Part shown: positions 1-64,000 of the stretch, piece after piece
Layout: each line of letters begins with the position of its first letter
Position numbering within the stretch: position 1 is the stretch's first letter
Source of the DNA: Synechococcus sp. CBW1004
Lineage (GTDB): Bacteria > Cyanobacteriota > Cyanobacteriia > PCC-6307 > Cyanobiaceae
Assembly (NCBI RefSeq): GCF_015840715.1
Contig: NZ_CP060397.1
Location: 1,054,001-1,118,000 of the forward strand
Length of the DNA: 64,000 nucleotides
Reading direction: 5' to 3'
Made by a program: the position numbers and the translations under genes
The notes under the pieces: model-generated
The model's input: the letters and a program-made list of their open reading frames with translations, nothing else
What the model was told of the DNA's origin: nothing
Database searches by the model: none

Positions 1-2
1 CG

Positions 3-233
3 GATCTGCGCCATGGCAGTTCCCTGCTGCGCGATCTCAACGGCGACCTGACGACGCTGAAAGGGATCGAATGCCACAGCTTCTATTCGGCGCTGGATCT
101 GGCCGTGCTGCCGGGATGGCGCGCGGTGCTCCCGATCGGGAAGCGGACGCTTCTGCCGGTCGCCACCCACCCCCAGCTGCTCCGCGATCCCGCCGCCATC
201 GGCCCCCTGGCGCGGGAACTGATGCGGCCCTGA
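3..233 (+). CDS. C-terminal part of an unidentified protein (truncated by window edge)
   Basis: The frame is open from the first bases of the window and closes with TGA at 231-233, giving 76 residues of a longer protein. The visible end contains LTTLKGIECHSFYSALDLAV and VLPIGKRTLLPVATHP. The pattern of a late His after a hydrophobic strand is compatible with the end of an alpha/beta-hydrolase (lipase-like) fold, but the nucleophile region lies upstream of the window, so this is only a guess. It runs in the same direction as the glycosyltransferase gene that begins about 80 bases downstream, and could share its transcript. Confidence 0.55.
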   Translation, partial: DLRHGSSLLRDLNGDLTTLKGIECHSFYSALDLAVLPGWRAVLPIGKRTLLPVATHPQLLRDPAAIGPLARELMRP

Positions 234-312
234 AGGGCCCGGTGGCGATCGCGCGTGAGCGGGACCATCACCGGCCTCCATAAGGTTGGGGTGCAGCCTG
301 GGGCAAGCGCCG

Positions 313-1407
313 ATGGGGTGGGTCGTGGGATCGGTGCTGCTGCGCTGGCTTCTGGGATGGCTGCTGGCGCTGCACCTGCCCTCCCTGCCGCGGGGGGGCC
401 TCCGGGGCCATGAACGCGTGTCGGTGCTGATCCCGGCGCGCAATGAGGAGGGCACCCTGCCCCATCTGCTCGAAGCCCTGAAGCGGCAGACCCTGCGGGT
501 CCACGAGGTGATCGTGATCGATGACCATTCCGACGACCGCACGGCGGCGGTGGCGATGGCTGCAACGGGATCGCTGCCGATCCAGGTGGTGCAGCCGCCC
601 CCGCTGGCTCCGGGCTGGTGCGGCAAGACCTGGGCGCTGCATCACGGGGTCCTGGCCAGCTCCGGTGAGGTGCTGGTGTTCCTCGATGCCGACACCGAAC
701 CCGGACCGGAGTTTCTCGCCAGCCTGCTGGCCCTCCACGAGCAGCAGGGTGGACTGGTCTCGGTGCAGCCGTATCACCGCACCGAGAAGCCCTACGAGCA
801 GCTCTCGCTGCTGTTCAACCTGGTGGGCCTCCTGGCGGTGCCGCTGGGGCCGGGCTGCGGCGTGGCCTTCGGGCCGGCGATGGCCACCAGCCGCACCGAC
901 TACGCGCGCAGCGGCGGCCATGCGGCCGTGGCCGGCAGGGTCGTGGAGGACTGGTTCCTGGCCCACTGCTACCAGAAGGCGGGGCTGCCGGTGAGTGCCT
1001 TCATCGGCGAGGGCCAGATCGCCTACCGCATGTATCCCGGCGGGCTGGGCGATCTGGTGGTGGGTTTCGACAAGAACTTCGCCACGGCCGCCGCCGAAGT
1101 GCGCTGGCCGTGGATGCTGGCGGTGGTGCTCTGGCTGTCGGGACTGTTCTGGGCGGCCTGGTGCCTGCCGGCGGCCCTGCTGGGCTGGCCGTTGCTGGGG
1201 GACCGCAGCCTGCTCACCAACGGCCTGATCTACGTCGCCTATGCCCTGCAGCTTCTGGTGATCTGCCGTCGCGTCGGGCGCTTCCCCTGGATCCCACTGA
1301 TCTTTCCGGTGCCGGTGCTGTTCTTCCTCGGGGTGTTCGTGCTGGCGATTCTCAATCTCGAACGGGGCCAGGTGCGCTGGAAGGGCCGCACCGTGCAGAC
1401 CCGCTGA
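313..1407 (+). CDS. Family 2 glycosyltransferase, CrtQ-like (carotenoid glycosylation candidate)
   Basis: This 364-residue membrane-attached GT2 enzyme probably transfers a sugar from a nucleotide donor to a lipid acceptor. A hydrophobic N-terminal helix (residues 3-23) precedes the nucleotide-binding strand SVLIPARNEEG (37-47), the acidic motif DDHSDD (70-75), the metal-binding DADT (125-128) and the catalytic-base region VVEDWF (210-215). Two or three C-terminal membrane segments follow. Length and architecture match the Staphylococcus CrtQ 4,4'-diaponeurosporenoate glycosyltransferase group. The next gene, overlapping by one base, looks like CrtO, the acyltransferase that follows CrtQ in that pathway. 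The ATG at 313 is preferred over an upstream TTG at 286 because it places the hydrophobic helix at the N terminus. CruG or HpnB-type activity is an alternative. Confidence 0.8.
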   Translation: MGWVVGSVLLRWLLGWLLALHLPSLPRGGLRGHERVSVLIPARNEEGTLPHLLEALKRQTLRVHEVIVIDDHSDDRTAAVAMAATGSLPIQVVQPPPLAPGWCGKTWALHHGVLASSGEVLVFLDADTEPGPEFLASLLALHEQQGGLVSVQPYHRTEKPYEQLSLLFNLVGLLAVPLGPGCGVAFGPAMATSRTDYARSGGHAAVAGRVVEDWFLAHCYQKAGLPVSAFIGEGQIAYRMYPGGLGDLVVGFDKNFATAAAEVRWPWMLAVVLWLSGLFWAAWCLPAALLGWPLLGDRSLLTNGLIYVAYALQLLVICRRVGRFPWIPLIFPVPVLFFLGVFVLAILNLERGQVRWKGRTVQTR

Positions 1408-1922
1408 TGGCGACGACCGACGCCCCACGGCTGGTGCTGGCCACGGCGGGGCTGTGGCTGGGCTGGTCGCTGCTGGTGGGGACGCTCGCCAACCGGTTGC
1501 CGTTGGCGTGGCTCTGCGATCCGGCGGACCTCACGGGCGGCGGCCGACGGACACCGACACCACACAGCTATGAGCGCTGGCTGGCGATCCGCCGCTGGAA
1601 GCCCTGGATTCCCGACGCAGGCAATGCCCTGCCGGGGGGGATCCGCAAGGCCAGCCTGGCCCGCCGGGATCCGGCCGCCCTGCAACGCCTGATCGGCGAG
1701 ACGCGCCGGGCGGAGCTGGTGCACTGGTCCCTGTGGCCGGCCTGGCTGCTGAGCGCACTGTGGCTGCCGCCGGCGGGGGTCGCCCTCAACCTGCTGTTCG
1801 CCACGGCCTTCAACCTGCCCTGCCTGCTGCTGCAGCGCTACACCCGGCGGCGCCTGCAGCGGACGTTGGTCCGCTTCGCCGACCACCCCCGCAGGCAGCG
1901 TTCCGCCGACCGCGCCGGGTGA
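1407..1922 (+). CDS. CrtO-like carotenoid-glycoside acyltransferase
   Basis: This 171-residue membrane protein resembles glycosyl-4,4'-diaponeurosporenoate acyltransferase (staphylococcal CrtO, about 165 residues). The diagnostic central block is present: YERWLAIRRWKPWIPDAGN, then GGIRKASL, then GETRRAELVHW. It is flanked by hydrophobic helices near the N terminus and at roughly residues 118-150. In staphyloxanthin synthesis CrtO esterifies the sugar placed by CrtQ with a fatty acid. Here its ATG overlaps the stop codon of the CrtQ-like gene (TGATG at 1405-1409), which implies translational coupling and a shared substrate. The true acceptor in this cyanobacterium, perhaps a xanthophyll glycoside, cannot be read from sequence. 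Confidence 0.75.
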   Translation: MATTDAPRLVLATAGLWLGWSLLVGTLANRLPLAWLCDPADLTGGGRRTPTPHSYERWLAIRRWKPWIPDAGNALPGGIRKASLARRDPAALQRLIGETRRAELVHWSLWPAWLLSALWLPPAGVALNLLFATAFNLPCLLLQRYTRRRLQRTLVRFADHPRRQRSADRAG

Positions 1923-1985
1923 GACCGCGACCGCGGCCATCACGCGTGGAGGCGCGCTGCACGGGGGGACGGCATCTCCTGCCGA

Positions 1986-4199
1986 TCAGGGGCCCAGAAA
2001 GGCCGCAGGCAGGACGACCGCACAGGCCTGGCCGGCGTCCTCGCAGTGGCAGGCCAGCACCAGACGGTGCAGACCCGCCTCCAGCGCGAACCCATCACGC
2101 TCCATGTCAAAGAAGGCCAGACGCCGCAGAGGCACCACCAGTTCGATGCGACGGCTTTCGCCCGGCTCCAGGGGCACACGGGCAAAGGCCACCAGAGTGC
2201 GCCGCGGCCGCTCCAGCAGGCGGCCGGGCGGCTCGAGATAGAGCTGCAGCACCTCCGCCGCCGCGAGGCCACCGACGTTGCAGACCTCCACGACGACCAC
2301 CAGATGACGCTGCTCACCGGCGCGGATCGCCGGGGGATCGGGCGGCTGCAGCAGCTGTGGCGCGGCACGCTCGAAGCGGCTGTAGGAGAGGCCGAAACCG
2401 AACGGGAATGCCGCCCGCTGGCCCTGACGCTGCAGGCGGCGGTAGCCGTGCCAGAGGTCGTAGACCACTCGCCGGGCCCTGGGATCGAAGGACGGCAGCT
2501 GCTCCTGCCGCTCCGGTAGCGACAAGGGCAGTCGCCCGCTGGGAGAGAGCTGACCGAGCAGCACCTCCGCCAGGGCCCGGCCACCCTCCTGGCCCGGGTA
2601 CCAGAGCAGCAGCAGGCCCGGCACCTCTGCCAGCCAGTCGCCGGTAAGGATGGCACCGCCCCCCATCAGCACCACCACCGTGCGCGGGTTGGCGGCGGCC
2701 ACCGCACGGATCAGCGCCACCTGCTCGGGGGGCAGGGCCAGATCGGTGCGATCGCCGGCGGCGAAATCACCGGCACGCGGCTCAGGCGCATGGCTGGTGA
2801 TCCAGGCGATCAGCCGCGCCAGGGGCCTCCAACACACCTCCTGCAGGCGACGGCCCAGCACCCTCTCCAGCCAGCGCGGCGGTGGCATCAGCGCCAGGAT
2901 CGGCGCGATATCGGCCGGGTGGATGTGCTCCCCCTCCAGTCGCCAGTCGAGACCTGCCACCACGACGGCCGCATCGCAACGGGCGGCCAGGTGTGACGCG
3001 CAAGCCACATCCTCACCGGCGTCGTGGGCGATCGTCAGGGCCGGTGCCACCCTGCGCAGGCCTTCCAGCGGGGTGACGACGCAACCGGGCTGGGGCCTGG
3101 TGTCGGAGGAGCCCCGATCCCCGAGGTTGGGCACGGCGGCAAGGCGGCCGATGACCGCCAGCGAGCCCAGGCCCGTGAGCGGCAACACCGCGGCTTCATT
3201 GCGCAGCATCACGATCGATTCACGGGCCGCCCGCAGGGCCAGGGCCCGATGGGCCGGGCAACCACGCAGGGAGATGGGGTAGTCCCCCGCGGGCACCCGC
3301 AGCTGCAGCTGCAGCTGGCGCAGCACCGCCTCATCGACGCGCGCCATCGGGAGCCGCCCCTGTTGCACGGCCTGCTCCAGGCAACCCGCCAGCACCATCT
3401 GGAACGGCATCTCCAGATCGAGCCCCGCCAGCACGGCCGCCACACCGTCGCGCACGCCGAAGATGAAGTCGCTCACCACGAGGCCTTCGAACCCCCAGCG
3501 TTGCCGGAGTGTCGCCGTGAGCAGGCCGGCGTGCTCGGCGCACCAGCGGCCGTTCACCTGGTTGTAGGCGCTCATCACGGAACCGGCGCCGGCCTCGACG
3601 CAGTCGCGGAAGTGGGGCAGGTAGAGCTCCTGCAGCACCCGCTCACTCACCTGGACATCCACGAGGAAGCGGCAGCTGTCGATCGAGTTGAGAGCGAAGT
3701 GCTTCACGCAGGCGATGGTGTGACGCTCCAGCCCGCAGGTCATCGCTGCCCCGAGAGCGCCCACGTGCACGGGGTCTTCGCCGTAGGTCTCCTGGGCCCG
3801 GCCCCAGCCCGGATGGCGCAGCAGATTGATGCAGACCGCCGCCACCCAGTTGGCACCGAAGGAGCGGGCCTCCAGGGCGATCGCCTCGCCGATGCGCTCC
3901 TCCAGCTCCGGATCCCAGCTGGCGCCGCGGGCGATCGGCACCGGGAAGGTGGTGGCGCCACCCACCAGTCCCACACCGCGGGGGCCGTCGACGAACTGCA
4001 GCCCCGGCAGAGCCAGCGGCGGCCGCTGCCCCGCCGGCCATGGATGGCGATGGGAGGCATCCCGCAGGGCGATGTCGGCCATCCCCGCCCAGAAGGGCGT
4101 ATCGCCCGAGAGCAGGGCCAGCTTCTCCGCCGTGCTGAGCTCTGCCAGCAACGCCCGGGCCTGCGCCCGGGGCCCGGTGACCGGAGCGGATTCAGCCAC
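1986..4199 (-). CDS. Glycoside hydrolase family 3 (beta-glucosidase-like)
   Basis: The 737-residue protein has the GH3 layout: an N-terminal TIM-barrel-type domain, an alpha/beta sandwich domain, and a C-terminal fibronectin-type-III-like region. Signature segments include VKHFALNSID, MSAYNQVNGRWCAEH and GFEGLVVSDF, where the Asp of VSD is the expected nucleophile. A second domain begins near ALRAARESIVMLRNEAAVLPL. No clear signal peptide is seen, so a cytoplasmic role on beta-glucosides or oligosaccharides is plausible. The start is GTG at 4199. It is convergent with the CrtO-like gene, with about 60 bases between stops. Exact substrate specificity is unknown. Confidence 0.9.
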   Translation of the reverse strand: MAESAPVTGPRAQARALLAELSTAEKLALLSGDTPFWAGMADIALRDASHRHPWPAGQRPPLALPGLQFVDGPRGVGLVGGATTFPVPIARGASWDPELEERIGEAIALEARSFGANWVAAVCINLLRHPGWGRAQETYGEDPVHVGALGAAMTCGLERHTIACVKHFALNSIDSCRFLVDVQVSERVLQELYLPHFRDCVEAGAGSVMSAYNQVNGRWCAEHAGLLTATLRQRWGFEGLVVSDFIFGVRDGVAAVLAGLDLEMPFQMVLAGCLEQAVQQGRLPMARVDEAVLRQLQLQLRVPAGDYPISLRGCPAHRALALRAARESIVMLRNEAAVLPLTGLGSLAVIGRLAAVPNLGDRGSSDTRPQPGCVVTPLEGLRRVAPALTIAHDAGEDVACASHLAARCDAAVVVAGLDWRLEGEHIHPADIAPILALMPPPRWLERVLGRRLQEVCWRPLARLIAWITSHAPEPRAGDFAAGDRTDLALPPEQVALIRAVAAANPRTVVVLMGGGAILTGDWLAEVPGLLLLWYPGQEGGRALAEVLLGQLSPSGRLPLSLPERQEQLPSFDPRARRVVYDLWHGYRRLQRQGQRAAFPFGFGLSYSRFERAAPQLLQPPDPPAIRAGEQRHLVVVVEVCNVGGLAAAEVLQLYLEPPGRLLERPRRTLVAFARVPLEPGESRRIELVVPLRRLAFFDMERDGFALEAGLHRLVLACHCEDAGQACAVVLPAAFLGP

Positions 4200-4455
4200 C
4201 TCCTCACGCTAAGGCGGAGACCACGATGAAGGAAGCCAGGGGAGCCGCGGCATCCACGCGGCCGGGCCATGCCCAGCGCAGGATCAACACACGCCATCGA
4301 GGGAACCTCACGCGGGGGATGGCGACGGAGAGCGGGCCGTGTGAACAGCCGCCGACGCCTTGACCGGTCTGCATCGACGCAGGCAGCGGTCGCCGGAGCC
4401 ACCGGCCGGGATCCGGGATGAACATGCCAGCAAGACGTCAGATGCTCCTCCATCG
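4200..4455. other. Gene-free spacer left of the IS630 element
   Basis: The stretch between the GH3 start codon and the insertion sequence has only short frames in all directions, with no recognisable motifs. It presumably contains the promoter of the GH3 gene on the minus strand, but I see no convincing -35/-10 pair. Confidence 0.5.
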
Positions 4456-5547
4456 CTAGTGTGCCGTCCCAGAGATTTGCGCACAAAGCCGCTGGAGCTT
4501 CTCCAGGATTGAGTCAGCTGTCGCCGTCCAGTTGAACGGGGCCTTGGTCGTGTTGTAGGCGGCCACAAACTGCTCGATCCTGGCGATCAGCTCTTTGACG
4601 CTGGAGAAGCTGCCGCGCCGGATTGCCCGCTGGGTGATCAGTCCAAACCAGCGCTCCACCTGGTTGAGCCAGGAGGCGTAGGTGGGGGTGTAGTGGACGT
4701 GGAAACGGGGACGCTGGGCCAGCCAGGCACGCACCTTGGCGTGCTTGTGGGTGCAGTAGTTGTCCACGATCAAGTGCAGGTCCAGATCCTCGGGGACGGA
4801 CTTCTCGATCTGCCTGAGGAACCCCAGGAACTCCTGGTGGCGGTGCCGGGGTTTGCACTGAGTGATTACCTCACCGGTCGCCACGTCCAGCGCGGCAAAC
4901 AGGGTCGTGGTGCCGTGGCGGATGTAGTCATGCGTCACACCCTCCACGTAGCCCAGCCCCATGGGCAGCAGCGGTTGGGTGCGGTCGAGGGCCTGGATCT
5001 GCGTCTTCTCGTCGACGCAGAGCACCATCGCCTTGTCGGGCGGGTTCAGGTACAGGCCAACGATGTCCCGAACCTTCTCCACAAAGAACGGATCGGTGGA
5101 GAGCTTGAACGATTTCTGCCGGTGGGGCTGGAGCGAGAAGGTCTGCAGCCAGCGGTGAACCGTGGACTTGGAGATCCCTGTTTCTGCGGCCAAAGTCCGA
5201 GCGCTCCAGTGCGTGCTGCCATCGGTTGGCTTGCTCTGCAGGGCTCGGTTGATCACCTCCGCCACCGTGTCGTCCTCATAGGTCCGCGGGCGGCCTGAAC
5301 GGAGCTCGTCGTGCAGCCCCTCGATCCCCAGATCGAGGTAGCGCTGCCGCCATTTGCCCACCGTTGCGCTGCGAACGCCAAATCGCTTGGCAACTGAGGT
5401 GTTGGTGTCACCAGCTGCGCAGGCCAGGACGATCTGCGCCCGCTGAACGATCGAATGGGGCAAGGACCTTGATCCAGCCAGGCTCTGGAGCTGGCTGGCC
5501 TCATCAGCCGACAGCTCCAGAGGAGCCATGGGGCGCCCGCTTGGCAT
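4456..5547 (-). CDS. IS630-family transposase
   Basis: The 363-residue protein appears intact. An N-terminal helix-turn-helix region (AKRFGVRSATVGKWRQRYLD, then a second HTH ending in STVHRWLQ) is followed by the DDE catalytic core. The three acidic blocks are VLCVDEKTQIQ, HLIVDNYCTHK and SWLNQVERWF, the classic IS630/Tc1-mariner spacing. The stop codon TAG (bases 4458-4456) lies outside the element's inverted repeat and is formed by the target-site TA plus the flanking base of the CTAG target. No frameshift or internal stop is seen, so the enzyme may be active. Confidence 0.95.
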   Translation of the reverse strand: MPSGRPMAPLELSADEASQLQSLAGSRSLPHSIVQRAQIVLACAAGDTNTSVAKRFGVRSATVGKWRQRYLDLGIEGLHDELRSGRPRTYEDDTVAEVINRALQSKPTDGSTHWSARTLAAETGISKSTVHRWLQTFSLQPHRQKSFKLSTDPFFVEKVRDIVGLYLNPPDKAMVLCVDEKTQIQALDRTQPLLPMGLGYVEGVTHDYIRHGTTTLFAALDVATGEVITQCKPRHRHQEFLGFLRQIEKSVPEDLDLHLIVDNYCTHKHAKVRAWLAQRPRFHVHYTPTYASWLNQVERWFGLITQRAIRRGSFSSVKELIARIEQFVAAYNTTKAPFNWTATADSILEKLQRLCAQISGTAH

Positions 5548-5605
5548 GAAACGACCCCCTCGGGAGACACTTCATATTGTAGCGGCTATTTGCGGGACGG
5601 CACAC
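4459..5605. mobile_element. IS630-family insertion sequence, complete
   Basis: The element is bounded by perfect 12-base terminal inverted repeats: GTGTGCCGTCCC at 4459-4470 and its reverse complement at 5594-5605. Both ends are flanked by TA (4457-4458 and 5606-5607), the target duplication expected for IS630. The bases just outside are C and G, so the pre-insertion site reads CTAG, the known preferred IS630 target. A single intact transposase fills the element on the minus strand. Removing the element and one TA restores continuous DNA in a region with no recognisable gene on either side, so the insertion does not visibly break a coding sequence. Confidence 0.93.
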
Positions 5606-5608
5606 TAG

Positions 5609-6267
5609 CCGTGTGAAGCACGAACCCGGGGGAAGGCGGCATCGTTGCCAGGCGCGATCCCTCTCTCGTCCGCAGCCCTGGAATTGCCCGCTCAGCTCTG
5701 ATGAAGCAACCGGTCACTGCCATCGCCGACCGCTGGATTGCCTGCCTCACCACATCGGCAAGATGGATGCCGAACCATCTCTTGAGCTGGCCATCTCCAT
5801 GCCGGCAGCGAGGTGACGGCGTGTCGATCGGCACCGATGGACTTGGCCCCCGTGATGCAGCGGGGCATCGCTGGCCGTGGAGACAGCACACCGATGAAGG
5901 GATGTCGGTGTTCCCGGCAATACCGCACGGCCAGGACAGGGGGAGATGCCCCCGGGTCTGGCAGGTCCATTGCGAACGAAATCGACCGCAGAGAAAGGAG
6001 AAGACGGCAGGCCACCAATGGGATGGCAGAAGTCTGATTGTTTGCGATTGCGGCTCGGCTGCGGTGACGTTTGGCTAACGGGAGCACTCCCCACCCCTTG
6101 TGCCGTCTCGATGCAGGAGCCTGAACCCCGATCGCATCTCGGAAACGCGGCAGCGTCCGGGATGGATGTGGCGATCCAATCCGATGCCCTGCAGGCTGCA
6201 ACCGACGAGGCCTGCGGATGACAGGGGCAGGTTGATCGCTAAGGTATGAACGTTCAGGGGTTCAACA
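5609..6267. other. Long gene-poor spacer between IS630 element and cyAbrB
   Basis: These roughly 660 bases carry only short, mutually overlapping frames with arginine-, proline- and serine-rich shadow translations. I found no tRNA-like clover, no terminator and no conserved domain. The right end must hold the promoter of the abrB-like gene. The whole gap, together with the DNA left of the insertion, may be decayed sequence or hold an unrecognised RNA. Confidence 0.45.
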
Positions 6268-6633
6268 ATGCTGACAGGATCCGATCTGCTCACCAAGGTC
6301 AAGGAGATGGGGGATGCCTCCAAATCCGATCTCGTCCGTGCCGCCGGCTACGTGAGCACCAAGAAGGACGGCACCGAACGGCTCAACTTCACCGCCTTCT
6401 ATGAGGCCCTGCTCGAGGCCAAGGGCGTCAGCCTGAGCCAGGGTGTCACCCGTGCCGGCAAGCGGGGCCGCAGCCTCAGCTACGTGGCGACAGTGCAAGG
6501 CAACGGCAACCTGCTGGTGGGCAATGCCTACACCGCCCAGCTCGGTCTCAAGCCCGGCGATGTGTTCGAGATCAAGCTCGGCAAGAAGCAGATCCGCCTC
6601 GTTCCCGCCGGCGATACCGACGAGGAGGAGTGA
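6268..6633 (+). CDS. cyAbrB-family transcriptional regulator
   Basis: This 121-residue protein matches the cyanobacterial AbrB family, abundant nucleoid-associated regulators linked to carbon/nitrogen balance and low-CO2 gene expression. It begins with a short helical segment (MLTGSDLLTKVKEMGDASKS), followed by LVRAAGYV. The C-terminal AbrB-type swapped-hairpin DNA-binding region contains GNAYTAQLGLKPGDVFEIKL. The acidic tail DTDEEE is typical. It is a single-gene unit, with a strong terminator about 120 bases after its stop. In other cyanobacteria cyAbrB proteins repress inorganic-carbon uptake genes, so a link to the bicA/sbtA region at 47-51 kb is plausible but not shown. Confidence 0.9.
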   Translation: MLTGSDLLTKVKEMGDASKSDLVRAAGYVSTKKDGTERLNFTAFYEALLEAKGVSLSQGVTRAGKRGRSLSYVATVQGNGNLLVGNAYTAQLGLKPGDVFEIKLGKKQIRLVPAGDTDEEE

Positions 6634-6751
6634 GCGAAACCCAGGCGTAATCCGCCTGCGGTCCCAGCCACGATCACAGAAAACGCCACGGCATCAGCCC
6701 TGGGCCGGCCCAGGGTTTCCCGTGAGGCCCGCCACCCTCCCACGGCCGATT

Positions 6752-6782
6752 GCGCCGCCGCACATCACGGCGGCGCTTTTTT
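6752..6782 (+). terminator. Rho-independent terminator downstream of cyAbrB
   Basis: A perfect 9-base stem (GCGCCGCCG at 6752-6760 with CGGCGGCGC at 6768-6776) and a 7-base loop are followed by six T residues. It is oriented to end transcripts running on the plus strand from the cyAbrB gene. Confidence 0.88.
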
Positions 6783-6933
6783 CATGGTGTTGCGCGGGCT
6801 GCCTCGCCGCAGCAGCACGCAGGCGCCTGGTCTGATACAGCCATGCCTCAGGACAGCCATGCCTCGGGACATCGCCGTGGATCTGGACGACGGATCGGTG
6901 ACCAGGGGGACGGCCCCGGCATTCGGATCCGTC
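6783..6933. other. Spacer between the cyAbrB terminator and the GHL10-like gene
   Basis: No gene or structured element is recognised here. It receives the 3' end of the minus-strand glycosidase-like gene. Confidence 0.4.
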
Positions 6934-8244
6934 TCAGCGCCTGGGGGAGGGCAGCGGCGGCGGTGGGGGCGGCGGTTGCCCGGGAGTGATGGCACCGGGG
7001 AGCGGCTGCGGGCGCCGACCCGCCATACCGGGAGGCTGAGCGGCCGAGGACGGTCCGGTCGTGAACAGACGCTGATGCAGCTGCTGAAAGGCCTGACGCC
7101 GGAAGGGGCCGCCCTCAGGACCCGCATGCTGGCCCCAGAGGCCCTCCCAATAGAAATAGATCACCCCGTGGCCCCGCTCGGCCGCCAACCTGGCCTTCTG
7201 GCTGAGGGTGGCCATATCGGGGGTGCGTCCGCCGAAACCGGCGAGAATGCCGATCTCCACCGGCATTCCCCAGCTCTTGGCCTTCACCAGGGCCGGCTGA
7301 TTGAGATCCTTGGCGAAGCCCTTCACCGAATAGGCGTAGTTTTGCACCACCAGGTCATCGATCAGATGGCCGATCGCCCAGAGCTCCCAGTCCTGCAGCC
7401 AGTGGTTGTACGCGAAGCGGAAGGGGCCCGGCGACAGGCTGATCACCGTGCGACCACTGCCGCTGGCACGGCGATCCAGACGGGCCCGCAGCTCACGCAG
7501 CAGATCGGTGAGCCGCTGGCGGCGCCAGCGCATCCAGAAGCGATCGGTGTGATCAGCAGGAGGCTCCCGGCCGGTGTCGGCGCGATAGAGCGCGCGGGTG
7601 GTGTCGTCGTAGCCCAGCTCCACCGGCCAGGCGAAGTGATCATCGAGCTGGATGCCATCGACACCGCAGCGCTGCACGATCTCCTCAATCAGCCCAACGA
7701 AGCGGGCCCGCACCTGGGGGTGGGCGGGATTGAGCCAGACCCGCAGATCCTTCAGGGGAGAGGTCTTCAGCGAGGCCCCGTGCATCGCATAGAGGGCACT
7801 GCCGTCGCGGCGCCGCAGCAGCCAGTCGGGGTTCTGCCGCACCACAGCGCTGTCGGCGGGCTCCATCAGCCCGTACTCGAACCAGGGAATCACCTGCAGG
7901 CCGCGACGCTGGGCGCTGCGCGTCAGGCGGCAGATCGGGTCGAGACCGGGGTTGGCGGCCGCCAGGGCCGGCTCCAGCGGCGCATGGCGGCTGCGGTGGA
8001 AGGTGGCACCGCGGCTCCACACATTGGGGTAGAGGGTGTTGAACCCGGCCTGGGCCAGCTGCTGCACCGCCTGGTCGATCCGGGCAGGGTCGTAGTAGAG
8101 GGGGCTGGGGCTGTTGGTCAGCCACACCCCCACACGCGGGCCGCGGGGCTGGGGCAGGGCCGAGGGGGTGACGGCCGGGCGGGCCGGTGCCGAGGCAGGA
8201 GCCAGCAGGGGCAGCACTGCTGTCACCAGGAGCGTGAGGCTCAC
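6934..8244 (-). CDS. GHL10 / DUF187-type glycoside hydrolase family 10-like protein, exported
   Basis: The 436-residue protein starts at GTG 8244 with a signal-peptide-like stretch (SLTLLVTAVLPLLAPASAPA). The family opening follows: RVGVWLTNSPSPLYYDP, then QAGFNTLYPNVWSRG. Further GHL10-like blocks are VIPWFEYGLM, DGIQLDDHF and YFYWEGLWG. The central TIM-barrel Asp and Glu residues in these blocks are the likely catalytic ones. Family members are common in cyanobacteria as predicted exported glycosidases acting on polysaccharide or peptidoglycan. The tail is a low-complexity Pro/Arg stretch. It is transcribed away from prsA's stop, with about 68 bases between, so the two could be cotranscribed. 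Substrate is unknown. Confidence 0.85.
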   Translation of the reverse strand: MSLTLLVTAVLPLLAPASAPARPAVTPSALPQPRGPRVGVWLTNSPSPLYYDPARIDQAVQQLAQAGFNTLYPNVWSRGATFHRSRHAPLEPALAAANPGLDPICRLTRSAQRRGLQVIPWFEYGLMEPADSAVVRQNPDWLLRRRDGSALYAMHGASLKTSPLKDLRVWLNPAHPQVRARFVGLIEEIVQRCGVDGIQLDDHFAWPVELGYDDTTRALYRADTGREPPADHTDRFWMRWRRQRLTDLLRELRARLDRRASGSGRTVISLSPGPFRFAYNHWLQDWELWAIGHLIDDLVVQNYAYSVKGFAKDLNQPALVKAKSWGMPVEIGILAGFGGRTPDMATLSQKARLAAERGHGVIYFYWEGLWGQHAGPEGGPFRRQAFQQLHQRLFTTGPSSAAQPPGMAGRRPQPLPGAITPGQPPPPPPPLPSPRR

Positions 8245-8312
8245 CGGCAGGCGCCGCTGCCAGGTGGCGCCCCGACGCAGCGGCGCCCGCAGGGGTGGGG
8301 GGCCTGAGGAAG

Positions 8313-9320
8313 TCAGCGGAACATCGAGCTCACCGAGCTCTCCTCATGGATGCGCCAGATCGCCTCTCCGAGCATGTTGGCCACTGACAGCACGCGCAGC
8401 TGGGGAAAGTGGCGTTCGGGCGCCAGGGGAATGCTGTTGGTGACCACCACCTCCTCGAACAGGCCGGGTTCGGCCAGCCGTTCGGTGGCGGGCGGGGAGA
8501 AGACGGCGTGGGTGGCGCAGCACAGCACCCGCGAGGCACCCTGACGGCGCAGCAGGCGCGCCCCCTGCACGATCGTGCCGCCGGTGTCGATCATGTCGTC
8601 GATCAGCACGGCGGTCTTGCCCGCCACATCGCCGATCACCGTGAGGCTCTCGGCCACGTTGTGGCCGGAGCGGCGCTTGTCGATGATCGCCAGCGGGGCA
8701 TCGTGCATCTGCTTGGCGAAGGCCCGTGCCCGTGCCACACCACCGACGTCCGGGGAGACCACCACCACCTCACCGAGATCGCGGGTGGACAGGTAATCGA
8801 CGAGGACGGGTGATCCGTAGATGTGATCACAGGGGATGTCGAAGTAGCCCTGGATCTGGGACGAGTGCAGGTCCATCGCCAGGACCCGGTCCACACCCGA
8901 CTTGACGAGAAGGTTGGCCACCAGCTTGGCGGTGATCGATTCACGACCCGCCGTCTTGCGGTCGGCGCGGGCGTAGCCGTAATAGGGAACCACCGCCGTG
9001 ATCTGGCGAGCCGAGGCGCGGCGGCAGGCATCCACCATGATCAGCAGCTCCATCAGGTGATCGTTCACCGGAGCGCAGGTGGGCTGGATCAGGAAGACGT
9101 CGCAGCCGCGGATCGACTCCTGAATCTGGATGTAGAGCTCGCCATCGGCGAAGCGCTTGATCACGCGCGGGCCATCGGGTATCCCGAGGTAGGCACCGAT
9201 CTCGCGGGCCAGTTCCGGATTGGAGGTGCCGCTGAACAGCCGCAGACGTCGCGTGTCGTGGCTGGCGGGGGCCTGAACCCCCGCCGTGTCCACCCGGGCA
9301 GCAGTCGGGAACGTGGTCAC
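8313..9320 (-). CDS. prsA: Ribose-phosphate pyrophosphokinase (PRPP synthetase)
   Basis: This 335-residue enzyme makes 5-phosphoribosyl-1-pyrophosphate from ribose 5-phosphate and ATP, feeding nucleotide, histidine and tryptophan synthesis. The class I features are all visible: RRLRLFSGTSNPELAREI at the N terminus, RFADGELYIQI, PYYGYARADRK, the metal/ribose-binding MDLHSSQIQGYFD and the PRPP-binding loop AVLIDDMIDTGGTI. The frame is open further upstream, but the GTG at 9320 gives the standard cyanobacterial N terminus (VTTFPTAAR...). The gene is divergent from the unassigned gene at 9388. Confidence 0.95.
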   Translation of the reverse strand: MTTFPTAARVDTAGVQAPASHDTRRLRLFSGTSNPELAREIGAYLGIPDGPRVIKRFADGELYIQIQESIRGCDVFLIQPTCAPVNDHLMELLIMVDACRRASARQITAVVPYYGYARADRKTAGRESITAKLVANLLVKSGVDRVLAMDLHSSQIQGYFDIPCDHIYGSPVLVDYLSTRDLGEVVVVSPDVGGVARARAFAKQMHDAPLAIIDKRRSGHNVAESLTVIGDVAGKTAVLIDDMIDTGGTIVQGARLLRRQGASRVLCCATHAVFSPPATERLAEPGLFEEVVVTNSIPLAPERHFPQLRVLSVANMLGEAIWRIHEESSVSSMFR

Positions 9321-9387
9321 GGAACGGCGAAGGGGGCTGCGCAGGACCGATGGTAGAAGCGTGCCAGCCCCGCAGGGATGAAGCTCG

Positions 9388-9975
9388 ATGAAGGAATCAC
9401 CTCGCCCGGCGCAACAGGACAGCCCTGGCGGCCTCGACGGCATCGTGCTGGTGGGTCTGGGGGTCGGCGCGGAGTCCGGCCCCGGCAGCCTGCCGCCCCT
9501 GGCCGCCGTGTCCCGTCGGCTGGCGGAGACGCTGCGTCGGCCGGTGCTGGAGCTGGACACCACGGCCGGCCCCGATGCCGCCCTGAGCGGCCTAGGCCAT
9601 CAGGCCGAGGCCTGCGGTGGCGGCTGGCTGGCCGGCCTGGAAAGCGATGTGGGACTGTCCCTGGCGGACGGCCGCTGCTGGGCCGAGGCCCTGGGAGCCT
9701 GGCGGCAACCGGTGGTGCTGGTGATTGCATCGCACCAGCTGTACAGCGGTGTGCCGGCGGCGGCCACCGCCTTGCTGCGTCAGTGGCAGGTCCCCCTGCT
9801 GGGGCTGCTGCAGTGGGGCGGCGTCTGGCAGGCCGGAGAACGGCAGCGGGAGGGACTGCCCTGGCTGGGCCTGCTGGAGCCCGAAGACAGGAGCGATGCC
9901 GCGCCGGCGGACGACAGCGGACCGGCCCTGGCCACGGCGGTGGCCCTGCGCTGGAGCCAGCTGGAGCGTCCCTGA
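9388..9975 (+). CDS. Unrecognised conserved-looking protein
   Basis: The 195-residue product is not recognised. It is soluble, with alternating short hydrophobic strands (GIVLVGLGVGAESGPGS, PVVLVIASHQLYSGVPAA, VPLLGLLQWGGVW) that suggest a Rossmann-like alpha/beta fold, but no P-loop or GxGxxG motif is intact. Codon use matches its neighbours and the start ATG at 9388 follows the divergent prsA start by 67 bases. It ends about 110 bases before the convergent LCP-protein gene. Position beside prsA may point to a metabolic role, but no function is claimed. Confidence 0.65.
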   Translation: MKESPRPAQQDSPGGLDGIVLVGLGVGAESGPGSLPPLAAVSRRLAETLRRPVLELDTTAGPDAALSGLGHQAEACGGGWLAGLESDVGLSLADGRCWAEALGAWRQPVVLVIASHQLYSGVPAAATALLRQWQVPLLGLLQWGGVWQAGERQREGLPWLGLLEPEDRSDAAPADDSGPALATAVALRWSQLERP

Positions 9976-10083
9976 ACCCTGCAGAAGCCGACCCCAGAGG
10001 CGAGCGAAGCGCGCAACCGCGCGGGAGCTTTGATCACGCCGTCCTGATCGCGTCTGGGATGGCGCCACCGGCGCCGGCCGGTC

Positions 10084-11115
10084 TCAGCCCTTCTTCTCCG
10101 GCCAGACGGGATTGGGGGCCTTGCTGCTGAGCTGGCGCAGCTTGCCGTGGGCGGGCTTGGGTGGATCGAGGGGGAGGCTGGCGAAGGCGATCGGACGCTG
10201 ATCATCCAGACCGGCCGCCATCAGGCTCAGGGCCTCCAGCGGCGTGAGGTTGGTTTCCACCTGGCCCTCCAGCTCCTTCAGCACCCCCGGCAACGCCGTC
10301 AGCGGCTCGTTCTGACGCAACCGATCACGCAGGGCGATCTGGAAGCGCTGCTGGTTGTTGCGGCGATCGGTCTCTCCCAGCAAGCGATCGCGGTACCGCA
10401 CCAGTTGCTCCACCTGGGCCCCGCCGAGACGCTGCAGGCCTCCCTGCAGATCGATCGTCAGCTTCTGGGCCTTGTCCTGGTAACGCATGGTGCGCGGTGG
10501 ATCGATCTCCAGACCACCGATGCCGTTGACGAGCTGCCGGAGGGCCGCACGGGGAAGCACCACATAACGGTCGGGGCTCGGAGGCTGCAGGCCGGTGAGT
10601 TCACGCACCGCATCGGCCGTGAGCGCGACGCCGCCGCGGCGGTAGAGACTGCCGAGGGCAACGGGCTGCTTCTGTCCCGGCAGGCGCACGGCCAGTTCGG
10701 TGGGCAGGTTGAGCACCTGCAGGGGGCCCTCAGGCTGGACCCGCACGAGCAGCAGGGCATCGGCGTTGGCGGGACCGGCCGGGGCCGCCTTGTTGGTGGC
10801 ATCGCCGAGCTTGTCGGCATCAAGGCCGATGACCAGCACGGTGACAGGGCGGCGCGGTTTGTCGGCCAGCGTGGCGGGGGTGACCTCCGGCCTGGCCTGG
10901 AAGGCCTTGTCGTCTTCCGGCCAGATCAGCGAGAGGACTGCGATGGCTCCCACCGCACCGGCGGCGATGAGCGCCCCCACCTGCCACTGACGGCGGCTGG
11001 GGAGTCGCAGGCAGCGGCGGCCCAGGGCACCGATCCGGTCACGCCAGGTGGTGCGGGACGGCTGCCGCGGGCGGGAGGAGTCGGCGGGGGATCGGGGTTC
11101 CCGGCGGCGAGGCAT
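10084..11115 (-). CDS. LCP (LytR-CpsA-Psr) family protein
   Basis: This 343-residue type II membrane protein has a basic N terminus, one transmembrane helix (VGALIAAGAVGAIAVLSLIW) and an extracytoplasmic LCP domain. Family blocks include VTVLVIGLDADKLGD, DALLLVRVQPEG, LNLPTELAVRLPG, LYRRGGVALTADAVRELTGL and the basic lipid-binding segment QLVRYRDRLLGETDRRNNQQ. LCP enzymes attach glycopolymers from undecaprenyl-phosphate carriers to the cell wall. ATG at 11115 is preferred over an upstream frame extension because it places the basic segment and helix normally. It is divergent from the bciB-malQ pair. Confidence 0.88.
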   Translation of the reverse strand: MPRRREPRSPADSSRPRQPSRTTWRDRIGALGRRCLRLPSRRQWQVGALIAAGAVGAIAVLSLIWPEDDKAFQARPEVTPATLADKPRRPVTVLVIGLDADKLGDATNKAAPAGPANADALLLVRVQPEGPLQVLNLPTELAVRLPGQKQPVALGSLYRRGGVALTADAVRELTGLQPPSPDRYVVLPRAALRQLVNGIGGLEIDPPRTMRYQDKAQKLTIDLQGGLQRLGGAQVEQLVRYRDRLLGETDRRNNQQRFQIALRDRLRQNEPLTALPGVLKELEGQVETNLTPLEALSLMAAGLDDQRPIAFASLPLDPPKPAHGKLRQLSSKAPNPVWPEKKG

Positions 11116-11228
11116 CAGGCGCGGCAGAGGGTCTGGGGATGCCCACTCTGGCCCAGGCCCTGCCGGCACGCTCCGCCCAGGACCGGCGGGGCCGATAGCT
11201 TGAGCAGCGAGCTCCCCTCCGTCGCCGC

Positions 11229-12506
11229 TTGTCCGCCGCCCAGCCCGCGTCACCGCCGCCCGCGGCGGCGCCCTCTGATACGCCGCCCGCGGCGGCGCCC
11301 ACTGCCGGGACGCCGGCGCTGGCCCCCCATGAGCGGGCCCGGCCCCTGGCCCCGGGCAGCCCCTATCCCGCCCGCGATCTCTGCAGCCAGTGCGGGCTGT
11401 GCGACAGCCGCTGGATTGCCTACGTGCGCCGGGCCTGCGCCTTCCTTGAGCAACGCTTCGAGGCGATGGAGGAGCACGCCCACGGCCGCAGCCGCGACCT
11501 CGACAACGAGGACGAGCTCTATTTCGGGGTGCACCAGCGCATGCTCACCGCCCGGCTGCGCCAGCCGATCGAAGGCGCGCAGTGGACCGGCATCGTCAGC
11601 CGGCTCGGCGTGCGCGCTCTCGAGACGGGCCTGGTGGATGCGGTGCTGTGCGTCACCCAGAGCGCCGATGACCGCTTCACGCCGGTGCCGATCCTGGCCC
11701 GCACCCCGGAGGAGGTGCTCTCGGCGCGGGTGAACAAGCCCACGCTTTCCCCCAACCTCAAGGTGCTCGAGCAGCTGCCGGGCAGCGGCATCAGGCGCCT
11801 GCTGGCGATCGGCGTGGGCTGCCAGATCCAGGCCCTGCGCGCCGTGCAGGACAGCCTGCCGCTCGAGCAGCTCTATGTGCTCGGCCTTCCCTGCGTCGAC
11901 AACGTCTCACGAGAAGGACTGCAGACCTTTCTCGAGAGCACCGTCAGCTCACCGGAGACGGTGGTGCACTACGAGTTCATGCAGGACTTCCGCATCCATT
12001 TCCGCCATAGCGACGGGCGCGAGGAGACAGTGCCCTTCTTCGGCCTGGACACACCGAAGCTGAAGGACGTGTTCGCCCCCAGCTGCCTGAGCTGCTTCGA
12101 CTACACGAACGCCGGCGCCGATCTGGTGGTGGGCTACATGGGCGCCACCTTCGGGCGCCAGTGGCTCACGGTGCGCAATGACCGCGGCGCCGAGCTGCTG
12201 GCCCTGGTGGAGGACGAACTCGACACGGCGCCGGTGACCAGCCGTGGCGACCGCCGTGCCGCGGTGCAGCAGGGCATCGAGGCGTATGACAAGGCCCTGA
12301 AGCTGCCGCGCTGGCTGGCCGAGCTGTTCGGCCTGGTGATCGGCCGCATCGGCCCGCAGGGTCTGGAGTACGGCCGCTTTTCCATCGATTCCCACTTCAC
12401 CCGCAACGCTCTGTGGGTGCGCCGCAACCACCCCGCCATGGCCGATCGCCACATCCCGGCCTTCGCCCGGCGGATCATCAGCCGCTACCGGCTCCCCTCC
12501 CTGTGA
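11229..12506 (+). CDS. bciB: Ferredoxin-type 3,8-divinyl (proto)chlorophyllide 8-vinyl reductase (BciB-like)
   Basis: The 425-residue protein belongs to the FrhB (coenzyme F420 hydrogenase beta subunit-like) family that in cyanobacteria includes slr1923/BciB, which reduces the 8-vinyl group in chlorophyll synthesis with ferredoxin. Cysteine motifs for iron-sulfur binding are visible: CSQCGLC near residue 56, and CLSCFDYTN in the C-terminal half. Also seen are GVGCQIQALRAVQ, LPCVDNVSREGL and VVGYMGATF. A Pro/Ala-rich stretch of about 45 residues precedes the domain. TTG at 11229 is the only reasonable start after the upstream in-frame stop. Its stop overlaps the malQ GTG start. Confidence 0.88.
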   Translation: MSAAQPASPPPAAAPSDTPPAAAPTAGTPALAPHERARPLAPGSPYPARDLCSQCGLCDSRWIAYVRRACAFLEQRFEAMEEHAHGRSRDLDNEDELYFGVHQRMLTARLRQPIEGAQWTGIVSRLGVRALETGLVDAVLCVTQSADDRFTPVPILARTPEEVLSARVNKPTLSPNLKVLEQLPGSGIRRLLAIGVGCQIQALRAVQDSLPLEQLYVLGLPCVDNVSREGLQTFLESTVSSPETVVHYEFMQDFRIHFRHSDGREETVPFFGLDTPKLKDVFAPSCLSCFDYTNAGADLVVGYMGATFGRQWLTVRNDRGAELLALVEDELDTAPVTSRGDRRAAVQQGIEAYDKALKLPRWLAELFGLVIGRIGPQGLEYGRFSIDSHFTRNALWVRRNHPAMADRHIPAFARRIISRYRLPSL

Positions 12507-14041
12507 GTTCCCCATCCCGCAGCAGCGGTGTTCTGCTTCATCCCACCGCCCTGCCGGGCAACGGCCCCTGCGGCAGCCTCGGAGCCGAGGCGCGGGCCTG
12601 GATCGATCTGCTCATCTCGGCGGGGATCGGGGTGTGGCAGGTGCTGCCGCTGGCCCCCACCGATGGCACCGGTTCCCCCTACAGCTCTCCGAGCGGATCG
12701 GCCCTCAACCCCTGGCTGATCGATGCCGATGACCTGCTGGCGGAAGGCCTGATCAGCGCCGACGACCACGCCGCCCTGCCCTGCACCCATGGCGGCAGGC
12801 TCGAACCGGCCCTGGCGACCCAGCGGTCGGCGGCGATCGGCGCCGCACTGGGACGGCAGTGGTCCCGCCAGAGCAGTGCCATGCGGGAGCGATTCGAGCA
12901 CTGGCGCCGCAGCCAGCGGAACTGGCTCGACGACCACTGTCAGTTCATGGTGCTGCGAGCCCTGCAGGAGGGGCGGCCCTGGTGGGAGTGGCCGGGCCCG
13001 CTGGCGCAGCGACAGCAGCGGGCACTCCGGCAACTGCAGCAGCACCACGGCGACGAGCTCCTGCAGGAAGCCCTGCTGCAGTGGCAACTGCAGGAGCAGT
13101 GGGAGAGGCTGCAGCGGCGCGCCCATGCGGGCGGCCTGCGCCTGGTGGGGGATCTTCCCTTCTATGTGGCCCACGACAGCGTCGACGTCTGGTGCCGTCG
13201 CGGCCTCTTCTCGGTGCGACTGGACGGCAGCCTCAGCGAGCAGAGCGGGGTGCCGCCCGACTACTTCGCGGAGACGGGACAGCTCTGGGGCACCCCGGTG
13301 TACCACTGGTGGCGCCATCGTCTGAGCGGCTTCCGCTGGTGGCTGCAGCGCCTGGAGCGGCAGCTGGATCTGTTCGACCTGCTGCGACTCGACCATTTCC
13401 GCGCCCTGGAGGCCTACTGGAGCGTTCCGGGCGGAGCGGCCACCGCCGAGCATGGACAGTGGTGCCCCTCCCCCGGCCGCAGCCTGCTGAACCGGCTGCG
13501 ACGCCTCTGCCGCAGGCAGGGACGGCTGGTGGAAGGCCAGCTGCCGCTGATCGCCGAGGACCTCGGCGTGATCACCCCAGAGGTGGAGGCCCTGCGCGAC
13601 CGCTTCGCCCTGCCGGGCATGAAGATCCTTCAGTTCGCCTTCGATGGCGCCACCGACAATCCCTACCTGCCGGCCAACTTCGTGGGAGATCGCTGGGTCG
13701 TCTACACCGGCACCCACGACAACGCCACCACCCTTGGTTGGTGGCGGCAGCTTGATCCCGACAGCCGTGGGCGGGTGCGCCAGGCCGTCGGCGCGGAGGT
13801 GCACTCCCCGGGCTGGCAACTCCTGGAGCTCGCCCTGGGCTCACGGGCGGAGCTGGTGGTGGTGCCGCTCCAGGATCTGCTCGAACTGGGCGACGAGGCC
13901 CGCTTCAACACCCCCGGCACCGCCTCTGGCAACTGGAGCTGGCGCCTGGATCAGCCCGTGGCCTCCCTGCACGACAAACTGCAAGGGCTCGGCGCGATGT
14001 CGGCCCGTCACGGGCGCGGCGGCGCAGCGACCGGGTCCTGA
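12503..14041 (+). CDS. malQ: 4-alpha-glucanotransferase (amylomaltase)
   Basis: The 512-residue GH77 enzyme rearranges alpha-1,4-glucans in glycogen metabolism. It begins RSSGVLLHPTALPGNGPCG and carries the catalytic blocks LLRLDHFRALEAYW (nucleophile Asp), PLIAEDLGVIT (acid/base Glu) and YTGTHDNATTLGWW (third carboxylate). Length matches typical bacterial MalQ. The GTG start at 12503 overlaps the bciB stop (GTGA), implying translational coupling, though the two functions are unrelated. Its last 34 bases overlap the 3' end of the convergent HTH-protein gene. Confidence 0.95.
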   Translation: MSSPSRSSGVLLHPTALPGNGPCGSLGAEARAWIDLLISAGIGVWQVLPLAPTDGTGSPYSSPSGSALNPWLIDADDLLAEGLISADDHAALPCTHGGRLEPALATQRSAAIGAALGRQWSRQSSAMRERFEHWRRSQRNWLDDHCQFMVLRALQEGRPWWEWPGPLAQRQQRALRQLQQHHGDELLQEALLQWQLQEQWERLQRRAHAGGLRLVGDLPFYVAHDSVDVWCRRGLFSVRLDGSLSEQSGVPPDYFAETGQLWGTPVYHWWRHRLSGFRWWLQRLERQLDLFDLLRLDHFRALEAYWSVPGGAATAEHGQWCPSPGRSLLNRLRRLCRRQGRLVEGQLPLIAEDLGVITPEVEALRDRFALPGMKILQFAFDGATDNPYLPANFVGDRWVVYTGTHDNATTLGWWRQLDPDSRGRVRQAVGAEVHSPGWQLLELALGSRAELVVVPLQDLLELGDEARFNTPGTASGNWSWRLDQPVASLHDKLQGLGAMSARHGRGGAATGS

Positions 14042-14826
14042 GGCCCGGGCCTCCCGGGCCGAGCACCGGCCCCGTCGGCGGCCGTTTCGGTCGACTCTCC
14101 CGGGGACGCATCGGGCGGGGCGGAGGACCCCGCGTTCTGTCGGCGCAGCAACAGCAGACCCTGGCCGCGGCGAGCCCGCTCCAGGGGCCAGAGCTCCGGA
14201 TAGGCAGCCACCACGCGGGCCCGCTCGCGCGCACCGGCGCCGGGAGACTCGGAGGGCAGCGATGGCCTGGCGGGCACGGTCTGCAGCGGCAACAACCCCT
14301 GAACCACCAGACGCTGTTGCTGGCGGTTGAGCCCGTAGATCAGCAGCAGGCAGGCCACGCCATACAGAACCGCACCCTGCAAGGTGGCGAAGAGGGCGAT
14401 CGAGGTGAGCGGCACGCGCGCGGGATGGGCCTGACGGTTGCTGCGCAACCGGCGCGTGCTGGACGCCGGCAGAGCCGCTTCGAGACAACCCTGCTCAAAG
14501 GCGAGATGCTGTTCGAGCAGGGCCAGCATCGTGCGCAGGTAGGCGGGTTCGGGAAGGCGGTCGCGCCAGCCCTTCTCCAGGGCCTCCAGCACCGTGATGC
14601 TGATGCGGGTCTCCTGGGCCAGCTGACGCAGGCTCAGGCCGCGGGACTCGCGCGCCACGCGCAGGCGGCGTCCCACCTCCAGAAACGGATCGGCGCTGAC
14701 CTCAGCGCGGGGGACGGCAACGGACCTGGAACGACGCAGAAAACGGCCCAGCAGTTGGTGCCCCCGACGCCTGAGGGGGGCGATGGCCGCGGCGCGAGCC
14801 TGCAGGTTCGGTGGAGGGGGCGTCAC
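14008..14826 (-). CDS. RodZ-like helix-turn-helix membrane protein
   Basis: The 272-residue protein contains an N-terminal HTH_25 (RodZ-type) domain: VGRRLRVARESRGLSLRQLA, QETRISITVLEALEKG, then LPEPAYLRTMLALL. After a basic linker comes one membrane helix (IALFATLQGAVLYGVACLLLI) and a Pro/Arg-rich tail. RodZ links the MreB cytoskeleton to the membrane; many cyanobacterial homologues of this layout are uncharacterised. The GTG start overlaps the upstream pseudouridine-synthase stop by four bases (GTGA), so the two form an operon. The 3' end overlaps malQ on the other strand. Confidence 0.8.
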   Translation of the reverse strand: MTPPPPNLQARAAAIAPLRRRGHQLLGRFLRRSRSVAVPRAEVSADPFLEVGRRLRVARESRGLSLRQLAQETRISITVLEALEKGWRDRLPEPAYLRTMLALLEQHLAFEQGCLEAALPASSTRRLRSNRQAHPARVPLTSIALFATLQGAVLYGVACLLLIYGLNRQQQRLVVQGLLPLQTVPARPSLPSESPGAGARERARVVAAYPELWPLERARRGQGLLLLRRQNAGSSAPPDASPGESTETAADGAGARPGRPGPQDPVAAPPRP

Positions 14827-15653
14827 GACAGAAGGGTGTCCGTCAGATCCTGACTGGCAAGGGGCGGCATCGCCCGCGGGCGGTCTTCGTCCTCGAACGG
14901 TGAGGGCCGCCGGCCAGCCGGCGGCTGCGCGGCGAGATCAGCGAGGGCACTCAGTTCATCGGGCTGAAGGCGTCGCCAGCGCCCCTCGGGCAGCTCCCCC
15001 AGCGACCAGGGGCCGATGGCCGTGCGCTGCAGATCCAGCACCGGGTGGCCGAGCAGGGCTGCCGTGCGGCGGATCTGGCGGTTTCGCCCCTCTCCCATCT
15101 GCAGTTCCAGCAGAGCGGCCTCGCCGTCGCGCTGCAGCAGCCGCAGCCCCACCGGCTGACTGGGTTCCCCATCCAGCGGAACGCCGGCCCGCCAGCGCTG
15201 CAGGGCGGCACCATCAGGGACACCACGAACCCACACCCGGTAAGTGCGGCGATGGCCGTAGCGCGGGTGCGTCAGACGCAGGGTGAGATCGCCGTCGTTG
15301 CTGAGCAGCAACGCGCCCCGGCTGTCGGCATCGAGCCGGCCCACAGGGTGGAGTCCCTGGCCGCGGCGCAGGGGAGGGGGCAGCAGATCGAGCACCGTGG
15401 GACGGCCACGCGGATCGTGGCAAGTGCACAGCACGCCCACCGGCTTGTTGAGCAGCAGGGTGAGGGAGGGGGGCGCCGCCTGCAGGGGTCGACCGTCCAC
15501 CTCGATCCTGTCGCGGGCAGCGTCGGCCTGATCGCCCAGCGAGGCGGGCTGACCGTTGACGCGCACGCGTCCCTGGCGAAGCAGTTCCTCGCCGCGCCGC
15601 CGGGAGCAGAAGCCCGCGGCCGCCATCAGTTTCTGCAGTCGTTCCCGGGCCAT
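14823..15653 (-). CDS. RsuA/RluB-family pseudouridine synthase
   Basis: The 276-residue protein has an N-terminal S4 RNA-binding domain (ERLQKLMAAAGFCSRRRGEE through VRVNGQPASLGD) and a catalytic domain with HPVGRLDADSRGALLLSNDG, in which the Asp of GRLD is the expected catalytic residue. It continues with RTYRVWVRGVPD and the family motif GEGRNRQIRR. It isomerises uridine in rRNA; which position cannot be told from sequence. The ATG at 15653 opens directly onto the S4 domain, although the frame is open upstream. It heads the operon with the RodZ-like gene and is divergent from the sigma-factor gene. Confidence 0.93.
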   Translation of the reverse strand: MARERLQKLMAAAGFCSRRRGEELLRQGRVRVNGQPASLGDQADAARDRIEVDGRPLQAAPPSLTLLLNKPVGVLCTCHDPRGRPTVLDLLPPPLRRGQGLHPVGRLDADSRGALLLSNDGDLTLRLTHPRYGHRRTYRVWVRGVPDGAALQRWRAGVPLDGEPSQPVGLRLLQRDGEAALLELQMGEGRNRQIRRTAALLGHPVLDLQRTAIGPWSLGELPEGRWRRLQPDELSALADLAAQPPAGRRPSPFEDEDRPRAMPPLASQDLTDTLLS

Positions 15654-15763
15654 GGCCCCACTCTGGCCTGCAGAGGGATGGGCCGCAGCCCGTGGTCCAC
15701 GGCGGCGGAACCGAGGCGCCCGCCAGCTCGCGCCTACAGAGGCCAGGAGGGAAACGGCCCGAA

Positions 15764-15798
15764 AAACCATGGTAGGTTTACGAAACCAAAAGGTTTCG
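15764..15798. promoter_or_regulatory. Nested AAACC/GGTTT inverted repeats upstream of sigma factor
   Basis: Just upstream of the sigma-factor ATG, four alternating arms occur: AAACC (15764-15768), GGTTT (15775-15779), AAACC (15783-15787) and GGTTT (15792-15796). The last pair extends to a perfect 7-base inverted repeat, CGAAACC/GGTTTCG, with a 4-base AAAA spacer. The first pair surrounds the palindrome ACCATGGT. Alternative hairpins or tandem operator half-sites are both possible. The element ends 11 bases before the start codon, so it would lie in the 5' leader or over the promoter. Confidence 0.55.
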
Positions 15799-15809
15799 CA
15801 TCCCGGACG

Positions 15810-16799
15810 ATGCCCATCTCCATCGCCGTCGCCACCAGCTCCAACCCGCTGGCCCCCACCGGCGATCTGCTGCGCTCCTACCTGCGTGACATCGGCCGCG
15901 TGCCGCTGCTCAGCCATGAGCAGGAGATCACCCTCGGCCGTCAGGTGCAGGAGCTGATGCAGATCGAGGAGCTGCGCGAGGAATTGCGCCTGCGCTCCGG
16001 CGGCGAGGAACCCAGCCCCGAGGTGCTCGCCGAAGCCACCGGACTGACACCGGTGCAGCTGCGTCGCCGCCTGCAGGCCGGCCGCCGCGCCAAGGAGCGC
16101 ATGGTCGCCGCCAACCTGCGCCTGGTGGTGAGCGTCGCCAAGAAGTACACCCGCCGCAACATGGAGCTTCTGGATCTGATCCAGGAGGGCACGATCGGCC
16201 TGGTGCGCGGCGTCGAGAAGTTCGACCCCACCCGCGGCTACAAGTTCTCCACCTACGCCTACTGGTGGATCCGCCAGGGCATCACCCGGGCGATCGCCGA
16301 GAAGAGCCGCACGATCCGCTTGCCGATCCACATCACTGAGACGCTCAACAAACTCAAGAAGGGCCAGCGTGAGCTCAGCCAGGAGCTGGGTCGCACCCCC
16401 ACCGTCAGCGAGCTCGCCCAGTTCGTCGAGCTGCCCGAGGAGGAGGTGAAGGATCTGTTGTGGCGGGCCCGCCAGCCGGTGAGCCTCGAGACGCGGATCG
16501 GCGACAGCGAGGACACCGAACTGCTCGACCTGCTCGCCTGCGATGGCGTGCGGCCTGATGAGCTCGTCGATGGCGAATGCCTCAAGGGCGACCTGCGCGC
16601 CCTGCTCGAGCAGCTGCCGGAGCTGCAGGGCAAGGTGCTGAAGATGCGCTACGGCATCGATGGCGGTGAGCCGATGAGCCTCACCTCGATCGCCCGCACC
16701 CTGGGCATGAGCCGCGACAAGACCCGCAATCTGGAGCGCCGCGCTCTCGAAGGTATCCGCAATCAGTCGCCGGTTCTCGAGGCCTACCTGGCAGCCTGA
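15810..16799 (+). CDS. RNA polymerase sigma factor, RpoD/SigF-like group 2
   Basis: The 329-residue sigma-70 family protein lacks the long region 1.1 of the primary factor. It shows region 1.2 (LLRSYLRDIGRVPLLSHEQE), region 2 (RMVAANLRLVVSVAKKY, LDLIQEGTIGLVRGVEKFDP, FSTYAYWWIRQGI), region 3, and region 4 with the HTH SLTSIARTLGMSRDKTRNLE. This is the layout of cyanobacterial type II alternative sigma factors used in stress or light/dark responses. The ATG at 15810 follows a run of nested inverted repeats that could control it. A strong terminator lies 42 bases after the stop. It resembles the second sigma factor at 52.4 kb. Confidence 0.95.
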   Translation: MPISIAVATSSNPLAPTGDLLRSYLRDIGRVPLLSHEQEITLGRQVQELMQIEELREELRLRSGGEEPSPEVLAEATGLTPVQLRRRLQAGRRAKERMVAANLRLVVSVAKKYTRRNMELLDLIQEGTIGLVRGVEKFDPTRGYKFSTYAYWWIRQGITRAIAEKSRTIRLPIHITETLNKLKKGQRELSQELGRTPTVSELAQFVELPEEEVKDLLWRARQPVSLETRIGDSEDTELLDLLACDGVRPDELVDGECLKGDLRALLEQLPELQGKVLKMRYGIDGGEPMSLTSIARTLGMSRDKTRNLERRALEGIRNQSPVLEAYLAA

Positions 16800-16840
16800 A
16801 CGCTCTCCTGTCGAGCGGGTCTGCACCCCCGCGAGGTTGC

Positions 16841-16871
16841 CCGGCTCAGCAGGACTGAGCCGGTTTGTTTT
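16841..16871 (+). terminator. Rho-independent terminator after sigma factor
   Basis: A perfect 9-base stem (CCGGCTCAG at 16841-16849, CTGAGCCGG at 16855-16863) with a 5-base loop is followed by TTTGTTTT. It ends transcripts from the sigma-factor gene. Confidence 0.88.
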
Positions 16872-16907
16872 CCTTCAGTGCCGACCGGAACGGATGGACG
16901 CCTGAGC

Positions 16908-17426
16908 TCAGAAGAACTCATCGAAGTTGTCGAAGTCAACGGCGCGGAAATTACCGGCCTCCACCTGCCCCATCAGCCGGATCAGCTGCACCCAGAGGGC
17001 GCCGGCGGTGGCCAGCGACAGCACGAAGGCCACCAGCAGGGCGGCACCGCCGCTGAAGCCGAACACCTGAAGGCTGCCGCCGATGAACAGGGTGACGCCC
17101 AGGATCGTGCCCAGCCAGGGCAGCACCGTTTCCGGCCGGGCCAGGGGAAGCAACGCCAGCCGATCCTGCTTCCAGCCATCCAGCCGCAGACTCACCAGCC
17201 GCGAGAAGGTCAGGCCGCAGAGCACGCCGATCGCCAGCCCGAAGGCGGCCAGTCCATAGGGAGGCTGCGTCAGGGGCGCGTACTCCAGCAGAATTTCCAT
17301 GGCATCCAGGTCCCCGAATCCACCGGAGGCCTGATCGGCCATGGCCTGGGCCATGGAGATCGGCGCGGCTTCCGCCAGCACGGGGAAGGAGACAGGCAGA
17401 GCGGCAAGGGCGGCGAGCGGCAGCAC
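16908..17426 (-). CDS. Unrecognised membrane protein with signal-like N terminus
   Basis: The 172-residue product is not recognised. It starts at GTG 17426 with a signal-peptide-like stretch (LPLAALAALPVSFPVLAEA). An acidic/Met-rich segment (MADQASGGFGDLDAMEI) follows, then three hydrophobic helices (YGLAAFGLAIGVLCGL, VLPWLGTILGVTLFIGGSL, AALLVAFVLSLATAGALWVQ). It ends in an acidic tail, AVDFDNFDEFF. Codon use matches the genome. It lies downstream of and in the same direction as the UbiB-type kinase gene, 115 bases away. No function is assigned. Confidence 0.7.
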   Translation of the reverse strand: MLPLAALAALPVSFPVLAEAAPISMAQAMADQASGGFGDLDAMEILLEYAPLTQPPYGLAAFGLAIGVLCGLTFSRLVSLRLDGWKQDRLALLPLARPETVLPWLGTILGVTLFIGGSLQVFGFSGGAALLVAFVLSLATAGALWVQLIRLMGQVEAGNFRAVDFDNFDEFF

Positions 17427-17541
17427 GGTCAGGCGGCGGAGCGATGGGTGGCCCCGACCCTAAGAGCGGCGACCCGGACGGCGGGAGGAGAGACGGAATG
17501 GCCGCTCGCTGCGGTGCCAGGCCAGGCCCGGCGGCGGCGGC

Positions 17542-19305
17542 TCAGGCCGCCAGGGGATTGAGCCGGCTGAGCAGACCGGTGGCCAGGCGTCGCGGGGAGA
17601 AGCGGCTGCCGAGCAGCTGGAGCAGGGCCTGCAGGTCATCGGTGTTGAGCCGATCGTCCGCCACCAGCGACAGCAGCAGGCGCTGCCGCAGGCTGCTTCC
17701 CTCCCGGCCGAACAGCAGGCGCAGGCCGTCGCGGGCCACCGGCAGCAGATCGCCGGCCGAGCCGCTGTCGCTCTCGACCACCGCCAGCAGGTTCTCGAGG
17801 CGCTCCACCCGCAGGCGGCCCTGACGATCGAAGATCACCTCCATCAGCTTCTCGCGCATCTCGGCGGTGTCGCCGGCGAGCAGACGGCGGGCCACGTAGG
17901 GATAGGCGACGCGGATGATCCGGAACTGGGGGTTGAGCCGCATCGCCAGACCTTCCTGGGCCACCACGGCACGGATGATCAGGGCGAAACGCGACGGCAC
18001 GCGGAAGGGGTAGTCGTACATCAACTCCGAGAAGCGATCGGTGATCGCCTTGAAGTTGAAATTGCCGACATTCTCGCCCAGTGTGCCACCGAGAACCTCC
18101 TCCAGAGCCGGCACGATCGGGGTGAGATCGGTGCTGGGATTGAGGAAGCCAAGGGCGACGAAATCCTTGGCCAGGGCCTCGAAGTCGCGGTTGATCAGAT
18201 GCACCACCGCGCCGGTGAGGGTGAGGCGGTCCTCATTGCTGAGGGAATCCATCATGCCGAAATCGACATAGCCCACATGCCCCATGCCGTCGGTCTGCCC
18301 TGGCAGGGCGAACAGGTTGCCGGGGTGGGGATCGGCATGAAAATAGCCGAATTCCAGCAGCTGCTGGAGTCCCGCGATCACGCCGGTGCGGATCAGGGCG
18401 GTGGGATCGAGCAGATGGGATTCGAGCTCGCGGCGGCTCTGCATCTTCACCCCCTCGATCCAGGTGGTCGTCAGCACCCGGCGCGACGACAGGGAGCGCT
18501 CCACCGCGGGAACGGTCACCTGGGGGCTGGCGGCGAAGAACCCGGCGAACCGCTCGGCGTTATCGGCCTCCAGCCGGTAGTCGATCTCCTCGAACAGGGT
18601 GGAGCCGAACTCGTCGATGATCTCCCCCAGCCCGAAACCCAGATTCAGAGGCAGGAGCGGTGCCACCAGCACGGCCAGGGCGCGCAGCAGCACCAGATCG
18701 CGGCGCAGCAGGAAGGGCAGATCTGGCCGCTGGATCTTCACCGCCACCCAGTGGCCATCATGGAGCCGTGCCTTGTAGACCTGCCCGAGGCTGGCTGCCG
18801 CCACCGGATAATCCGGGAACTGGGCAAACAGACTGGCGGCCGGCGCCCCCAGTTCCTCCTGAAGGATCGCCAGCGCCTGGTCGTGGGAGAAGGGAGGCAG
18901 GTCGTCCTGCAGTTTGGTCAGCTCCTCCAGCCAGTCGCGCCGCACCAGATCCGGCCGGGTGGAGAGGGCCTGGCCCACCTTGATGAAGCACGGGCCCAGG
19001 CTGGTGAGACTGGACAGAATCCGCTGGGCCAGGCGCCGCTGCACGCGTTGATCGCGGCTGTTGCCCTGGGTGATCAGGCTCAGCGCCAGGCTGCCGAGGG
19101 TCCAGAGAATCACCAGCAGCCGCGGGATCCAGATCCAGGGGCGCAGCAGCAGCCAGCGACGATCGGCGACGGGGTAGTAGCGGAGATGGGCCCACTGTCC
19201 CTCAATGACCTGAGCCGGGCCGGGGGGTTGCCCATCCGCCGCGGCTGGAAGGCGAACGGAACCGGCGGAAGCTGGGGCCGGGCCGGCCGGAACGCTTGGG
19301 GCCAC
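17542..19305 (-). CDS. ABC1/UbiB (AarF) family atypical kinase
   Basis: About 587 residues. The UbiB fold motifs are clear: the N-terminal extension motif FIKVGQALSTRPDL, the Ala-rich loop replacing the glycine loop (PVAAASLGQVYKA), VAVKIQRPDL with the catalytic Lys, FEEIDYRLEADNAERF, the catalytic-loop variant FHADPHPGNLF and the metal-binding VDFGMMD. C-terminal helices are probably membrane-associated. In cyanobacteria and plastids these proteins support prenylquinone and lipid metabolism. The start is uncertain: the frame extends to an ATG at 19377 and beyond. I chose GTG 19305 because it avoids overlap with the divergent gene at 19376 and gives a typical length. Confidence 0.9.
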   Translation of the reverse strand: MAPSVPAGPAPASAGSVRLPAAADGQPPGPAQVIEGQWAHLRYYPVADRRWLLLRPWIWIPRLLVILWTLGSLALSLITQGNSRDQRVQRRLAQRILSSLTSLGPCFIKVGQALSTRPDLVRRDWLEELTKLQDDLPPFSHDQALAILQEELGAPAASLFAQFPDYPVAAASLGQVYKARLHDGHWVAVKIQRPDLPFLLRRDLVLLRALAVLVAPLLPLNLGFGLGEIIDEFGSTLFEEIDYRLEADNAERFAGFFAASPQVTVPAVERSLSSRRVLTTTWIEGVKMQSRRELESHLLDPTALIRTGVIAGLQQLLEFGYFHADPHPGNLFALPGQTDGMGHVGYVDFGMMDSLSNEDRLTLTGAVVHLINRDFEALAKDFVALGFLNPSTDLTPIVPALEEVLGGTLGENVGNFNFKAITDRFSELMYDYPFRVPSRFALIIRAVVAQEGLAMRLNPQFRIIRVAYPYVARRLLAGDTAEMREKLMEVIFDRQGRLRVERLENLLAVVESDSGSAGDLLPVARDGLRLLFGREGSSLRQRLLLSLVADDRLNTDDLQALLQLLGSRFSPRRLATGLLSRLNPLAA

Positions 19306-19375
19306 AGAAAGGACTCGGCGGGGCAGGGACAGTCCCTGCGGCTGCGCAGACTCTAGAAACCGCCTCCCTGCCGCC

Positions 19376-20788
19376 ATGGGTCGCCTCCGGGGCCATCCGC
19401 TGCTTGCCCTGCTGCAGGCGCCGCCGCCGGCCCTGCCCCTGCACCTGCCGGCCCATGGCCGCGGCCGCGCCCTGACGCCGGAACTGGCCGCCCTGCTGCG
19501 ACGCCGTCCCGGCAGCTGGGACCTGCCCGAACTGCCGGGCTTCGGGGGCCCCCTGGAGCCGGAGGGGGCCGTCGCCGACAGCCAGGCCCGCTGTGCGGCG
19601 CTGTTCGGGGCGGAGCACTGCTGGTTCGGGGTGAACGGGGCCACCGGTCTGCTGCAGGCGGCTCTGCTCGCCCTGGCCCCTCCGGGCGCGCGGGTGCTGC
19701 TGCCCCGCAACCTGCACCGCTCGCTCCTGCACGGCTGCGTGCTCGGCCAGCTGGAACCCTTGCTCTATTCGCTTCCCTTCGATCCGCTCTCCGGCCTGTG
19801 GCGACCGCCGGATCCCGCCCACCTCGAGCGCGTGCTGCAGGCGGCGCTGGCCACGGGCCCTGTGGCGGCACTGGTGCTGGTATCCCCCACGTATCAGGGC
19901 CAGGAGGCGGATCTGCCGGCGCTGATCGACCTGGCCCACCGCCACGGGCTGCCGGTGCTGGTGGATCAGGCCCACGGCCGGGGTGAGGCGGTGGCCGCCG
20001 GCGCCGAGCTGACGGTGCTCTCGCCCCAGAAGAACGCCGGGGGCCTGGCCCAGAGCGCCGCCCTGCTGGCCCAGGGAACGCGGCCGGATGCCGAGGCGAT
20101 CGAACGGGCGCTGCTGTGGCTGCAGACCTCCAGCCCCAGCGCCCTGCTGCTGGCCTCCACGGCCCTGGCCCTCGAGGACCTGTGCAGCGAGAGGGGCCAG
20201 AGGCAGCGCCGACGGGCGGAGGCACGCGGCCGGCGGCTGCGGCAACGGCTGGAGACTCTGGGCTTCTCGCTGCTGGCCAACGGCGACCCGCTGCGGCTGG
20301 GGCTGCTCACAGCGCCCCTCGGTTTCTCGGGCCTGGAGGCCGATGCCTGGCTGCTGGAGCGGGGCGTGGTGGCGGAGCTGCCGGAGCCGGGCTGCCTCAC
20401 CTTCCTGCTCGGCCTCGATCCCCCCGCGACCCTGGAGCGGCTGCTGCCCAGGCGGCTGGCGGAGCTGCGGATGGCCCTGGCGGCGCATCCGCTGACACCG
20501 TTCACCGCGCCGCCGCTGCCGCTGGTGGCCTCACCGGAGCGGCCGCTGGGGGAGGCCTGGCGCGCCCCGCGCCGCCGCCTGCCGCTGGGGGAGGCCGTGG
20601 GCTGCTGGGCCGCCGAGCCGCTCTGCGCATACCCCCCCGGCATTCCGCTCCTGGTGCCGGGTGAACGGATCGACGCCGCCCGCTCCGCCTGGCTGGAGAA
20701 CCAGCGCCCTCTCTGGGGGGATCAGATCCCTGACGGGGTGGCGGTGGTGGACGGCGACGCTCCGCGGCGGCCTGGGCGCAGTTCGTGA
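19376..20788 (+). CDS. Orn/Lys/Arg decarboxylase-family PLP enzyme (fold type I)
   Basis: The 470-residue protein follows the group III decarboxylase pattern: LPELPGFGGPLEPEGAVADS, the cofactor-site GVNGATGLLQAALLAL, LLPRNLHRSLLHGCVL, LVSPTYQGQEADL and LVDQAHGRGE, then the Schiff-base region LSPQKNAGGLAQS with Lys. Two usual residues differ: the canonical DEAHG is DQAHG, and the His before the PLP-lysine is Gln. Substrate is therefore uncertain; arginine, lysine or a non-decarboxylating role are all possible. ATG 19376 sits in a CCATGG palindrome shared with a possible ATG of the divergent UbiB gene. Confidence 0.82.
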   Translation: MGRLRGHPLLALLQAPPPALPLHLPAHGRGRALTPELAALLRRRPGSWDLPELPGFGGPLEPEGAVADSQARCAALFGAEHCWFGVNGATGLLQAALLALAPPGARVLLPRNLHRSLLHGCVLGQLEPLLYSLPFDPLSGLWRPPDPAHLERVLQAALATGPVAALVLVSPTYQGQEADLPALIDLAHRHGLPVLVDQAHGRGEAVAAGAELTVLSPQKNAGGLAQSAALLAQGTRPDAEAIERALLWLQTSSPSALLLASTALALEDLCSERGQRQRRRAEARGRRLRQRLETLGFSLLANGDPLRLGLLTAPLGFSGLEADAWLLERGVVAELPEPGCLTFLLGLDPPATLERLLPRRLAELRMALAAHPLTPFTAPPLPLVASPERPLGEAWRAPRRRLPLGEAVGCWAAEPLCAYPPGIPLLVPGERIDAARSAWLENQRPLWGDQIPDGVAVVDGDAPRRPGRSS

Positions 20789-20854
20789 CAGGACGGCCGA
20801 TCGGAGCGGCCACCGTGACAGGGTGGCAAGCGACGCCCCCCGCCTGCGGAGGCC

Positions 20855-21523
20855 ATGACCTCCCTCGTCCCCCAGCCCTCTGATGCCGGCCACTCCGCCC
20901 GGCCCGGGGAGCTGCCGCGCCCGGAGCACGAGGCCTACCACTGGGATTTCGTCACGCCGGGGCTGCCGGACGGTGCCTTTGAGGACGCCCCCGGCTTCAC
21001 GCCGACGCCGATGGAGCTGCGGGTGATGCTGCTGGCCCATCTGCGGCCGCGGCCCGATTCGCTGGTGTGGGACATCGGCGGCGGGACAGGTGCTCTGGCG
21101 CTGGAGATCGCCCGGCTGATGCCCTCCGGGCAGGTGCACACCCTGGAACGGGACCCGGACGCGGTGGAACTGCTGGAGCGCAACCGCCGCCGGTTCGCGA
21201 TCACGAACCTGCACAGCCATCAGGGCCGTGCTCCGGCGGATCTCGATCAGCTGCCGCCACACCCCGACCGGGTGCTGCTGGAGGTGGGCCGGCCCCTGGT
21301 GGATGTGCTGCGGGCGGTGTGGCAGGCCCTGCGGCCGGAGGGGCGCCTGGTGATCAGCACCGTCAGCCTGGAGGGTCTGGTGGATGCCAGCGACACGCTC
21401 GCCCAGCTCGGCGCCCGTGACGTGCAGGTGGTGCAGGCCACCGTCCACCGCATGCAGCGGCGCGGCAGTCAGGCCAAGCTGGCCGCGGCTGAGCCGCTGT
21501 TCGTGATCGCAGCGGAACGCTGA
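20855..21523 (+). CDS. cbiT: Precorrin-6B C15-methyltransferase (decarboxylating), CbiT-like
   Basis: The 222-residue SAM-dependent methyltransferase fits CbiT or the CobL C-terminal domain of corrin synthesis. Signature pieces are FTPTPMELRVMLLAHLRPRP, the SAM-binding VWDIGGGTGALALEIARLMP, HTLERDPDAVELLERNRRRF and GRAPADLDQLPPHPDRVLLE. CbiT methylates C15 and drives decarboxylation of the C12 acetate side chain of precorrin-6B/7. It lies between the PLP-enzyme gene (66 bases upstream) and cdsA (21 bases downstream), all on the plus strand, so a transcript may span all three. Confidence 0.87.
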   Translation: MTSLVPQPSDAGHSARPGELPRPEHEAYHWDFVTPGLPDGAFEDAPGFTPTPMELRVMLLAHLRPRPDSLVWDIGGGTGALALEIARLMPSGQVHTLERDPDAVELLERNRRRFAITNLHSHQGRAPADLDQLPPHPDRVLLEVGRPLVDVLRAVWQALRPEGRLVISTVSLEGLVDASDTLAQLGARDVQVVQATVHRMQRRGSQAKLAAAEPLFVIAAER

Positions 21524-21543
21524 CCCGCTCTCCACGCTCCTCC

Positions 21544-22464
21544 TTGTCGTCCCGTCCCCGCGCCGCCACCTCCCTCTCCCGACTGGCCAGCGGCTGGGCC
21601 GCCGGCGGCTTCGGGGCCGTGGTGGTGCTGCTGGGCGGCTGGTGGTTCACCGTCGCGGTGGGCGTGATCGTGCATCTGGGCCTGCTGGAGTTCTTCCGCA
21701 TGGCCCAGTTCAAAGGCATGCGGCCCGCCACCAAGACCACCCTGGTGGCGGTGCAGCTGCTGCTGTTCACCACCCAGGCCGCCGGCAGCCACGGCCTGCT
21801 GGCTTCCGGGGGGATGGCCGGCGATGTGGCGGCGGCGGTGCTGCCGGCCTCCGGCGCGGTGATCTGCGGCTGGCTCCTGCTGCAGCCCCGCACCGGCACG
21901 ATCGCCGACATCGCCGCCTCGATCTTCGGGCTCTTCTATCTGGGCTTCCTGCCCAGCCACTGGATCAAGCTGCGCGACCTGGCCGATCCCTCACTGGCGC
22001 CCCATCTCTCCGGGGAGGTGGCACTGCTGGGACTGCCCTGGAGCTCCGGACTGGCGCTGACGCTGCTGGCCTGCTTCCTGATCGTCGCCACCGACATCGG
22101 TTCCTATGTGATCGGCCGCCGCCTCGGCCGCCATCCGCTCTCGCCGATCTCCCCGGGCAAGACGATTGAAGGAGCCCTGGGCGGGCTGGCCTGCGCCATG
22201 GCGGTGGGCGCCCTCGGCGGGCTGTGGCTGGGCTGGCGCTGGGGCGCCCTGCTGGGCGGCCTGCTCGGGGTGGTGGTGGCCCTGTTCGCCCTGGTGGGCG
22301 ACCTGACCGAATCGATGATGAAGCGCGATGCCGGCCTCAAGGATTCCGGTGATGTGATCCCCGGCCACGGCGGTGTGCTCGATCGGATCGACAGCTATCT
22401 GTTCGTGCCGGCGGTGGTGTACTCGCTGGTGACGCTGGTGCTGCCGATCGTGCAGGGCGGCTGA
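21544..22464 (+). CDS. cdsA: Phosphatidate cytidylyltransferase
   Basis: The 306-residue integral membrane enzyme makes CDP-diacylglycerol from CTP and phosphatidate for phosphatidylglycerol synthesis. Several membrane segments precede the CDP-DAG synthetase signature near the C terminus (SMMKRDAGLKDSGDVIPGHG, continuing GVLDRIDSYLF), which matches the family pattern of Lys/Arg, Asp and His residues. The start is TTG at 21544, shortly after the cbiT stop; a weaker start choice cannot be excluded. It is convergent with the PliI-like gene, with about six bases between stops. Confidence 0.95.
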   Translation: MSSRPRAATSLSRLASGWAAGGFGAVVVLLGGWWFTVAVGVIVHLGLLEFFRMAQFKGMRPATKTTLVAVQLLLFTTQAAGSHGLLASGGMAGDVAAAVLPASGAVICGWLLLQPRTGTIADIAASIFGLFYLGFLPSHWIKLRDLADPSLAPHLSGEVALLGLPWSSGLALTLLACFLIVATDIGSYVIGRRLGRHPLSPISPGKTIEGALGGLACAMAVGALGGLWLGWRWGALLGGLLGVVVALFALVGDLTESMMKRDAGLKDSGDVIPGHGGVLDRIDSYLFVPAVVYSLVTLVLPIVQGG

Positions 22465-22470
22465 GCCGGC

Positions 22471-23103
22471 TCAGAACTGCGTGGCGCTCACCGGTTGCAG
22501 CTGCAGGGACGATCCCTCAGGCATCAGCTTGTAGGTGACCTGGCGGGTGCCGCCGGTGGGGCGGGCATTGGTGTCGCCCGGCAGATAGATCGGGAAGCGG
22601 CGCACCAGGCTGGTTTCGACGACGGCGAAGCGGTCATGGCCGCGGTAGCCGCTGGAATCCCTGGAGTTCATCGCCCCCAGGCGGATCGGCAGCAGCCCAC
22701 CCCGGCGGCTAACGCTCCAGGCCCACACCGCGCCGTAGCTGCCGCTACCGGCACTCTGGGTGTAGACGAACAGCTCGGGCTCGCCATCGCTGTTGAGGTC
22801 CTCGACCTCGGCCCCCATCACCGCGCCATCGATGGCCAGCCTTTTGACGGCCAGCGGCTTGCCATCGCGCTCGGCCTCCACCGTCAGCTGCTGGGTCGAG
22901 CCCTCCCCCGTCGCCTGCACCTTGAAGGTGACGCCCTGGAGCTGCAGGGTGTTCTGATACGGAGCCGCCAGCACGGCCGTCGCCATGGCGAGGACGCTGC
23001 CGCAGCCCGCCAGGACGACAGCGGAAACACGAGGGGAAAGGGGCAGGGACACCGGCGGAGCGATCCGGGAAGAACCCGCATCCTGACGGCTGAGCGGCCG
23101 CAT
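22471..23103 (-). CDS. Secreted PliI-like (periplasmic lysozyme inhibitor family) protein
   Basis: The 210-residue product has an N-terminal hydrophobic export segment ending near AMATAVLAAPY. The mature part resembles PliI-type proteins in the order of motifs: VEDLNSDGEPELFVYTQSAG, GSGSYGAVWAW, SGYRGHDRFAVVETSLVRRF and GDTNARPTGGTRQVTYKL. PliI proteins inhibit invertebrate-type lysozymes. I recognise the pattern but not with certainty; FG-GAP or VCBS-like proteins share the DLNSDGEPE motif. ATG 23103 is chosen because the signal-like segment follows shortly after; the frame is open further upstream. Confidence 0.65.
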   Translation of the reverse strand: MRPLSRQDAGSSRIAPPVSLPLSPRVSAVVLAGCGSVLAMATAVLAAPYQNTLQLQGVTFKVQATGEGSTQQLTVEAERDGKPLAVKRLAIDGAVMGAEVEDLNSDGEPELFVYTQSAGSGSYGAVWAWSVSRRGGLLPIRLGAMNSRDSSGYRGHDRFAVVETSLVRRFPIYLPGDTNARPTGGTRQVTYKLMPEGSSLQLQPVSATQF

Positions 23104-23189
23104 GGCCACCCTGAAGCACGGCTCCCCGATCACGACGCACGACACCCACGGGCTGCGGTGTGCCGACAGCTGCGTGCTGCAGCCATGGC

Positions 23190-23876
23190 TCAGGTCGAAA
23201 CCCGGGCCCGGCCCTGCAGCTCCACCACACCGTCGCCGACCCGGGCGCACGCGAACTGAATGTTGGCGTCCCGGGGCAGGCGGGCGACGTTCGCCTCGCC
23301 CTCGGGCCCCTCTGCCTCGGAGCGCAGCACCAGCCCACCCTCCTCGATGAGCAGGCGAGCGGCGCATACCAACGGCTGCTGCTGAGCAGTGGCGCCGCAC
23401 AGGATCAGACGATCCCCCTCCAGGCGAAGCCCCGCCAGGGGGCTCTCACCCAGCAGCTCCTCAGCCAGCGCATCGCCCAGGGCGCTCCAGGGCGGGGTGC
23501 AGAGGCTGTGGCTCAGCCCCTCGGCGCTGAACGCCACGGTGCCCGTGATCTCGAATGGATGATCCAGCCGGAACGTCTGACTGCGCAGCAGCGCCCCCAT
23601 CCGCACCTGCATCGGCGCGCTGCGCAGCTCCACCCGCTCGAAGCGCAGCTGCTGGAACACCACGCCACGGGCCTGCAGGCGCACCCCCTCGAGCCGGCCG
23701 CGCACCAGCTGCACGGCACTGCCCTCCAGCTGGATCTGCAGCTCGTCGATGGCCTCGCACTGCTGCCGCAACCACAGCTCCAGCCCCCGGGCCAGCAACC
23801 GCAGCACGGGTCCCCCGGCGCCGTCGTCGGAGCCCTGCTCGCCGCCGATGGATCCGTGAGGGAGGCCGTCACCCAT
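23190..23876 (-). CDS. DUF2993 (LmeA-like) family protein
   Basis: The 228-residue protein matches the DUF2993 family found across cyanobacteria and actinobacteria (LmeA in mycobacteria). Features include LLARGLELWLRQQCEAIDEL, the central strand repeats QLVRGRLEGVRLQARGVVFQ and LRFERVELRS, and the C-terminal ARLPRDANIQFACARVGDGV. No strong signal peptide is seen from ATG 23876; a longer start upstream would not add one. Family members bind lipids or act at the envelope. It is divergent from the FAD oxidoreductase and lies upstream, in the same direction, of the PliI-like gene. Confidence 0.78.
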   Translation of the reverse strand: MGDGLPHGSIGGEQGSDDGAGGPVLRLLARGLELWLRQQCEAIDELQIQLEGSAVQLVRGRLEGVRLQARGVVFQQLRFERVELRSAPMQVRMGALLRSQTFRLDHPFEITGTVAFSAEGLSHSLCTPPWSALGDALAEELLGESPLAGLRLEGDRLILCGATAQQQPLVCAARLLIEEGGLVLRSEAEGPEGEANVARLPRDANIQFACARVGDGVVELQGRARVST

Positions 23877-24010
23877 ACCGTCATCAGGCTGCGCAGACCT
23901 CTCTCTATCAGAGGCGAGCAGGACTGCAGGATGCTGGGTCCAGGAACCCGTTGCAGACCAGAACCGGTGGAGCCGCCTCCCCACAGCCGCACCGGCAGAG
24001 TGCCGCGCCG

Positions 24011-25402
24011 ATGACCCCCACAGACGAAACGCTGCTCATCGTCGGCGCCGGCGTATCGGGCTGTGCCCTGGCGGCGCAGCTGCGCTGCCAGGGCTGGCGC
24101 GGGCCGATCCGGATGCTGGAGGCGGGCCGGGGCCTGGGAGGCCGGGCCGCCAGCCGCCCCGACCGTCAGGACCCAGGCTGGAGGCTGGATCACGGCGCCC
24201 CCTTCCTCAACCTGCGGGGCGCCGAACCACCAGCGCTGTTGCAGCCGCTGCTGCAGGCCGGTCGCCTCCGCTCCTGGCCGCCGCCCGCCACGGGCAACAG
24301 CGACGGCAATAGCGATGGCAATAGCGATGGCAGTGGCGACGAAAGTGGCGACGGCATCCCGGCCCTGCGACAGCTCGAAGCGGACGGCCGTCTGAGCGAG
24401 GAACCCGGGGCGCTGGCCAGCGAGGGGCGGCTTTACCGGGGATGGCCGGCGATGGGCGATCTGGCCGCGGGGATGCTCGAGCTGGCGGAGCAGGCGTGCC
24501 GGCCTGGCGGTCCGGCAGCTGGAGCCCCCGCCGTGGAGCGGCTCCATGGCCGGCGGGTGGAGAGGGTGGACAGGCGCGAGGGCCTGTGGCGCCTGGGCAC
24601 CGCCGATGGCACACCGCTGGCCCAGGGCCACTGGCTGGTGCTCTCGGGAACGCTGCTGGCCCACCCACGCTGCCGGGAGCTGCTGGGCTGCGATCAGGTG
24701 CCGCTGGAGGTGGTGAACAAGCAGCTGCAGGACCCCGGGCTGACACGTGCCCTGCGCGCGATCGCCGGCCTCCGCTACGACCCGCGCCTGGCGCTGCTGC
24801 TGCGGCTCGAGGCCGACCAGGCCCGGGCCTGGCGGGCACTGCCCTTCCGGCACCTGTGGCTGAGCGCAGCGGCCAGACGGCGCTGGGGACTGGAGCGGAT
24901 CGTGCTGCAGCCCCTGGCCGACGGCCGCTGTGGCGTCGTCGCCCACGCACGCCCTGCGGACCTGGTCGACTGCGGCCGCCTGGCGAGCGACCAGATCCAA
25001 GGCGGTACCCGAATCACCGCCACCACATCCAACGGCAGCGGTACAGCCACTGAAGCAGCCGCGAACGCCGACGCTGCTGCAGGCGTCGGCGGAAACCAAC
25101 TCGGCGATGAGGCGGAGAGGCAGATCACGGCGCTCAGCGACGCCCTCCTGGAGGCTCTGGCTCCCTGGCTCACCCCCGCCGATCTGCCGCCCCTCGGAGG
25201 CCGTCAGCGCATGCTCTGGGGCGGAGCCTTTCCGCAGCCGCCCGGCCTGGATCCCGAGTCGATGGTCGTCACTGCATGCCGGCTGGCCCTGTGCGGCGAC
25301 TTCCTTGCCGGCGAGGGCTTCGGGCGGATCGAAGGGGCCTGGCGCAGCGGCGAGTGGCTGGCGCAGCGACTCCTGCCCCTGCTCAGCGGGAGCCGCGGCT
25401 GA
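24011..25402 (+). CDS. FAD/NAD(P)-dependent oxidoreductase, renalase-like
   Basis: The 463-residue flavoprotein starts with the dinucleotide-binding motif LLIVGAGVSGCALAAQL, followed by MLEAGRGLGGRAASR and DHGAPFLNLR, as in renalase-like amine oxidases. The C-terminal FAD-contacting strand ends CGDFLAGEGFGRIEGAWRSG. Two low-complexity insertions interrupt the fold. One is an (NSDG)n stretch near residues 95-114, encoded by a 12-base tandem repeat. The other is a Thr/Ala/Gly-rich stretch near residues 336-365. These probably form surface loops. Substrate is unknown. ATG 24011 is the first start and gives the motif its normal position. Confidence 0.85.
   Translation: MTPTDETLLIVGAGVSGCALAAQLRCQGWRGPIRMLEAGRGLGGRAASRPDRQDPGWRLDHGAPFLNLRGAEPPALLQPLLQAGRLRSWPPPATGNSDGNSDGNSDGSGDESGDGIPALRQLEADGRLSEEPGALASEGRLYRGWPAMGDLAAGMLELAEQACRPGGPAAGAPAVERLHGRRVERVDRREGLWRLGTADGTPLAQGHWLVLSGTLLAHPRCRELLGCDQVPLEVVNKQLQDPGLTRALRAIAGLRYDPRLALLLRLEADQARAWRALPFRHLWLSAAARRRWGLERIVLQPLADGRCGVVAHARPADLVDCGRLASDQIQGGTRITATTSNGSGTATEAAANADAAAGVGGNQLGDEAERQITALSDALLEALAPWLTPADLPPLGGRQRMLWGGAFPQPPGLDPESMVVTACRLALCGDFLAGEGFGRIEGAWRSGEWLAQRLLPLLSGSRG
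24293..24352 (+). repeat. 12-base tandem repeat inside the FAD oxidoreductase gene
   Basis: Five consecutive 12-base units related to GGCAATAGCGAT run in frame and encode a Gly/Asn-Ser/Gly-Asp repeat. The second and third units are identical; the others differ by one to a few bases. This is a coding minisatellite likely to vary in copy number between strains. Confidence 0.85.
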
Positions 25403-25584
25403 GCGGATCGGAGCACCGCTGAGCCCCACCCCTGAGGGGAATCGGCAACGGCGAGTGGCCCTGCCCCTGACGCACAGCGGGGCGAGCCAGCGACGCACAG
25501 GCGGCTCAGGCTCCGCCGCTCACCTCGGCGCAGCCGGGCCTGCTCGTCACAGGCCAACAGGCCTCCTAGTCGATCGGCCACTGC

Positions 25585-26568
25585 TCAGGCGGCGGCGGAA
25601 GGGGCAACGCCCGCAGCAGCCAGCCAGCGCTGGGCCACCAGCCCCGGCTGATCGATATGGGGCAGGTGGCCACAATCGGCCAGCTCCTCCACCCGCTCTC
25701 CCAGCAGAGCCTGGGCAGCGCGCTTGAGCGGCGGACGCAGGATGCGGTCGTCGGTGCCCCAGAGCACCTGCAGCGGCTGGTGCGGCAACGGCTCACCGCA
25801 ACCGGCGAAGCCACCGGAGCGGGCGAAGGCGGCCAGGGCCCGATCCCAGCCCGGGCAGGCCAGATGCAGCGAGGCGATCTCCAGCTCCGGAGCGCCCACA
25901 TCGCGGTCAGGATCGGCGAAGGCGCTGCGGCAGAGGCCACGCCGCACGCCTGGTAATGCCAGGAAGCGCGCCCCCAGGGCATCGAGCAGCGGCGGCACGG
26001 GCATGGGGCGACCGGTGAGGCCGGCCGGAGCCAGCAGGAGCAGCCGGGCGACGCGATCGGGGCAGCGCCGCGCCAGCTCCACCGCCACCGATCCGCCCAT
26101 GGAGGCGCCGATCAGGCCCAGAGGCTGCTCGCCTTCCCGCTCGGCGATGGCGTCCAGCAGCAGCTCGAGATGATGCAGCACCGCGACGGGGCCGTAGGCG
26201 GTCTGGCGGGGGCGCGGGCAGAAGCCGAAGCCATACAGGTCGGGCACATAGAGGCGATACCCACCTGCCAGCAGCGGCGCCAGCCGCCGGAACTCCAGAT
26301 GGGAGCTGTCAAAGCCATGGAGCAGCAGCAGCGGCGGCCCCTCACCGACGACCGCCACCGGCCAGGCGTGCGGCAGCCCAGGCAGCGGCCACCACTGCAC
26401 CGCAGCCGCCAGGTCGCGTCCCTGGGGATCGAGCAGGCGTCCGGCGGCCTCCTCCAGCACGGCACGGGATCCGCTGATCTCCGTGCCGCCGTGGGGATCC
26501 ACCTGGGCACCGGCAGCGCTGGGGGCGGGCTCTGCAGGTGCGCCGGGAGGTCGGGGGGGCATGGTCAC
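25585..26568 (-). CDS. Alpha/beta-hydrolase
   Basis: The 327-residue protein has the alpha/beta-hydrolase fold. Motifs are the oxyanion-loop LLLLHGFDSSHLEFRRLAPL, the nucleophile elbow GASMGGS (Ser in LIGASMGGSVAVELARR), the acid strand QVLWGTDDRILRP and the catalytic His in ADCGHLPHIDQP. All three triad residues are present. An N-terminal extension of about 70 residues rich in Pro/Ala precedes the fold. Its GTG start at 26568 overlaps the stop of the dehydrogenase gene by four bases, so they form an operon; an ATG six bases further in is an alternative. Substrate is unknown. Confidence 0.88.
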   Translation of the reverse strand: MTMPPRPPGAPAEPAPSAAGAQVDPHGGTEISGSRAVLEEAAGRLLDPQGRDLAAAVQWWPLPGLPHAWPVAVVGEGPPLLLLHGFDSSHLEFRRLAPLLAGGYRLYVPDLYGFGFCPRPRQTAYGPVAVLHHLELLLDAIAEREGEQPLGLIGASMGGSVAVELARRCPDRVARLLLLAPAGLTGRPMPVPPLLDALGARFLALPGVRRGLCRSAFADPDRDVGAPELEIASLHLACPGWDRALAAFARSGGFAGCGEPLPHQPLQVLWGTDDRILRPPLKRAAQALLGERVEELADCGHLPHIDQPGLVAQRWLAAAGVAPSAAA

Positions 26569-27719
26569 GAGAGCACGCAGTCGGCGCCGGTGCTCACCAA
26601 GGCGGCCAGCAGCTCGGCGGGACCGACGGCGAACGGCAGGCGGTGCAGATCGGACCGGGGCTGGCAGGCGAAGGCGCAGACCTGCTGCAGCTCGCTGAGG
26701 CTGGCGTTGGCCAGCCCCAGCTGGGCGAGATCCCGCGGCAGATCCAGCCGCTCGAACAGCCCCAGCAGCTGGCGGCGGGCCTGGGCCGCCAGCCGGTTGC
26801 CGGCCAGCTGCTCCTCGAGCCGCAGCTGGACCAGGATGCCGAAGCCCACCTTCTCACCATGCAGGTGGCCATGGCTGGCCGGCAGCTGGGTGAGGCCGTT
26901 GTGGACGGCGTGGGCCGCCACGGTGCGACAGCTGGCGCCACCGATGCCGCCGATCAGACCGGCGCTGAGCGCGGAGGCCTCCGCCACCCGCACCCAGGCC
27001 TCGCCACCCGGCTCGGCCAGGGCCGCCTCGGCGTCGAGCAGCAGCTGGTCGCGAAGGACCCGCGCCATCTGCACGGCCATCTGCACCAGGGCATCGCCGC
27101 TGGCGCCGCTGCTCACCGACGCTTCATACCACTTGGCCATGGCATCGGCGACGCCGCTCACCAGCGTGCGAGCGGGGGCCCGGCGCACCAGTCCGTGGTC
27201 GAACACCAACAGGTCGGGGCAGCGCTTCAGGGCCACATCCCCCTGGAAGGCGCCCTCGGGGGAATAGAGATTGGCCAGAGCAGTCCAGCCCGCACAGGTG
27301 GCGGCACTGGTGGGCACCGTGACGCAGCGCAGGCCGAGGCGATCGGCCAGCAGCTTGCCGGCGTCGAGCACCTTGCCGCCCCCCGCGGCGATCACCGCAT
27401 CACAGTCCTGGCGGCGGGCCTGCTCCGCGATCCGCTGCAGATCCTGCTCACAGCAGTCATGGCGGAGCTCCGCCGGGTGCACGACCAGGCCGGCCTCCCT
27501 CAGATCGGCCTCCAGTGGCGCCCGCAGAGCGGCGGTGGACGCGCTGCGGCCGAGCAACAGGGGCTGCCGGCAGAGGACGGCGATCTCGGGCAGGGCCTGT
27601 CGCCAGGCTCCCTCCCCCCGCAACACCAGCGCCGGTGCGATCTGCTGGCTGAGGGTGCCTGAACCGGCCAGGGACTCCGCCGCCAGGGCGGGCTGGGGAT
27701 CACCGCTGCTGGGAACCAT
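26565..27719 (-). CDS. GldA-like iron-containing alcohol (glycerol) dehydrogenase
   Basis: The 384-residue protein belongs to the type III (iron/zinc-containing) alcohol dehydrogenase family, glycerol dehydrogenase branch. It shows the NAD-binding DAVIAAGGGKVLDAGKLLAD, VPTSAATCAGWTALANLYSP, the metal-site segments VSGVADAMAKWYEA and HAVHNGLTQLPASHGHLHGE (His residues), and KVGFGILVQL. ATG 27719 is a clear start. Cyanobacterial members are often annotated as glycerol dehydrogenase, but activity on glycerol is unproven. It is translationally coupled to the downstream alpha/beta-hydrolase. Confidence 0.87.
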   Translation of the reverse strand: MVPSSGDPQPALAAESLAGSGTLSQQIAPALVLRGEGAWRQALPEIAVLCRQPLLLGRSASTAALRAPLEADLREAGLVVHPAELRHDCCEQDLQRIAEQARRQDCDAVIAAGGGKVLDAGKLLADRLGLRCVTVPTSAATCAGWTALANLYSPEGAFQGDVALKRCPDLLVFDHGLVRRAPARTLVSGVADAMAKWYEASVSSGASGDALVQMAVQMARVLRDQLLLDAEAALAEPGGEAWVRVAEASALSAGLIGGIGGASCRTVAAHAVHNGLTQLPASHGHLHGEKVGFGILVQLRLEEQLAGNRLAAQARRQLLGLFERLDLPRDLAQLGLANASLSELQQVCAFACQPRSDLHRLPFAVGPAELLAALVSTGADCVLS

Positions 27720-27876
27720 GCCGCCGTGCAACAAAACGAGAAGGTCCAATCTAGAAGTGCGGCGACGGCCGTCCGGGCCGGAAGGGTTCGGGGCTCGCTG
27801 AAGCCCACCCGGCACCCCGCGGCACCAGGACTGGCCGGCCTGGCGGCATCCGATGGCGGCCGCTTCGACGCCAATC

Positions 27877-27907
27877 AAAAGCCGGAGCGGCGGGACACCA
27901 CTCCGGC
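27877..27907 (-). terminator. Rho-independent terminator of clpC
   Basis: On the minus strand, a stem of GCCGGAG with CTCCGGC (27907-27901 and 27887-27881) is followed by TTTT and further T-rich sequence. It lies 30 bases beyond the clpC stop codon and probably ends its transcript. Confidence 0.7.
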
Positions 27908-27936
27908 AAGGAACCGACAGATTGCGGGCCGGGAGT

Positions 27937-30489
<2,553 letters not shown>

Positions 30490-30694
30490 GGCCGGGGCCT
30501 GGTGCAAGTTGACCCAACCTATCAGGAGTGAAGCGGTGCTGCGGGATGGGGAGGAAAACTGCAGGCGAAGCGACCAGCAAGGCCTGCGGCAACTGACGAG
30601 TGCGGCAGCGGTCAGATCAACGGAGCAACCAACTTCGGAGCGGATAGCAGTAACGAACTTCGGAAAACCGACCCGGAGCGCCGGCTGCTCCACC

Positions 30695-31246
30695 TCAGCC
30701 AACCTGCGGCGACAGTGGCGTGGCTGCTTCGCTGTCATCCAGCAGGTCTGACCATTGGATCAGCGCATCGCTGCCATCGCGGTAGTAACGGCGACGCCGA
30801 CCGGCGGTCCGGAACCCGCAGCTGGCGTAAAGGGCCTGGGCCTCCCCGTTCCCGGCTGACACCTCGAGGGTGGCGCGTTCGGCCCCCAGCCGGCGGCCGG
30901 TGCTCAGCAGCTGCCGCAGCACCCGGCGCCCCAGGCCCTGGCGACGGCGATGCGGATCCACGGCCACCAGGGTGATGTGCAGTTCATCGAGCACCAGAGC
31001 GCCGCAGGCCATGGCCAGCAGGGCGTCAGCGCGGAGAAGCCCGACCCCGGGGCGCTGCGGCTCCTCCAGTTCGCGGCGCCACTGGGCGGCGCTCCACAAC
31101 CCACCAAGGGCTGCGGCATCGAGAGCCAGGCAGGCATCGAGGTGATCCGGGCCCAGCGGGATCAACCGGTCCTGCCCATCCCCCTCCCCCCTCGGGCGGG
31201 AACCGGGGAAGGGGTTGTCAACCGGGTCGAAGCCGGACGTGGACAT
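30695..31246 (-). CDS. rimI: RimI-like ribosomal-protein-alanine N-acetyltransferase (GNAT)
   Basis: The 183-residue GNAT protein contains [20 protein letters not shown], the acetyl-CoA pyrophosphate-binding loop [35 protein letters not shown] and [18 protein letters not shown], the pattern of RimI-type enzymes that acetylate N-terminal alanine of ribosomal protein S18. An extra N-terminal 25 residues precede the domain. ATG 31246 is used. The gene is divergent from lysA, with about 240 bases between starts, and runs toward clpC. Confidence 0.87.
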
Positions 31247-31486
31247 GGGATGACCCGGGGCGCTGATGAGGCGCCGGCAGCGGCATCGGCCAGGCGGCAG
31301 CCACGGTGTGAAGCGCTGACACACGAACCGGGCGACCCGATCGGTGCACCTCGATGTCCGGCCATCCTGCCGGGGAAGGGCTCCTTCGGGGCTCATCTCC
31401 CCGAGGCCGGGACGACGGGAGACGCGCGTCAAGCCGCCGCGGGCGAATCTCTACGATCGCTTCATCTTTTCGGATGCGGCGCTGCC

Positions 31487-32893
31487 ATGGTCCTCTCTCC
31501 TGCCCAGCCGGCGCCGGCGGTGGACCGCCCGTTCGAGCCGGATGGCGATCCCCTCAGTCCCAATCGCAACCTGGCGCCGATCACGGCCCGGCTCGATCCC
31601 CGCGGCCGCCTCGAGGTGGGCGGCATCGCCCTGAGCGACCTGGCCCAGCGCTACGGCACACCGTTGTATGTGCTCGATGAGGCCACCCTGCGGGCCACCT
31701 GCCGCGCCTACCGCGACGCCCTGGAGCGCTTCTACCCCGGCCCGTCGCTGGCTCTGTACGCCTCGAAGGCCCATAGCTCCCTGGCGCTGACGGCCCTGGT
31801 GGCCTCCGAGGGGCTCGGCCTCGACGCCGTCTCCGCCGGCGAGCTGCTCACCGCCCTGCAGGGCGGCATGCCCGCGGAGCGGATCGTGCTGCATGGCAAC
31901 AACAAGTCCCGCGAGGAGCTGGCGCTGGCGATCGACCGGGGCGTCACCGTGGTGGTCGACAACAGCCACGATCTTGAGCTGCTGGCCTCGCTGATGGAGG
32001 GCCGCCGGGAGCCGGTGCGCCTGCTGCTGCGCTTCACCCCCGGCATCGAGTGCCATACGCATGAGTACATCCGCACCGGCCATCTCGACAGCAAGTTCGG
32101 CTTCGATCCCGACCAGCTGGAGGCGGTGCTGCGGCAGCTGGCGGACTCCCCCTGGGCCCGGCTGGACGGCCTGCACGCCCACATCGGCTCCCAGATCTTC
32201 GAGCTGGAGCCCCACCGCGATCTGGCCGGCGTCATGGCCGACGCCCTCGCCCTGGCCCGCTCGCTCGGGCACCCCTGCCGCGATCTCAATGTCGGAGGCG
32301 GCCTCGGCATCCGCTACATCGCCGAGGACGATCCCCCCTCGATTCAGGAGTGGGTGCGCACCGTGGCCGAGGCCGTCGCCGGCGCCTGCCGCGAGCGGGG
32401 GCTGGAGCTGCCGCGGCTGCTGTGTGAGCCGGGACGCTCGCTGGTGGCCACTGCCGGGGTGACGCTCTATTCGGTCGGCAGCCGCAAGGAGATCGCCGGC
32501 CTGCGCACCTACATCTCCATCGACGGCGGCATGAGCGACAACCCGCGGCCGATCACCTATCAGTCGCGCTACACCGCCCTGCTGGCCGACCGCCCACTGG
32601 CGACGGGGGAGGAGACCGTCACGGTGGCCGGTAAGCACTGCGAATCCGGCGACGTGCTGCTGCGCGACATCCACCTGCCTGTGACCAGCAGCGGCGAGGT
32701 GCTGGCGGTGCTCGCCACCGGCGCCTACAACCTCTCGATGTCCTCGAACTACAACCGCATCCCGCGCCCGGCTGCGGTGCTGGTGCACGACGGACTGGCC
32801 GACCTGGTTCAGAAGCGGGAGCTGCCCGAGGATCTGCTGCGCTTCGACCAGTTGCCGGCGCGACTTCAGGCGCAGGACCACCCGGTAACTTGA
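31487..32893 (+). CDS. lysA: Diaminopimelate decarboxylase
   Basis: The 468-residue fold-type III PLP enzyme makes lysine from meso-diaminopimelate. It has the PLP-lysine motif ALYASKAHSSLALTAL, DAVSAGELLTAL, HIGSQI, the phosphate-binding LNVGGGLGIRY, CEPGRSLVATAGV, the active-site Cys in GKHCESGDVLL and LATGAYNLSMSSNYNR. ATG 31487 gives an N-terminal extension of about 35 residues before the barrel, common in cyanobacteria. It appears to head a long plus-strand gene series through the GNAT gene at 38.6 kb. Lysine and peptidoglycan supply links it to cdaA and uppS. Confidence 0.96.
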   Translation: MVLSPAQPAPAVDRPFEPDGDPLSPNRNLAPITARLDPRGRLEVGGIALSDLAQRYGTPLYVLDEATLRATCRAYRDALERFYPGPSLALYASKAHSSLALTALVASEGLGLDAVSAGELLTALQGGMPAERIVLHGNNKSREELALAIDRGVTVVVDNSHDLELLASLMEGRREPVRLLLRFTPGIECHTHEYIRTGHLDSKFGFDPDQLEAVLRQLADSPWARLDGLHAHIGSQIFELEPHRDLAGVMADALALARSLGHPCRDLNVGGGLGIRYIAEDDPPSIQEWVRTVAEAVAGACRERGLELPRLLCEPGRSLVATAGVTLYSVGSRKEIAGLRTYISIDGGMSDNPRPITYQSRYTALLADRPLATGEETVTVAGKHCESGDVLLRDIHLPVTSSGEVLAVLATGAYNLSMSSNYNRIPRPAAVLVHDGLADLVQKRELPEDLLRFDQLPARLQAQDHPVT

Positions 32894-32972
32894 GGCGGTC
32901 CAGTCCCGCTGCACGGGCGGCCTCCGGCGTCCCCCGGCGGGTTCTCCTCGCCGCCTCTCCGCCCCCTTGCCC

Positions 32973-33788
32973 GTGACCTGGCTGCAGACCCTGGACCTGC
33001 GCCCGCTGCTTGATCTGGCCTGCGCCACCGGACTGGGCGTGCTGCTGCTGGGGCGCATCACCGACCGGCGCACCCTCTGGCTGCTGCGGGGCTTTCTGTT
33101 CCTGGTGGCCCTGGCCTGGGTGGTGCAGCGCTACGCCGACCTGCCGCTCACCAGCAAGCTGGTCGATGCCCTGGTGCTGGCCTGCAGCCTGGCGCTGGCG
33201 ATCCTCTGGCAGGGGGAACTGCGCCGGCTGATGGAACTGCTGGGCACCGGCCGCGTCGGCAACCTGTTCGCGGACCGGCGCCGCGATTCGCTGGCCTCCG
33301 GATCCGTGAGCATGCTCACCGAGGCTGCGGGTCGCCTGTCGCAGGCCCGCTGCGGCGGCCTGATCGTGCTCGACATCGGCAGTGATCTGCGACCCGAGGA
33401 CTTCCTCAACCCCGGCATCCGTCTGGACGCCCGCCTGTCGGTGGATCTGCTGCTCAACCTGTTCGCCGCCGACACACCGCTCCATGACGGCGCCGTGCTG
33501 GTGCAGGAGAACCGCATCGCCGCCGCCGGCGTGATCCTGCCCCTGTCGCGCCAGGGCCTCAACCGCTACGGCACCCGCCACCTGGCCGCCCTGGGCCTGA
33601 CCGAACGGCATGCCGGCTGCCTGTGCATCGTCGTCTCCGAAGAGACGGGCACCATCTCCCTGGCGCAGCAGGGGCGGCTCGAGCGGCCGATCACCAGCAG
33701 CCGCCTGCACGATCTGCTCACCGCCAGCCTGGCTCCGGGGCCGACTGGTCGTAGCCTGTCGACGGATACGCCGGATTCCCGCGGATGA
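32973..33788 (+). CDS. cdaA: Diadenylate cyclase CdaA (c-di-AMP synthase)
   Basis: The 271-residue membrane protein has three N-terminal transmembrane helices ([49 protein letters not shown]) and the DisA_N-type diadenylate cyclase domain with the ATP-binding DGA motif in PLHDGAVLV. The second motif, normally GTRHRAA, reads GTRHLAALG; the second Arg of the RHR triad is Leu. It should make c-di-AMP, a messenger for K+, osmotic and carbon control; SbtB (51.2 kb) is a known binder of adenine nucleotides including c-di-AMP. GTG 32973 is preferred over a TTG six bases earlier. Its stop overlaps uppS. Confidence 0.92.
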
Positions 33789-34561
33789 GTCGCGCCCTGG
33801 CGACCACACCCCTCCCCGATCGGCTGCCGCTGCCGCCCCAGCTGGATCCGCAGCGCCTGCCCGCCCATGTGGCGCTGATCATGGATGGCAACGGCCGCTG
33901 GGCGCGCCAGCGCGGCCTGCCGCGGGTGATGGGGCATCGGGCCGGTGTCGAGACCCTCAAGCGCACCCTGCGGCTCTGCAGCGACTGGGGCATCGAAGCC
34001 CTCACCTGCTACGCCTTCTCCACCGAGAACTGGTCCCGGCCGGGGGAGGAGGTGGCCTTCCTGATGACCCTGTTCGAGCGGGTGCTGGCGCGGGAGCTGG
34101 AGGGGCTGATGAAGGAGCAGGTGCGCATCCGCTTCCTGGGCGACCTCGAACAGCTGCCGGAGGGACTTCAGAACCTGATCGCCGATGCGACCGCTCGCAC
34201 ATCCGCCAACGGCGGCATCCATTTCAATGTCTGCACGAACTACGGCGGCCGTCGCGAGCTGGTGCAGGCCGCCCGCCACCTGGCCGAGCGGGCCGCGGCC
34301 GGACAGCTGGATCCGGCCGCGATCGACGAGGCGCTGTTCGCCGCCGAACTGCAGACGGCCGGCGAGGGCGATCCCGATCTGCTGATCCGCACCAGCGGCG
34401 AGCGGCGCCTCAGCAACTTCCTGCTCTGGCAGCTCGCCTACGCCGAGCTGCACATCACCGACGTGCTCTGGCCCGACTTCGACGAGGCCGCGCTGCTGGC
34501 GGCCCTGCTCGATTACCAGGGGCGCCAGCGCCGCTTCGGAGGCGTCGAGGCCGCTCGCTGA
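33785..34561 (+). CDS. uppS: Isoprenyl transferase (undecaprenyl diphosphate synthase)
   Basis: The 258-residue cis-prenyltransferase makes the C55 carrier for cell-wall synthesis. It carries the family motifs [20 protein letters not shown] (catalytic Asp), [29 protein letters not shown] and the C-terminal [20 protein letters not shown] with [14 protein letters not shown]. The ATG overlaps the cdaA stop by four bases (ATGA). The cdaA-uppS pairing is common and links c-di-AMP signalling to envelope growth. Confidence 0.96.
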
Positions 34562-34624
34562 GGCCCCCAGGCCCTGACGGCGAACGAAGCCGCCGCTCTC
34601 CCCCATCCTTCCGTTCCGACCGTC

Positions 34625-35713
34625 TTGACCGTCACCTCCGCCAGGCCCGAGCGCAGCGCCCTCACCTCAACCGCCCCGGTTGGAACCGCTGGCGCGCCCC
34701 ACGGGTCGCTGACGGACCCGCTGGTGGTGCGCCACGACTGGTCGACCGCTGAGATCCAGGCGCTGCTGGAGTTGCCGCTGGTGGAGTTGCTCTGGCGCGC
34801 CCAGGCCATGCATCGCCAGGCCAATCCGGGCTATCGGGTGCAGCTGGCGTCGCTGCTCAGCGTCAAGACCGGCGGCTGCGAGGAGGACTGCGCCTACTGC
34901 CCCCAGTCAATGCATCACAGCAGTGATGTGACGGGCCGACCGGAGCTGGAGGTGGAACCGGTGCTGGCGCGGGCCCGGGCGGCGAAGGAGGCCGGCGCCC
35001 ATCGCTTCTGCATGGGCTGGGCCTGGCGTGAGATCCGCGACGGCGCCCCTTTTGAGGCGATGCTGCAGATGGTGCGCGGCGTGCGCGAGCTAGGGATGGA
35101 GGCCTGTGTCACCGCCGGCATGCTCACCGACCGCCAGGCCGGGCGGCTGGCGGAGGCGGGCCTCACCGCCTACAACCACAACCTCGACACCAGCCCCGAG
35201 CACTACGACCGGATCATCAGCACCCGCACCTACCAGGAGCGCCTCGAGACGCTGGAGCGGGTGCGCCAGGCCGGCATCACGATGTGCTGCGGCGGCATCA
35301 TCGGCATGGGCGAGAGCCTCACGGACCGGGCCTCGCTGCTGCAGGTGCTGGCCACGATGGAGCCCCACCCCGAGAGCGTGCCGATCAACGCCCTGGTGGC
35401 GGTGGAGGGCACGCCCCTGGAGGAGCAGGCGCCGGTGGATCCGCTGGAGCTGGTGCGCATGGTGGCCACCGCCCGCATCCTGATGCCCCACAGCCGCGTG
35501 CGCCTCAGCGCCGGACGGGAGGGCATGAACCGCGAGGCCCAGATCCTCTGCCTGCTGGCCGGGGCCGATTCGATCTTCTACGGCGACACCCTGCTCACCA
35601 CCGGCAATCCCGATGTGGCCGCCGACCGGGAGCTGCTGGCGGCCGCCGGGGTGACGGCCTGGCCGGAGGAGACGGCGGACGCCTGCGCCGGCCCGCGTGA
35701 ATGCCGGAGCTGA
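34625..35713 (+). CDS. bioB: Biotin synthase
   Basis: The 362-residue radical-SAM enzyme inserts sulfur into dethiobiotin. It has the CxxxCxxC cluster motif ([17 protein letters not shown]) and [20 protein letters not shown]. The C-terminal barrel blocks are [25 protein letters not shown] and the conserved Arg in [14 protein letters not shown]. The usual FCMGAAWR block reads [13 protein letters not shown], a Trp substitution. The start is a TTG at 34625; a Thr/Ala-rich leader of about 35 residues precedes the domain. It overlaps trhO by 13 bases. Confidence 0.95.
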
Positions 35714-36933
35714 ACCCCGCGGGGGTGACGCCCCTACAACAACCCGAGATGACGCCCTTGCCCCAGGAGACGGATGCAGCCCGGGCTGCCACTGCTGAGC
35801 CGGCGCCCCGAAGGCACTCCGTAGAGGCCGGCGACGCCGCTGTCGCTGCCACATCGCTCAACCGTCCTGCGGAGCTGGCTCCAGCACTGACGTCTGTCCC
35901 GGGTGAAGCAGCGGCCGAGGCAACGCCACCGTTGCGCGTGGCGGCCTTCTACCGCTTCGCCGCCATGGAGGAGCTGGTGCCCCTGCGCCTGGAGTTGCTG
36001 GAGCTGGCCGCGACGCAGCGGGTGCAGGGCACGATCCTGCTGGCGGACGAAGGGGTGAACGGCACCATCTGCGGCCCCGACACCGGTGTGATGGCGGTGC
36101 TGAGCCGCCTGCGTCGCTGCCCGGGGCTCGAACCGCTGGAGGCGAAGTTCAGCAGGGCGCCGCAGCAGGCGTTCCAGCGGCTGAAGGTGCGGCTCAAGCG
36201 CGAGATCGTGACGATGGGCTGCCCGACCGTGAACCCCTCCGAGCAGGTGGGCACCTACGTGCCGCCCGATCGATGGGATGCGCTGATCGACGATCCGGAC
36301 ACGCTGGTGATCGATACGCGCAACCACTACGAGGTGGCGATCGGCTCGTTCCAGGGAGCGATCGATCCCGGCACCGACAGCTTCCGGGAGTTCCCCCAGT
36401 GGGTGGAGCGCGAGCTGCGGCCCCTGGTGGCCGAGCGCCGGCCCAGGGCGATCGCGATGTTCTGCACCGGCGGCATCCGCTGCGAGAAGGCCACCGCCTA
36501 TCTGCTGCAGCAGGGTTTCCGTGACGTGCACCACCTGCACGGCGGCATCCTGCGCTACCTCGAGGAGCATCCCGAAGCGGGCAGCCGCTGGCAGGGCGAA
36601 TGCTTCGTGTTCGACCAGCGCGTGGCGGTGAACCACCGGCTGGAGCCTGGCGAGCATCGCCTCTGCCATGCCTGTGGCCTGCCCCTGGCGCCGGCCGATC
36701 TGAAGCACCCCGGCTACCGCGAAGGGGTGAGCTGCCACCAGTGCCTCGATCGCTTCAGCGACGCCGATCGCGAGCGCTTCGCCGAACGCCAGCGCCAGAT
36801 CGAGCAGTCCCGAAAGCGGGGCGAGGTGCATGTGGGGGCGGTGATGCCGCAGCGGCCGGTGCGGCCCTGCAGCCACCGGGATGACGCCATGACAGGAGCC
36901 CCTCAGCCGGCGGAGGGGGCTTCGGGGCCTTGA
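35701..36933 (+). CDS. trhO: tRNA uridine-34 hydroxylase TrhO (rhodanese family)
   Basis: The 410-residue protein has the TrhO (YceA) layout: [20 protein letters not shown] at the start of the core, then [17 protein letters not shown]. The rhodanese domain follows, with the catalytic-loop [20 protein letters not shown], then [16 protein letters not shown] and a C-terminal zinc-type CHACG...CHQC. TrhO makes 5-hydroxyuridine at the wobble position of tRNA. An extra 75-residue Pro/Ala/Glu-rich N-terminal stretch precedes the core. It may be real or a sign that translation begins later; the ATG at 35701 overlaps bioB. Confidence 0.9.
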
Positions 36934-38012
36934 ACGGTTCCAGGCAGGCCACATCCGGCGGCGCGGCGATCCTCTACAGCTTCCGCCGCTGCCCTTACGC
37001 GATCCGGGCGCGACTGGCCCTGGCGGCGGCGGGACTGCAGCCCGGCCTTGATCTGGAGCTGCGCGAGGTGGCCCTGCAAGCCAAGCCTCCGGAGCTGCTG
37101 GCGATCTCCGCCAAGGGAACCGTGCCGGTGCTGGTGCTGCGGGATGCCGCTGGGACGCAGGGGACGCCAACTCTGGACACGGCAACGCAAGGCCAAGGGC
37201 GGGGCTCGGCGGCCACCGTTCTTGACGAGAGCCTGGCGATCATGCGCTGGGCTCTCGGGCAGCGCGACCCCGAGGGCTGGCTGGCGGGCTGGAGCCCCAC
37301 CGAAGAGGCCGGCATGGACGCGCTGATCGCCGAGAACGACGGCCCGTTCAAGCACCATCTCGATCACTTCAAGTACGCCGGCCGCTACGGACGTGAGGGG
37401 CTGGCCGAGCAGCAGGACCATCGCGAGCGTGGCCTGGCGATCCTGCGGGACTGGAACCGGCGGCTGCAGCCCGGTGGCTGGCTGCTCGGCGATCGCCGAT
37501 CGCTGGCTGACATCGCCCTGTTGCCGTTCGTGCGCCAGTTCCGGCTGGCCGATCCGGCCGGCTTCGATGCCGAACCGGACCTGGCGCCCCTGAAGACCTG
37601 GCTGCAGCGGTTTCTGGCGAGCAAAGCCCTGCTGGCGGTGATGCAGCCCCCCTGGGCGCACCGCGCTCCCTGGCGTTCGCCGGGCTGGCTCTATCACCTC
37701 GCCCTGAGCGAGGAGTGGCAGGAGGCACAGGCCGCCGGTGTCTACAGCCGCTCCACCCGTGGCCGTTCGCTGGAGGAGGTGGGCTTCCTCCATGCCAGCC
37801 ACGCCCACCAGATCGCCGGCACCTACGCGCGCTTCTATGCCGATCTGCCGGCCGGGGCGGTGCGCCTGCTGACGCTCGATCCCGCCCGCCTGGCGGCGGT
37901 GGGGCTGGCCGTGATCGAAGAACCGGCTCCCGGCAGCGGCGAGCTGTTTCCGCACCTCTACGGCGCGCTGCCCATCGAGGCGGTGCTGCGCGACGAGCCC
38001 TGGCCGCCATGA
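36930..38012 (+). CDS. GST-like thioredoxin-fold protein fused to a DUF952 domain
   Basis: The 360-residue protein joins two domains. Residues 1-220 resemble a glutathione S-transferase: FRRCPYAIRARLALAAAG, then KGTVPVLVLRD, then a helical half with WLLGDRRSLADIALLPFVRQ. Residues 245-345 carry a DUF952 domain: WLYHLALSEEWQEAQAAGVY, VGFLHASHAHQIAGTYARFY and FPHLYGALPIEAVL. DUF952 proteins are otherwise usually small and separate. The TTG start overlaps the trhO stop, and the stop overlaps the next gene's ATG, so it is cotranslated. Its function is unknown; a redox or modification role beside trhO is possible. Confidence 0.85.
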   Translation: MNGSRQATSGGAAILYSFRRCPYAIRARLALAAAGLQPGLDLELREVALQAKPPELLAISAKGTVPVLVLRDAAGTQGTPTLDTATQGQGRGSAATVLDESLAIMRWALGQRDPEGWLAGWSPTEEAGMDALIAENDGPFKHHLDHFKYAGRYGREGLAEQQDHRERGLAILRDWNRRLQPGGWLLGDRRSLADIALLPFVRQFRLADPAGFDAEPDLAPLKTWLQRFLASKALLAVMQPPWAHRAPWRSPGWLYHLALSEEWQEAQAAGVYSRSTRGRSLEEVGFLHASHAHQIAGTYARFYADLPAGAVRLLTLDPARLAAVGLAVIEEPAPGSGELFPHLYGALPIEAVLRDEPWPP

Positions 38013-38599
38013 ACACGCCGGGCCTGCTGGAGCTGGAAGCAGAGGCCCGGCGGCGCGGCCTGCTGCTGCGCCTGCAGGTGGTGCGGCCGCTGGGATTGTT
38101 CTGGAGCCTGCGAATCGGCGTGGCCGAGAGGCGCTCCGGCGGCGAACCGACCGCAGAGGCAATGTCTGAGACGAGCGCCCAGGCGCAGCGCCCGCAGGGC
38201 GTCGGCAGCGGCGAGCGGCTGGTGCTGCTGGGCGACCTGAAGGCCTGGGCTCTGCCGAGCCCCGACGGCCTTCGCATCGACTCCCTGGAGGTGGCCGGCC
38301 GCGAGCAGGGCGAACGCGACCGCGGCGTCGGCCCGCTGATCACGGCTGCCTGCTTCGCCTGGGCGCTGGAGGCCACCCCCTGCCGCAGCGCCCGCTTCCT
38401 GGCGATCCGCGACGATGCCCGCCAGCACCGGCGCCTGGTGCGCTATTTCCAGAGGCTCGGCTTCGAACCGGTGCGGGAGCTGGGGGCCGCCGCCTGGGAT
38501 CTGCCGGCACGCACGGTGTGGGGTGGAGCGGGCCTGCTGATGCGGGGCGACTGTCACGAGGTGCTGCGGCGCTGCGGCCGGCGGCTGGAGCTGGTCTGA
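38009..38599 (+). CDS. GNAT-like N-acetyltransferase, cyanobacterial/plastid type
   Basis: The 196-residue protein looks like a GNAT enzyme of the cyanobacterial type. A loose acetyl-CoA region (GERDRGVGPLITAACFAWAL) and a C-terminal LVRYFQRLGFEPVRELGAAA with an MRGDC tail are visible. An interior low-complexity stretch (SETSAQAQRPQGVG) interrupts the domain. Its ATG overlaps the stop of the GST-DUF952 gene by four bases, and it is the last gene of the lysA-to-GNAT series. Substrate is unknown. Confidence 0.68.
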   Translation: MNTPGLLELEAEARRRGLLLRLQVVRPLGLFWSLRIGVAERRSGGEPTAEAMSETSAQAQRPQGVGSGERLVLLGDLKAWALPSPDGLRIDSLEVAGREQGERDRGVGPLITAACFAWALEATPCRSARFLAIRDDARQHRRLVRYFQRLGFEPVRELGAAAWDLPARTVWGGAGLLMRGDCHEVLRRCGRRLELV

Positions 38600-38783
38600 A
38601 CGCCCGGCCAGGGGGGGCCAAGACCCACCCGATCGGCGTATCCACCGGCGGCGGTGCGGCGGGCGGCCTCCGCAGCGTGAGATCCATGGGAAGGCGCAGA
38701 AAGCAGGCGACCTGACGCCATCGCAAGGGCATTCCCCCTGAGCCGACGGGCGATCCTGGTGCCTGTCAGCGACGCCGAGCGCC

Positions 38784-40160
38784 ATGCCCCCCACGCCGCT
38801 GCTGCTCGCCGCCGCCGCTCTCTCCCTGGCCTTGATGGCGGATCTGGGGCTGGCGATTCTGCTGGGCGGCCTGGCGCGGGTGTTCGCCCGGGCACCGCGG
38901 TTGCGACAGGGGGCCGACGCCGTGGAGCACACCTCCCTGACGGTGGTGATCCCCGCCTTCAACGAAGCGGTCAACATCGAGGCCTGCCTGGCCAGCGTGC
39001 TGGGCTGTGATCCGCCGTGCGCCGACTGGCGGGTGCTGGTGGTGGATGACCGCTCCACCGACGCCACCGCCGCGCTGGCTGCCGCCACCGCCGAGCGACT
39101 GGGTAGCCCTCCGGGCCGCTTCGCCCTGCTGGACGCCGGTGCCCGGCCGGCTGGGCAGCGCTGGGTGGGCAAGAACTGGGCCTGCAGCCGGGCCATGGAG
39201 CAGGTGAGCAGCGACTGGGTGCTGTTCCTCGACGCCGACGTGCGCCTGGCGCCCGCGACCCTGCGGCGGGCCCTGGGCCAGGCAGTGGAGGAGCAGGCCG
39301 ATCTGTTCAGCCTGGCGCCACGGCTCTGCTGCGGCTGTCTGGCCGAATGGATGGTGCAGCCGATCATGGCCAGCCTGCTGGGGCTGGGCTTTCCGATCGA
39401 AGCCGCCAACGACCCCGCCGATCCCACCGCCTTCGCCGCCGGGCCGTTCATGCTGTTCCGGCGCAGTGCCTATGACGCGATCGGCGGCCACCGCGCCCTG
39501 GCCGGCGAGGTGGTGGAAGACCTGGCCCTGGCACGGCGGATCAAGGGCGGCGGCCTGCGGCTGCGCTACCTGCTCGGCGTCGATGCGGTGGATCTGCGCA
39601 TGTACAGCGATTTCGCCGCCCTGTGGGAGGGCTGGAGCAAGAACTGGTTCGCGGGGCTCGATCGCAGCGTCGCCAGGGCCCTGGGCGCCTCGGCCGTGGT
39701 GCTGCTGCTGTTCAGCGGCCCCTGGCTGCTCGCGGGGACAGCCGGCACAGGCCTGCTGTGGCAGCGGTTCGCCGGGCCCACCGCGCTCGACCCCGTCCCA
39801 TCACCCGGCTTCCCGGCGGCGGCCACGGGGATGGGCGACGCGCTGCACACGCTGCTGCGCCATGGGCCGCGGCTGCCCGCGTGGCTGCTGCACGGCGCGT
39901 CAGGTCTTGAGGCCACGCTCCAGAGCTCTGCGGCCACCGCGACGCTGCTGCTGCGCCTGACCCTGGCGGCCGCCCTGCTCGGCATCGGCCTGCAGCTGGC
40001 CCTGCGGCTGTGGACCCGCCAGCGCTTCCAGGTGCCGCTCACCCTCTGGTGGCTGATGGGGGCCGGCGGCCTGGTGGTGGCGGCCCTGGGTCCCACGTCG
40101 GTGTGGCGCTCTCTCACCGGCCGCGGCTGGACCTGGAAGGGACGCTCACTGGCGGGCTGA
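38784..40160 (+). CDS. Family 2 glycosyltransferase, CruG/HpnB-like
   Basis: The 458-residue membrane GT2 enzyme has an N-terminal transmembrane segment (LLAAAALSLALMADLGLAIL). Catalytic motifs follow: LTVVIPAFNEAVNIEACLAS, VVDDRSTDAT, LFLDADVRLAPA and the base region GEVVEDLALARRI. Four C-terminal membrane helices complete it. Length and layout are like CruG (2'-O-glycosyltransferase of myxoxanthophyll synthesis) and HpnB (hopanoid). Which acceptor it uses cannot be decided. It belongs to the same broad family as the CrtQ-like enzyme at 313 but the two are not close copies. Confidence 0.82.
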   Translation: MPPTPLLLAAAALSLALMADLGLAILLGGLARVFARAPRLRQGADAVEHTSLTVVIPAFNEAVNIEACLASVLGCDPPCADWRVLVVDDRSTDATAALAAATAERLGSPPGRFALLDAGARPAGQRWVGKNWACSRAMEQVSSDWVLFLDADVRLAPATLRRALGQAVEEQADLFSLAPRLCCGCLAEWMVQPIMASLLGLGFPIEAANDPADPTAFAAGPFMLFRRSAYDAIGGHRALAGEVVEDLALARRIKGGGLRLRYLLGVDAVDLRMYSDFAALWEGWSKNWFAGLDRSVARALGASAVVLLLFSGPWLLAGTAGTGLLWQRFAGPTALDPVPSPGFPAAATGMGDALHTLLRHGPRLPAWLLHGASGLEATLQSSAATATLLLRLTLAAALLGIGLQLALRLWTRQRFQVPLTLWWLMGAGGLVVAALGPTSVWRSLTGRGWTWKGRSLAG

Positions 40161-40255
40161 GCCATCAGGAGGGAGCACTTTCCATCCATTGGCGACCAGG
40201 GGCTATCGCCGCTGGCAGCCGATCCGCGAGGGTGGACGCACCCCGCGCGTGCACC

Positions 40256-40642
40256 ATGGCCGACACCCCCTATCTGGTTGCCCTCGCGGTGGTGGAACTC
40301 AACGGGCGCCGGGCCCTGCCCCTGGGCGGTCAATCCTGGGCGGCAGCCCAGGCGGAGACGGAACCGGGCGAGCTGGGCCGCTCCCTGGCCCTGGATCTGC
40401 TGCTGCGGCTGCTGCAGCGCAGCGAGGAGGGTGCGCTGCGGCGCCTGGCGGGCGATGACAGCCTGCTGCTGCTCGAAATGCCGCTCGAACAGATGAGTGA
40501 ACGCCTGCCCCAGCTAAAGGCGACCTGGCTGGCCGGCGGCGACACCGACACCCTGCTGAACGACCTGCGCGCCCTCGCCGGCCGGCGCTGGCGGGTGACC
40601 ACCGCCAAGTACGACGGGGTGAGCCTCAGCCCCCTGTCCTGA
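40256..40642 (+). CDS. Unrecognised small protein downstream of GT2 gene
   Basis: The 128-residue product is not recognised. It is Leu-rich and acidic, with helices LALDLLLRLLQRSEEGALRR and LLLLEMPLEQMSERLPQL and a C-terminal RRWRVTTAKYDGVSLSPL. No membrane segment is present. ATG 40256 is preferred; the frame is open upstream into the glycosyltransferase gene. No function is assigned. Confidence 0.6.
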   Translation: MADTPYLVALAVVELNGRRALPLGGQSWAAAQAETEPGELGRSLALDLLLRLLQRSEEGALRRLAGDDSLLLLEMPLEQMSERLPQLKATWLAGGDTDTLLNDLRALAGRRWRVTTAKYDGVSLSPLS

Positions 40643-40698
40643 AGCCCGCCGCAACGGCTGCCGGATCAGCGCCAGCCCCACCACTCACCCCCCCCACC

Positions 40699-40743
40699 AG
40701 TCAAGGCACAGCCGGTCAAGGCACAGCCGGTCAAGGCACAGCC
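40699..40743. repeat. Three tandem copies of a 15-base unit
   Basis: Three adjacent copies of GGTCAAGGCACAGCC (the first begins AGT) occupy this short spacer between the convergent genes ending at 40642 and 40770. No arms for a hairpin are seen. The copies are too short and too few for a CRISPR array. Confidence 0.85.
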
Positions 40744-40769
40744 GATCAGACGCAGCAGTGCGGGGAGCT

Positions 40770-41663
40770 TCAGGGATTGCAGTGGGGGCAATGGCCGGGA
40801 TCGGCCTGGCGCAGCCCATCGCGACGCGGCAGCTCCCGGCGCTCGTCGCAGCGCACGCAGCCATGGATCTCGGCGCGCGTCAGCGTCGTGGGCAGGCCGC
40901 ACCAGCCGCAGGGAAGCCCGGGCTCGCTGGCGATCAGACCCCAGCCGGGGGCCTGGCAGCTCGGGCAGGCCGTGGCGATCCGCCGCACGAGCCGGAAGCT
41001 GAGCTGGCGGATGCTGGCCATGCGGGTGGGGTTGCAGTGGGCTCGCATGTCGGTTTCGAGCTGCACCTGCCCACTGGGCGCCGCCGCCGCTGCCGCCGCG
41101 ATGGCCGCCCACAGGGCCTGGCGCTGATGGATGCCCTTGTGGATCGCCGCAGAGTCCGGGGCGATGGCACCCAGCGGGCGGACGATCAGGGCGTGGCTGG
41201 GAAATCCCACAGCGCTCAGCCAGCGCTGCAGCTCGGCACTGCCGGCCTCGCTCTCCAGTGATGCCGCCTTCAGCCGCCGCTGGGCGAAGTTGGTGCGGCG
41301 GGCCTGCAGCTGCTCGTGGATGGTGATCCCGCGCTGCTGGTCAAGGAACACCATCACCTCCATCCCCACCGGCAGCAACGGCACCGCCGGGTGGGGGCCG
41401 AAGCTGCCCTCGCTGGCGATCGCCAGGCCCGTGCCGCCATGGGCCAGAGCCAGCTCGGCCTTGGCGATGCAGGCCTCGAGGGCCGTGCCTTGCCGCGCCA
41501 CCGTGCCGCAGAAGCTGCCCAGCTGATCGGTGTCGAGCTCCGGCAGGTGCAGGAGCCGAGCACCCAGACCGTGGCGCAGGGCCCGGCCGATCACCCGTTG
41601 CTTGCCGTGGCGGGTGGCCAGGGCGACGGGCCTGTCGGCGTAGGGACGGGAGGACTGCACCAC
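40770..41663 (-). CDS. DUF6671-type protein with C-terminal zinc ribbons
   Basis: The 297-residue protein matches the DUF6671 pattern seen in bacteria: VALATRHGKQRVIGRALRHG at the start, then LDTDQLGSFCGTVARQGTAL, ALAHGGTGLAIASEGSFGPH and VFLDQQRGITIHEQ. The C-terminal quarter has paired cysteine motifs CPSC, CGWC, CVRC and CPHC that would bind two zinc ions. Function is unknown. It lies upstream of the tandem repeat and downstream of the CPA2 antiporter on the same strand, 32 bases from its stop. Confidence 0.8.
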   Translation of the reverse strand: MVQSSRPYADRPVALATRHGKQRVIGRALRHGLGARLLHLPELDTDQLGSFCGTVARQGTALEACIAKAELALAHGGTGLAIASEGSFGPHPAVPLLPVGMEVMVFLDQQRGITIHEQLQARRTNFAQRRLKAASLESEAGSAELQRWLSAVGFPSHALIVRPLGAIAPDSAAIHKGIHQRQALWAAIAAAAAAAPSGQVQLETDMRAHCNPTRMASIRQLSFRLVRRIATACPSCQAPGWGLIASEPGLPCGWCGLPTTLTRAEIHGCVRCDERRELPRRDGLRQADPGHCPHCNP

Positions 41664-41694
41664 GACACTCGGCGGACAGAGGCGGCCCTGGGGC

Positions 41695-43050
41695 TCAGGC
41701 GCTGGGCTGAACCGCCTCGGCGCCAGGGGTGCCGGCCTCAGAGGGAATCACCAGGCGCAGGAGAATCGGCGCCAGGAAGGTGGTGCCGATCACCATCAGC
41801 AGGATCGCCGCCTCCAGGGAAGGGCTGAGGATGCCGGCCTGACGGCCCAGGCCCAGGAAGATCAGGCCCACCTCGCCACGGGGCATCATCCCCAGGCCCA
41901 CCACCAGACGGTTGGTGGGTTCCTTGCTGACGTAGCTCCAGCCGGCGGCGATCTTGCCGATGATCGAGGCCACCAGCAGGAAGGCCGCCACGATCAGGCC
42001 CTCCCGGTTGGCGGGGTCGAACGGATTGAGCACCGACAGATCCATGCCGGTGCCGATCAGCACGAAGAAGACGGTGGCGAACAGGGCCACCAGCGGCTTG
42101 ACGGCGGCGTCGATGTCATGGGTGTGCTTGGAGGCGCTGAGGATCAGGCCGGCTGCGAAGGCGCCGAGGGCGGCCTCCAGGCCGATCGCCTGGGCGGCGA
42201 AGCAGCAGAGGGTGAGCACCACGAAGCTGGCCACGGCCACATCGCCGGGCGCCTTGAGCCGGTCCACCACCCAGTCGAAGGCGGGTGCCGCGGTGCGGCT
42301 GAGGAACAGGGCCACCGCCACGAAGGCCACGGCCGCCAGGCAGAGCTTCACCACCGGTCCGACGCTGAAGGCGCCACCGCCGACCACGGCCACCACCACC
42401 GCCAGGATGACGATGCCGAGAATGTCATCGAGCACGGCGGCACCGATCACGATCTGGCCCTCGCTGCGCTTGAGCCACTTGAGCTCCCCGAAGACGCTGG
42501 CGGTGATGCCGATCGAGGTGGCCGTCATCGCCGCGCCGGCGAACACCGCCGGGATCAGCGGCACATGGAACAGGTAGTAGAGCCCGGCCGTGCCGAGGGC
42601 GAACGGCAGCACCACACCGGTCACCGCCACCGTTCCGGCCTGAACGCCGACGGCCACCAGCTCATCGAGCTCGCTCTCCAGACCGGTGAGGAACAACAAG
42701 GCGAACAGGCCGAGCTGCGACACGGTCTGCAGGCTCGGGAAGGTCTCGTCGTACACGTGCCGCACCGCCTCGGGCGTGATGTCCGAGAGCGTGGCCACCA
42801 GGCCGGAGGCGGCGGCGCTCAGCTCCGCCTGGGCGCCGGGCGGCACGATCAGATGCAGACCGGAGACACCGATCAGCACACCGGCCACCAGTTCACCGAG
42901 GATCGTCGGCAGCTGCAGGCGCACCATCAGCTCGGCAATCGCCCGGGCGGCGATGAAGATCACCAGGAAGCGACCGACCTGGATCAGGGTTTCGGCCGTT
43001 TCCAGTTGATGGGAGCTGAACTCCATCAGCAAGGGTGGGAGGGGAGGCAT
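41695..43050 (-). CDS. CPA2-family cation:proton antiporter, NhaS3-like
   Basis: The 451-residue protein has about 12 membrane segments and the CPA2 hallmarks: an N-terminal LGELVAGVLIGVSGLHLIVP, LLFLTGLESELDELV and the ion-binding Asp pair in GAAVLDDILGIVILAVVV. The last part includes FVLIGTGMDLS and MMPRGEVGLIFLGLGRQAG. It resembles NhaS3, the Na+/H+ antiporter of cyanobacterial thylakoids. Start ATG 43050 (or 43026) is used. It is divergent from the mrp operon with about 170 bases between, and both serve Na+ extrusion. Confidence 0.9.
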   Translation of the reverse strand: MPPLPPLLMEFSSHQLETAETLIQVGRFLVIFIAARAIAELMVRLQLPTILGELVAGVLIGVSGLHLIVPPGAQAELSAAASGLVATLSDITPEAVRHVYDETFPSLQTVSQLGLFALLFLTGLESELDELVAVGVQAGTVAVTGVVLPFALGTAGLYYLFHVPLIPAVFAGAAMTATSIGITASVFGELKWLKRSEGQIVIGAAVLDDILGIVILAVVVAVVGGGAFSVGPVVKLCLAAVAFVAVALFLSRTAAPAFDWVVDRLKAPGDVAVASFVVLTLCCFAAQAIGLEAALGAFAAGLILSASKHTHDIDAAVKPLVALFATVFFVLIGTGMDLSVLNPFDPANREGLIVAAFLLVASIIGKIAAGWSYVSKEPTNRLVVGLGMMPRGEVGLIFLGLGRQAGILSPSLEAAILLMVIGTTFLAPILLRLVIPSEAGTPGAEAVQPSA

Positions 43051-43220
43051 CAGAAGCCTGAAAAGGTCACGGGGTTATAGGGATCCGGCCGGGTGATGTG
43101 GGGCCGTGCGGCTCAGGGGCTGGCGCGTGGGCCTGAGGAGGACGCGTCGGAGCGGGTTTCCGCCCGGGATACTGCATGGACCGCTACTGTCCGGCCGACC
43201 TCCGCAACGCGGACTGGCCC

Positions 43221-43595
43221 ATGGCTGCGATCCGACTGCTGGAGCTGCTGATCCTTCTGGCCGCCCTGGCCGGCTTCACGGGACTGTTGCTGCGACGCAA
43301 CCTGTTTCTCAAGGTGCTGGCCATGGATGTGACCGGCAGCGCCGTGGTGGCGCTGTTCGTGTTGCTGGGCGCCCGCTCCGGCCTGCGCACACCGATTCTG
43401 TCGCGCCTCGCCAACCCGGCCGATCCCGGCCTGGCGGGCGCCGATCTGGCCGATCCGATCCCCCAGGCCGTGATCCTGACCGCCATCGTCATCGGCCTGT
43501 CCATCCAGGCGCTGCTGCTGGTGGTGATCACCCAGTTGGCCCGCATCGACCCCAGCCTTGATGCGTCCAGCTTCGACCCACCCGATCGCCCATGA
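43221..43595 (+). CDS. mrpC: Mrp antiporter subunit C-like (NuoK homologue)
   Basis: The 124-residue membrane protein has three helices, including LFLKVLAMDVTGSAVVALFV and AVILTAIVIGLSIQALLLVV, the pattern of MrpC/NuoK. It begins the seven-gene set running to 47.3 kb. ATG 43221 is chosen over a farther upstream start because it gives the expected N-terminal helix. Its stop overlaps the mrpD start (ATGA). Confidence 0.85.
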   Translation: MAAIRLLELLILLAALAGFTGLLLRRNLFLKVLAMDVTGSAVVALFVLLGARSGLRTPILSRLANPADPGLAGADLADPIPQAVILTAIVIGLSIQALLLVVITQLARIDPSLDASSFDPPDRP

Positions 43596-45082
43596 GCGAC
43601 GCCTGGAGCCCAGGCAGCCCCCAGCTGGTGATCTGGCTGCTGGCGCCCTACCTCGCCGCCTTCACGGTGGCGCTGCTGCCGGCGCTGAGCGCCCCGCTGA
43701 TTCTTCTGTGCGGGCTGGCCACCGCGCTGCTCGGGGGCTGGCTTCTGCTGGGGGGCAGCGGCCTGCAGCTGCTCCTGCTGGGACGGTACGGGGTCAGTCT
43801 CAGCGTCGATGGCCTCGCCTGCTGGTTCCTGCTGCTGGGCGGGCTGGTGTGCCTGGCGGTGTGGATGGAGGGCCGCCGGCAGGGCTGGGAGCGCACCGGC
43901 TGGCTGCTGCTGCTGGTGCTGCTGGGGGCCCTCAACACCAGCTTCCTCACCACCGATCTGGTGAGCCTCTACGTGAGCCTGGAGGTGGTCGCGATCAGTG
44001 CCTTCCTGCTGATCCTCAAGGGCCGAAGCGCCCGGGCTGACTGGATCGCCCTGCGCTATCTCCTGATCAGCAACACCGCCATGGGGCTGTATCTGATCGG
44101 TGCGGCCCTGGTGTACTCCCAGAGCGGCAGCTTCCAGTTCACCGCCCTCGCGGCCCTGCCACCAGGGGCACCCCTGGCCCTGGTGCTGGTGGGACTGCTC
44201 ACCAAATCCGGCGTGTTCCTCAACGGGCTGTGGCTGCCGCGCACCCATGCGGAGGCCCCCGCCGAAGTGTCGGCTCTGCTGTCGGGCGTGGTGGTCAGTG
44301 CCGGCGCCCTGCCCTTGCTGCGGCTGGAGCAGCTCAGCCCCAGCGTGACCGCACTGCTCACCCCGATCGCCCTGGCCAGCGCCGCGCTGGGGGTGACGTA
44401 CGCCCTGGTCGTCGACGATGCCAAGCGCCTGCTGGCCTGGAGCACCCTGGCGCAGATGGGGCTGGTGATCCTCTCCCCCGCGGCCGGCGGCGCGATGGCG
44501 CTCAGTCACGGCCTGGCCAAGGCGGGGCTCTTTCTCACCGCCCGCCACTGGCCGAGCCGCTCGCTGCAGGGCTGGTCAAGCAGGCCCCTGGCCTGGAGCC
44601 TGCAGCTGCCGCTGTGGCTGGGTGCCCTCTCGATCGCCGGTGTGGCACCGATGCTCGGCTTCTCCGCCAAGAAACAGCTGGAGACGGCCCTGAGCCCACC
44701 GCTGGCCTGGGCCGTGCTGCTGCTCTCGATCGGCAGCGTGGCCCTCTACACGCGTCTCTGCCGGGCGCCCTGGGACCTGACACCGCGCGCACCGTTGTCC
44801 TGGGGAGCCCTGCTGCTCAGCCTGCCGCTGCTGATCGCCGGAGTGGCCTTCAGCGCAGGACGCGTCACGGTCGATGGCCTGGTGAAGACCTTCACCGTGC
44901 TGCTCCTCGGCGTGGCCCTCGATCAGGCCCTCGAGCGGCTGCGCTGGCGCGAGAGGATGGCCCTGCCCCAGCTGGATCGCCTCCCCGACCTGCTGGGCGG
45001 CCTGGGACTGATCGGGGCCGGCCTGGTGGTGGCGATGCACAGCGGCAGATTCAGCCCCCTGCTGGCAGGGGGAGCGCTCTGA
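43592..45082 (+). CDS. mrpD: Mrp antiporter subunit D-like (proton-conducting, NuoM/N homologue)
   Basis: The 496-residue protein is a NuoL/M/N-type membrane subunit with about 14 helices. Visible markers are LTTDLVSLYVSLEVVAISAF, LVGLLTKSGVFLNGLWLPRTHAEAP (channel Lys), AKRLLAWSTLAQMGLVIL and ALSHGLAKAGLFLTA. It pumps or exchanges H+ and Na+ with the other Mrp subunits. Overlaps at both ends (mrpC, mrpE) indicate one transcript. It is the only NuoL/M-type large subunit in this cluster. Confidence 0.92.
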   Translation: MSDAWSPGSPQLVIWLLAPYLAAFTVALLPALSAPLILLCGLATALLGGWLLLGGSGLQLLLLGRYGVSLSVDGLACWFLLLGGLVCLAVWMEGRRQGWERTGWLLLLVLLGALNTSFLTTDLVSLYVSLEVVAISAFLLILKGRSARADWIALRYLLISNTAMGLYLIGAALVYSQSGSFQFTALAALPPGAPLALVLVGLLTKSGVFLNGLWLPRTHAEAPAEVSALLSGVVVSAGALPLLRLEQLSPSVTALLTPIALASAALGVTYALVVDDAKRLLAWSTLAQMGLVILSPAAGGAMALSHGLAKAGLFLTARHWPSRSLQGWSSRPLAWSLQLPLWLGALSIAGVAPMLGFSAKKQLETALSPPLAWAVLLLSIGSVALYTRLCRAPWDLTPRAPLSWGALLLSLPLLIAGVAFSAGRVTVDGLVKTFTVLLLGVALDQALERLRWRERMALPQLDRLPDLLGGLGLIGAGLVVAMHSGRFSPLLAGGAL

Positions 45083-45510
45083 TGGGGTTTCTGCTCAGTT
45101 GCCTGCTGCGGCTCCTGCTCTGGGGTCTGCTCACGGCCGACACCAGTGCCATCAACCTGCTGATCGGCCTGGCGCTGGCCCTCCTGCTGCCCCACGCCCA
45201 GGGACCGCGTCAACCGCTGGCCCCCCTGCTCAAGGCCCTCTGGCGCGCCCTGATGGCCATTCCCCTCGCCTACGGGGAGGCGCTGGCCCTGATCGGCGGC
45301 AGCGGCGAGGAGCAGGAGCGCTGGCTGGAGCAGCCGGCCAGCCCGCCGAGCCAGCGGCTGGTGATCTTCCTGGAGGTGCTGGCGATCACGCTCACGCCCT
45401 TCACGCTCGTGCTCGGCCTGAGCCGGGTGGAGGGCCGGTCGGTCTACCGCATCCACCAGCTGCGGCCGCAGCCGCGCCCGCCGCGACCCACCCCATCCAT
45501 GGAGGACTGA
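45082..45510 (+). CDS. mrpE: Mrp antiporter subunit E-like
   Basis: The 142-residue protein has two N-terminal helices (LLSCLLRLLLWGLLTADTSA, NLLIGLALALLLPHAQGP), then LKALWRALMAIPLAYGEAL and SQRLVIFLEVLAITLTPFTL, as in MnhE/MrpE. The TGATG junction at 45080-45084 couples it to mrpD. The Pro/Arg-rich tail is not conserved in the family. Confidence 0.88.
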   Translation: MGFLLSCLLRLLLWGLLTADTSAINLLIGLALALLLPHAQGPRQPLAPLLKALWRALMAIPLAYGEALALIGGSGEEQERWLEQPASPPSQRLVIFLEVLAITLTPFTLVLGLSRVEGRSVYRIHQLRPQPRPPRPTPSMED

Positions 45511-45513
45511 GCC

Positions 45514-45762
45514 ATGACCGTGTTGATCTGGGGAATGCTGCTGGCCCTGCTGATTCCGATCGCCGTGGTGTGCCGCCCCTGCAGCGTCTGGGACCGGATG
45601 GCGGCCTTCAGCAGCATCGCCTCGAAGGTGGCGCTGATCATGATGGTGGTGGGCGTGCTGCGCAACGACTGGATGCTGGGGCTGGTGGGGGCGATCAGCC
45701 TCAGCGCCGGCAATTCGGGGATGTTGCTGCTCGCCAACCTGCTGCGGGAGGTCGAGCGATGA
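45514..45762 (+). CDS. mrpF: Mrp antiporter subunit F-like
   Basis: The 82-residue protein has three helices: VLIWGMLLALLIPIAVVCRP, the central SIASKVALIMMVVGVLRNDW and LVGAISLSAGNSGMLLLANL. These fit MnhF/MrpF. It starts three bases after mrpE and its stop overlaps the mrpG ATG. Confidence 0.8.
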   Translation: MTVLIWGMLLALLIPIAVVCRPCSVWDRMAAFSSIASKVALIMMVVGVLRNDWMLGLVGAISLSAGNSGMLLLANLLREVER

Positions 45763-46106
45763 CCGCCCATCTGCAGGTCATGCAGCCTGTCATCGGCCAC
45801 CTCAGCCTGCTGCTGCTGGCGGCAGGACTGCTGCTCTGGTTCTGGGGAACCTGGCCCCTGCTGGAGAGCGGCAGCTATCTCGGCAAGCTGCACAAGCTCT
45901 CGGTGGCCGACACCCTCGGCTCCACCCTGATGCTGCTGGGTCTGTTGCTACGGATCCCGGGGCAGTGGCCGCTGCTCTGCCTGGCGCTGCTGGGCCTGAT
46001 GGTGTGGAACACCATTTTCGGCTACATGCTGGCGCGCTGTTCGCTCCCACCGCGGGGCGAGCCGTCAGCCGGCGTGCCCCTGTCCTCCCCAACCCTGCGT
46101 CGATGA
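45759..46106 (+). CDS. mrpG: Mrp antiporter subunit G-like
   Basis: The 115-residue protein resembles MnhG/MrpG: LSLLLLAAGLLLWFWGTWPL, then YLGKLHKLSVADTLGSTLML and a third helix. Start and stop overlap its neighbours (ATGA at both ends). MrpG is needed for assembly of the complex. Confidence 0.85.
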   Translation: MTAHLQVMQPVIGHLSLLLLAAGLLLWFWGTWPLLESGSYLGKLHKLSVADTLGSTLMLLGLLLRIPGQWPLLCLALLGLMVWNTIFGYMLARCSLPPRGEPSAGVPLSSPTLRR

Positions 46107-46633
46107 ACGAGGTGCTCCTCAACCCTGCGCTCAGCCTCGGCGGCGAACTCGATCTGCTGCTGCCGATCACGGCGCTGCTGCCGCTCACGGCGGTGCTGCT
46201 GGTGAGCCAGAGCAACCCTTATCAGACGCTCGTGCTGCGCGGCATCCTCGGCTCGGTGGCCACCCTGCTCTACGCGCTGCTCGGGGCGCCGGATGTGGCG
46301 ATCACCGAGGCCCTGGTGGGCACGCTGCTCTCCACAACCCTGTATGCCGTGGCGCTGCGCTCCTCGATGGCGCTGCGGCTGGAGGACCGCCGCAGCGGCC
46401 CCGATCCGCAACCGGTGGAACGGCTCTGTCAATGGATCTCCCCCCTGCATCTGCGCCTGCGACTCGTGGAGGCCGGCGCCGACCGGGACCGCTGCCACGG
46501 ATGGCTGGAGGATGGCGGGCGTCTGGTGCTGCGCCAGCGGGCGCTGCTGGAGCGGCTGCAGCGGTGCCCCGGCTATGGCCCCTGGCGTGACGCGGGCGGT
46601 GCGGTCCTGCTCGATCCGGAGATGGCGCCATGA
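46103..46633 (+). CDS. DUF4040 (MbhD-like) Mrp antiporter subunit
   Basis: The 176-residue protein contains the DUF4040/MbhD module that corresponds to part of the C-terminal region of MrpA: LLPLTAVLLVSQSNPYQTLV, VATLLYALLGAPDVAITEAL and VGTLLSTTLYAVALRSSM. A cytoplasmic tail of about 85 residues follows and is not recognised. It overlaps mrpG and the following MbhE-MnhB gene by four bases each. In this operon the MrpA function is split among separate genes. Confidence 0.82.
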   Translation: MNEVLLNPALSLGGELDLLLPITALLPLTAVLLVSQSNPYQTLVLRGILGSVATLLYALLGAPDVAITEALVGTLLSTTLYAVALRSSMALRLEDRRSGPDPQPVERLCQWISPLHLRLRLVEAGADRDRCHGWLEDGGRLVLRQRALLERLQRCPGYGPWRDAGGAVLLDPEMAP

Positions 46634-47289
46634 CCTGGCTGTATCTGCTGGCGGCCATCGCCCTGTTCGCCGCGCCGCTGGCCAGCCCGCTGCCGAGCGC
46701 GGCGGCCGTTCAGGAGCTGATCCGCACGCTGGCCGAGCAGACCCAGGTGCCCAACCTGGTCTCCGGCGTGATCCTGCACACCCGCCTGTTCGACACGGTG
46801 GCGGAAGTGGTGGTGTTCACCCTGGCGGCGACCGGTGTCCGCCTGGTGCTGGCCGGGCAACCCGGGCGCCAGAGGATCCGCGGTCTCGAGGACCCTCCCT
46901 CCCAGGTGCTGTGCGAACTCGGCTCCACGATCGCGGCGCTGGTGGCGGTGGAACTGGCCCTGCGCGGCCATCTGAGCCCCGGCGGCGGCTTCGCGGCCGG
47001 GGTGGCCGGCGGCACCGCGATCGGACTGCAGCTGATCAGCGGCGGCGCCGAACGCAGCGAGCGGCTGTTCGTGCGTTACCGCGCCGACCTGCTGGAGAAG
47101 GCGGCGGTGCTCGGCTTTCTGCTGGTGGCGCTGCTGGCCCTGCTGGGGATGTCCCCGGAAGGGGGCCGTTTCGGCGATCTGCTCAGCGGCGGCTGGATTC
47201 CGCTGCTCAACCTGCTGGTGGCCCTGAAGGTGACGCTGGGATCCTGGTCGATGGTGCAGCGGCTGGTGCGTCACTGCGGCCTGCTCTGA
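46630..47289 (+). CDS. mrpB: Mrp antiporter subunit: MbhE-like plus MnhB fusion
   Basis: The 219-residue protein has two parts. Residues 1-75 resemble the C-terminal tail of MrpA/MbhE (NLVSGVILHTRLFDTVAEVV). Residues 90-219 are MnhB/MrpB: LVAVELALRGHLSPGGGFAA, AVLGFLLVALLALLGMSPEG and LVALKVTLGSWSM. This is the last subunit gene of the operon, 67 bases before bicA, with no terminator in between, so bicA may be cotranscribed. Confidence 0.85.
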   Translation: MTWLYLLAAIALFAAPLASPLPSAAAVQELIRTLAEQTQVPNLVSGVILHTRLFDTVAEVVVFTLAATGVRLVLAGQPGRQRIRGLEDPPSQVLCELGSTIAALVAVELALRGHLSPGGGFAAGVAGGTAIGLQLISGGAERSERLFVRYRADLLEKAAVLGFLLVALLALLGMSPEGGRFGDLLSGGWIPLLNLLVALKVTLGSWSMVQRLVRHCGLL

Positions 47290-47356
47290 AGGCCGGCCAC
47301 CAACCCAGGTTCGCAGCGCACCGCCTAAGGTTCCGCGCCAACCTTCGCCTGTAGCG

Positions 47357-49051
47357 ATGACAACCGCATCGGCGCCGCCGCGGCGCCCGCGACTGCGGCT
47401 GCTGAACCACATCAGCACCAACAACATCAAGGGGGATCTCTTCGGCGGGGTCACGGCCGCCATCGTGGCCCTGCCCCTGGCCCTGGCCTTTGGTGTGGCC
47501 TCCGGAGCGGGTGCCGCCGCCGGTCTGTGGGGCGCCGTGCTGGTCGGCCTGTTCGCCGCTGTGTTCGGCGGGACCCCCACCCTGATCTCGGAACCCACCG
47601 GTCCGATGACGGTGGTGATGACGGCCGTGATCGCCAGCCTGACGGCCCGCCACCCGGAGAACGGGCTGGCGATGGCCTTCACGGTGGTGATGCTGGCTGG
47701 GGTGTTTCAGATCCTGTTCGGCCTGCTGAAGCTGGGCCGCTACATCACCCAGATGCCGTATACGGTGATCTCGGGCTTCATGAGCGGGATCGGCTTCATC
47801 CTGGTGATCCTGCAGATCGGCCCGTTCCTGGGACAGGCGATTCCCAAGGGCGGGGTGATGGGCACCCTCAGCGCCCTCCCCCAGCTGCTGGGCAATGCCC
47901 GGCCCACCGAGGTGCTCCTGGCGCTGATCACGCTGGCGATTCTCTGGCTCACCCCAGCGAAGGTGAAGAAAATCGCCCCACCCCAGCTGATCGCCCTGGT
48001 GATCGGCACGGTGCTGTCGCTCACCCTCCTCAGCGGCGGCGGTGAGGGTGGCGAGGGCATCCGCCGGATCGGCGAGATCGCCTCAGGGTTCCCGAAACTG
48101 CAGATTCCCACCTTCGAGGTGAGCGAACTGCGCCTGATGTTCATCGACGCCGCCGTCCTTGGCATGCTCGGTTGCATCGACGCTCTGCTGACGGCTGTGA
48201 TCGCCGACAGCATCACCCGAACGGAGCACGACTCCAACAAGGAACTGATCGGTCAGGGCCTCGGCAACCTCGTGTCCGGCCTGTTCGGTGGCATCGCCGG
48301 TGCAGGCGCCACGATGGGCACGGTGGTGAACATCCAGGCGGGGGGCCGCAGCGCCCTCTCGGGCATCAGCCGGGCGCTGATCCTGATGGTGGTCATCCTG
48401 GCCGGCGGCCGGCTGGCGGCCCAGATTCCCCAGGCCGTGCTTGCCGGCATCGCCCTGAAGGTGGGTGTCGACATCGTCGACTGGGGCTTCATCAGGCGCG
48501 CCCACCGCATCTCGATCAGCGGCGCGGTGATCATGTATCTGGTGATCGCCCTAACGGTGCTGGTGGATCTGATCGTGGCGGTGGGTGTGGGTGTGTTCAT
48601 CGCCAACATCCTCACCATCGACAAGATGAGCGCTCTGCAGAGCCGATCGGTGAAATCGGTGAGCACCGGCGATGGCGACCTGATGATTCCCGATGAAGAG
48701 AAGCAGATGCTGGATCAGGGCAAGGGTCAGGTGCTGCTCTTCCAGCTCAATGGCGCCATGATCTTCGGGGTGGCCAAGGCGATCGGCCGCGAACACAATG
48801 CCATCACCGATTGCAAGGCGGTGATCTTCGACCTTTCGGAGGTCTCACACCTTGGCGTCACCGCGGCCCTGGCCGTGGAGAACGCCGTCGAGGAGGCGAT
48901 CGAGAAGGGTCGCCAGGTGTTTGTGGTGGGGGCCACCGGCACCACCCAGCGCCGACTCGAGAAGCTCGGCCTCTACAGCAAGCTGCCGGCGGAGCGCATC
49001 AACCTCAGCCGCCGCGATGCCCTCGAGCAGGCGGTCGCTGGCCTGGCCTGA
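47357..49051 (+). CDS. bicA: BicA-type SulP Na+-dependent bicarbonate transporter
   Basis: The 564-residue SulP transporter has an N-terminal membrane domain of about 12-14 helices and a C-terminal STAS domain (LLFQLNGAMIFGVAKAIGRE, AVIFDLSEVSHLGVTAALAV). Blocks such as GVTAAIVALPLALAFGVASG, TLISEPTGPMTVVMTAVIAS and SGFMSGIGFILVILQIGPFL fit BicA, the high-flux, low-affinity bicarbonate importer of cyanobacteria. BicA depends on Na+, consistent with the mrp operon directly upstream. ATG 47357 is clear. A strong terminator follows the stop. Confidence 0.93.
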   Translation: MTTASAPPRRPRLRLLNHISTNNIKGDLFGGVTAAIVALPLALAFGVASGAGAAAGLWGAVLVGLFAAVFGGTPTLISEPTGPMTVVMTAVIASLTARHPENGLAMAFTVVMLAGVFQILFGLLKLGRYITQMPYTVISGFMSGIGFILVILQIGPFLGQAIPKGGVMGTLSALPQLLGNARPTEVLLALITLAILWLTPAKVKKIAPPQLIALVIGTVLSLTLLSGGGEGGEGIRRIGEIASGFPKLQIPTFEVSELRLMFIDAAVLGMLGCIDALLTAVIADSITRTEHDSNKELIGQGLGNLVSGLFGGIAGAGATMGTVVNIQAGGRSALSGISRALILMVVILAGGRLAAQIPQAVLAGIALKVGVDIVDWGFIRRAHRISISGAVIMYLVIALTVLVDLIVAVGVGVFIANILTIDKMSALQSRSVKSVSTGDGDLMIPDEEKQMLDQGKGQVLLFQLNGAMIFGVAKAIGREHNAITDCKAVIFDLSEVSHLGVTAALAVENAVEEAIEKGRQVFVVGATGTTQRRLEKLGLYSKLPAERINLSRRDALEQAVAGLA

Positions 49052-49128
49052 CAGTCCCGCCAGGGGGAGCGGCAGCCTGACGGCCGCAGCATCGCATCCC
49101 TGAACTCCCTGCCTCAGCTTCAGAGCGC

Positions 49129-49155
49129 AAGCCCCGGCCCAGCCGGGGCTTTTTT
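49129..49155 (+). terminator. Rho-independent terminator after bicA
   Basis: A stem of AAGCCCCGGC (49129-49138) with GCCGGGGCTT (49142-49151), a 3-base loop and a run of T residues to 49155 lies about 80 bases after the bicA stop. It separates bicA from the sbtA region. Confidence 0.9.
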
Positions 49156-49448
49156 CATGCGTGCGTCCGGGACGGGTCACAGCGACAACCCAGGCACCGG
49201 CGGAAGAGACCAGAAGGGATCGATGAAAACCCATGACCTGAATCGGCGGAATTCAAGTTGCGCAGGAACATCAGGGTGTCGCCTGGGAACATCAGCAAAA
49301 GCAGGCAGTCAGAAACCCTTATTGACACCATTGGAGCTGCTGCCTGATCATCGCCCCAACACGATTGCGGCACAACCTACATTTCAGCCTCGACAGTTGA
49401 GGGTGTCTCTCGAGACCGTCAGTTCTCCCTCCATTGCATGGACCAGGA
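49156..49448. promoter_or_regulatory. Control region upstream of the first Crp/Fnr-type regulator and sbtA
   Basis: This spacer of about 290 bases has lower G+C than its surroundings. It contains two copies of GGAACATCAG (49265-49274 and 49286-49295) spaced exactly 21 bases apart in the same orientation, as two operator half-sites on one helix face would be. A TTGACA at 49322-49327 is a possible -35 box, but no good -10 is seen. It is probably the promoter region for the regulator-sbtA-sbtB series. Confidence 0.5.
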
Positions 49449-50024
49449 ATGCAGGCAATGATGTCGGAACATCGTTTACAGCTGGCACTTGAGGTCGGGC
49501 AGGCATTGCCTGTGCACACGTTTTGGCGTGTGCATGATGGCGTTGTGCGAGCAACAGGCTGGAGTCATCGCGCCGATGTCTACACCCTGGGCATCTGGGG
49601 CCCCGGAGACATTGTGATTCCGGACCTGCTCAGCCAGAAGCCGATGGAACTTCGCGCCCTGTCAGGGGTGATGGTGCATGAATGGGTTCCCCAGCCCGAT
49701 GAATGGCAGGCCTTCTCCTCCACACATAGTCAGCAGATGGGCGTGCTGCTGGAACTGACCCGCATTCGCCCGGCCGAAGCACGGTTGTTTCATCTCCTGA
49801 TCTGGCTCAGCGAACGCTTCGGCTGCCAGAGCGAACAAGGCCGCTCGCTTCCACTGGAAGCCATGAATCTCACCCACCGTCAACTGGCGGAGATGGCCAG
49901 CGTGTCGCGCGTCACGGTGACCAAAGCCCTCGGCCACTTCCGGCAGCAGGGATGGCTGCAGCGAATCGGAGGACAAGAGCTGCTGACACACGACGGCATC
50001 GCCCTGCAGCAGAGATTCAGCTGA
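49449..50024 (+). CDS. Short Crp/Fnr-type transcriptional regulator
   Basis: The 191-residue protein has a C-terminal winged-helix of the Crp/Fnr family (MNLTHRQLAEMASVSRVTVT, KALGHFRQQGWLQRIG) and a shortened N-terminal beta-roll: WRVHDGVVRATGWSHRADVY and LGIWGPGDIVIPDLLSQ. The first strands and the nucleotide-contact Glu/Arg of CRP are absent, so it probably does not bind cAMP. Start is uncertain: ATGs at 49449, 49458 and 49461, with TTG at 49434. It lies 95 bases before sbtA, so control of carbon uptake is likely. It is a paralogue of the regulator at 54143. Confidence 0.88.
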   Translation: MQAMMSEHRLQLALEVGQALPVHTFWRVHDGVVRATGWSHRADVYTLGIWGPGDIVIPDLLSQKPMELRALSGVMVHEWVPQPDEWQAFSSTHSQQMGVLLELTRIRPAEARLFHLLIWLSERFGCQSEQGRSLPLEAMNLTHRQLAEMASVSRVTVTKALGHFRQQGWLQRIGGQELLTHDGIALQQRFS

Positions 50025-50119
50025 GCCGATGGCATACACCGATCAGAGAAGCAGGGATCCGCCGCAGCTCACGCCACGCCGTCGCCTTGATTTCGCCTTT
50101 CTTCATCAAGATAAAGCCA

Positions 50120-51118
50120 GTGTCTGAATTCATCACGCTGTTGATCAAGCAGCTCCAGTCACCAACCCTGGGTTTTCTGATCGGTGGCATTGTTGTGGCC
50201 TCCTTCGGCAGCCAGCTTGCCATCCCCGATTCGATCTACAAGTTCATCACGTTCTTCCTGCTGCTGAAAATCGGTCTCAGTGGTGGAATCGCGATTCGGA
50301 ACTCCAATTTCTCCGAAATCTTTCTGCCGGCGCTCGCCGCCGTGGCACTTGGCATCTTGATCGTTCTGATCAGCCGGTACACCCTGGCGAAGCTGCCAGG
50401 CATCAAGGTGCCGGATGCCGTGGCCACGGGCGGATTGTTCGGCGCCGTCAGTGGTTCCACTCTCGCGGCGGTGCTGCCGCAGCTGGATTCCGCCAAGGTT
50501 CCCTATGAGGCCTGGACAGCTGCGCTGTATCCCTTCATGGACATTCCGGCCCTGGTCACGGCAATTGTCGTCGCCAGCCTCTACATCAGCAAGCGGAGCG
50601 GCCATGCCAGCGACACAGTCGAAATCTGGCCGATCGTGAAGGACAGCCTGCAGAGCTCGGCCGTGACAGCACTGCTGCTGGGTGTTGCCCTCGGCATTGC
50701 CACCAAACCAGAGCCTGTCTACGAGAGCTTCTTCAACCCACTCTTCCGTGGCTTCCTCTCCATCCTGATGATCATCATGGGGATGGAGGCCGCTCAACGC
50801 ATGAACGAGCTGCGCAAGGTGGCCCAGTGGTTTGCGATCTACGCCTTCATCGCCCCCATCCTGCATGGCTTCCTGGCCTTCGGCCTTGGTCTCCTGATCC
50901 ACAGGATCACCGGCTTCAGCATCGGTGGCGCCGTAGTGCTGGCCGTGATCGCCGCCTCCAGCTCGGACATCTCGGAACCGCCGACCCTGCGGGCCGGCAT
51001 TCCATCGGCGAATCCCTCGGCCTACATCGGTGCGTCCACCGCCATCGGCACCCCTGTGGCGATCGCCATCTGCATCCCCCTCTTCATCGGAATCGCCGAG
51101 ATGATGCTCGGTCGATAA
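50120..51118 (+). CDS. sbtA: SbtA Na+-dependent bicarbonate transporter
   Basis: The 332-residue permease takes up bicarbonate with high affinity using the Na+ gradient. It shows the two inverted five-helix repeats of the family: TLGFLIGGIVVASFGSQLAI, KIGLSGGIAIRNSNFSEIFL, GLFGAVSGSTLAAVLPQLDS and MDIPALVTAIVVASLYISKR. The second half has SILMIIMGMEAAQRM, VLAVIAASSSDISEPPTLRA and PSAYIGASTAIGTPVAIAIC. The GTG at 50120 is chosen because the open frame upstream is basic and lacks the family pattern. It is followed by sbtB 36 bases later. Confidence 0.95.
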   Translation: MSEFITLLIKQLQSPTLGFLIGGIVVASFGSQLAIPDSIYKFITFFLLLKIGLSGGIAIRNSNFSEIFLPALAAVALGILIVLISRYTLAKLPGIKVPDAVATGGLFGAVSGSTLAAVLPQLDSAKVPYEAWTAALYPFMDIPALVTAIVVASLYISKRSGHASDTVEIWPIVKDSLQSSAVTALLLGVALGIATKPEPVYESFFNPLFRGFLSILMIIMGMEAAQRMNELRKVAQWFAIYAFIAPILHGFLAFGLGLLIHRITGFSIGGAVVLAVIAASSSDISEPPTLRAGIPSANPSAYIGASTAIGTPVAIAICIPLFIGIAEMMLGR

Positions 51119-51154
51119 TCTTAAAGTCAGAACATCTCTTCAGAGGAATGAGTC

Positions 51155-51469
51155 ATGAGTCAACAGGTCTGGAAACTGGTGATTGTTGCAGAGGAAATCC
51201 TCTCCAAGAAACTGATCAAGCTCATCAAGGAGGCCGGCGCCACCGGCTACACCGTGATGGCAGCCGGCGGAGAAGGCAACCGCAATGTGCGCTCCACCGA
51301 GGAACCAAGTGTCTCCCACACACTGTCGAACATCAAAATCGAGGTCCTCACCGGCACCCGCGAGCTGGCCGATCGGATCACCCATCACATCGAAACCAAA
51401 TACTATGCGGATTACTCGATCATCACCTACATCTCTCAGGTCGAGGCCCTGCGGGACCACAAGTTCTGA
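51155..51469 (+). CDS. sbtB: SbtB, PII-like regulator of SbtA
   Basis: The 104-residue PII-like protein binds SbtA and adenine nucleotides and adjusts bicarbonate uptake. It has the ferredoxin-like fold pattern [20 protein letters not shown], the T-loop region [18 protein letters not shown] and a C-terminal strand ending [13 protein letters not shown]. The C-terminal CGPxGC redox-loop of Synechocystis SbtB is absent; the protein ends just before it. An AGAGGAA ribosome-binding site lies close to the ATG. Confidence 0.93.
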
Positions 51470-51511
51470 GCCACAGCCCTTGCAACGCTGCTCTCCGGGC
51501 GGCTGACATTC

Positions 51512-51548
51512 GGGATCTCAGGAGTTGTCCTGGGATCCCATTTTTTTT
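51512..51548 (+). terminator. Rho-independent terminator after sbtB
   Basis: A 12-base stem (51512-51523 with 51528-51539, one G-T pair) with a GTTG loop is followed by A and eight T residues. It ends the sbtA-sbtB transcript. The remaining bases to the PsiE-like gene at 51781 hold no other recognisable feature. Confidence 0.9.
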
Positions 51549-51780
51549 GTGATGCCCCCCCGGTTCAGATGGCGTTCACGGATGCGTGAACACGGTCCCT
51601 GGCTGGATCATGCCCCCCATCCTCGAGAGAGAGGCTTAGAATCGCCGCCTCGGTGCTTGCAGACCGGCCCCGGGGCCAGCGCCAGTCCGAGAGTGATCAG
51701 GGTGGTGGATGGAGATGTGGCTCCTGATTCAGGACCCATCCATCCCGGCCCCAGTCGCTTGGAATTTCTTCTCCTGAGCC

Positions 51781-52248
51781 ATGGACCTGTTCAGCGACAA
51801 GCGCTTTCTTGGCGCCATCCACAGCTACGAGCGGCAGCTCGCCAAGATTCTCGCCCTGTTGCTGGCGGTGGTCATCGGCTTTGCAACGGTCGAACTCCTG
51901 CTGCAGTCGGGGGTCAAGATCGTGCAGTGGCAGACCGACTGGTTTGACGGGAGTCTGATCAAATTGCTCGATCGGCTGCTGCTGATCTTCATTGCCCTTG
52001 AGGTGTTGCAGAACGTGACCGCCTACCTGCGCGATCAGGTGGTTCAGATCGAACTGGTGTTATTGACCGCCCTCACTGCCGTGGCGCGGAAAGTGATCGT
52101 GCTGCCGCCAGGAACCGACAACAAGGCCCCCCTGATGGGCGGATTCGGGTTGATCGTGGTGGGACTCGCTGCCGCCTACTGGCTGATCCGTCAGGCAGGA
52201 CAGGGTGCCAATCGGCCCCAGGATTCGAACAGCAATCCATCCGAGTGA
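51781..52248 (+). CDS. PsiE-like (phosphate-starvation-inducible) membrane protein
   Basis: The 155-residue protein has four hydrophobic segments and the PsiE-family pattern: KILALLLAVVIGFATVELLL, LDRLLLIFIALEVLQNVTAY, the membrane-cytoplasm region QIELVLLTALTAVARKVIVL and a final helix FGLIVVGLAAAYWLIRQAG. A Gln/Asn/Ser-rich tail follows. PsiE proteins of unknown mechanism often sit beside transport genes. It is a single gene 230 bases after the sbtB terminator. Confidence 0.85.
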   Translation: MDLFSDKRFLGAIHSYERQLAKILALLLAVVIGFATVELLLQSGVKIVQWQTDWFDGSLIKLLDRLLLIFIALEVLQNVTAYLRDQVVQIELVLLTALTAVARKVIVLPPGTDNKAPLMGGFGLIVVGLAAAYWLIRQAGQGANRPQDSNSNPSE

Positions 52249-52396
52249 TCCATAGCCATCAGCGACCGAATCCCGCCATTGATCAGCAGGGCTGATCAGG
52301 ACGATTCGAGCTGCTGAGCCTGAACGGGGGGTCTGGGCACCCACGCCCCGATCTCAGTCATTAACGTTCGCCGACCCTCTCCACCAACCCCCTCCA

Positions 52397-53368
52397 ATGC
52401 CTGCGCCACAGAAGCGCCCTTCGGGCCGCTGCGACGCACTGAGCCTGCACATGCGTGCCATTGCTCGGATCCCCCTGCTCACAGCCTGTGAGGAGATTTC
52501 CCTGGCACGCGAGGTGCAGAGGGGTCGGCAATTGCTGGAGGTGAAGGAAGAGATGACCCTGCGCTCCGGCGGATCCATCCCGAGCCTGGACGCCTGGGCA
52601 CTGGAAACCGGCATGACCATCCGCGAGCTGCAGCGCTGTCTGTATCGGGCCGAACGGGCACGCAGCCGCATGGTGGTGGCCAACCTGCGTCTGGTGATCA
52701 GCATGGCGAAGCGCTACCAGCACCGGCCGGGAGATCTGGAGGATCTGATTCAGGATGGAACCATCGGTCTGATCCGGGCAGTCGAGCGGTTCGACCCCAG
52801 CCGCGGCTACCGCTTCTCCACCTACGCCACCTGGTGGATCCGCGATGGCATCGGCAGCGCCCTGATCAACCGCGGGCGCACGATCCGCCTTCCCTCCACG
52901 ATGGTGGACCAGCTGCACCGGCTGCGACAGTGCCAGCAGAGTCTCGGTCAGACGCTGGGCCGTGATCCCAGCCTGGGCGAGCTGGCGGAGGCCACGGGAC
53001 TGAAAGCTCTCGACATCCGGGAGGTCCTGTTCCGCGCCCAGGAGCCGCTCAGCCTCGACGCCCAGCAGGGCGCCGGCAGTGAGCTGCGCCTGGTCGAAAC
53101 CCTGGCCTGCCGCCGCACCGATCCCCATGACCAGGTCACCACGACCCTGATGCAGCAGGACATCGAGCGATTGCTGGATGATCTCCCCGCGGCGGAAGCC
53201 ACCCTGCTGCGCTTCCGCTATGGCCTCACCGCCGAGGCCCCGCTGAGCCTGAGCGCCACGGCAAGGCGGATGGGCATCACCCGCGACACCGCCCGCGGAC
53301 TCGAGCGCCGGGCCAATGCCGCGATCCGGCAGCTGTCCCAGGGCTTCGTCGACTACCTGGAGGCCTGA
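52397..53368 (+). CDS. RNA polymerase sigma factor, group 2-like
   Basis: The 323-residue sigma-70 family protein lacks region 1.1. It shows RMVVANLRLVISMAKRY, DLEDLIQDGTIGLIRAVERF, RFSTYATWWIRDGI in region 2, RTIRLPSTMVDQLHRLRQCQ in region 3 and SLSATARRMGITRDTARGLE in region 4. It resembles the sigma factor at 15.8 kb but is more divergent, for example YQHRPGDLEDLIQD in place of YTRRNMELLDLIQE. ATG 52397 is clear. Its position between the carbon-uptake and amine-system regions suggests it may drive genes here. Confidence 0.93.
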   Translation: MPAPQKRPSGRCDALSLHMRAIARIPLLTACEEISLAREVQRGRQLLEVKEEMTLRSGGSIPSLDAWALETGMTIRELQRCLYRAERARSRMVVANLRLVISMAKRYQHRPGDLEDLIQDGTIGLIRAVERFDPSRGYRFSTYATWWIRDGIGSALINRGRTIRLPSTMVDQLHRLRQCQQSLGQTLGRDPSLGELAEATGLKALDIREVLFRAQEPLSLDAQQGAGSELRLVETLACRRTDPHDQVTTTLMQQDIERLLDDLPAAEATLLRFRYGLTAEAPLSLSATARRMGITRDTARGLERRANAAIRQLSQGFVDYLEA

Positions 53369-53636
53369 GCGCCTCCTCGGGGTGGGCGGGCCGATGCACG
53401 AACCACTCGCTGCCACCCAGACGCGGGGGACGCCGACAGAGGCGGTGGAGCCCATGGCCCGGACACCCGCCGCGTTGCTGCCGGCAGCGGCCGTCCGGGC
53501 TCTCATCACTGTGGCGCCTGGCGGCTGTGTGGACACAGTCCCCGTGGCAACCCGGTGGACGCGGGCTGAAAGGCGCCAGGTTGATCGTGCCGCTTCCGTC
53601 ACGGGTTCAGGGAGCAGGAGGAAAAGCGAGGAGCAG

Positions 53637-53668
53637 AAAAGAATCCGCTGCGATGCCTCGCAGCGGAT
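53637..53668 (-). terminator. Terminator-like hairpin on the minus strand, in a region with no minus-strand gene
   Basis: Perfect arms ATCCGCTGCGA (53643-53653) and TCGCAGCGGAT (53658-53668) with a TGCC loop form a hairpin. Read on the minus strand it is followed by TCTTTTCTG, like an intrinsic terminator. No minus-strand protein gene lies to its right for more than 6 kb, so it may end a small or antisense RNA. Confidence 0.5.
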
Positions 53669-54045
53669 CCAGATCTCCAGGAACAGACATGCAAGCAGGA
53701 ATGAAAAGGATGTGGACCAAAACAGCACACCTGCGCATGTTGTCGCGACAACCAGAAACGAATTCCGTCTGTTCTCTCAGGCTGTCCCCGCTGCCTGGCC
53801 CTCTCCGTACGCCATGAGAGCACTGTCATTGCAGCGGCTTCATCTTGACTGGAGCATGATCAGGGCGACTGATCGCGGTCATGAGCGATGGTGCCAAAGA
53901 GGCGACCCAGCTCATGAGAGAGGGTCCCCTATGGTTGGCGCACGTCACCTCAGCAGACTCCGTGATGAGATCTCGCAATCCCTAGCCACTGGGCCGGACG
54001 TCCGGTCAGGAACACGGACAGTGGCCAGACCACAGCATTGGGGCG

Positions 54046-54100
54046 ATTGACGCCGTTGTCTTCAGCCGCCGATGAGATGTTGACAGACAACGGAGTCAAT
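54046..54100. promoter_or_regulatory. 15-base inverted repeat upstream of the second Crp/Fnr-type regulator
   Basis: Arms ATTGACGCCGTTGTC (54046-54060) and GACAACGGAGTCAAT (54086-54100) pair with one mismatch across a 25-base loop. They lie 42 bases before the most likely start codon of the regulator, so the structure would be in its leader or operator. Autoregulation or RNA-level control is possible. Confidence 0.55.
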
Positions 54101-54142
54101 GTGATGTGGCCTCACCGTCATCCATTCACGGCCTTTCCTGCC

Positions 54143-54733
54143 ATGCATTCCGCCATGACAGCCAGAGATCTCCATCTGAGCCTGCAGGCCGGCGCGGCAG
54201 TGCCCTGCAATCTCAACTGGCGGATCGAAGACGGCTACCTGAGGGTCTGCAGCTGGAGCGAGCATGGGGAGGCCTGCACCTTCGGGCTATGGGGGCCGGG
54301 TGATCTGGTGATCCCCTCGTTGATTGCCGTGGCACCGTTGCAGCTCCTGGCCCTCTCCTCGGCGCGGGTGGAGGAGGCCGAACCCGAGCCTGAGGAGCGG
54401 GAAGCCTTCCTGCTCGCTCAGAGCGTGCAGACCGCCACCCTTCTGCAGTTGAGCCGCACCAGACCGGCGGAGTCACGCCTGTTTCAACTGTTGCTGTGGA
54501 TCGGTGAGCGCTTCGGACGCGTCAACAGCCGTGGCGTGAGCCTGTCGTTCGACGACATGAATCTCACCCATCGTCACCTGGCGGAGATTTCGGGGCTGAC
54601 CCGCGTCACCGTGACCAAGGCGATTTCGCATTTCCGCCAGCAGGGTTATCTCCGCAAGGAGGGGCCGGATGAACTGCTCCTGCGCGAGGCTCTGCCGCAG
54701 TTGCAGCGGCCGAGCAGAGGAGCACAGACGTGA
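54143..54733 (+). CDS. Second short Crp/Fnr-type transcriptional regulator
   Basis: The 196-residue protein is a paralogue of the regulator at 49449: LGLWGPGDLVIPSLIAVAPL-like and MNLTHRHLAEISGLTRVTVT segments match closely, and the winged-helix continues KAISHFRQQGYLRKEG. As in the paralogue, the first part of the beta-roll and the cAMP-contact residues are missing. The start is placed at ATG 54143 by alignment to the paralogue; an earlier frame start at 54038 would run through the inverted repeat. It precedes the histidine-decarboxylase-family operon and is its most likely regulator. Confidence 0.87.
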   Translation: MHSAMTARDLHLSLQAGAAVPCNLNWRIEDGYLRVCSWSEHGEACTFGLWGPGDLVIPSLIAVAPLQLLALSSARVEEAEPEPEEREAFLLAQSVQTATLLQLSRTRPAESRLFQLLLWIGERFGRVNSRGVSLSFDDMNLTHRHLAEISGLTRVTVTKAISHFRQQGYLRKEGPDELLLREALPQLQRPSRGAQT

Positions 54734-55144
54734 TGCGCTTCCATCACCCAGCAACGGGGGCCAGCGCATCGAGCAGCTGGGCAAGGTTTTCATCACACGC
54801 ACCGGGCCTACCCGTTGCTGATGAACATCAGCTTCGAGGTCCAACAGGACGGGGCCGTCTGCATGATCTGCCACTCCCCGGGTGAACGGCGGGCCGCCTC
54901 AACACACAAAGCAGAACCTGGAGCGCTCGCCTCTCCATGGACCCTCAGCAGCGTCGACTCCGCGGCGACACCACCCCGAGCGCACGCAGAGCCTACAGTC
55001 GGCGGTGGAACCAAACCCCGCACGGGGTGCCATCGGTCGCGCGTTCCCCACACAGTCGGCAGAATGCTGCTGAGTCAGCACCACCGCGTCGCCAGGTTGC
55101 TGCATACTCCTGAGGCCCTCCGCGATCGGTCCTGGGAATCACGC
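54734..55144. promoter_or_regulatory. Control region of the decarboxylase operon
   Basis: About 410 bases between the regulator stop and the decarboxylase start. The open frame that extends through it on the plus strand has no family pattern. It holds the palindrome at 54817-54832 described separately. No other terminator or promoter pair was convincing. Confidence 0.45.
54817..54832. promoter_or_regulatory. Fnr-box-like palindrome upstream of the decarboxylase operon
   Basis: GCTGATGAACATCAGC is a palindrome with two unpaired central bases. Its core TGAT-N4-ATCA matches the spacing of Fnr-type operators (TTGAT-N4-ATCAA). It lies between the second Crp/Fnr-type regulator gene and the decarboxylase gene, a natural place for a binding site of that regulator. 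Confidence 0.5.
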
Positions 55145-56359
55145 ATGAGCTACGACCCCTGGACCCGGCATGAGCAGCGATTCCCCGGGGACGCTGCGGC
55201 GGCAAGGCTGGAGGGACTGCGCTCCCATTTCGTGGAACGCTCGGCCCACTACATCGGCTTTCCCAACAGTCGGCTGATCTCCTTCGCAGAACTGGGCGAG
55301 TTCCTGCGATTCAACATTAATAACATCGGCGACCCCTTCCATCCCAATGACGGCATCAACACCTGTCATTTCGAACGTGAGGTTGTCAATTTCTGGTCCC
55401 AGCAGTTTCACCTCCACCCCGCTTCCGCCTGGGGCTACATCACCAACGGCAGCACCGAGGCGATCATGTATGGCATCGTCCAGGGCCGTGATCGACTCGA
55501 GAACCCTGTCCTCCTGTTCTCCGAGGAATCGCACTACTGTCTGCACAAAATCGCCCATCTGCTGCGGCTTCCCTATCGGGTCGTCGCCAGTCATGGCGAT
55601 GGCAGCCTCGACCTGGCGTCCCTGGACGACGCCATCAGGCATCTGGATGGACGGCCCTTCATTCTCAACCTGACCCTGGGCACCACCTTTCATGGCGCCA
55701 TCGAACCACCGCAGCAGGTTCTGGAGCTGCTCGAGAGCCGGCGCTGCCGAAGCTTCCACGTGCACGTCGACGCCGCCCTGTACGGACCGTTGCTGACCTG
55801 GATCGATGGGGCGCCGCTGTTCGACTTCCGCCTGCCGATCCATACGCTCTCGTTTTCAGGCCACAAGTTTCTCGGCGCACCGATTCCGTGCGGTGTGGTG
55901 CTCAGCCACAGCGACCCCGTGCGCCCCTTCGACGGCAGTGCCGAATACGTCGGGTCGCTCGACACCACCCTCGCCGGCTCTCGGGATGGCCTCTCCGCCC
56001 TGGTGCTCTGGCTGGTGATCCAGAGGGTCGGTGCGAAGGGGTTGGCCGCTCTGGCCGAGGAGTCACTGCAGCTGGCGGTCGACTTCGCCACCAGAATGGA
56101 GCGGGCCGGCATCGGCGTCACCTGCCATGACCATGGCTGCATCCTGGTCTTCAGGCGGCCGGATGAGGCGCTGGCCCGCCGCTGGCAGCTGGCCACCAGG
56201 GGGGACTTCGCCCATCTGGTCACCGTCCCCGGCGTCACCTCTGAGATGCTGGAGTCGTTTCTGCAGGAATGGATCGAAGCGATGGCCCAGGGCGTCCCGG
56301 ACCTTCGCCCATCCTCACCAGGAACGGCCGAAACCACCGCCGCCGGGGGGATGCGATGA
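55145..56359 (+). CDS. PLP-dependent histidine decarboxylase family protein
   Basis: The 404-residue group II decarboxylase resembles bacterial PLP-type histidine decarboxylases along its length: LGEFLRFNINNIGDPF, CHFEREVVNFWSQQF, SAWGYITNGSTEAIMYGIVQ, FSEESHYCLHKIAHLLRLPY, FHVHVDAALYGPLL with the PLP-contact Asp, and SFSGHKFLGAPIPCGVVLSH with the Schiff-base Lys. It probably makes histamine. Plant-type serine decarboxylases share this fold, so ethanolamine is an alternative product. ATG 55145 gives the family N terminus. Its stop overlaps the sensor gene. Confidence 0.9.
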   Translation: MSYDPWTRHEQRFPGDAAAARLEGLRSHFVERSAHYIGFPNSRLISFAELGEFLRFNINNIGDPFHPNDGINTCHFEREVVNFWSQQFHLHPASAWGYITNGSTEAIMYGIVQGRDRLENPVLLFSEESHYCLHKIAHLLRLPYRVVASHGDGSLDLASLDDAIRHLDGRPFILNLTLGTTFHGAIEPPQQVLELLESRRCRSFHVHVDAALYGPLLTWIDGAPLFDFRLPIHTLSFSGHKFLGAPIPCGVVLSHSDPVRPFDGSAEYVGSLDTTLAGSRDGLSALVLWLVIQRVGAKGLAALAEESLQLAVDFATRMERAGIGVTCHDHGCILVFRRPDEALARRWQLATRGDFAHLVTVPGVTSEMLESFLQEWIEAMAQGVPDLRPSSPGTAETTAAGGMR

Positions 56360-57744
56360 CCGAGATTCAGCCACGCCGTGCTGCGTTGGCGAACCCCGCC
56401 GTGCAGGGGGTTCTATTCACCCTGGCCTGGCTGGCGGTCACCAATGTGACCATCTATTTCATCTACCTGCGTGCCGTCGAGGCGGTGAAGGAAGAGATCC
56501 GTGACGGCCTGCTGCGCAACGTCAGTGTCGCCGCCACCAGCATCGATGGCGACCGGCACAAGACGTTCACCTCCAAGGCATCAAGGCAGGACCCGGCCTA
56601 CCTCGCCTTCATTGCCCATATGGAGACGCTCCGCAAGGCCTCCACGGATGTGCGCTACCTCTACACCAACATCCTCAAGGACGGCAAGGTCTACTTCATC
56701 GCCAACGGCAGTCCCCAGAACGACAACGACAAGGACGGCAAGCCGGATGAAGCGCCTCAGCTGATGGATCCGTACCCCGACGCCGGCAAGGCGCTTCAGC
56801 AAGCTCTGCAAAGCCAGAAGCCCGCCGTCGACCAGGAGCCCTACACCGATATCTGGGGAACCTTCTACAGCGCCTATGCACCGTTCAAGGATTCGCAGGG
56901 GCGCTTCGTCGGCACCCTGGGCATGGATCTTGAACTGAAGACCCTGCAGCAACGCCTCAACCCGATCGGACTGGCCGCCCAGCGGGCGGCCTTCACCTCC
57001 GGCATCCTGGCGATCCTGTTCGGCACTGCGCTCTGGTTCTTTCGCAGCCGCAACGGCATTCTCGAATCGCTGCATCACATGGCCGAAAGCAGGCTCCATC
57101 GGGTGGAGCAGGAGCGCATGCAGGAGCGCAACGCGGCAGCTGCCCAGCTGGCGATGGTGGCGGCCAGACTCGAAGGGCAGACCGTGCCGGTGAGCACTGG
57201 GGAAGCCAAAGACCAGCCTGCCGGCGAATCCCCTGTTCCCTACGCCTCCGCCCTGAAGCGCTATGCCATGGCCAGACAGGGGATGCGCTCGGAGCATGCG
57301 GAGAACTTTGATCCCGCTGCGCTGCTGCGCAGCAGCCTGCCCACCGACACGCCGCTCCAGGTGGCGCGCGATGTGCCCTCCATGGTGTGGGGCGATCCGG
57401 AGGAACTGAAGGAGATCATCCATGCCCTCTGTTTCCACCCCTTCAGCAACACGGCCCTGGGATCCCTGCGTGAACTCGACCTGGATGCCGCCCGCGAGCA
57501 GCTGAACACGCTGGATCTGGTGATGTCACTGCGCTTCGCCGACAAGGACAGCACGCTCAACGGCAGCGCACTGATCCAGGACCGTTATCACCCCGAGCAT
57601 GTCTTCGATGAGGATTCCCTGCAGTTCGCCACCTGTTGCGAGCAGGTCCGGGCACTCGGCGGCAGCCTGGTGCACCGCCAGGAAAGCGAAGGAAGTGAGC
57701 TCGTGGTGCTCACCCTCCCCTTCGAGAAATTCCACGAGGAGTGA
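56356..57744 (+). CDS. Membrane sensor: periplasmic Cache-like domain with degenerate histidine-kinase ATPase domain
   Basis: The 462-residue protein has TM1 (17-38), a periplasmic Cache/PAS-like domain (40-208, with DVRYLYTNILKDGKVYFIA, the acidic NDNDKDGKPDEA and DIWGTFYSAYAPFKDSQGR), TM2 (211-229), a coiled region (235-275) and a C-terminal region (318-458) resembling a HATPase domain (VWGDPEELKEIIHALCFHPF; CEQVRALGGSLVH; SELVVLTLPFEKF). No phospho-acceptor His domain and no N or G boxes are seen, so it is probably a pseudo-kinase receptor. It overlaps the decarboxylase stop by four bases (ATGA) and is two bases from the MFS gene. Confidence 0.82.
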   Translation: MTEIQPRRAALANPAVQGVLFTLAWLAVTNVTIYFIYLRAVEAVKEEIRDGLLRNVSVAATSIDGDRHKTFTSKASRQDPAYLAFIAHMETLRKASTDVRYLYTNILKDGKVYFIANGSPQNDNDKDGKPDEAPQLMDPYPDAGKALQQALQSQKPAVDQEPYTDIWGTFYSAYAPFKDSQGRFVGTLGMDLELKTLQQRLNPIGLAAQRAAFTSGILAILFGTALWFFRSRNGILESLHHMAESRLHRVEQERMQERNAAAAQLAMVAARLEGQTVPVSTGEAKDQPAGESPVPYASALKRYAMARQGMRSEHAENFDPAALLRSSLPTDTPLQVARDVPSMVWGDPEELKEIIHALCFHPFSNTALGSLRELDLDAAREQLNTLDLVMSLRFADKDSTLNGSALIQDRYHPEHVFDEDSLQFATCCEQVRALGGSLVHRQESEGSELVVLTLPFEKFHEE

Positions 57745-57746
57745 CC

Positions 57747-58925
57747 ATGGCGCAAGCGAAACAGGCCAGCGGGGACAGGGGAGCCCTGATCGCGGTGGTG
57801 GCCCTGATCCTGGCCACCGCCGTGATCCAGGCGGCCGTGGGCTTCAACACGGTGTTGTTCCCGGTGCGGCTGGAGTCGTACGGCTTCAGCAAAGGTCTGA
57901 TCGGCCTCTGTCTGGCCTTCGAGATGGGGGCGGTGGTGTCGATCGTCTCCTCCATCGATCAGATCCTGGCCCGGCTCGGCCTCGTGGGCACGATGGCCCT
58001 CGCCACCGGAGTGCGGCTGGTGATGTTGCTGCTGCTCTCGGGCACCCGCAGTCTGCCGATCTGGTGTGTGGGGGTGTTCTGCTTCGGCATCGGCACCTAC
58101 CTCTGTCTGATCTCCCTGCAGACCTGGGTCAACGCCGTCCCTCTCGGCAGGCTGCGCGGCCTGGTCAGCGGGTGCTACAGCTCGGCCCTCTCGCTCGGCA
58201 CCGCCAGCGGCCCGATCCTGTTCAACCAGGTGGGATCGGCAGAGGGCAACCAGGCATTCCAGGCCAACATGCTGATCGTGCTGGTGGCGCTGCTGTTGAT
58301 CGTTCCCTTCCTCAATCAGGCCCCGCGCATCTGCGGTCAGGGACGCCTGCGGCTGGGCTATGTGATCCGGATGGCCAAGGTGCCGATGCTCTCGTCATTC
58401 GTGGGGGGCGTCACCTTTTTCGGGCTGCCGGCGTTTCTCACCCTGTACGGCATGATGAACGGCCTGACGGTGCAGCGCGCCTCACTGCTTCTCACAGCCT
58501 TCATGCTGGGCTCGGTCAGTCTGGGACTGTTGATCTCCAGCCTATCGGATCGCATCAACCGCACTCTGCTGACGATCCTGTGCGTGCTGGTCGGCGTGAT
58601 CTGTGCCGTGTATCTTCCTCTGGGCATCTACAACTACGGCATCGCCCTAAGCCTGCTGTTCGTCTGGGGCGGCGCCGCCGGCGGCATCTACGCCACGGGG
58701 CTGGCCACGGTGGCGGATCTGTTTCGGCAGGAGGACCAGGTATCGGCGAATGTGGCCTACTCGATTCTTGACAACATCGGCGGGATCTTCGGCGTGCTGC
58801 TGATCGGCCTGCTGATGGGAGCTGGCGTTTCGGATGGCATTGTGTATGTCATTGTACTCACCGCTGTGAGCTATTTCATCTACTGCCTTGCCCAGATCCT
58901 TTACAGCCCCGACCACGCCATCTGA
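57747..58925 (+). CDS. MFS transporter
   Basis: The 392-residue protein has about 12 membrane segments of the major facilitator type: LIAVVALILATAVIQAAVGF, LFPVRLESYGFSKGLIGLCL, MGAVVSIVSSIDQILARLGL and VNAVPLGRLRGLVSGCYSSA in the first half; SLGLLISSLSDRINRTLLTI and LLFVWGGAAGGIYATGLATV in the second. It resembles MFS proteins of the YcaD/sugar-efflux type. Its substrate is unknown, but its place directly after the decarboxylase and sensor suggests amine or amino-acid transport. ATG 57747 follows a GAGGAG ribosome-binding site; a GTG six bases earlier is also possible. Confidence 0.9.
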   Translation: MAQAKQASGDRGALIAVVALILATAVIQAAVGFNTVLFPVRLESYGFSKGLIGLCLAFEMGAVVSIVSSIDQILARLGLVGTMALATGVRLVMLLLLSGTRSLPIWCVGVFCFGIGTYLCLISLQTWVNAVPLGRLRGLVSGCYSSALSLGTASGPILFNQVGSAEGNQAFQANMLIVLVALLLIVPFLNQAPRICGQGRLRLGYVIRMAKVPMLSSFVGGVTFFGLPAFLTLYGMMNGLTVQRASLLLTAFMLGSVSLGLLISSLSDRINRTLLTILCVLVGVICAVYLPLGIYNYGIALSLLFVWGGAAGGIYATGLATVADLFRQEDQVSANVAYSILDNIGGIFGVLLIGLLMGAGVSDGIVYVIVLTAVSYFIYCLAQILYSPDHAI

Positions 58926-58986
58926 ACCGGCAGCCTTCACAACCTGACATCCCCCCACCGCTCACCCAACTGCCCGCGAATCTGTG

Positions 58987-60231
58987 ATGCCCCCTCGAGA
59001 GCCTCGGCGATCCAGGCACCCCACCATTCTTCAGAAGCCCTGGAATGTTTCGGCACTCCTGCTGGCAGCGCTGGCGATCATGATGATGTTGATTGCCGTG
59101 GTTTCGGTGGACAAGCCGCGCAGTCGAACCGGTGATTACCTGGAGCTGGCCCGTGGCAATGATCCAGGCATGCTCCAGCGCGAGCAGAATCTCCCCAGAC
59201 TGCTGAAGCGCGATCACGATGGCTACAAGATCCCCAGCGAAGGAAGCAGCGACACGCCACAGGGGGTGATGAAGCTGAGAATGGGCCTGTACGCGATGAA
59301 CAACTACAACATCAATCTACAGGTTCCCTCATTTGATAGCACGGGTTACTGGTGGATGAAATGGGACGACGACCTGCAGACATACATGACCGAAAACAAC
59401 CTCAAGATCTGGCGAGTGATGACGCCGATCAACCTGCTTGACATCCCCGAATCATCAGACTCTGTCTTTACACCTACCGGCAAGGACGAACCCATCCGCA
59501 TGAAGGATGGAACCTGGTACATGACAGGCGCCTACAGCGGCACCTTCTTCATTGACCGCGTTGACTACAGGCATCATCCGTTCACATCCCTGAGTCTGCC
59601 CATCATGATCGAGGCCGACGACATCGTCCTCAGCAACAACAGGCTTCAGATCATTCCGGATGTGAAGGGCAGCGGCATCGGCCAGTTCATCCATGCCCAC
59701 ACCGGCTGGGTGAACATGGGCTGGTCTCTGGCGACCTACAAACATCACTACGACACCGATTTCGGCTTCGGCGAAGGGGCCTCCGACTACAGCCAGCTCG
59801 TGTTTGCCGTCAAATACGCCAGCAGCGCCTGGTCAGCCTTCTGGAAGGTGCTGGTCCCCCTGCTGATCGTGGTGGCGATGATCGCGGGCGCCACCAAGCT
59901 CGACACGCAACACTATGACGTCCGCCTCACCCTGCCGGTCACAGTGCTGCTGACGCTGGTCTTCATGCAGCAGGCGCAGGATGCCGACCTGCCACGCATC
60001 CCCTATCTCACCTTTCTGGACGAGGTGTATGTCGTGGCCTACATCCTCACACTGGGCTCCTTCGTGCTGATGCTCTGGGCCTGCCGTCGCTACTACAGAG
60101 CTCTCCAGATTGAAGATCCGAAGGAGCGGGCGCTCGAAATGGAAAAGCTGGACCGATCCGACGATTACTGGCCAACCTATGTCATCCTTGCCGGCATCAT
60201 CTCCCTGACCTTCGCCTGGTTCACGGGCTGA
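58987..60231 (+). CDS. Pentameric ligand-gated ion channel homologue (ELIC-like)
   Basis: The 414-residue protein has an N-terminal hydrophobic helix (20-41), an extracellular region of about 240 residues and four membrane helices (286-304, 311-330, 344-366, 394-412). The extracellular part shows the pLGIC order: LRMGLYAMNNYNINLQVPSF, GYWWMKWDDDL, and the Pro-loop YRHHPF (194-199) in place of the Cys-loop. The TM1-TM3 block WKVLVPLLIVVAMIAGATKL, VRLTLPVTVLLTLVFMQQAQ and ADLPRIPYLTFLDEVYVVAY closely follows ELIC and GLIC (LPR-PY-T---D motif). It lies 61 bases after the MFS gene. No Cys-loop cysteines are present, as in bacterial members. Confidence 0.88.
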   Translation: MPPREPRRSRHPTILQKPWNVSALLLAALAIMMMLIAVVSVDKPRSRTGDYLELARGNDPGMLQREQNLPRLLKRDHDGYKIPSEGSSDTPQGVMKLRMGLYAMNNYNINLQVPSFDSTGYWWMKWDDDLQTYMTENNLKIWRVMTPINLLDIPESSDSVFTPTGKDEPIRMKDGTWYMTGAYSGTFFIDRVDYRHHPFTSLSLPIMIEADDIVLSNNRLQIIPDVKGSGIGQFIHAHTGWVNMGWSLATYKHHYDTDFGFGEGASDYSQLVFAVKYASSAWSAFWKVLVPLLIVVAMIAGATKLDTQHYDVRLTLPVTVLLTLVFMQQAQDADLPRIPYLTFLDEVYVVAYILTLGSFVLMLWACRRYYRALQIEDPKERALEMEKLDRSDDYWPTYVILAGIISLTFAWFTG

Positions 60232-60239
60232 ATCCCTCC

Positions 60240-60947
60240 TCAGGAGGGAATCAGGCTGATGGCCCGGGCCAGGAGGATCAGATCCACGTCGAACACCACG
60301 ATCAGCTGGGCGATCACCAGCAGGCGCGCCTCCGGGCGGATCGGTTCGACATTGGGGAAGAAGGAGAAGCTGACGGTGCAGGAGAGATAGAGATAGTCGA
60401 GAAAACCGGGTTGCCAGGGGCTCGGGGCCGCCCCATCCTCCCTCTGTTGGGCGAGCTGCTGTGCCGGAGGCGGAATCCACCAGAAGGCGCGCTGCTCGGG
60501 CTGACGGGCATCACGATCCAACCGCCAGTAGAGGTAGGTGAACAGGGCCAGCAAGGCCACGAACAGGAGAGCCGCCTGCAGCAGCAGCATCCGACCGGGC
60601 ACCTGACTCTGCAGCAGGCGCATGTTCACCTCGACCAGAGCCAGCGCGAGGCTGGTCGTGAGAAGCAACGTCAACACACGTTCCTGCTGCCGCATCATGC
60701 GGCGGTGATGTGTTGTGGCGGCAAGGCTGCACATCGCCAACAGAATCCAGGTGGCCGCATACACCCCCCAGACCAGGGGGCCGTTCGGGAGCCCGCCGTG
60801 ATCGCGCAGCTCTCGGTTCACCAGACCCAGGGCAGCCAGCGTCAGCAACAACAGCAGCAGAAACGGCCGCGCCTCACCGATGCGCCCTGGCGGCACCGCT
60901 GGGCGGCCGTGCTCCGGCAGGGAGAGAGGGGCAGAGGGATGGGTCAT
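60240..60947 (-). CDS. Multi-pass membrane protein with pore-like C-terminal hairpin (DUF1345-like)
   Basis: The 235-residue protein has six hydrophobic segments: FLLLLLLTLAALGLVNREL, LVWGVYAATWILLAMCSLA, VLTLLLTTSLALALVEVNM, LLLQAALLFVALLALFTYL, and a C-terminal pair LDYLYLSCTVSFSFFP and LLVIAQLIVVFDVDLILLAR. The last pair resembles DUF1345 or a degenerate two-helix potassium channel without a TVGYG filter. ATG 60947 is used. It is convergent with the channel gene; the stop codons are only 9 bases apart. Confidence 0.65.
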   Translation of the reverse strand: MTHPSAPLSLPEHGRPAVPPGRIGEARPFLLLLLLTLAALGLVNRELRDHGGLPNGPLVWGVYAATWILLAMCSLAATTHHRRMMRQQERVLTLLLTTSLALALVEVNMRLLQSQVPGRMLLLQAALLFVALLALFTYLYWRLDRDARQPEQRAFWWIPPPAQQLAQQREDGAAPSPWQPGFLDYLYLSCTVSFSFFPNVEPIRPEARLLVIAQLIVVFDVDLILLARAISLIPS

Positions 60948-61005
60948 GCAGGGCAGCTTCCCGGCGGACGCCGCAGGCTGCAAGCACCGGCGGGGCCAGC
61001 AAGGC

Positions 61006-61308
61006 TCAGGGTTTCGGCGGAGGCTTCCTGCTGGAGGGCCGCAGGCTGCGGTGCGGTCGATGGTATTCAGGATCGGGATTGCTGGCCTGAAGCGCCGAAA
61101 CGGTGCTGAGGGCAAAACCGACCAGACCGCCGGCGAAACCCAGCAGAATCAGCTGCCAGAAGGCCCGCTCCGGAGAGAGCGGCGTGGCGGTGCGCTGGAT
61201 CGCCGCCTGCAGCAGCAGACCCACCGTCACCCCCAGCAGCACGCCCCCGAGCAGAGACCAGAGCACCCGGCCGCTCCTTGATCCACGGGTGGGGCGACGA
61301 CGACTCAT
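61006..61308 (-). CDS. Small two-helix membrane protein coupled to the RND pump gene
   Basis: The 100-residue product has a basic N terminus, two hydrophobic segments (VLWSLLGGVLLGVTVGLLLQ and FWQLILLGFAGGLVGFALST) and a basic Pro-rich tail. It is not recognised as a family. Its ATG overlaps the RND gene stop by four bases (61305-61308), so it is cotranslated with the pump and could be an accessory protein of it. Confidence 0.72.
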   Translation of the reverse strand: MSRRRPTRGSRSGRVLWSLLGGVLLGVTVGLLLQAAIQRTATPLSPERAFWQLILLGFAGGLVGFALSTVSALQASNPDPEYHRPHRSLRPSSRKPPPKP

Positions 61309-64000
61309 GGGATGGCCCCGGCGCCAGCCTCTTCGGCAGCAGCGGGATCGGAACCGGAGCCACCTCCCAGCCAGCGCTTCATCACGACATAGAACACCGG
61401 CACCACGAAGAGGCTGAGGAGGGTGGCGGCGAGCAGCCCACCAAACACCACAGTGCCCAGCGAGGTCTGGCTGCGGGCGCCGGCGCCGCTGGCCAGCACC
61501 AGGGGCAGGAAGCCGAACAGCGAGGAGATGGCCGTCATCACGATCGGCCGCAGACGCGACAGCGACGCCTCACGGGCGGCCTCGATGGCGGAAACCCCCT
61601 CCGCCATCCGCTGATTGGCGAGATCCACGATCAGGATGCCGTTCTTGGCGGCGAGGCCGATCAGCATCACCAGGCCCACCTGGGCGTAGATGTTCAGCAC
61701 CTCACCGCGCAGGCTGAGAAACAGCAGCGCACCCAGCATGGCGGTGGGCACCGTCATCAGGATGATCAGCGGATCGCTGAGGCTCTCGTACTGCGCCGCC
61801 AGCACCAGGTACACCACGAGGATGCCCATGGCGAAGATCACGATCGCCAGCGAGCCCGCCTTGACCTCCTCGCGCGAGAGGCCGGTCCAGTCGGAGCTGA
61901 TGCCTCTGACATCAAGCTTGTCGAACACCTTCTGGATGGCCGCGATCGCCTGACCGGAACTGCGGCCTGGCGAGGCCTCGCCCTCCACCTTGATCGAGCG
62001 ATAGAGATTGAAGTGGGGGATCACCGCCGGCCCGGTGCTGGGCGTGACGCGGATGAATTCCGACAGGGGCACCGGCTGTCCATTGGCACTCGGCACATAC
62101 AGCTCCTCGAGGCGCTGCGGGGTGGCGCGGTAGGGAGCATCCGCCTGCACATAGACACGGCGCACCTTGCCCTCCTGGAAGGTGTCATTGATGTAAGCGC
62201 CGCCGAAATTGAGGCTGAGCACCTGCATCGCCTGGGCGAAGTCGATCCCGAGGGATGCCAGTCGGGCGCGGTCGACGCTGATCTTCAGCTGCGGCGCCTC
62301 CGGGCTGAACTGGGTGAAGACCCGCTGCAGATCGGGATGGGCGTTGGCCTGCCGGATCAGGCGGCCGGCGGCCTGGAAGAACTGCGGCAGCGACAGACCG
62401 CCGCCGCTGCGATCCAGCAGCTGGAACTCGAAGCCGCCGGCCGCGCCGTAACCGGGAATCGCGGGGGGTTCGATCGTGATGACCCGAGCATCACGCAGGG
62501 TGGAGAAGCGGCGGTTGAGACGCGCCACGATCGCTTCCATCGACTGATCCGCGCTCGTTCGCTCATCCCAGTTGGTGGTGCCGAAGAAGAACAGGCCCCG
62601 ATTGGGCGCATTGCCATCGAGGCTGGCCCCGCTGAACACAGCGGCGGCCTGGATCGACTTCTCCTCGCCGAGGATTTCGAGCACACGGGCATTGATGCGG
62701 CGCGTGGTCTGCTCGGAAGTCCCTTCGGGCGCCTGGACGATGCCGACGCCATAACCCTGATCCTCCACCGGCACGAAACCGGAGGGGATGGCGTTGAAGG
62801 CCACCGCCGTGAGCACGATGCCGGAGGCCAGGGTGAGCATCACCGGCCGGCGATGGCGCAGCACCCTTCCGAGGGCATCCGCATAGGCATTCTCCGCCCG
62901 GGCATAGAAGCCGTTGAAGGCGGTGAAGATCGTCGGGGTGAACCAGCCGGTGAGCACGCCGATGCCGCTGAACAGCAGCACGACCGGCGGACTGGAGAGC
63001 CCCGCGAAGGCAAGGGCCGCCGCCGCCGCGATCAACGTGCTCGGCAGCAGCAGCGGCAGGGTGGTGAAGCGTTGCAGGGCGGCACCCAGCATCCCGCCGG
63101 CGATCAGCAACCCCATGGCCGGGAGGACGCCACCACCGCTGACGAGGACGCCGTAGAGGAATCCGAGCAGGACTCCGGCGATGGCGTAGACACGTCGCGT
63201 CGGCTCCGGCCCCTGGCGCGACAGCAGCAGGGCCGACAGCATCGGCGAGAAGGTGAGAGCGTTGAAGGTGGAGATGGCGATCGAGAAGAGGATCGTTGCC
63301 GCGAACTGGCGGTAGATCGTGCCGGGCGCACCGGGAAAGAACAGCACCGGCAGGAACACGGCAAACAGCACCAGCGAGGTGGCCAGCACCGCAGCGAACA
63401 GTTCATCCATCGTGGCCCTGGCCGCCTGAACGGCGGTGAGGCCTTCGGCGCGACGGGTGGCGGTTCCCTCGATCACCGTGATCGCGTCATCCACCACCAG
63501 GCCGGTGGCCAGCACCAGACCGAACAGGGTCAGCTGGTTGAGGCTGAAGCCGAACACCTTCACGAAGGCGAAGGTGCCCACCAGTGCGACCGGGATCGCA
63601 ATACCGGGCACCAGGGTCGCCTTCCAGTCCTGCAGGAACAGGAACAGGATCAGCACCACGAGCACCACCGCATCGCGCAGCGAATCGGTGACTCCTTCGA
63701 TCGAGGCGCTGATGAAGTCGGTGACGTCGTAGATGCGCTGCAGCTGAATCCCCGGCGGCAGACCCTCCTGGAATTCCGCCAGCACCTCCTTCACACCCCT
63801 CGACACCTCCAGGGCATTGCTGCCGCTGAGCTGGTAGACAGCGATTCCCACCGAAGGCACGCCGCGCAGGTCGGTGGCGCTGATGTCGTAGGTCTCGCCA
63901 CCCAGCTCAACCCGGCCCACATCACGCAGACGCACGACGGCACCATCCGCCGTGTTGCGAAGGATCAGGTTCTCGAAGTCCTCTTCCCTGAGCAGGCGTC
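61305..64000 (-). CDS. RND multidrug efflux transporter, AcrB/HAE1 family (5' end outside window)
   Basis: The gene is cut by the window edge; the last 898 residues are visible. The visible part includes DGAVVRLRDVGRVELGGETY of the porter domain, the TM4 proton-relay GLVVDDAITVIEG, FFPGAPGTIYRQFAATILFS, GFVPVEDQGYGVGIVQAPEG, GAAGGFEFQLLDRSGGGLSL and a second membrane block ending LGTVVFGGLLAATLLSLFVV. RND pumps of this class export drugs, lipids or metabolites with a periplasmic adaptor, whose gene would be upstream beyond the window. The stop codon overlaps the small membrane-protein gene. Confidence 0.94.
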   Translation of the reverse strand, partial: RLLREEDFENLILRNTADGAVVRLRDVGRVELGGETYDISATDLRGVPSVGIAVYQLSGSNALEVSRGVKEVLAEFQEGLPPGIQLQRIYDVTDFISASIEGVTDSLRDAVVLVVLILFLFLQDWKATLVPGIAIPVALVGTFAFVKVFGFSLNQLTLFGLVLATGLVVDDAITVIEGTATRRAEGLTAVQAARATMDELFAAVLATSLVLFAVFLPVLFFPGAPGTIYRQFAATILFSIAISTFNALTFSPMLSALLLSRQGPEPTRRVYAIAGVLLGFLYGVLVSGGGVLPAMGLLIAGGMLGAALQRFTTLPLLLPSTLIAAAAALAFAGLSSPPVVLLFSGIGVLTGWFTPTIFTAFNGFYARAENAYADALGRVLRHRRPVMLTLASGIVLTAVAFNAIPSGFVPVEDQGYGVGIVQAPEGTSEQTTRRINARVLEILGEEKSIQAAAVFSGASLDGNAPNRGLFFFGTTNWDERTSADQSMEAIVARLNRRFSTLRDARVITIEPPAIPGYGAAGGFEFQLLDRSGGGLSLPQFFQAAGRLIRQANAHPDLQRVFTQFSPEAPQLKISVDRARLASLGIDFAQAMQVLSLNFGGAYINDTFQEGKVRRVYVQADAPYRATPQRLEELYVPSANGQPVPLSEFIRVTPSTGPAVIPHFNLYRSIKVEGEASPGRSSGQAIAAIQKVFDKLDVRGISSDWTGLSREEVKAGSLAIVIFAMGILVVYLVLAAQYESLSDPLIILMTVPTAMLGALLFLSLRGEVLNIYAQVGLVMLIGLAAKNGILIVDLANQRMAEGVSAIEAAREASLSRLRPIVMTAISSLFGFLPLVLASGAGARSQTSLGTVVFGGLLAATLLSLFVVPVFYVVMKRWLGGGSGSDPAAAEEAGAGAIP

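Follow-up and report, generated by a model that had tools for sequence, protein, structure and literature searches.

The window analysed here is a stretch of 64,000 nucleotides from Synechococcus sp. CBW1004. Near its end, four genes follow one another closely on the plus strand:

55145..56359, plus strand: PLP decarboxylase gene (Pyridoxal_deC, E 1.1e-21; PRK02769, 335.7 bits)
56356..57744, plus strand: membrane sensor of 462 aa with a Cache domain and a degenerate histidine kinase domain (pseudo-kinase)
57747..58925, plus strand: MFS transporter gene, 392 aa (MFS_1, 2.7e-18)
58987..60231, plus strand: gene for a pentameric ligand-gated ion channel (pLGIC) subunit, 414 aa, of the ELIC/GLIC superfamily

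The decarboxylase and sensor genes overlap by 4 bases, the sensor and MFS genes are separated by 2 bases, and 61 bases lie between the MFS and channel genes. This layout, with its strand, positions, overlap and gaps, agrees in full with the initial annotation on re-examination. No terminator- or promoter-like sites were seen in the 61-base spacer 5' of the channel gene, and co-transcription of all four genes is predicted as likely. The decarboxylase reading frame continues upstream as far as a TTG at 54815. In five of seven orthologues, an ATG stands at the position matching 55145 and is followed by the same YDPW-type start, which makes 55145 the likely start of the gene. A Crp-like regulator located upstream was considered as a further member of the unit and rejected, since the other copies carry no relative of it alongside. 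The sole NtcA-like site lies inside the MFS gene.

The order and strand of the four genes are repeated in seven other complete cyanobacterial loci (L031, L032, L033, L036, L037, L038 and L039), which gives eight with the window. L031 comes from Synechococcus sp. GreenBA-s and L032 from Vulcanococcus limneticus, while L033 shares one contig with L035. In Synechococcus sp. Cruz CV12-2-Slac-r (L034), the MFS and channel genes are kept and the contig end cuts the locus. Within the genus, 42 genomes were compared, and each of the four genes has its close orthologues in an identical set of six and in none of the remaining ones; the close MFS orthologue, counted alone, is likewise present in six of the 42. 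The genes flanking the unit vary between copies, representing at least five genomic contexts, and comparison of these flanks revealed no biosynthetic genes conserved beside it. Such varied surroundings of an intact unit argue that the four genes are kept, or move, together. Values of dN/dS from 0.05 to 0.26 (unsaturated pairs) indicate purifying selection on all four, with the strongest constraint on the MFS and channel genes. The initial annotation had treated the four genes as one unit and had proposed linkage in other genomes as a check; that check found the unit repeatedly, and the conserved order, the shared presence pattern and the purifying selection make it nearly certain that these genes form a single genetic unit.

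This unit is narrowly distributed. In a phylum-wide sample of 386 genomes, only decarboxylases of 33-35% identity, from one other family, were found beyond the window's genome. At locus L040, a channel of 53-54% identity stands with none of the other three genes.

The first protein is a group II PLP enzyme that retains the PLP lysine, and three of its codons are relevant to its substrate:

55265..55267, plus strand: Asn41 codon (GFPN), the position that sets serine or alanine specificity in plant enzymes (alignment; PMC11407765)
55865..55867, plus strand: Lys241 codon, the PLP lysine in the SGHKFLG motif (alignment with solved decarboxylases)
55985..55987, plus strand: Asp281 codon (SRDG), Asn or Ser in all other sequences compared

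The enzyme had been annotated as an HDC-family decarboxylase, and its score on the NCBIfam histidine decarboxylase model, PRK02769, lies above the cut-off of 305. However, a control, the serine decarboxylase from plants in PDB 8jg7, reaches 465.5 on the same model and thus outscores the operon enzyme, so that the model name leaves the substrate unsettled; this undiscriminating model was therefore rejected as evidence of histidine specificity. The best-scoring solved structures are the plant serine and tea alanine decarboxylases (8jg7 and 8jik, about 252 bits), and the Photobacterium histidine decarboxylase 7erv scores 207 bits. When long-branch rows are excluded from the tree, the enzymes of the operon fall into a separate clade (support 100/100) on a long stem, outside the histidine decarboxylase group (100/99) and apart from the group of plant and Nostocales enzymes; the AU test (p 0.057) gives no clear rejection of a grouping with the plant enzymes. 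A first tree, with the long-branch rows included, gave a hint of the serine side (82/90). Placement on either the serine or the histidine side was dropped and no side is claimed, because the tree without those rows is an unrooted three-way split.

The active site differs from those of the known relatives. In plant decarboxylases, Tyr at one position confers serine specificity and Phe confers alanine specificity (PMC11407765). The operon enzymes have Asn there in all eight cases, and the YPY or YPF specificity motif is absent from all eight. With the bacterial PLP histidine decarboxylases (K. aerogenes hdc and Photobacterium 7erv) they share the superfamily and the PLP lysine motif, but they stand in a separate clade and carry GFPN instead of GYPE, with Glu at the specificity position of those two enzymes, and GSRDG instead of GSRNG. 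The SRDG motif is found in eight of eight operon enzymes, against SRNG or SRSG in the other sequences compared. Together with the undiscriminating family model and the separate clade, these unusual residues withdraw support from the histidine decarboxylase identity, and use of a distinct substrate is plausible on the basis of the aligned residues.

The second protein is a sensor with a periplasmic part of only about 170 aa, in which the dCache_1 match is weak (24.3 bits, below the gathering cut-off of 45). Its relatives in the Cache-transmembrane part, found in the same cyanobacterial family (L073-L077), are active hybrid histidine kinases with the motifs HELRTPLNG, NLVGNA, DTGPGI and GGTGLGL and a receiver. 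The operon sensor is 28-33% identical to them in this part, and its C-terminus is homologous to the active kinase domain (hhalign 84.5%, E 7e-6). However, comparison with L073 and L075 shows that it lacks the phospho-His, N, G1 and G2 boxes as well as the receiver. The C-terminal model has a GHKL layout, with pLDDT mostly 70-86, and is matched by Foldseek to GacS, ZraS, RetS and DivL; models of the complete proteins, built on shallow alignments, have low confidence (mean pLDDT 58-60) and serve for topology and for this C-terminal fold only. The operon sensor is thus a pseudo-kinase descended from active hybrid histidine kinases, as had been called earlier, its catalytic motifs and receiver having been lost relative to active proteins that share the Cache-transmembrane part. 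It has also gained a feature of its own:

56722..56751, plus strand: acidic, EF-hand-like loop of the Cache domain (DNDKDGKPDE), kept in eight operon sensors

A loop of this type occurs in all eight sensors of the unit (one with a D to N change) and is absent from the active relatives. In four of the eight sensors, a further domain, about 150 aa long, lies within the degenerate kinase. When the amine motif of PctD (W155, F188, D235 and others; PMC10104139) was compared with the sensor, no like spacing was seen by eye, and the structural alignment was unreliable.

The MFS proteins of the seven other loci are 69-90% identical to that of the window. The window's protein has a weak match to TIGR00895, a model of uptake symporters. 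A search by sequence found no relative of it in the PDB, and for this reason no substrate is proposed.

The fourth protein is a pentameric ligand-gated ion channel, with homology spanning both the ligand-binding and the pore domains. It matches NCBIfam LGIC_1 (8.6e-10), and the Pro-loop residues P198 and F199 are invariant across 17 family members. ELIC had been named as the closest characterised channel, and profile comparison with solved structures upholds this, placing ELIC nearest (1.3e-13, residues 89-371) and GLIC next (3.5e-8); in single-sequence comparison the two are about equally close. Foldseek with the low-confidence channel model returned sTeLIC, GLIC and ELIC with E of about 1e-9. 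An acidic residue occupies the pore -2' position in most family members, which suggests that the channel is cation-selective. This residue is shared with GLIC of Gloeobacter violaceus, likewise a cyanobacterial pLGIC. Five codons correspond to the amine pocket of ELIC, according to the ELIC alignment:

59290..59292, plus strand: Tyr102 codon, ELIC Phe19 position
59347..59349, plus strand: Tyr121 codon, ELIC Tyr38 position
59611..59613, plus strand: Glu209 codon, ELIC Glu131 position
59749..59751, plus strand: Tyr255 codon, ELIC Tyr175 position, loop C
59788..59790, plus strand: Tyr268 codon, ELIC Phe188 position, loop C

The operon channel thereby retains four aromatics and one acid of this pocket, although an HMM alignment places a neighbouring Asp, instead of E209, at ELIC E131. 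At F19, Y38, E131, Y175 and F188, each of the 17 family members carries either an aromatic residue or Glu. The corresponding GLIC residues are Tyr, Phe, Ile, Phe and Glu, and GLIC, unlike the operon channel, lacks equivalents of E131 and F188. Four further ELIC residues, F133, E77, R91 and N103, are replaced in the operon channel by D211, N149, E168 and T180; the functional roles of the ELIC pocket residues are taken from PMC3119659. The same pocket residues are present in pLGIC paralogues outside the operon, which have no decarboxylase neighbour, and are therefore not operon-specific. As a sequence pattern, they point to an amine or cation-pi pocket shared by the whole family, not one confined to the operon. 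A search for plasmid pLGICs found none related to P0003 and one weak Legionella match to ELIC.

The initial annotation knew of no described system of this composition, and two precedents correct that view. In Dickeya dadantii (Erwinia chrysanthemi), the operon of the ELIC gene also encodes a putative decarboxylase of amino acids, annotated as glutamate decarboxylase, according to Zimmermann & Dutzler 2011 (PMC3119659), where small primary amines are reported to open ELIC and the authors suggest that the neighbouring decarboxylase may process its ligand. The cyanobacterial unit resembles that operon in pairing a pLGIC with an annotated amino acid decarboxylase and in several pocket residues, but it belongs to another phylum, and it contains a Cache pseudo-kinase and an MFS protein, neither of which is mentioned in the accessible passages of the ELIC account. 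The second precedent is the work of Tasneem et al. (2004/5, PMC549065), who described a pLGIC-Cache operon and pLGICs fused to or lying beside periplasmic binding proteins. There, too, the pLGIC adjoins an independent small-molecule sensor protein; unlike in the four-gene unit, the Rhodopseudomonas case has a stand-alone Cache gene, and the paper does not mention a decarboxylase. The open-access literature yielded no paper describing the four-gene unit itself, which joins the decarboxylase-pLGIC and pLGIC-Cache themes and extends them by an MFS protein and a pseudo-kinase. In one genome resembling the GLIC host (G102), a decarboxylase homologue lies about 2 Mb from the pLGIC.

Bacterial pLGICs are model proteins for nerve receptors; the ELIC authors described their natural ligands and purpose as unknown when pointing to the neighbouring decarboxylase (PMC3119659). 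A further decarboxylase-pLGIC operon, in another phylum and at eight loci, turns their side remark into a pattern. The unit hints at what bacterial pLGICs detect, and the idea can be tested directly by applying the product of the enzyme to the channel.

The locus is best read as a second, richer decarboxylase-pLGIC operon, and its channel probably responds to a small amine connected with the enzyme. In the proposed mechanism, the PLP decarboxylase would act on an amino acid to yield a small primary amine, as its family chemistry suggests, and the MFS protein may carry this amine or its precursor over the inner membrane. The cation-type channel would face the periplasm and open once the pocket at the subunit interface is occupied by the amine or a closely related compound, while the Cache pseudo-kinase may read a periplasmic cue and act without phosphotransfer, by binding a putative partner. 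Opening by an amine is suggested by the ELIC-like pocket residues together with the separately reported ELIC-decarboxylase operon (PMC3119659). It is weakened by the loss of ELIC F133, E77, R91 and N103, by the occurrence of the pocket residues in paralogues without a decarboxylase neighbour, and by the channel standing without the other three genes at L040; the coupling of amine to channel is judged an evenly balanced matter. From the earlier interpretation, in which a cell makes an amine, exports it and detects it with both sensor and channel, the unit, the ELIC kinship and the pseudo-kinase stand. Histidine as substrate, export by the MFS protein and an amine as Cache ligand are no more than candidate features, as are the suggested roles in signalling between cells or in an acid/Ci response, and the supposed lack of precedent is wrong. 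A transmitter-like system, encoded in one operon, in which a cell would make and export an amine that it or its neighbours receive through their own cation-type pLGIC, with the dead kinase as a second receptor, is doubtful.

Known acid-resistance systems combine a decarboxylase with a transporter, and acid or pH homeostasis is the main rival, although in itself unlikely. Decarboxylation would then consume protons, the MFS protein would act as an amine/amino acid exchanger, and protons would gate the channel, as they do GLIC, likewise cyanobacterial, according to PDB names. The two-gene layout fits, and the K. aerogenes hdc gene comes after a gene for an AdiC-type antiporter. However, the operon transporter is of the MFS_1 and not the APC antiporter type, the channel is closer by profile to ELIC than to GLIC and has pocket residues missing from the latter, and a ligand sensor would be superfluous.

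Scavenging or signal removal, with channel and Cache sensor detecting an external amino acid or amine that the MFS protein imports and the decarboxylase consumes, has quite a low probability. The TIGR00895 match allows an inward direction of transport, and the partners of related pLGICs are LivK-type binding proteins, a class that deals with external solutes. Yet the amine product must still exit or be used and the unit has no amine-using gene, and ELIC gives no response to glycine or beta-alanine (PMC3119659). A biosynthetic unit, whose amine would serve as a building block or be secreted as a metabolite, while the channel and the pseudo-kinase had membrane or regulatory roles unrelated to it, is very improbable. 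A Fischerella PLP decarboxylase of the same superfamily does lie in a peptide synthetase/halogenase neighbourhood, but the flanks of the four-gene unit hold no such conserved genes, and through its changing contexts the channel travels with the decarboxylase.

In the channel encoded within the operon, the N-terminus (58987-59142) carries an invariant Trp-Asn, followed by a hydrophobic helix (residues 21-41) and then by invariant D50 and L52. This segment is unlike a cleaved signal peptide, and its hydrophobic helix is possibly a fifth membrane helix. A distant second pLGIC (28-29% identity) is encoded by the genome of the window, far from the decarboxylase operon (L054, G000:C1:2256000-2275000, with the channel gene at 9519-10466).

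Another pLGIC subfamily, with approximately 32-44% identity to the window channel, occurs at 11 loci from several genera in head-to-head gene pairs, the partner being a periplasmic binding protein of the LivK type (Peripla_BP_6). In L036 and L039, which also carry the four-gene order, this pair is located less than 1 kb from the decarboxylase operon.

pLGIC/LivK-type pairs
L036:4901-7289
L039:3-2013
L041:8860-11266
L042:10983-13456
L043:8296-10669
L044:8653-11164
L046:7746-10124
Further loci: L047, L048, L049, L051

The degenerate kinase domain of the longer operon sensors holds an insert of about 150 aa, for which no significant match was found in Pfam; by eye, it bears a likeness to a Calx-beta-type domain.

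Longer operon sensors
L036:9300-11159
L037:8302-10161
L038:5169-7010
L039:4701-6563

A Crp-like regulator gene (54038-54733) lies immediately upstream of the operon on the same strand, and no relative was found adjoining the other operon copies. Elsewhere, an 'hdc' gene on a Fischerella plasmid (L064:3995-5140) is flanked by a peptide synthetase gene and a putative tryptophan halogenase gene, a neighbourhood that is perhaps a natural-product cluster.

Follow-up and report, generated by a model that had tools for sequence, protein, structure and literature searches.

The gene at positions 58987-60231 of the window (the whole stretch of 64,000 nucleotides analysed here) encodes a predicted subunit of a pentameric ligand-gated ion channel (pLGIC). 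It is the last gene of a four-gene operon, which recurs in nine genomes and in which a PLP amino-acid decarboxylase, a Cache-domain membrane protein, an MFS transporter and the channel follow one another on the forward strand. We suggest that the operon is an amine module for synthesis, export and sensing, in which an amine-gated channel is the receiver, a reading to which we give about an even chance. A small freshwater-type cyanobacterium carries here a bacterial cousin of the nerve-receptor channels. Bacterial pLGICs are model proteins for these receptors, and their own natural ligands and roles are still unsettled. An operon with a putative ligand-making enzyme offers a concrete short list of ligands, namely the decarboxylase products. 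The genes of the operon are the following.

55145-56359, + strand: PLP decarboxylase (Pyridoxal_deC, 1.1e-21; NCBIfam histidine decarboxylase; PDB serine decarboxylase, 9.5e-74)
56356-57744, + strand: Cache-domain membrane protein with two TM segments and, at the cytoplasmic C terminus, an alpha/beta region of no recognized family (dCache_1, 2.6e-5)
57741-58925, + strand: MFS transporter (MFS_1, 2.5e-18)
58987-60231, + strand: pLGIC subunit of 414 aa, the last gene (PDB matches, profile comparison, dN/dS)

The channel gene and its product

The channel frame is uninterrupted from the ATG at 58987 to the stop codon ending at 60231 and has the following elements.

59047-59112, + strand: N-terminal hydrophobic helix, residues 21-42 (hydropathy peak 2.87; conserved surroundings)
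59554-59583, + strand: Pro-loop DRVDYRHHPF, residues 190-199 (alignment with ELIC and GLIC; P198 and F199 invariant)
59827-59898, + strand: M1 helix, residues 281-304
59923-59988, + strand: M2 pore helix, residues 313-334 (ungapped alignment of M2 with ELIC and GLIC)
60001-60087, + strand: M3 helix, residues 339-367
60169-60225, + strand: M4 helix, residues 395-413

The matches of the channel in the PDB (phmmer) span the protein from the ligand domain to M4. The top match is an engineered variant of GLIC, the proton-gated and likewise cyanobacterial channel of Gloeobacter violaceus (E 6.7e-8 over residues 98-413); ELIC of Dickeya/Erwinia chrysanthemi (PDB 2VL0) gives E of about 6.4e-7 and the common GLIC sequence 7.3e-7. 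When a profile of 16 family members is compared with ELIC by hhalign, whole-length homology is found with a probability of 98.3% (E 1.7e-14, 286 columns), while the MFS protein encoded next to the channel, used as a control with this profile, reaches 0.1%. Within the Pro-loop core DYRHHPF (residues 193-199) P198 and F199 are invariant in 16/16 aligned relatives. M2 aligns with ELIC and GLIC without gaps and has D at −2′, T at 2′, P at 4′, T at 6′, L at 9′, F at 13′ and Q at 16′. The M2-M3 stretch is LPRIPYLTFLD in the channel and LPRLPYTTVID in ELIC, with the pattern LPRxPYxTxxD in common. The dN/dS values of three orthologue pairs are 0.097, 0.051 and 0.058. Because of these PDB and profile matches, the Pro-loop, M2 and the low dN/dS, we conclude that, judged from its sequence, the gene is a real, maintained, full-length pLGIC gene under purifying selection. 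The preliminary description had proposed a pLGIC with a complete Pro-loop, an LPR-PY-T--D pattern shared with ELIC and an intact frame with a full extracellular domain, taken to suggest function. The pLGIC family, the Pro-loop, the pattern and the intact frame are borne out, and the dN/dS of 0.05-0.10 shows purifying selection.

The four-helix layout given there is correct for M1-M4, which align with ELIC and GLIC, but incomplete: a further, strongly hydrophobic segment at the N terminus makes five, not four, candidate TM helices. There is no obvious signal-peptidase site at residues 21-42, and the block KPWN...TGDYL...LLKRD around the segment is conserved in the orthologues. This helix is probably an uncleaved membrane anchor; it is additional to the helices of ELIC, and the solved GLIC construct has no such anchor.

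Family models hardly recognize the channel. Pfam is nearly blind to it (Neur_chan_memb, E 0.19), and its score with NCBIfam LGIC_1 (NF033918) is 38.5 bits, under the cut-off of 500. An AlphaFold monomer reached a pLDDT of 36 with an alignment of five sequences only, the shallow depth of which is probably responsible. P at 4′ and Q at 16′ of M2 are common to nearly all aligned cyanobacterial pLGICs and absent from ELIC and GLIC.

It might be argued that the protein is a non-conducting receptor with the pLGIC fold, or that it works only as a heteromer with a tandem paralogue where both exist. Two pLGIC genes do stand in tandem at two of the related loci (L037 and L038), the AlphaFold model offers no usable fold and the Pro at M2 4′ is foreign to ELIC and GLIC. 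However, M2 is free of gaps, polar at 2′ and 6′ and hydrophobic at 9′ and 13′, and the window genome lacks a tandem copy and has, as its sole other pLGIC, a distant paralogue of 29% identity (G000:C1:2265512-2266465; L002, L055). We regard this alternative as very unlikely. The paralogue itself has an ordinary signal-peptide look and adjoins hemB-like and mutS2-like genes, with no decarboxylase nearby. Two scans of viral contigs returned no relative. Searches of plasmids yielded no match to the channel, and for ELIC a single weak one in Legionella.

The operon and its recurrence

The preliminary description did not include the operon. Its decarboxylase and Cache genes overlap in ATGA, its Cache and MFS genes overlap in GTGA, and 61 bp separate the MFS gene from the channel; no convincing internal promoter or terminator was found within the four genes. 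The dN/dS is 0.05-0.18 across all four, and the MFS transporter is the most conserved of them (70-86% identity in the genus). The Cache protein scores 24.3 bits with dCache_1, under the cut-off of 45, its two TM segments flank the domain and its AlphaFold model has a pLDDT of 44, again probably owing to a shallow alignment. At L037:7800-9659 and in the counterparts in L038-L040 the Cache protein is longer by ~155-160 residues. The extra segment (NEGSTYAVF...EEAETFTLKAI) lies in the cytoplasmic part and has the look of a Calx-beta-type repeat, for which Pfam gives no confirmation.

Nine genomes contain the block, in several different chromosomal settings. These are the window genome, Synechococcus sp. 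GreenBA-s (L032), Vulcanococcus limneticus LL (L033), the MAG bin-282 (L034/L036, same record as G037), Synechococcus sp. Cruz CV12-2-Slac-r (L035) and four further genomes, G020, G028, G015 and G032, seen through L037-L040. For the relatives, genes were called by a simple ORF-picking procedure, and tblastn served as a check. The full order decarboxylase-Cache-MFS-pLGIC is present in the window and at L032, L033, L034/L036 and L037-L040, and the MFS-pLGIC part alone at L035, where it lies at a contig edge. The flanks vary: a Crp-like regulator and an AcrB family gene in the window, a reductase and carB (named from sequence by eye) at L032/L033, and tyrS at L037-L039 (G020, G028, G015).

Each of the four genes is found in the same 6/42 genomes of the genus (G000, G015, G020, G028, G032, G037), and the other genomes of the 42 have orthologues of none of them; distant Cache-domain matches elsewhere in the genus align over the N-terminal part only. 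The inheritance of the operon is all-or-none. The genomes are related, and within this one clade the joint presence of the genes is not independent of phylogeny, for which the counts are uncorrected. In the tree the operon channels form one clade (support 100/99). We reject chance adjacency of the genes on the recurring order and the all-or-none co-occurrence. The searchable papers, subscription journals lying outside them, contain no description of a cyanobacterial four-gene module of this kind.

Two neighbours were considered as further members and rejected, namely the downstream membrane gene at 60240-61115 and the upstream Crp-like gene, neither being conserved beside the orthologues. The former, on the − strand, encodes a membrane protein with a weak DUF1345 match, the C-terminal part of which resembles by eye the pore region of a two-TM potassium channel with an altered filter. 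The latter is one of two similar Crp-family-like regulators (49434-50024 and 54038-54733, + strand), the second of which stands directly upstream of the operon in the window genome only.

Ligand site and decarboxylase

Short primary amines open ELIC, whose gene is reported to share an operon with that of a putative amino-acid decarboxylase, annotated as glutamate decarboxylase (PMC3119659). The operon of the window is a second case of a decarboxylase beside a pLGIC, in another phylum and conserved in nine genomes. The 2011 remark on the neighbour of ELIC, until now an isolated coincidence, thereby becomes part of a recurring pattern that can be tested. The two operons differ in that the cyanobacterial one has Cache and MFS genes, and its decarboxylase belongs to the histidine/serine branch, unlike the annotated glutamate decarboxylase. 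For GLIC, no decarboxylase operon is reported in the literature examined.

The channel itself was previously called ELIC-type, and this fits it only loosely as far as sequence is concerned. Its identity to ELIC is ~19%, GLIC scores about equally in phmmer, LGIC_1 stays far under its cut-off, and in the tree both ELIC and GLIC have very long branches and lie apart from every cyanobacterial row, so that by scores and tree alike the channel is no closer to ELIC than to GLIC. The novelty is also smaller than implied there, as pLGICs of Gloeobacter, Crocosphaera and Synechococcus, picocyanobacterial ones included, are already published (PMC549065, PMC4795631), with one of Prochlorococcus also named (PMC4795631).

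The amine site of ELIC is matched in part. F19, Y38, E131, Y174 and F187 of ELIC have counterparts in Y102, Y121, E209, Y255 and Y268 of the channel, which are retained or conservatively changed in the operon orthologues, but E77, R91, N103 and F133 are not conserved (the alignment is poor in loops A and E). GLIC has no E at the ELIC-131 position, where the channel has E209; an acidic residue at M2 −2′ is common to GLIC and the channel. E209 and the aromatic positions also occur in many cyanobacterial pLGICs outside the operon, and therefore their retention permits an amine ligand without proving one.

The decarboxylase passes the NCBIfam cut-off for histidine decarboxylase (PRK02769; 335.7 vs 305 bits) and is 33-35% identical to the solved histidine decarboxylase and to the plant serine and alanine decarboxylases. 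Its catalytic motifs are intact: SGHK with the PLP lysine, ESHY, HxDAA and the loop Tyr in AEYVGS. With bacterial histidine decarboxylase and plant serine decarboxylase (PDB 7ERV, 8JG7) it shares SGHK, the stacking His and HxDAA, whereas its specificity motifs are unlike both, with FPN in place of YPY/YPF and SRDG[LFV] in place of SRNGH. The choice between serine and alanine is set at Tyr111 of AtSerDC, or Phe106 of CsAlaDC (PMC11407765); in all the operon enzymes the AtSerDC-111 position is Asn, not the Tyr of a serine decarboxylase. Since the specificity positions differ from those of both histidine and serine decarboxylases, the family name "histidine decarboxylase" should not be read as the substrate of this enzyme, and we reject the claim of a histamine-gated channel on the same grounds. 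Other cyanobacterial relatives of the decarboxylase are 33-39% identical. In the genomes which carry them they show no linkage to a pLGIC, and these genomes contain no strong pLGIC match, with a weak unlinked one in G072.

The proposed module and other readings

In the amine module, the PLP decarboxylase would convert an amino acid to a small primary amine, which the MFS transporter would carry over the membrane or exchange for the precursor. In the periplasm, the Cache protein may monitor a related small compound. The amine, bound in the classical site at the subunit interface, would open the homopentameric channel, and cations would enter. The sequences show membership of the pLGIC family, a conserved operon that is present as a whole or absent, purifying selection and retention of most amine-site residues of ELIC. 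We infer here the identity of the amine, the direction of transport, gating by the amine and assembly of the pentamer, while the acidic residue at M2 −2′ suggests the cation selectivity.

This reading is favoured by the overlaps in the operon, the recurring order, the 6/42 co-occurrence, the varied flanks, the single channel clade, the parallel with ELIC, the site residues and the dN/dS. It is weakened by the presence of E209 and the aromatics in non-operon pLGICs too, by the loss of ELIC E77, R91, N103 and F133, by the departure of the decarboxylase from both characterized relatives at the specificity positions, and by the confinement of the co-occurrence to one clade.

A decarboxylase with a transporter is the classical layout of acid-stress modules of the GadB/GadC type. 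The operon might accordingly serve acid stress or the proton-motive force, with the decarboxylase and an MFS antiporter using up cytoplasmic protons and the channel gated by protons like GLIC. This would suit the top solved match of the channel, which is the proton-gated cyanobacterial GLIC, and also the annotation of the ELIC neighbour. However, Pfam does not recognize the MFS protein as an amino-acid/amine antiporter, the residues of the GLIC ligand site are mostly not common to the channel, and the Cache sensor is given no reason. We consider an acid module unlikely.

A bolder form of the amine module, which we hold to be doubtful, is that picocyanobacteria possess an amine signalling unit laid out like a chemical synapse, where one operon provides synthesis of the transmitter, its release, slow sensing by the Cache protein and a fast channel gated by the transmitter. 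In that case, decarboxylases would have become associated with amine-gated pLGICs in both Gammaproteobacteria (ELIC) and cyanobacteria.

The sister channels provide the natural comparison, as related channels with other partners and presumably other ligands. The sister set has 17 channels with 34-41% identity to the window channel (clade support 100/100). They are paired divergently, head-to-head, with a Peripla_BP_6 periplasmic binding protein of the branched-chain amino-acid type, at about 18 loci (L037, L041-L046, L107-L109, L111, L113-L117, L119); for two further rows of the clade no partner was found. In G020 both sets lie side by side, in the order binding protein, its channel, decarboxylase-Cache-MFS-channel and tyrS. 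Since related channels have clade-specific partners, we suggest a connection between partner and ligand.

The same pairing could also mean that the operon reflects shared regulation and a common nitrogen or amine theme, the channel ligand being environmental and not the decarboxylase product, and being delivered or tuned by the Cache protein or some other molecule of the periplasm. Tasneem et al. reported prokaryotic pLGICs (ART-LGICs) that are fused to, or share operons with, Cache or periplasmic binding proteins, one example being a stand-alone Cache gene in Rhodopseudomonas (PMC549065). That text contains the word "decarboxylase" 0 times. In the operon described here, however, the decarboxylase is as tightly tied to the other genes as the Cache gene is, and the ELIC operon, too, has a decarboxylase (PMC3119659). 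An environmental ligand seems improbable to us.

Finally, G028, a picocyanobacterial genome of 2.9 Mb, has six pLGIC-like matches, one or two of which may be fragments. Six per genome is an unusual expansion for bacteria.
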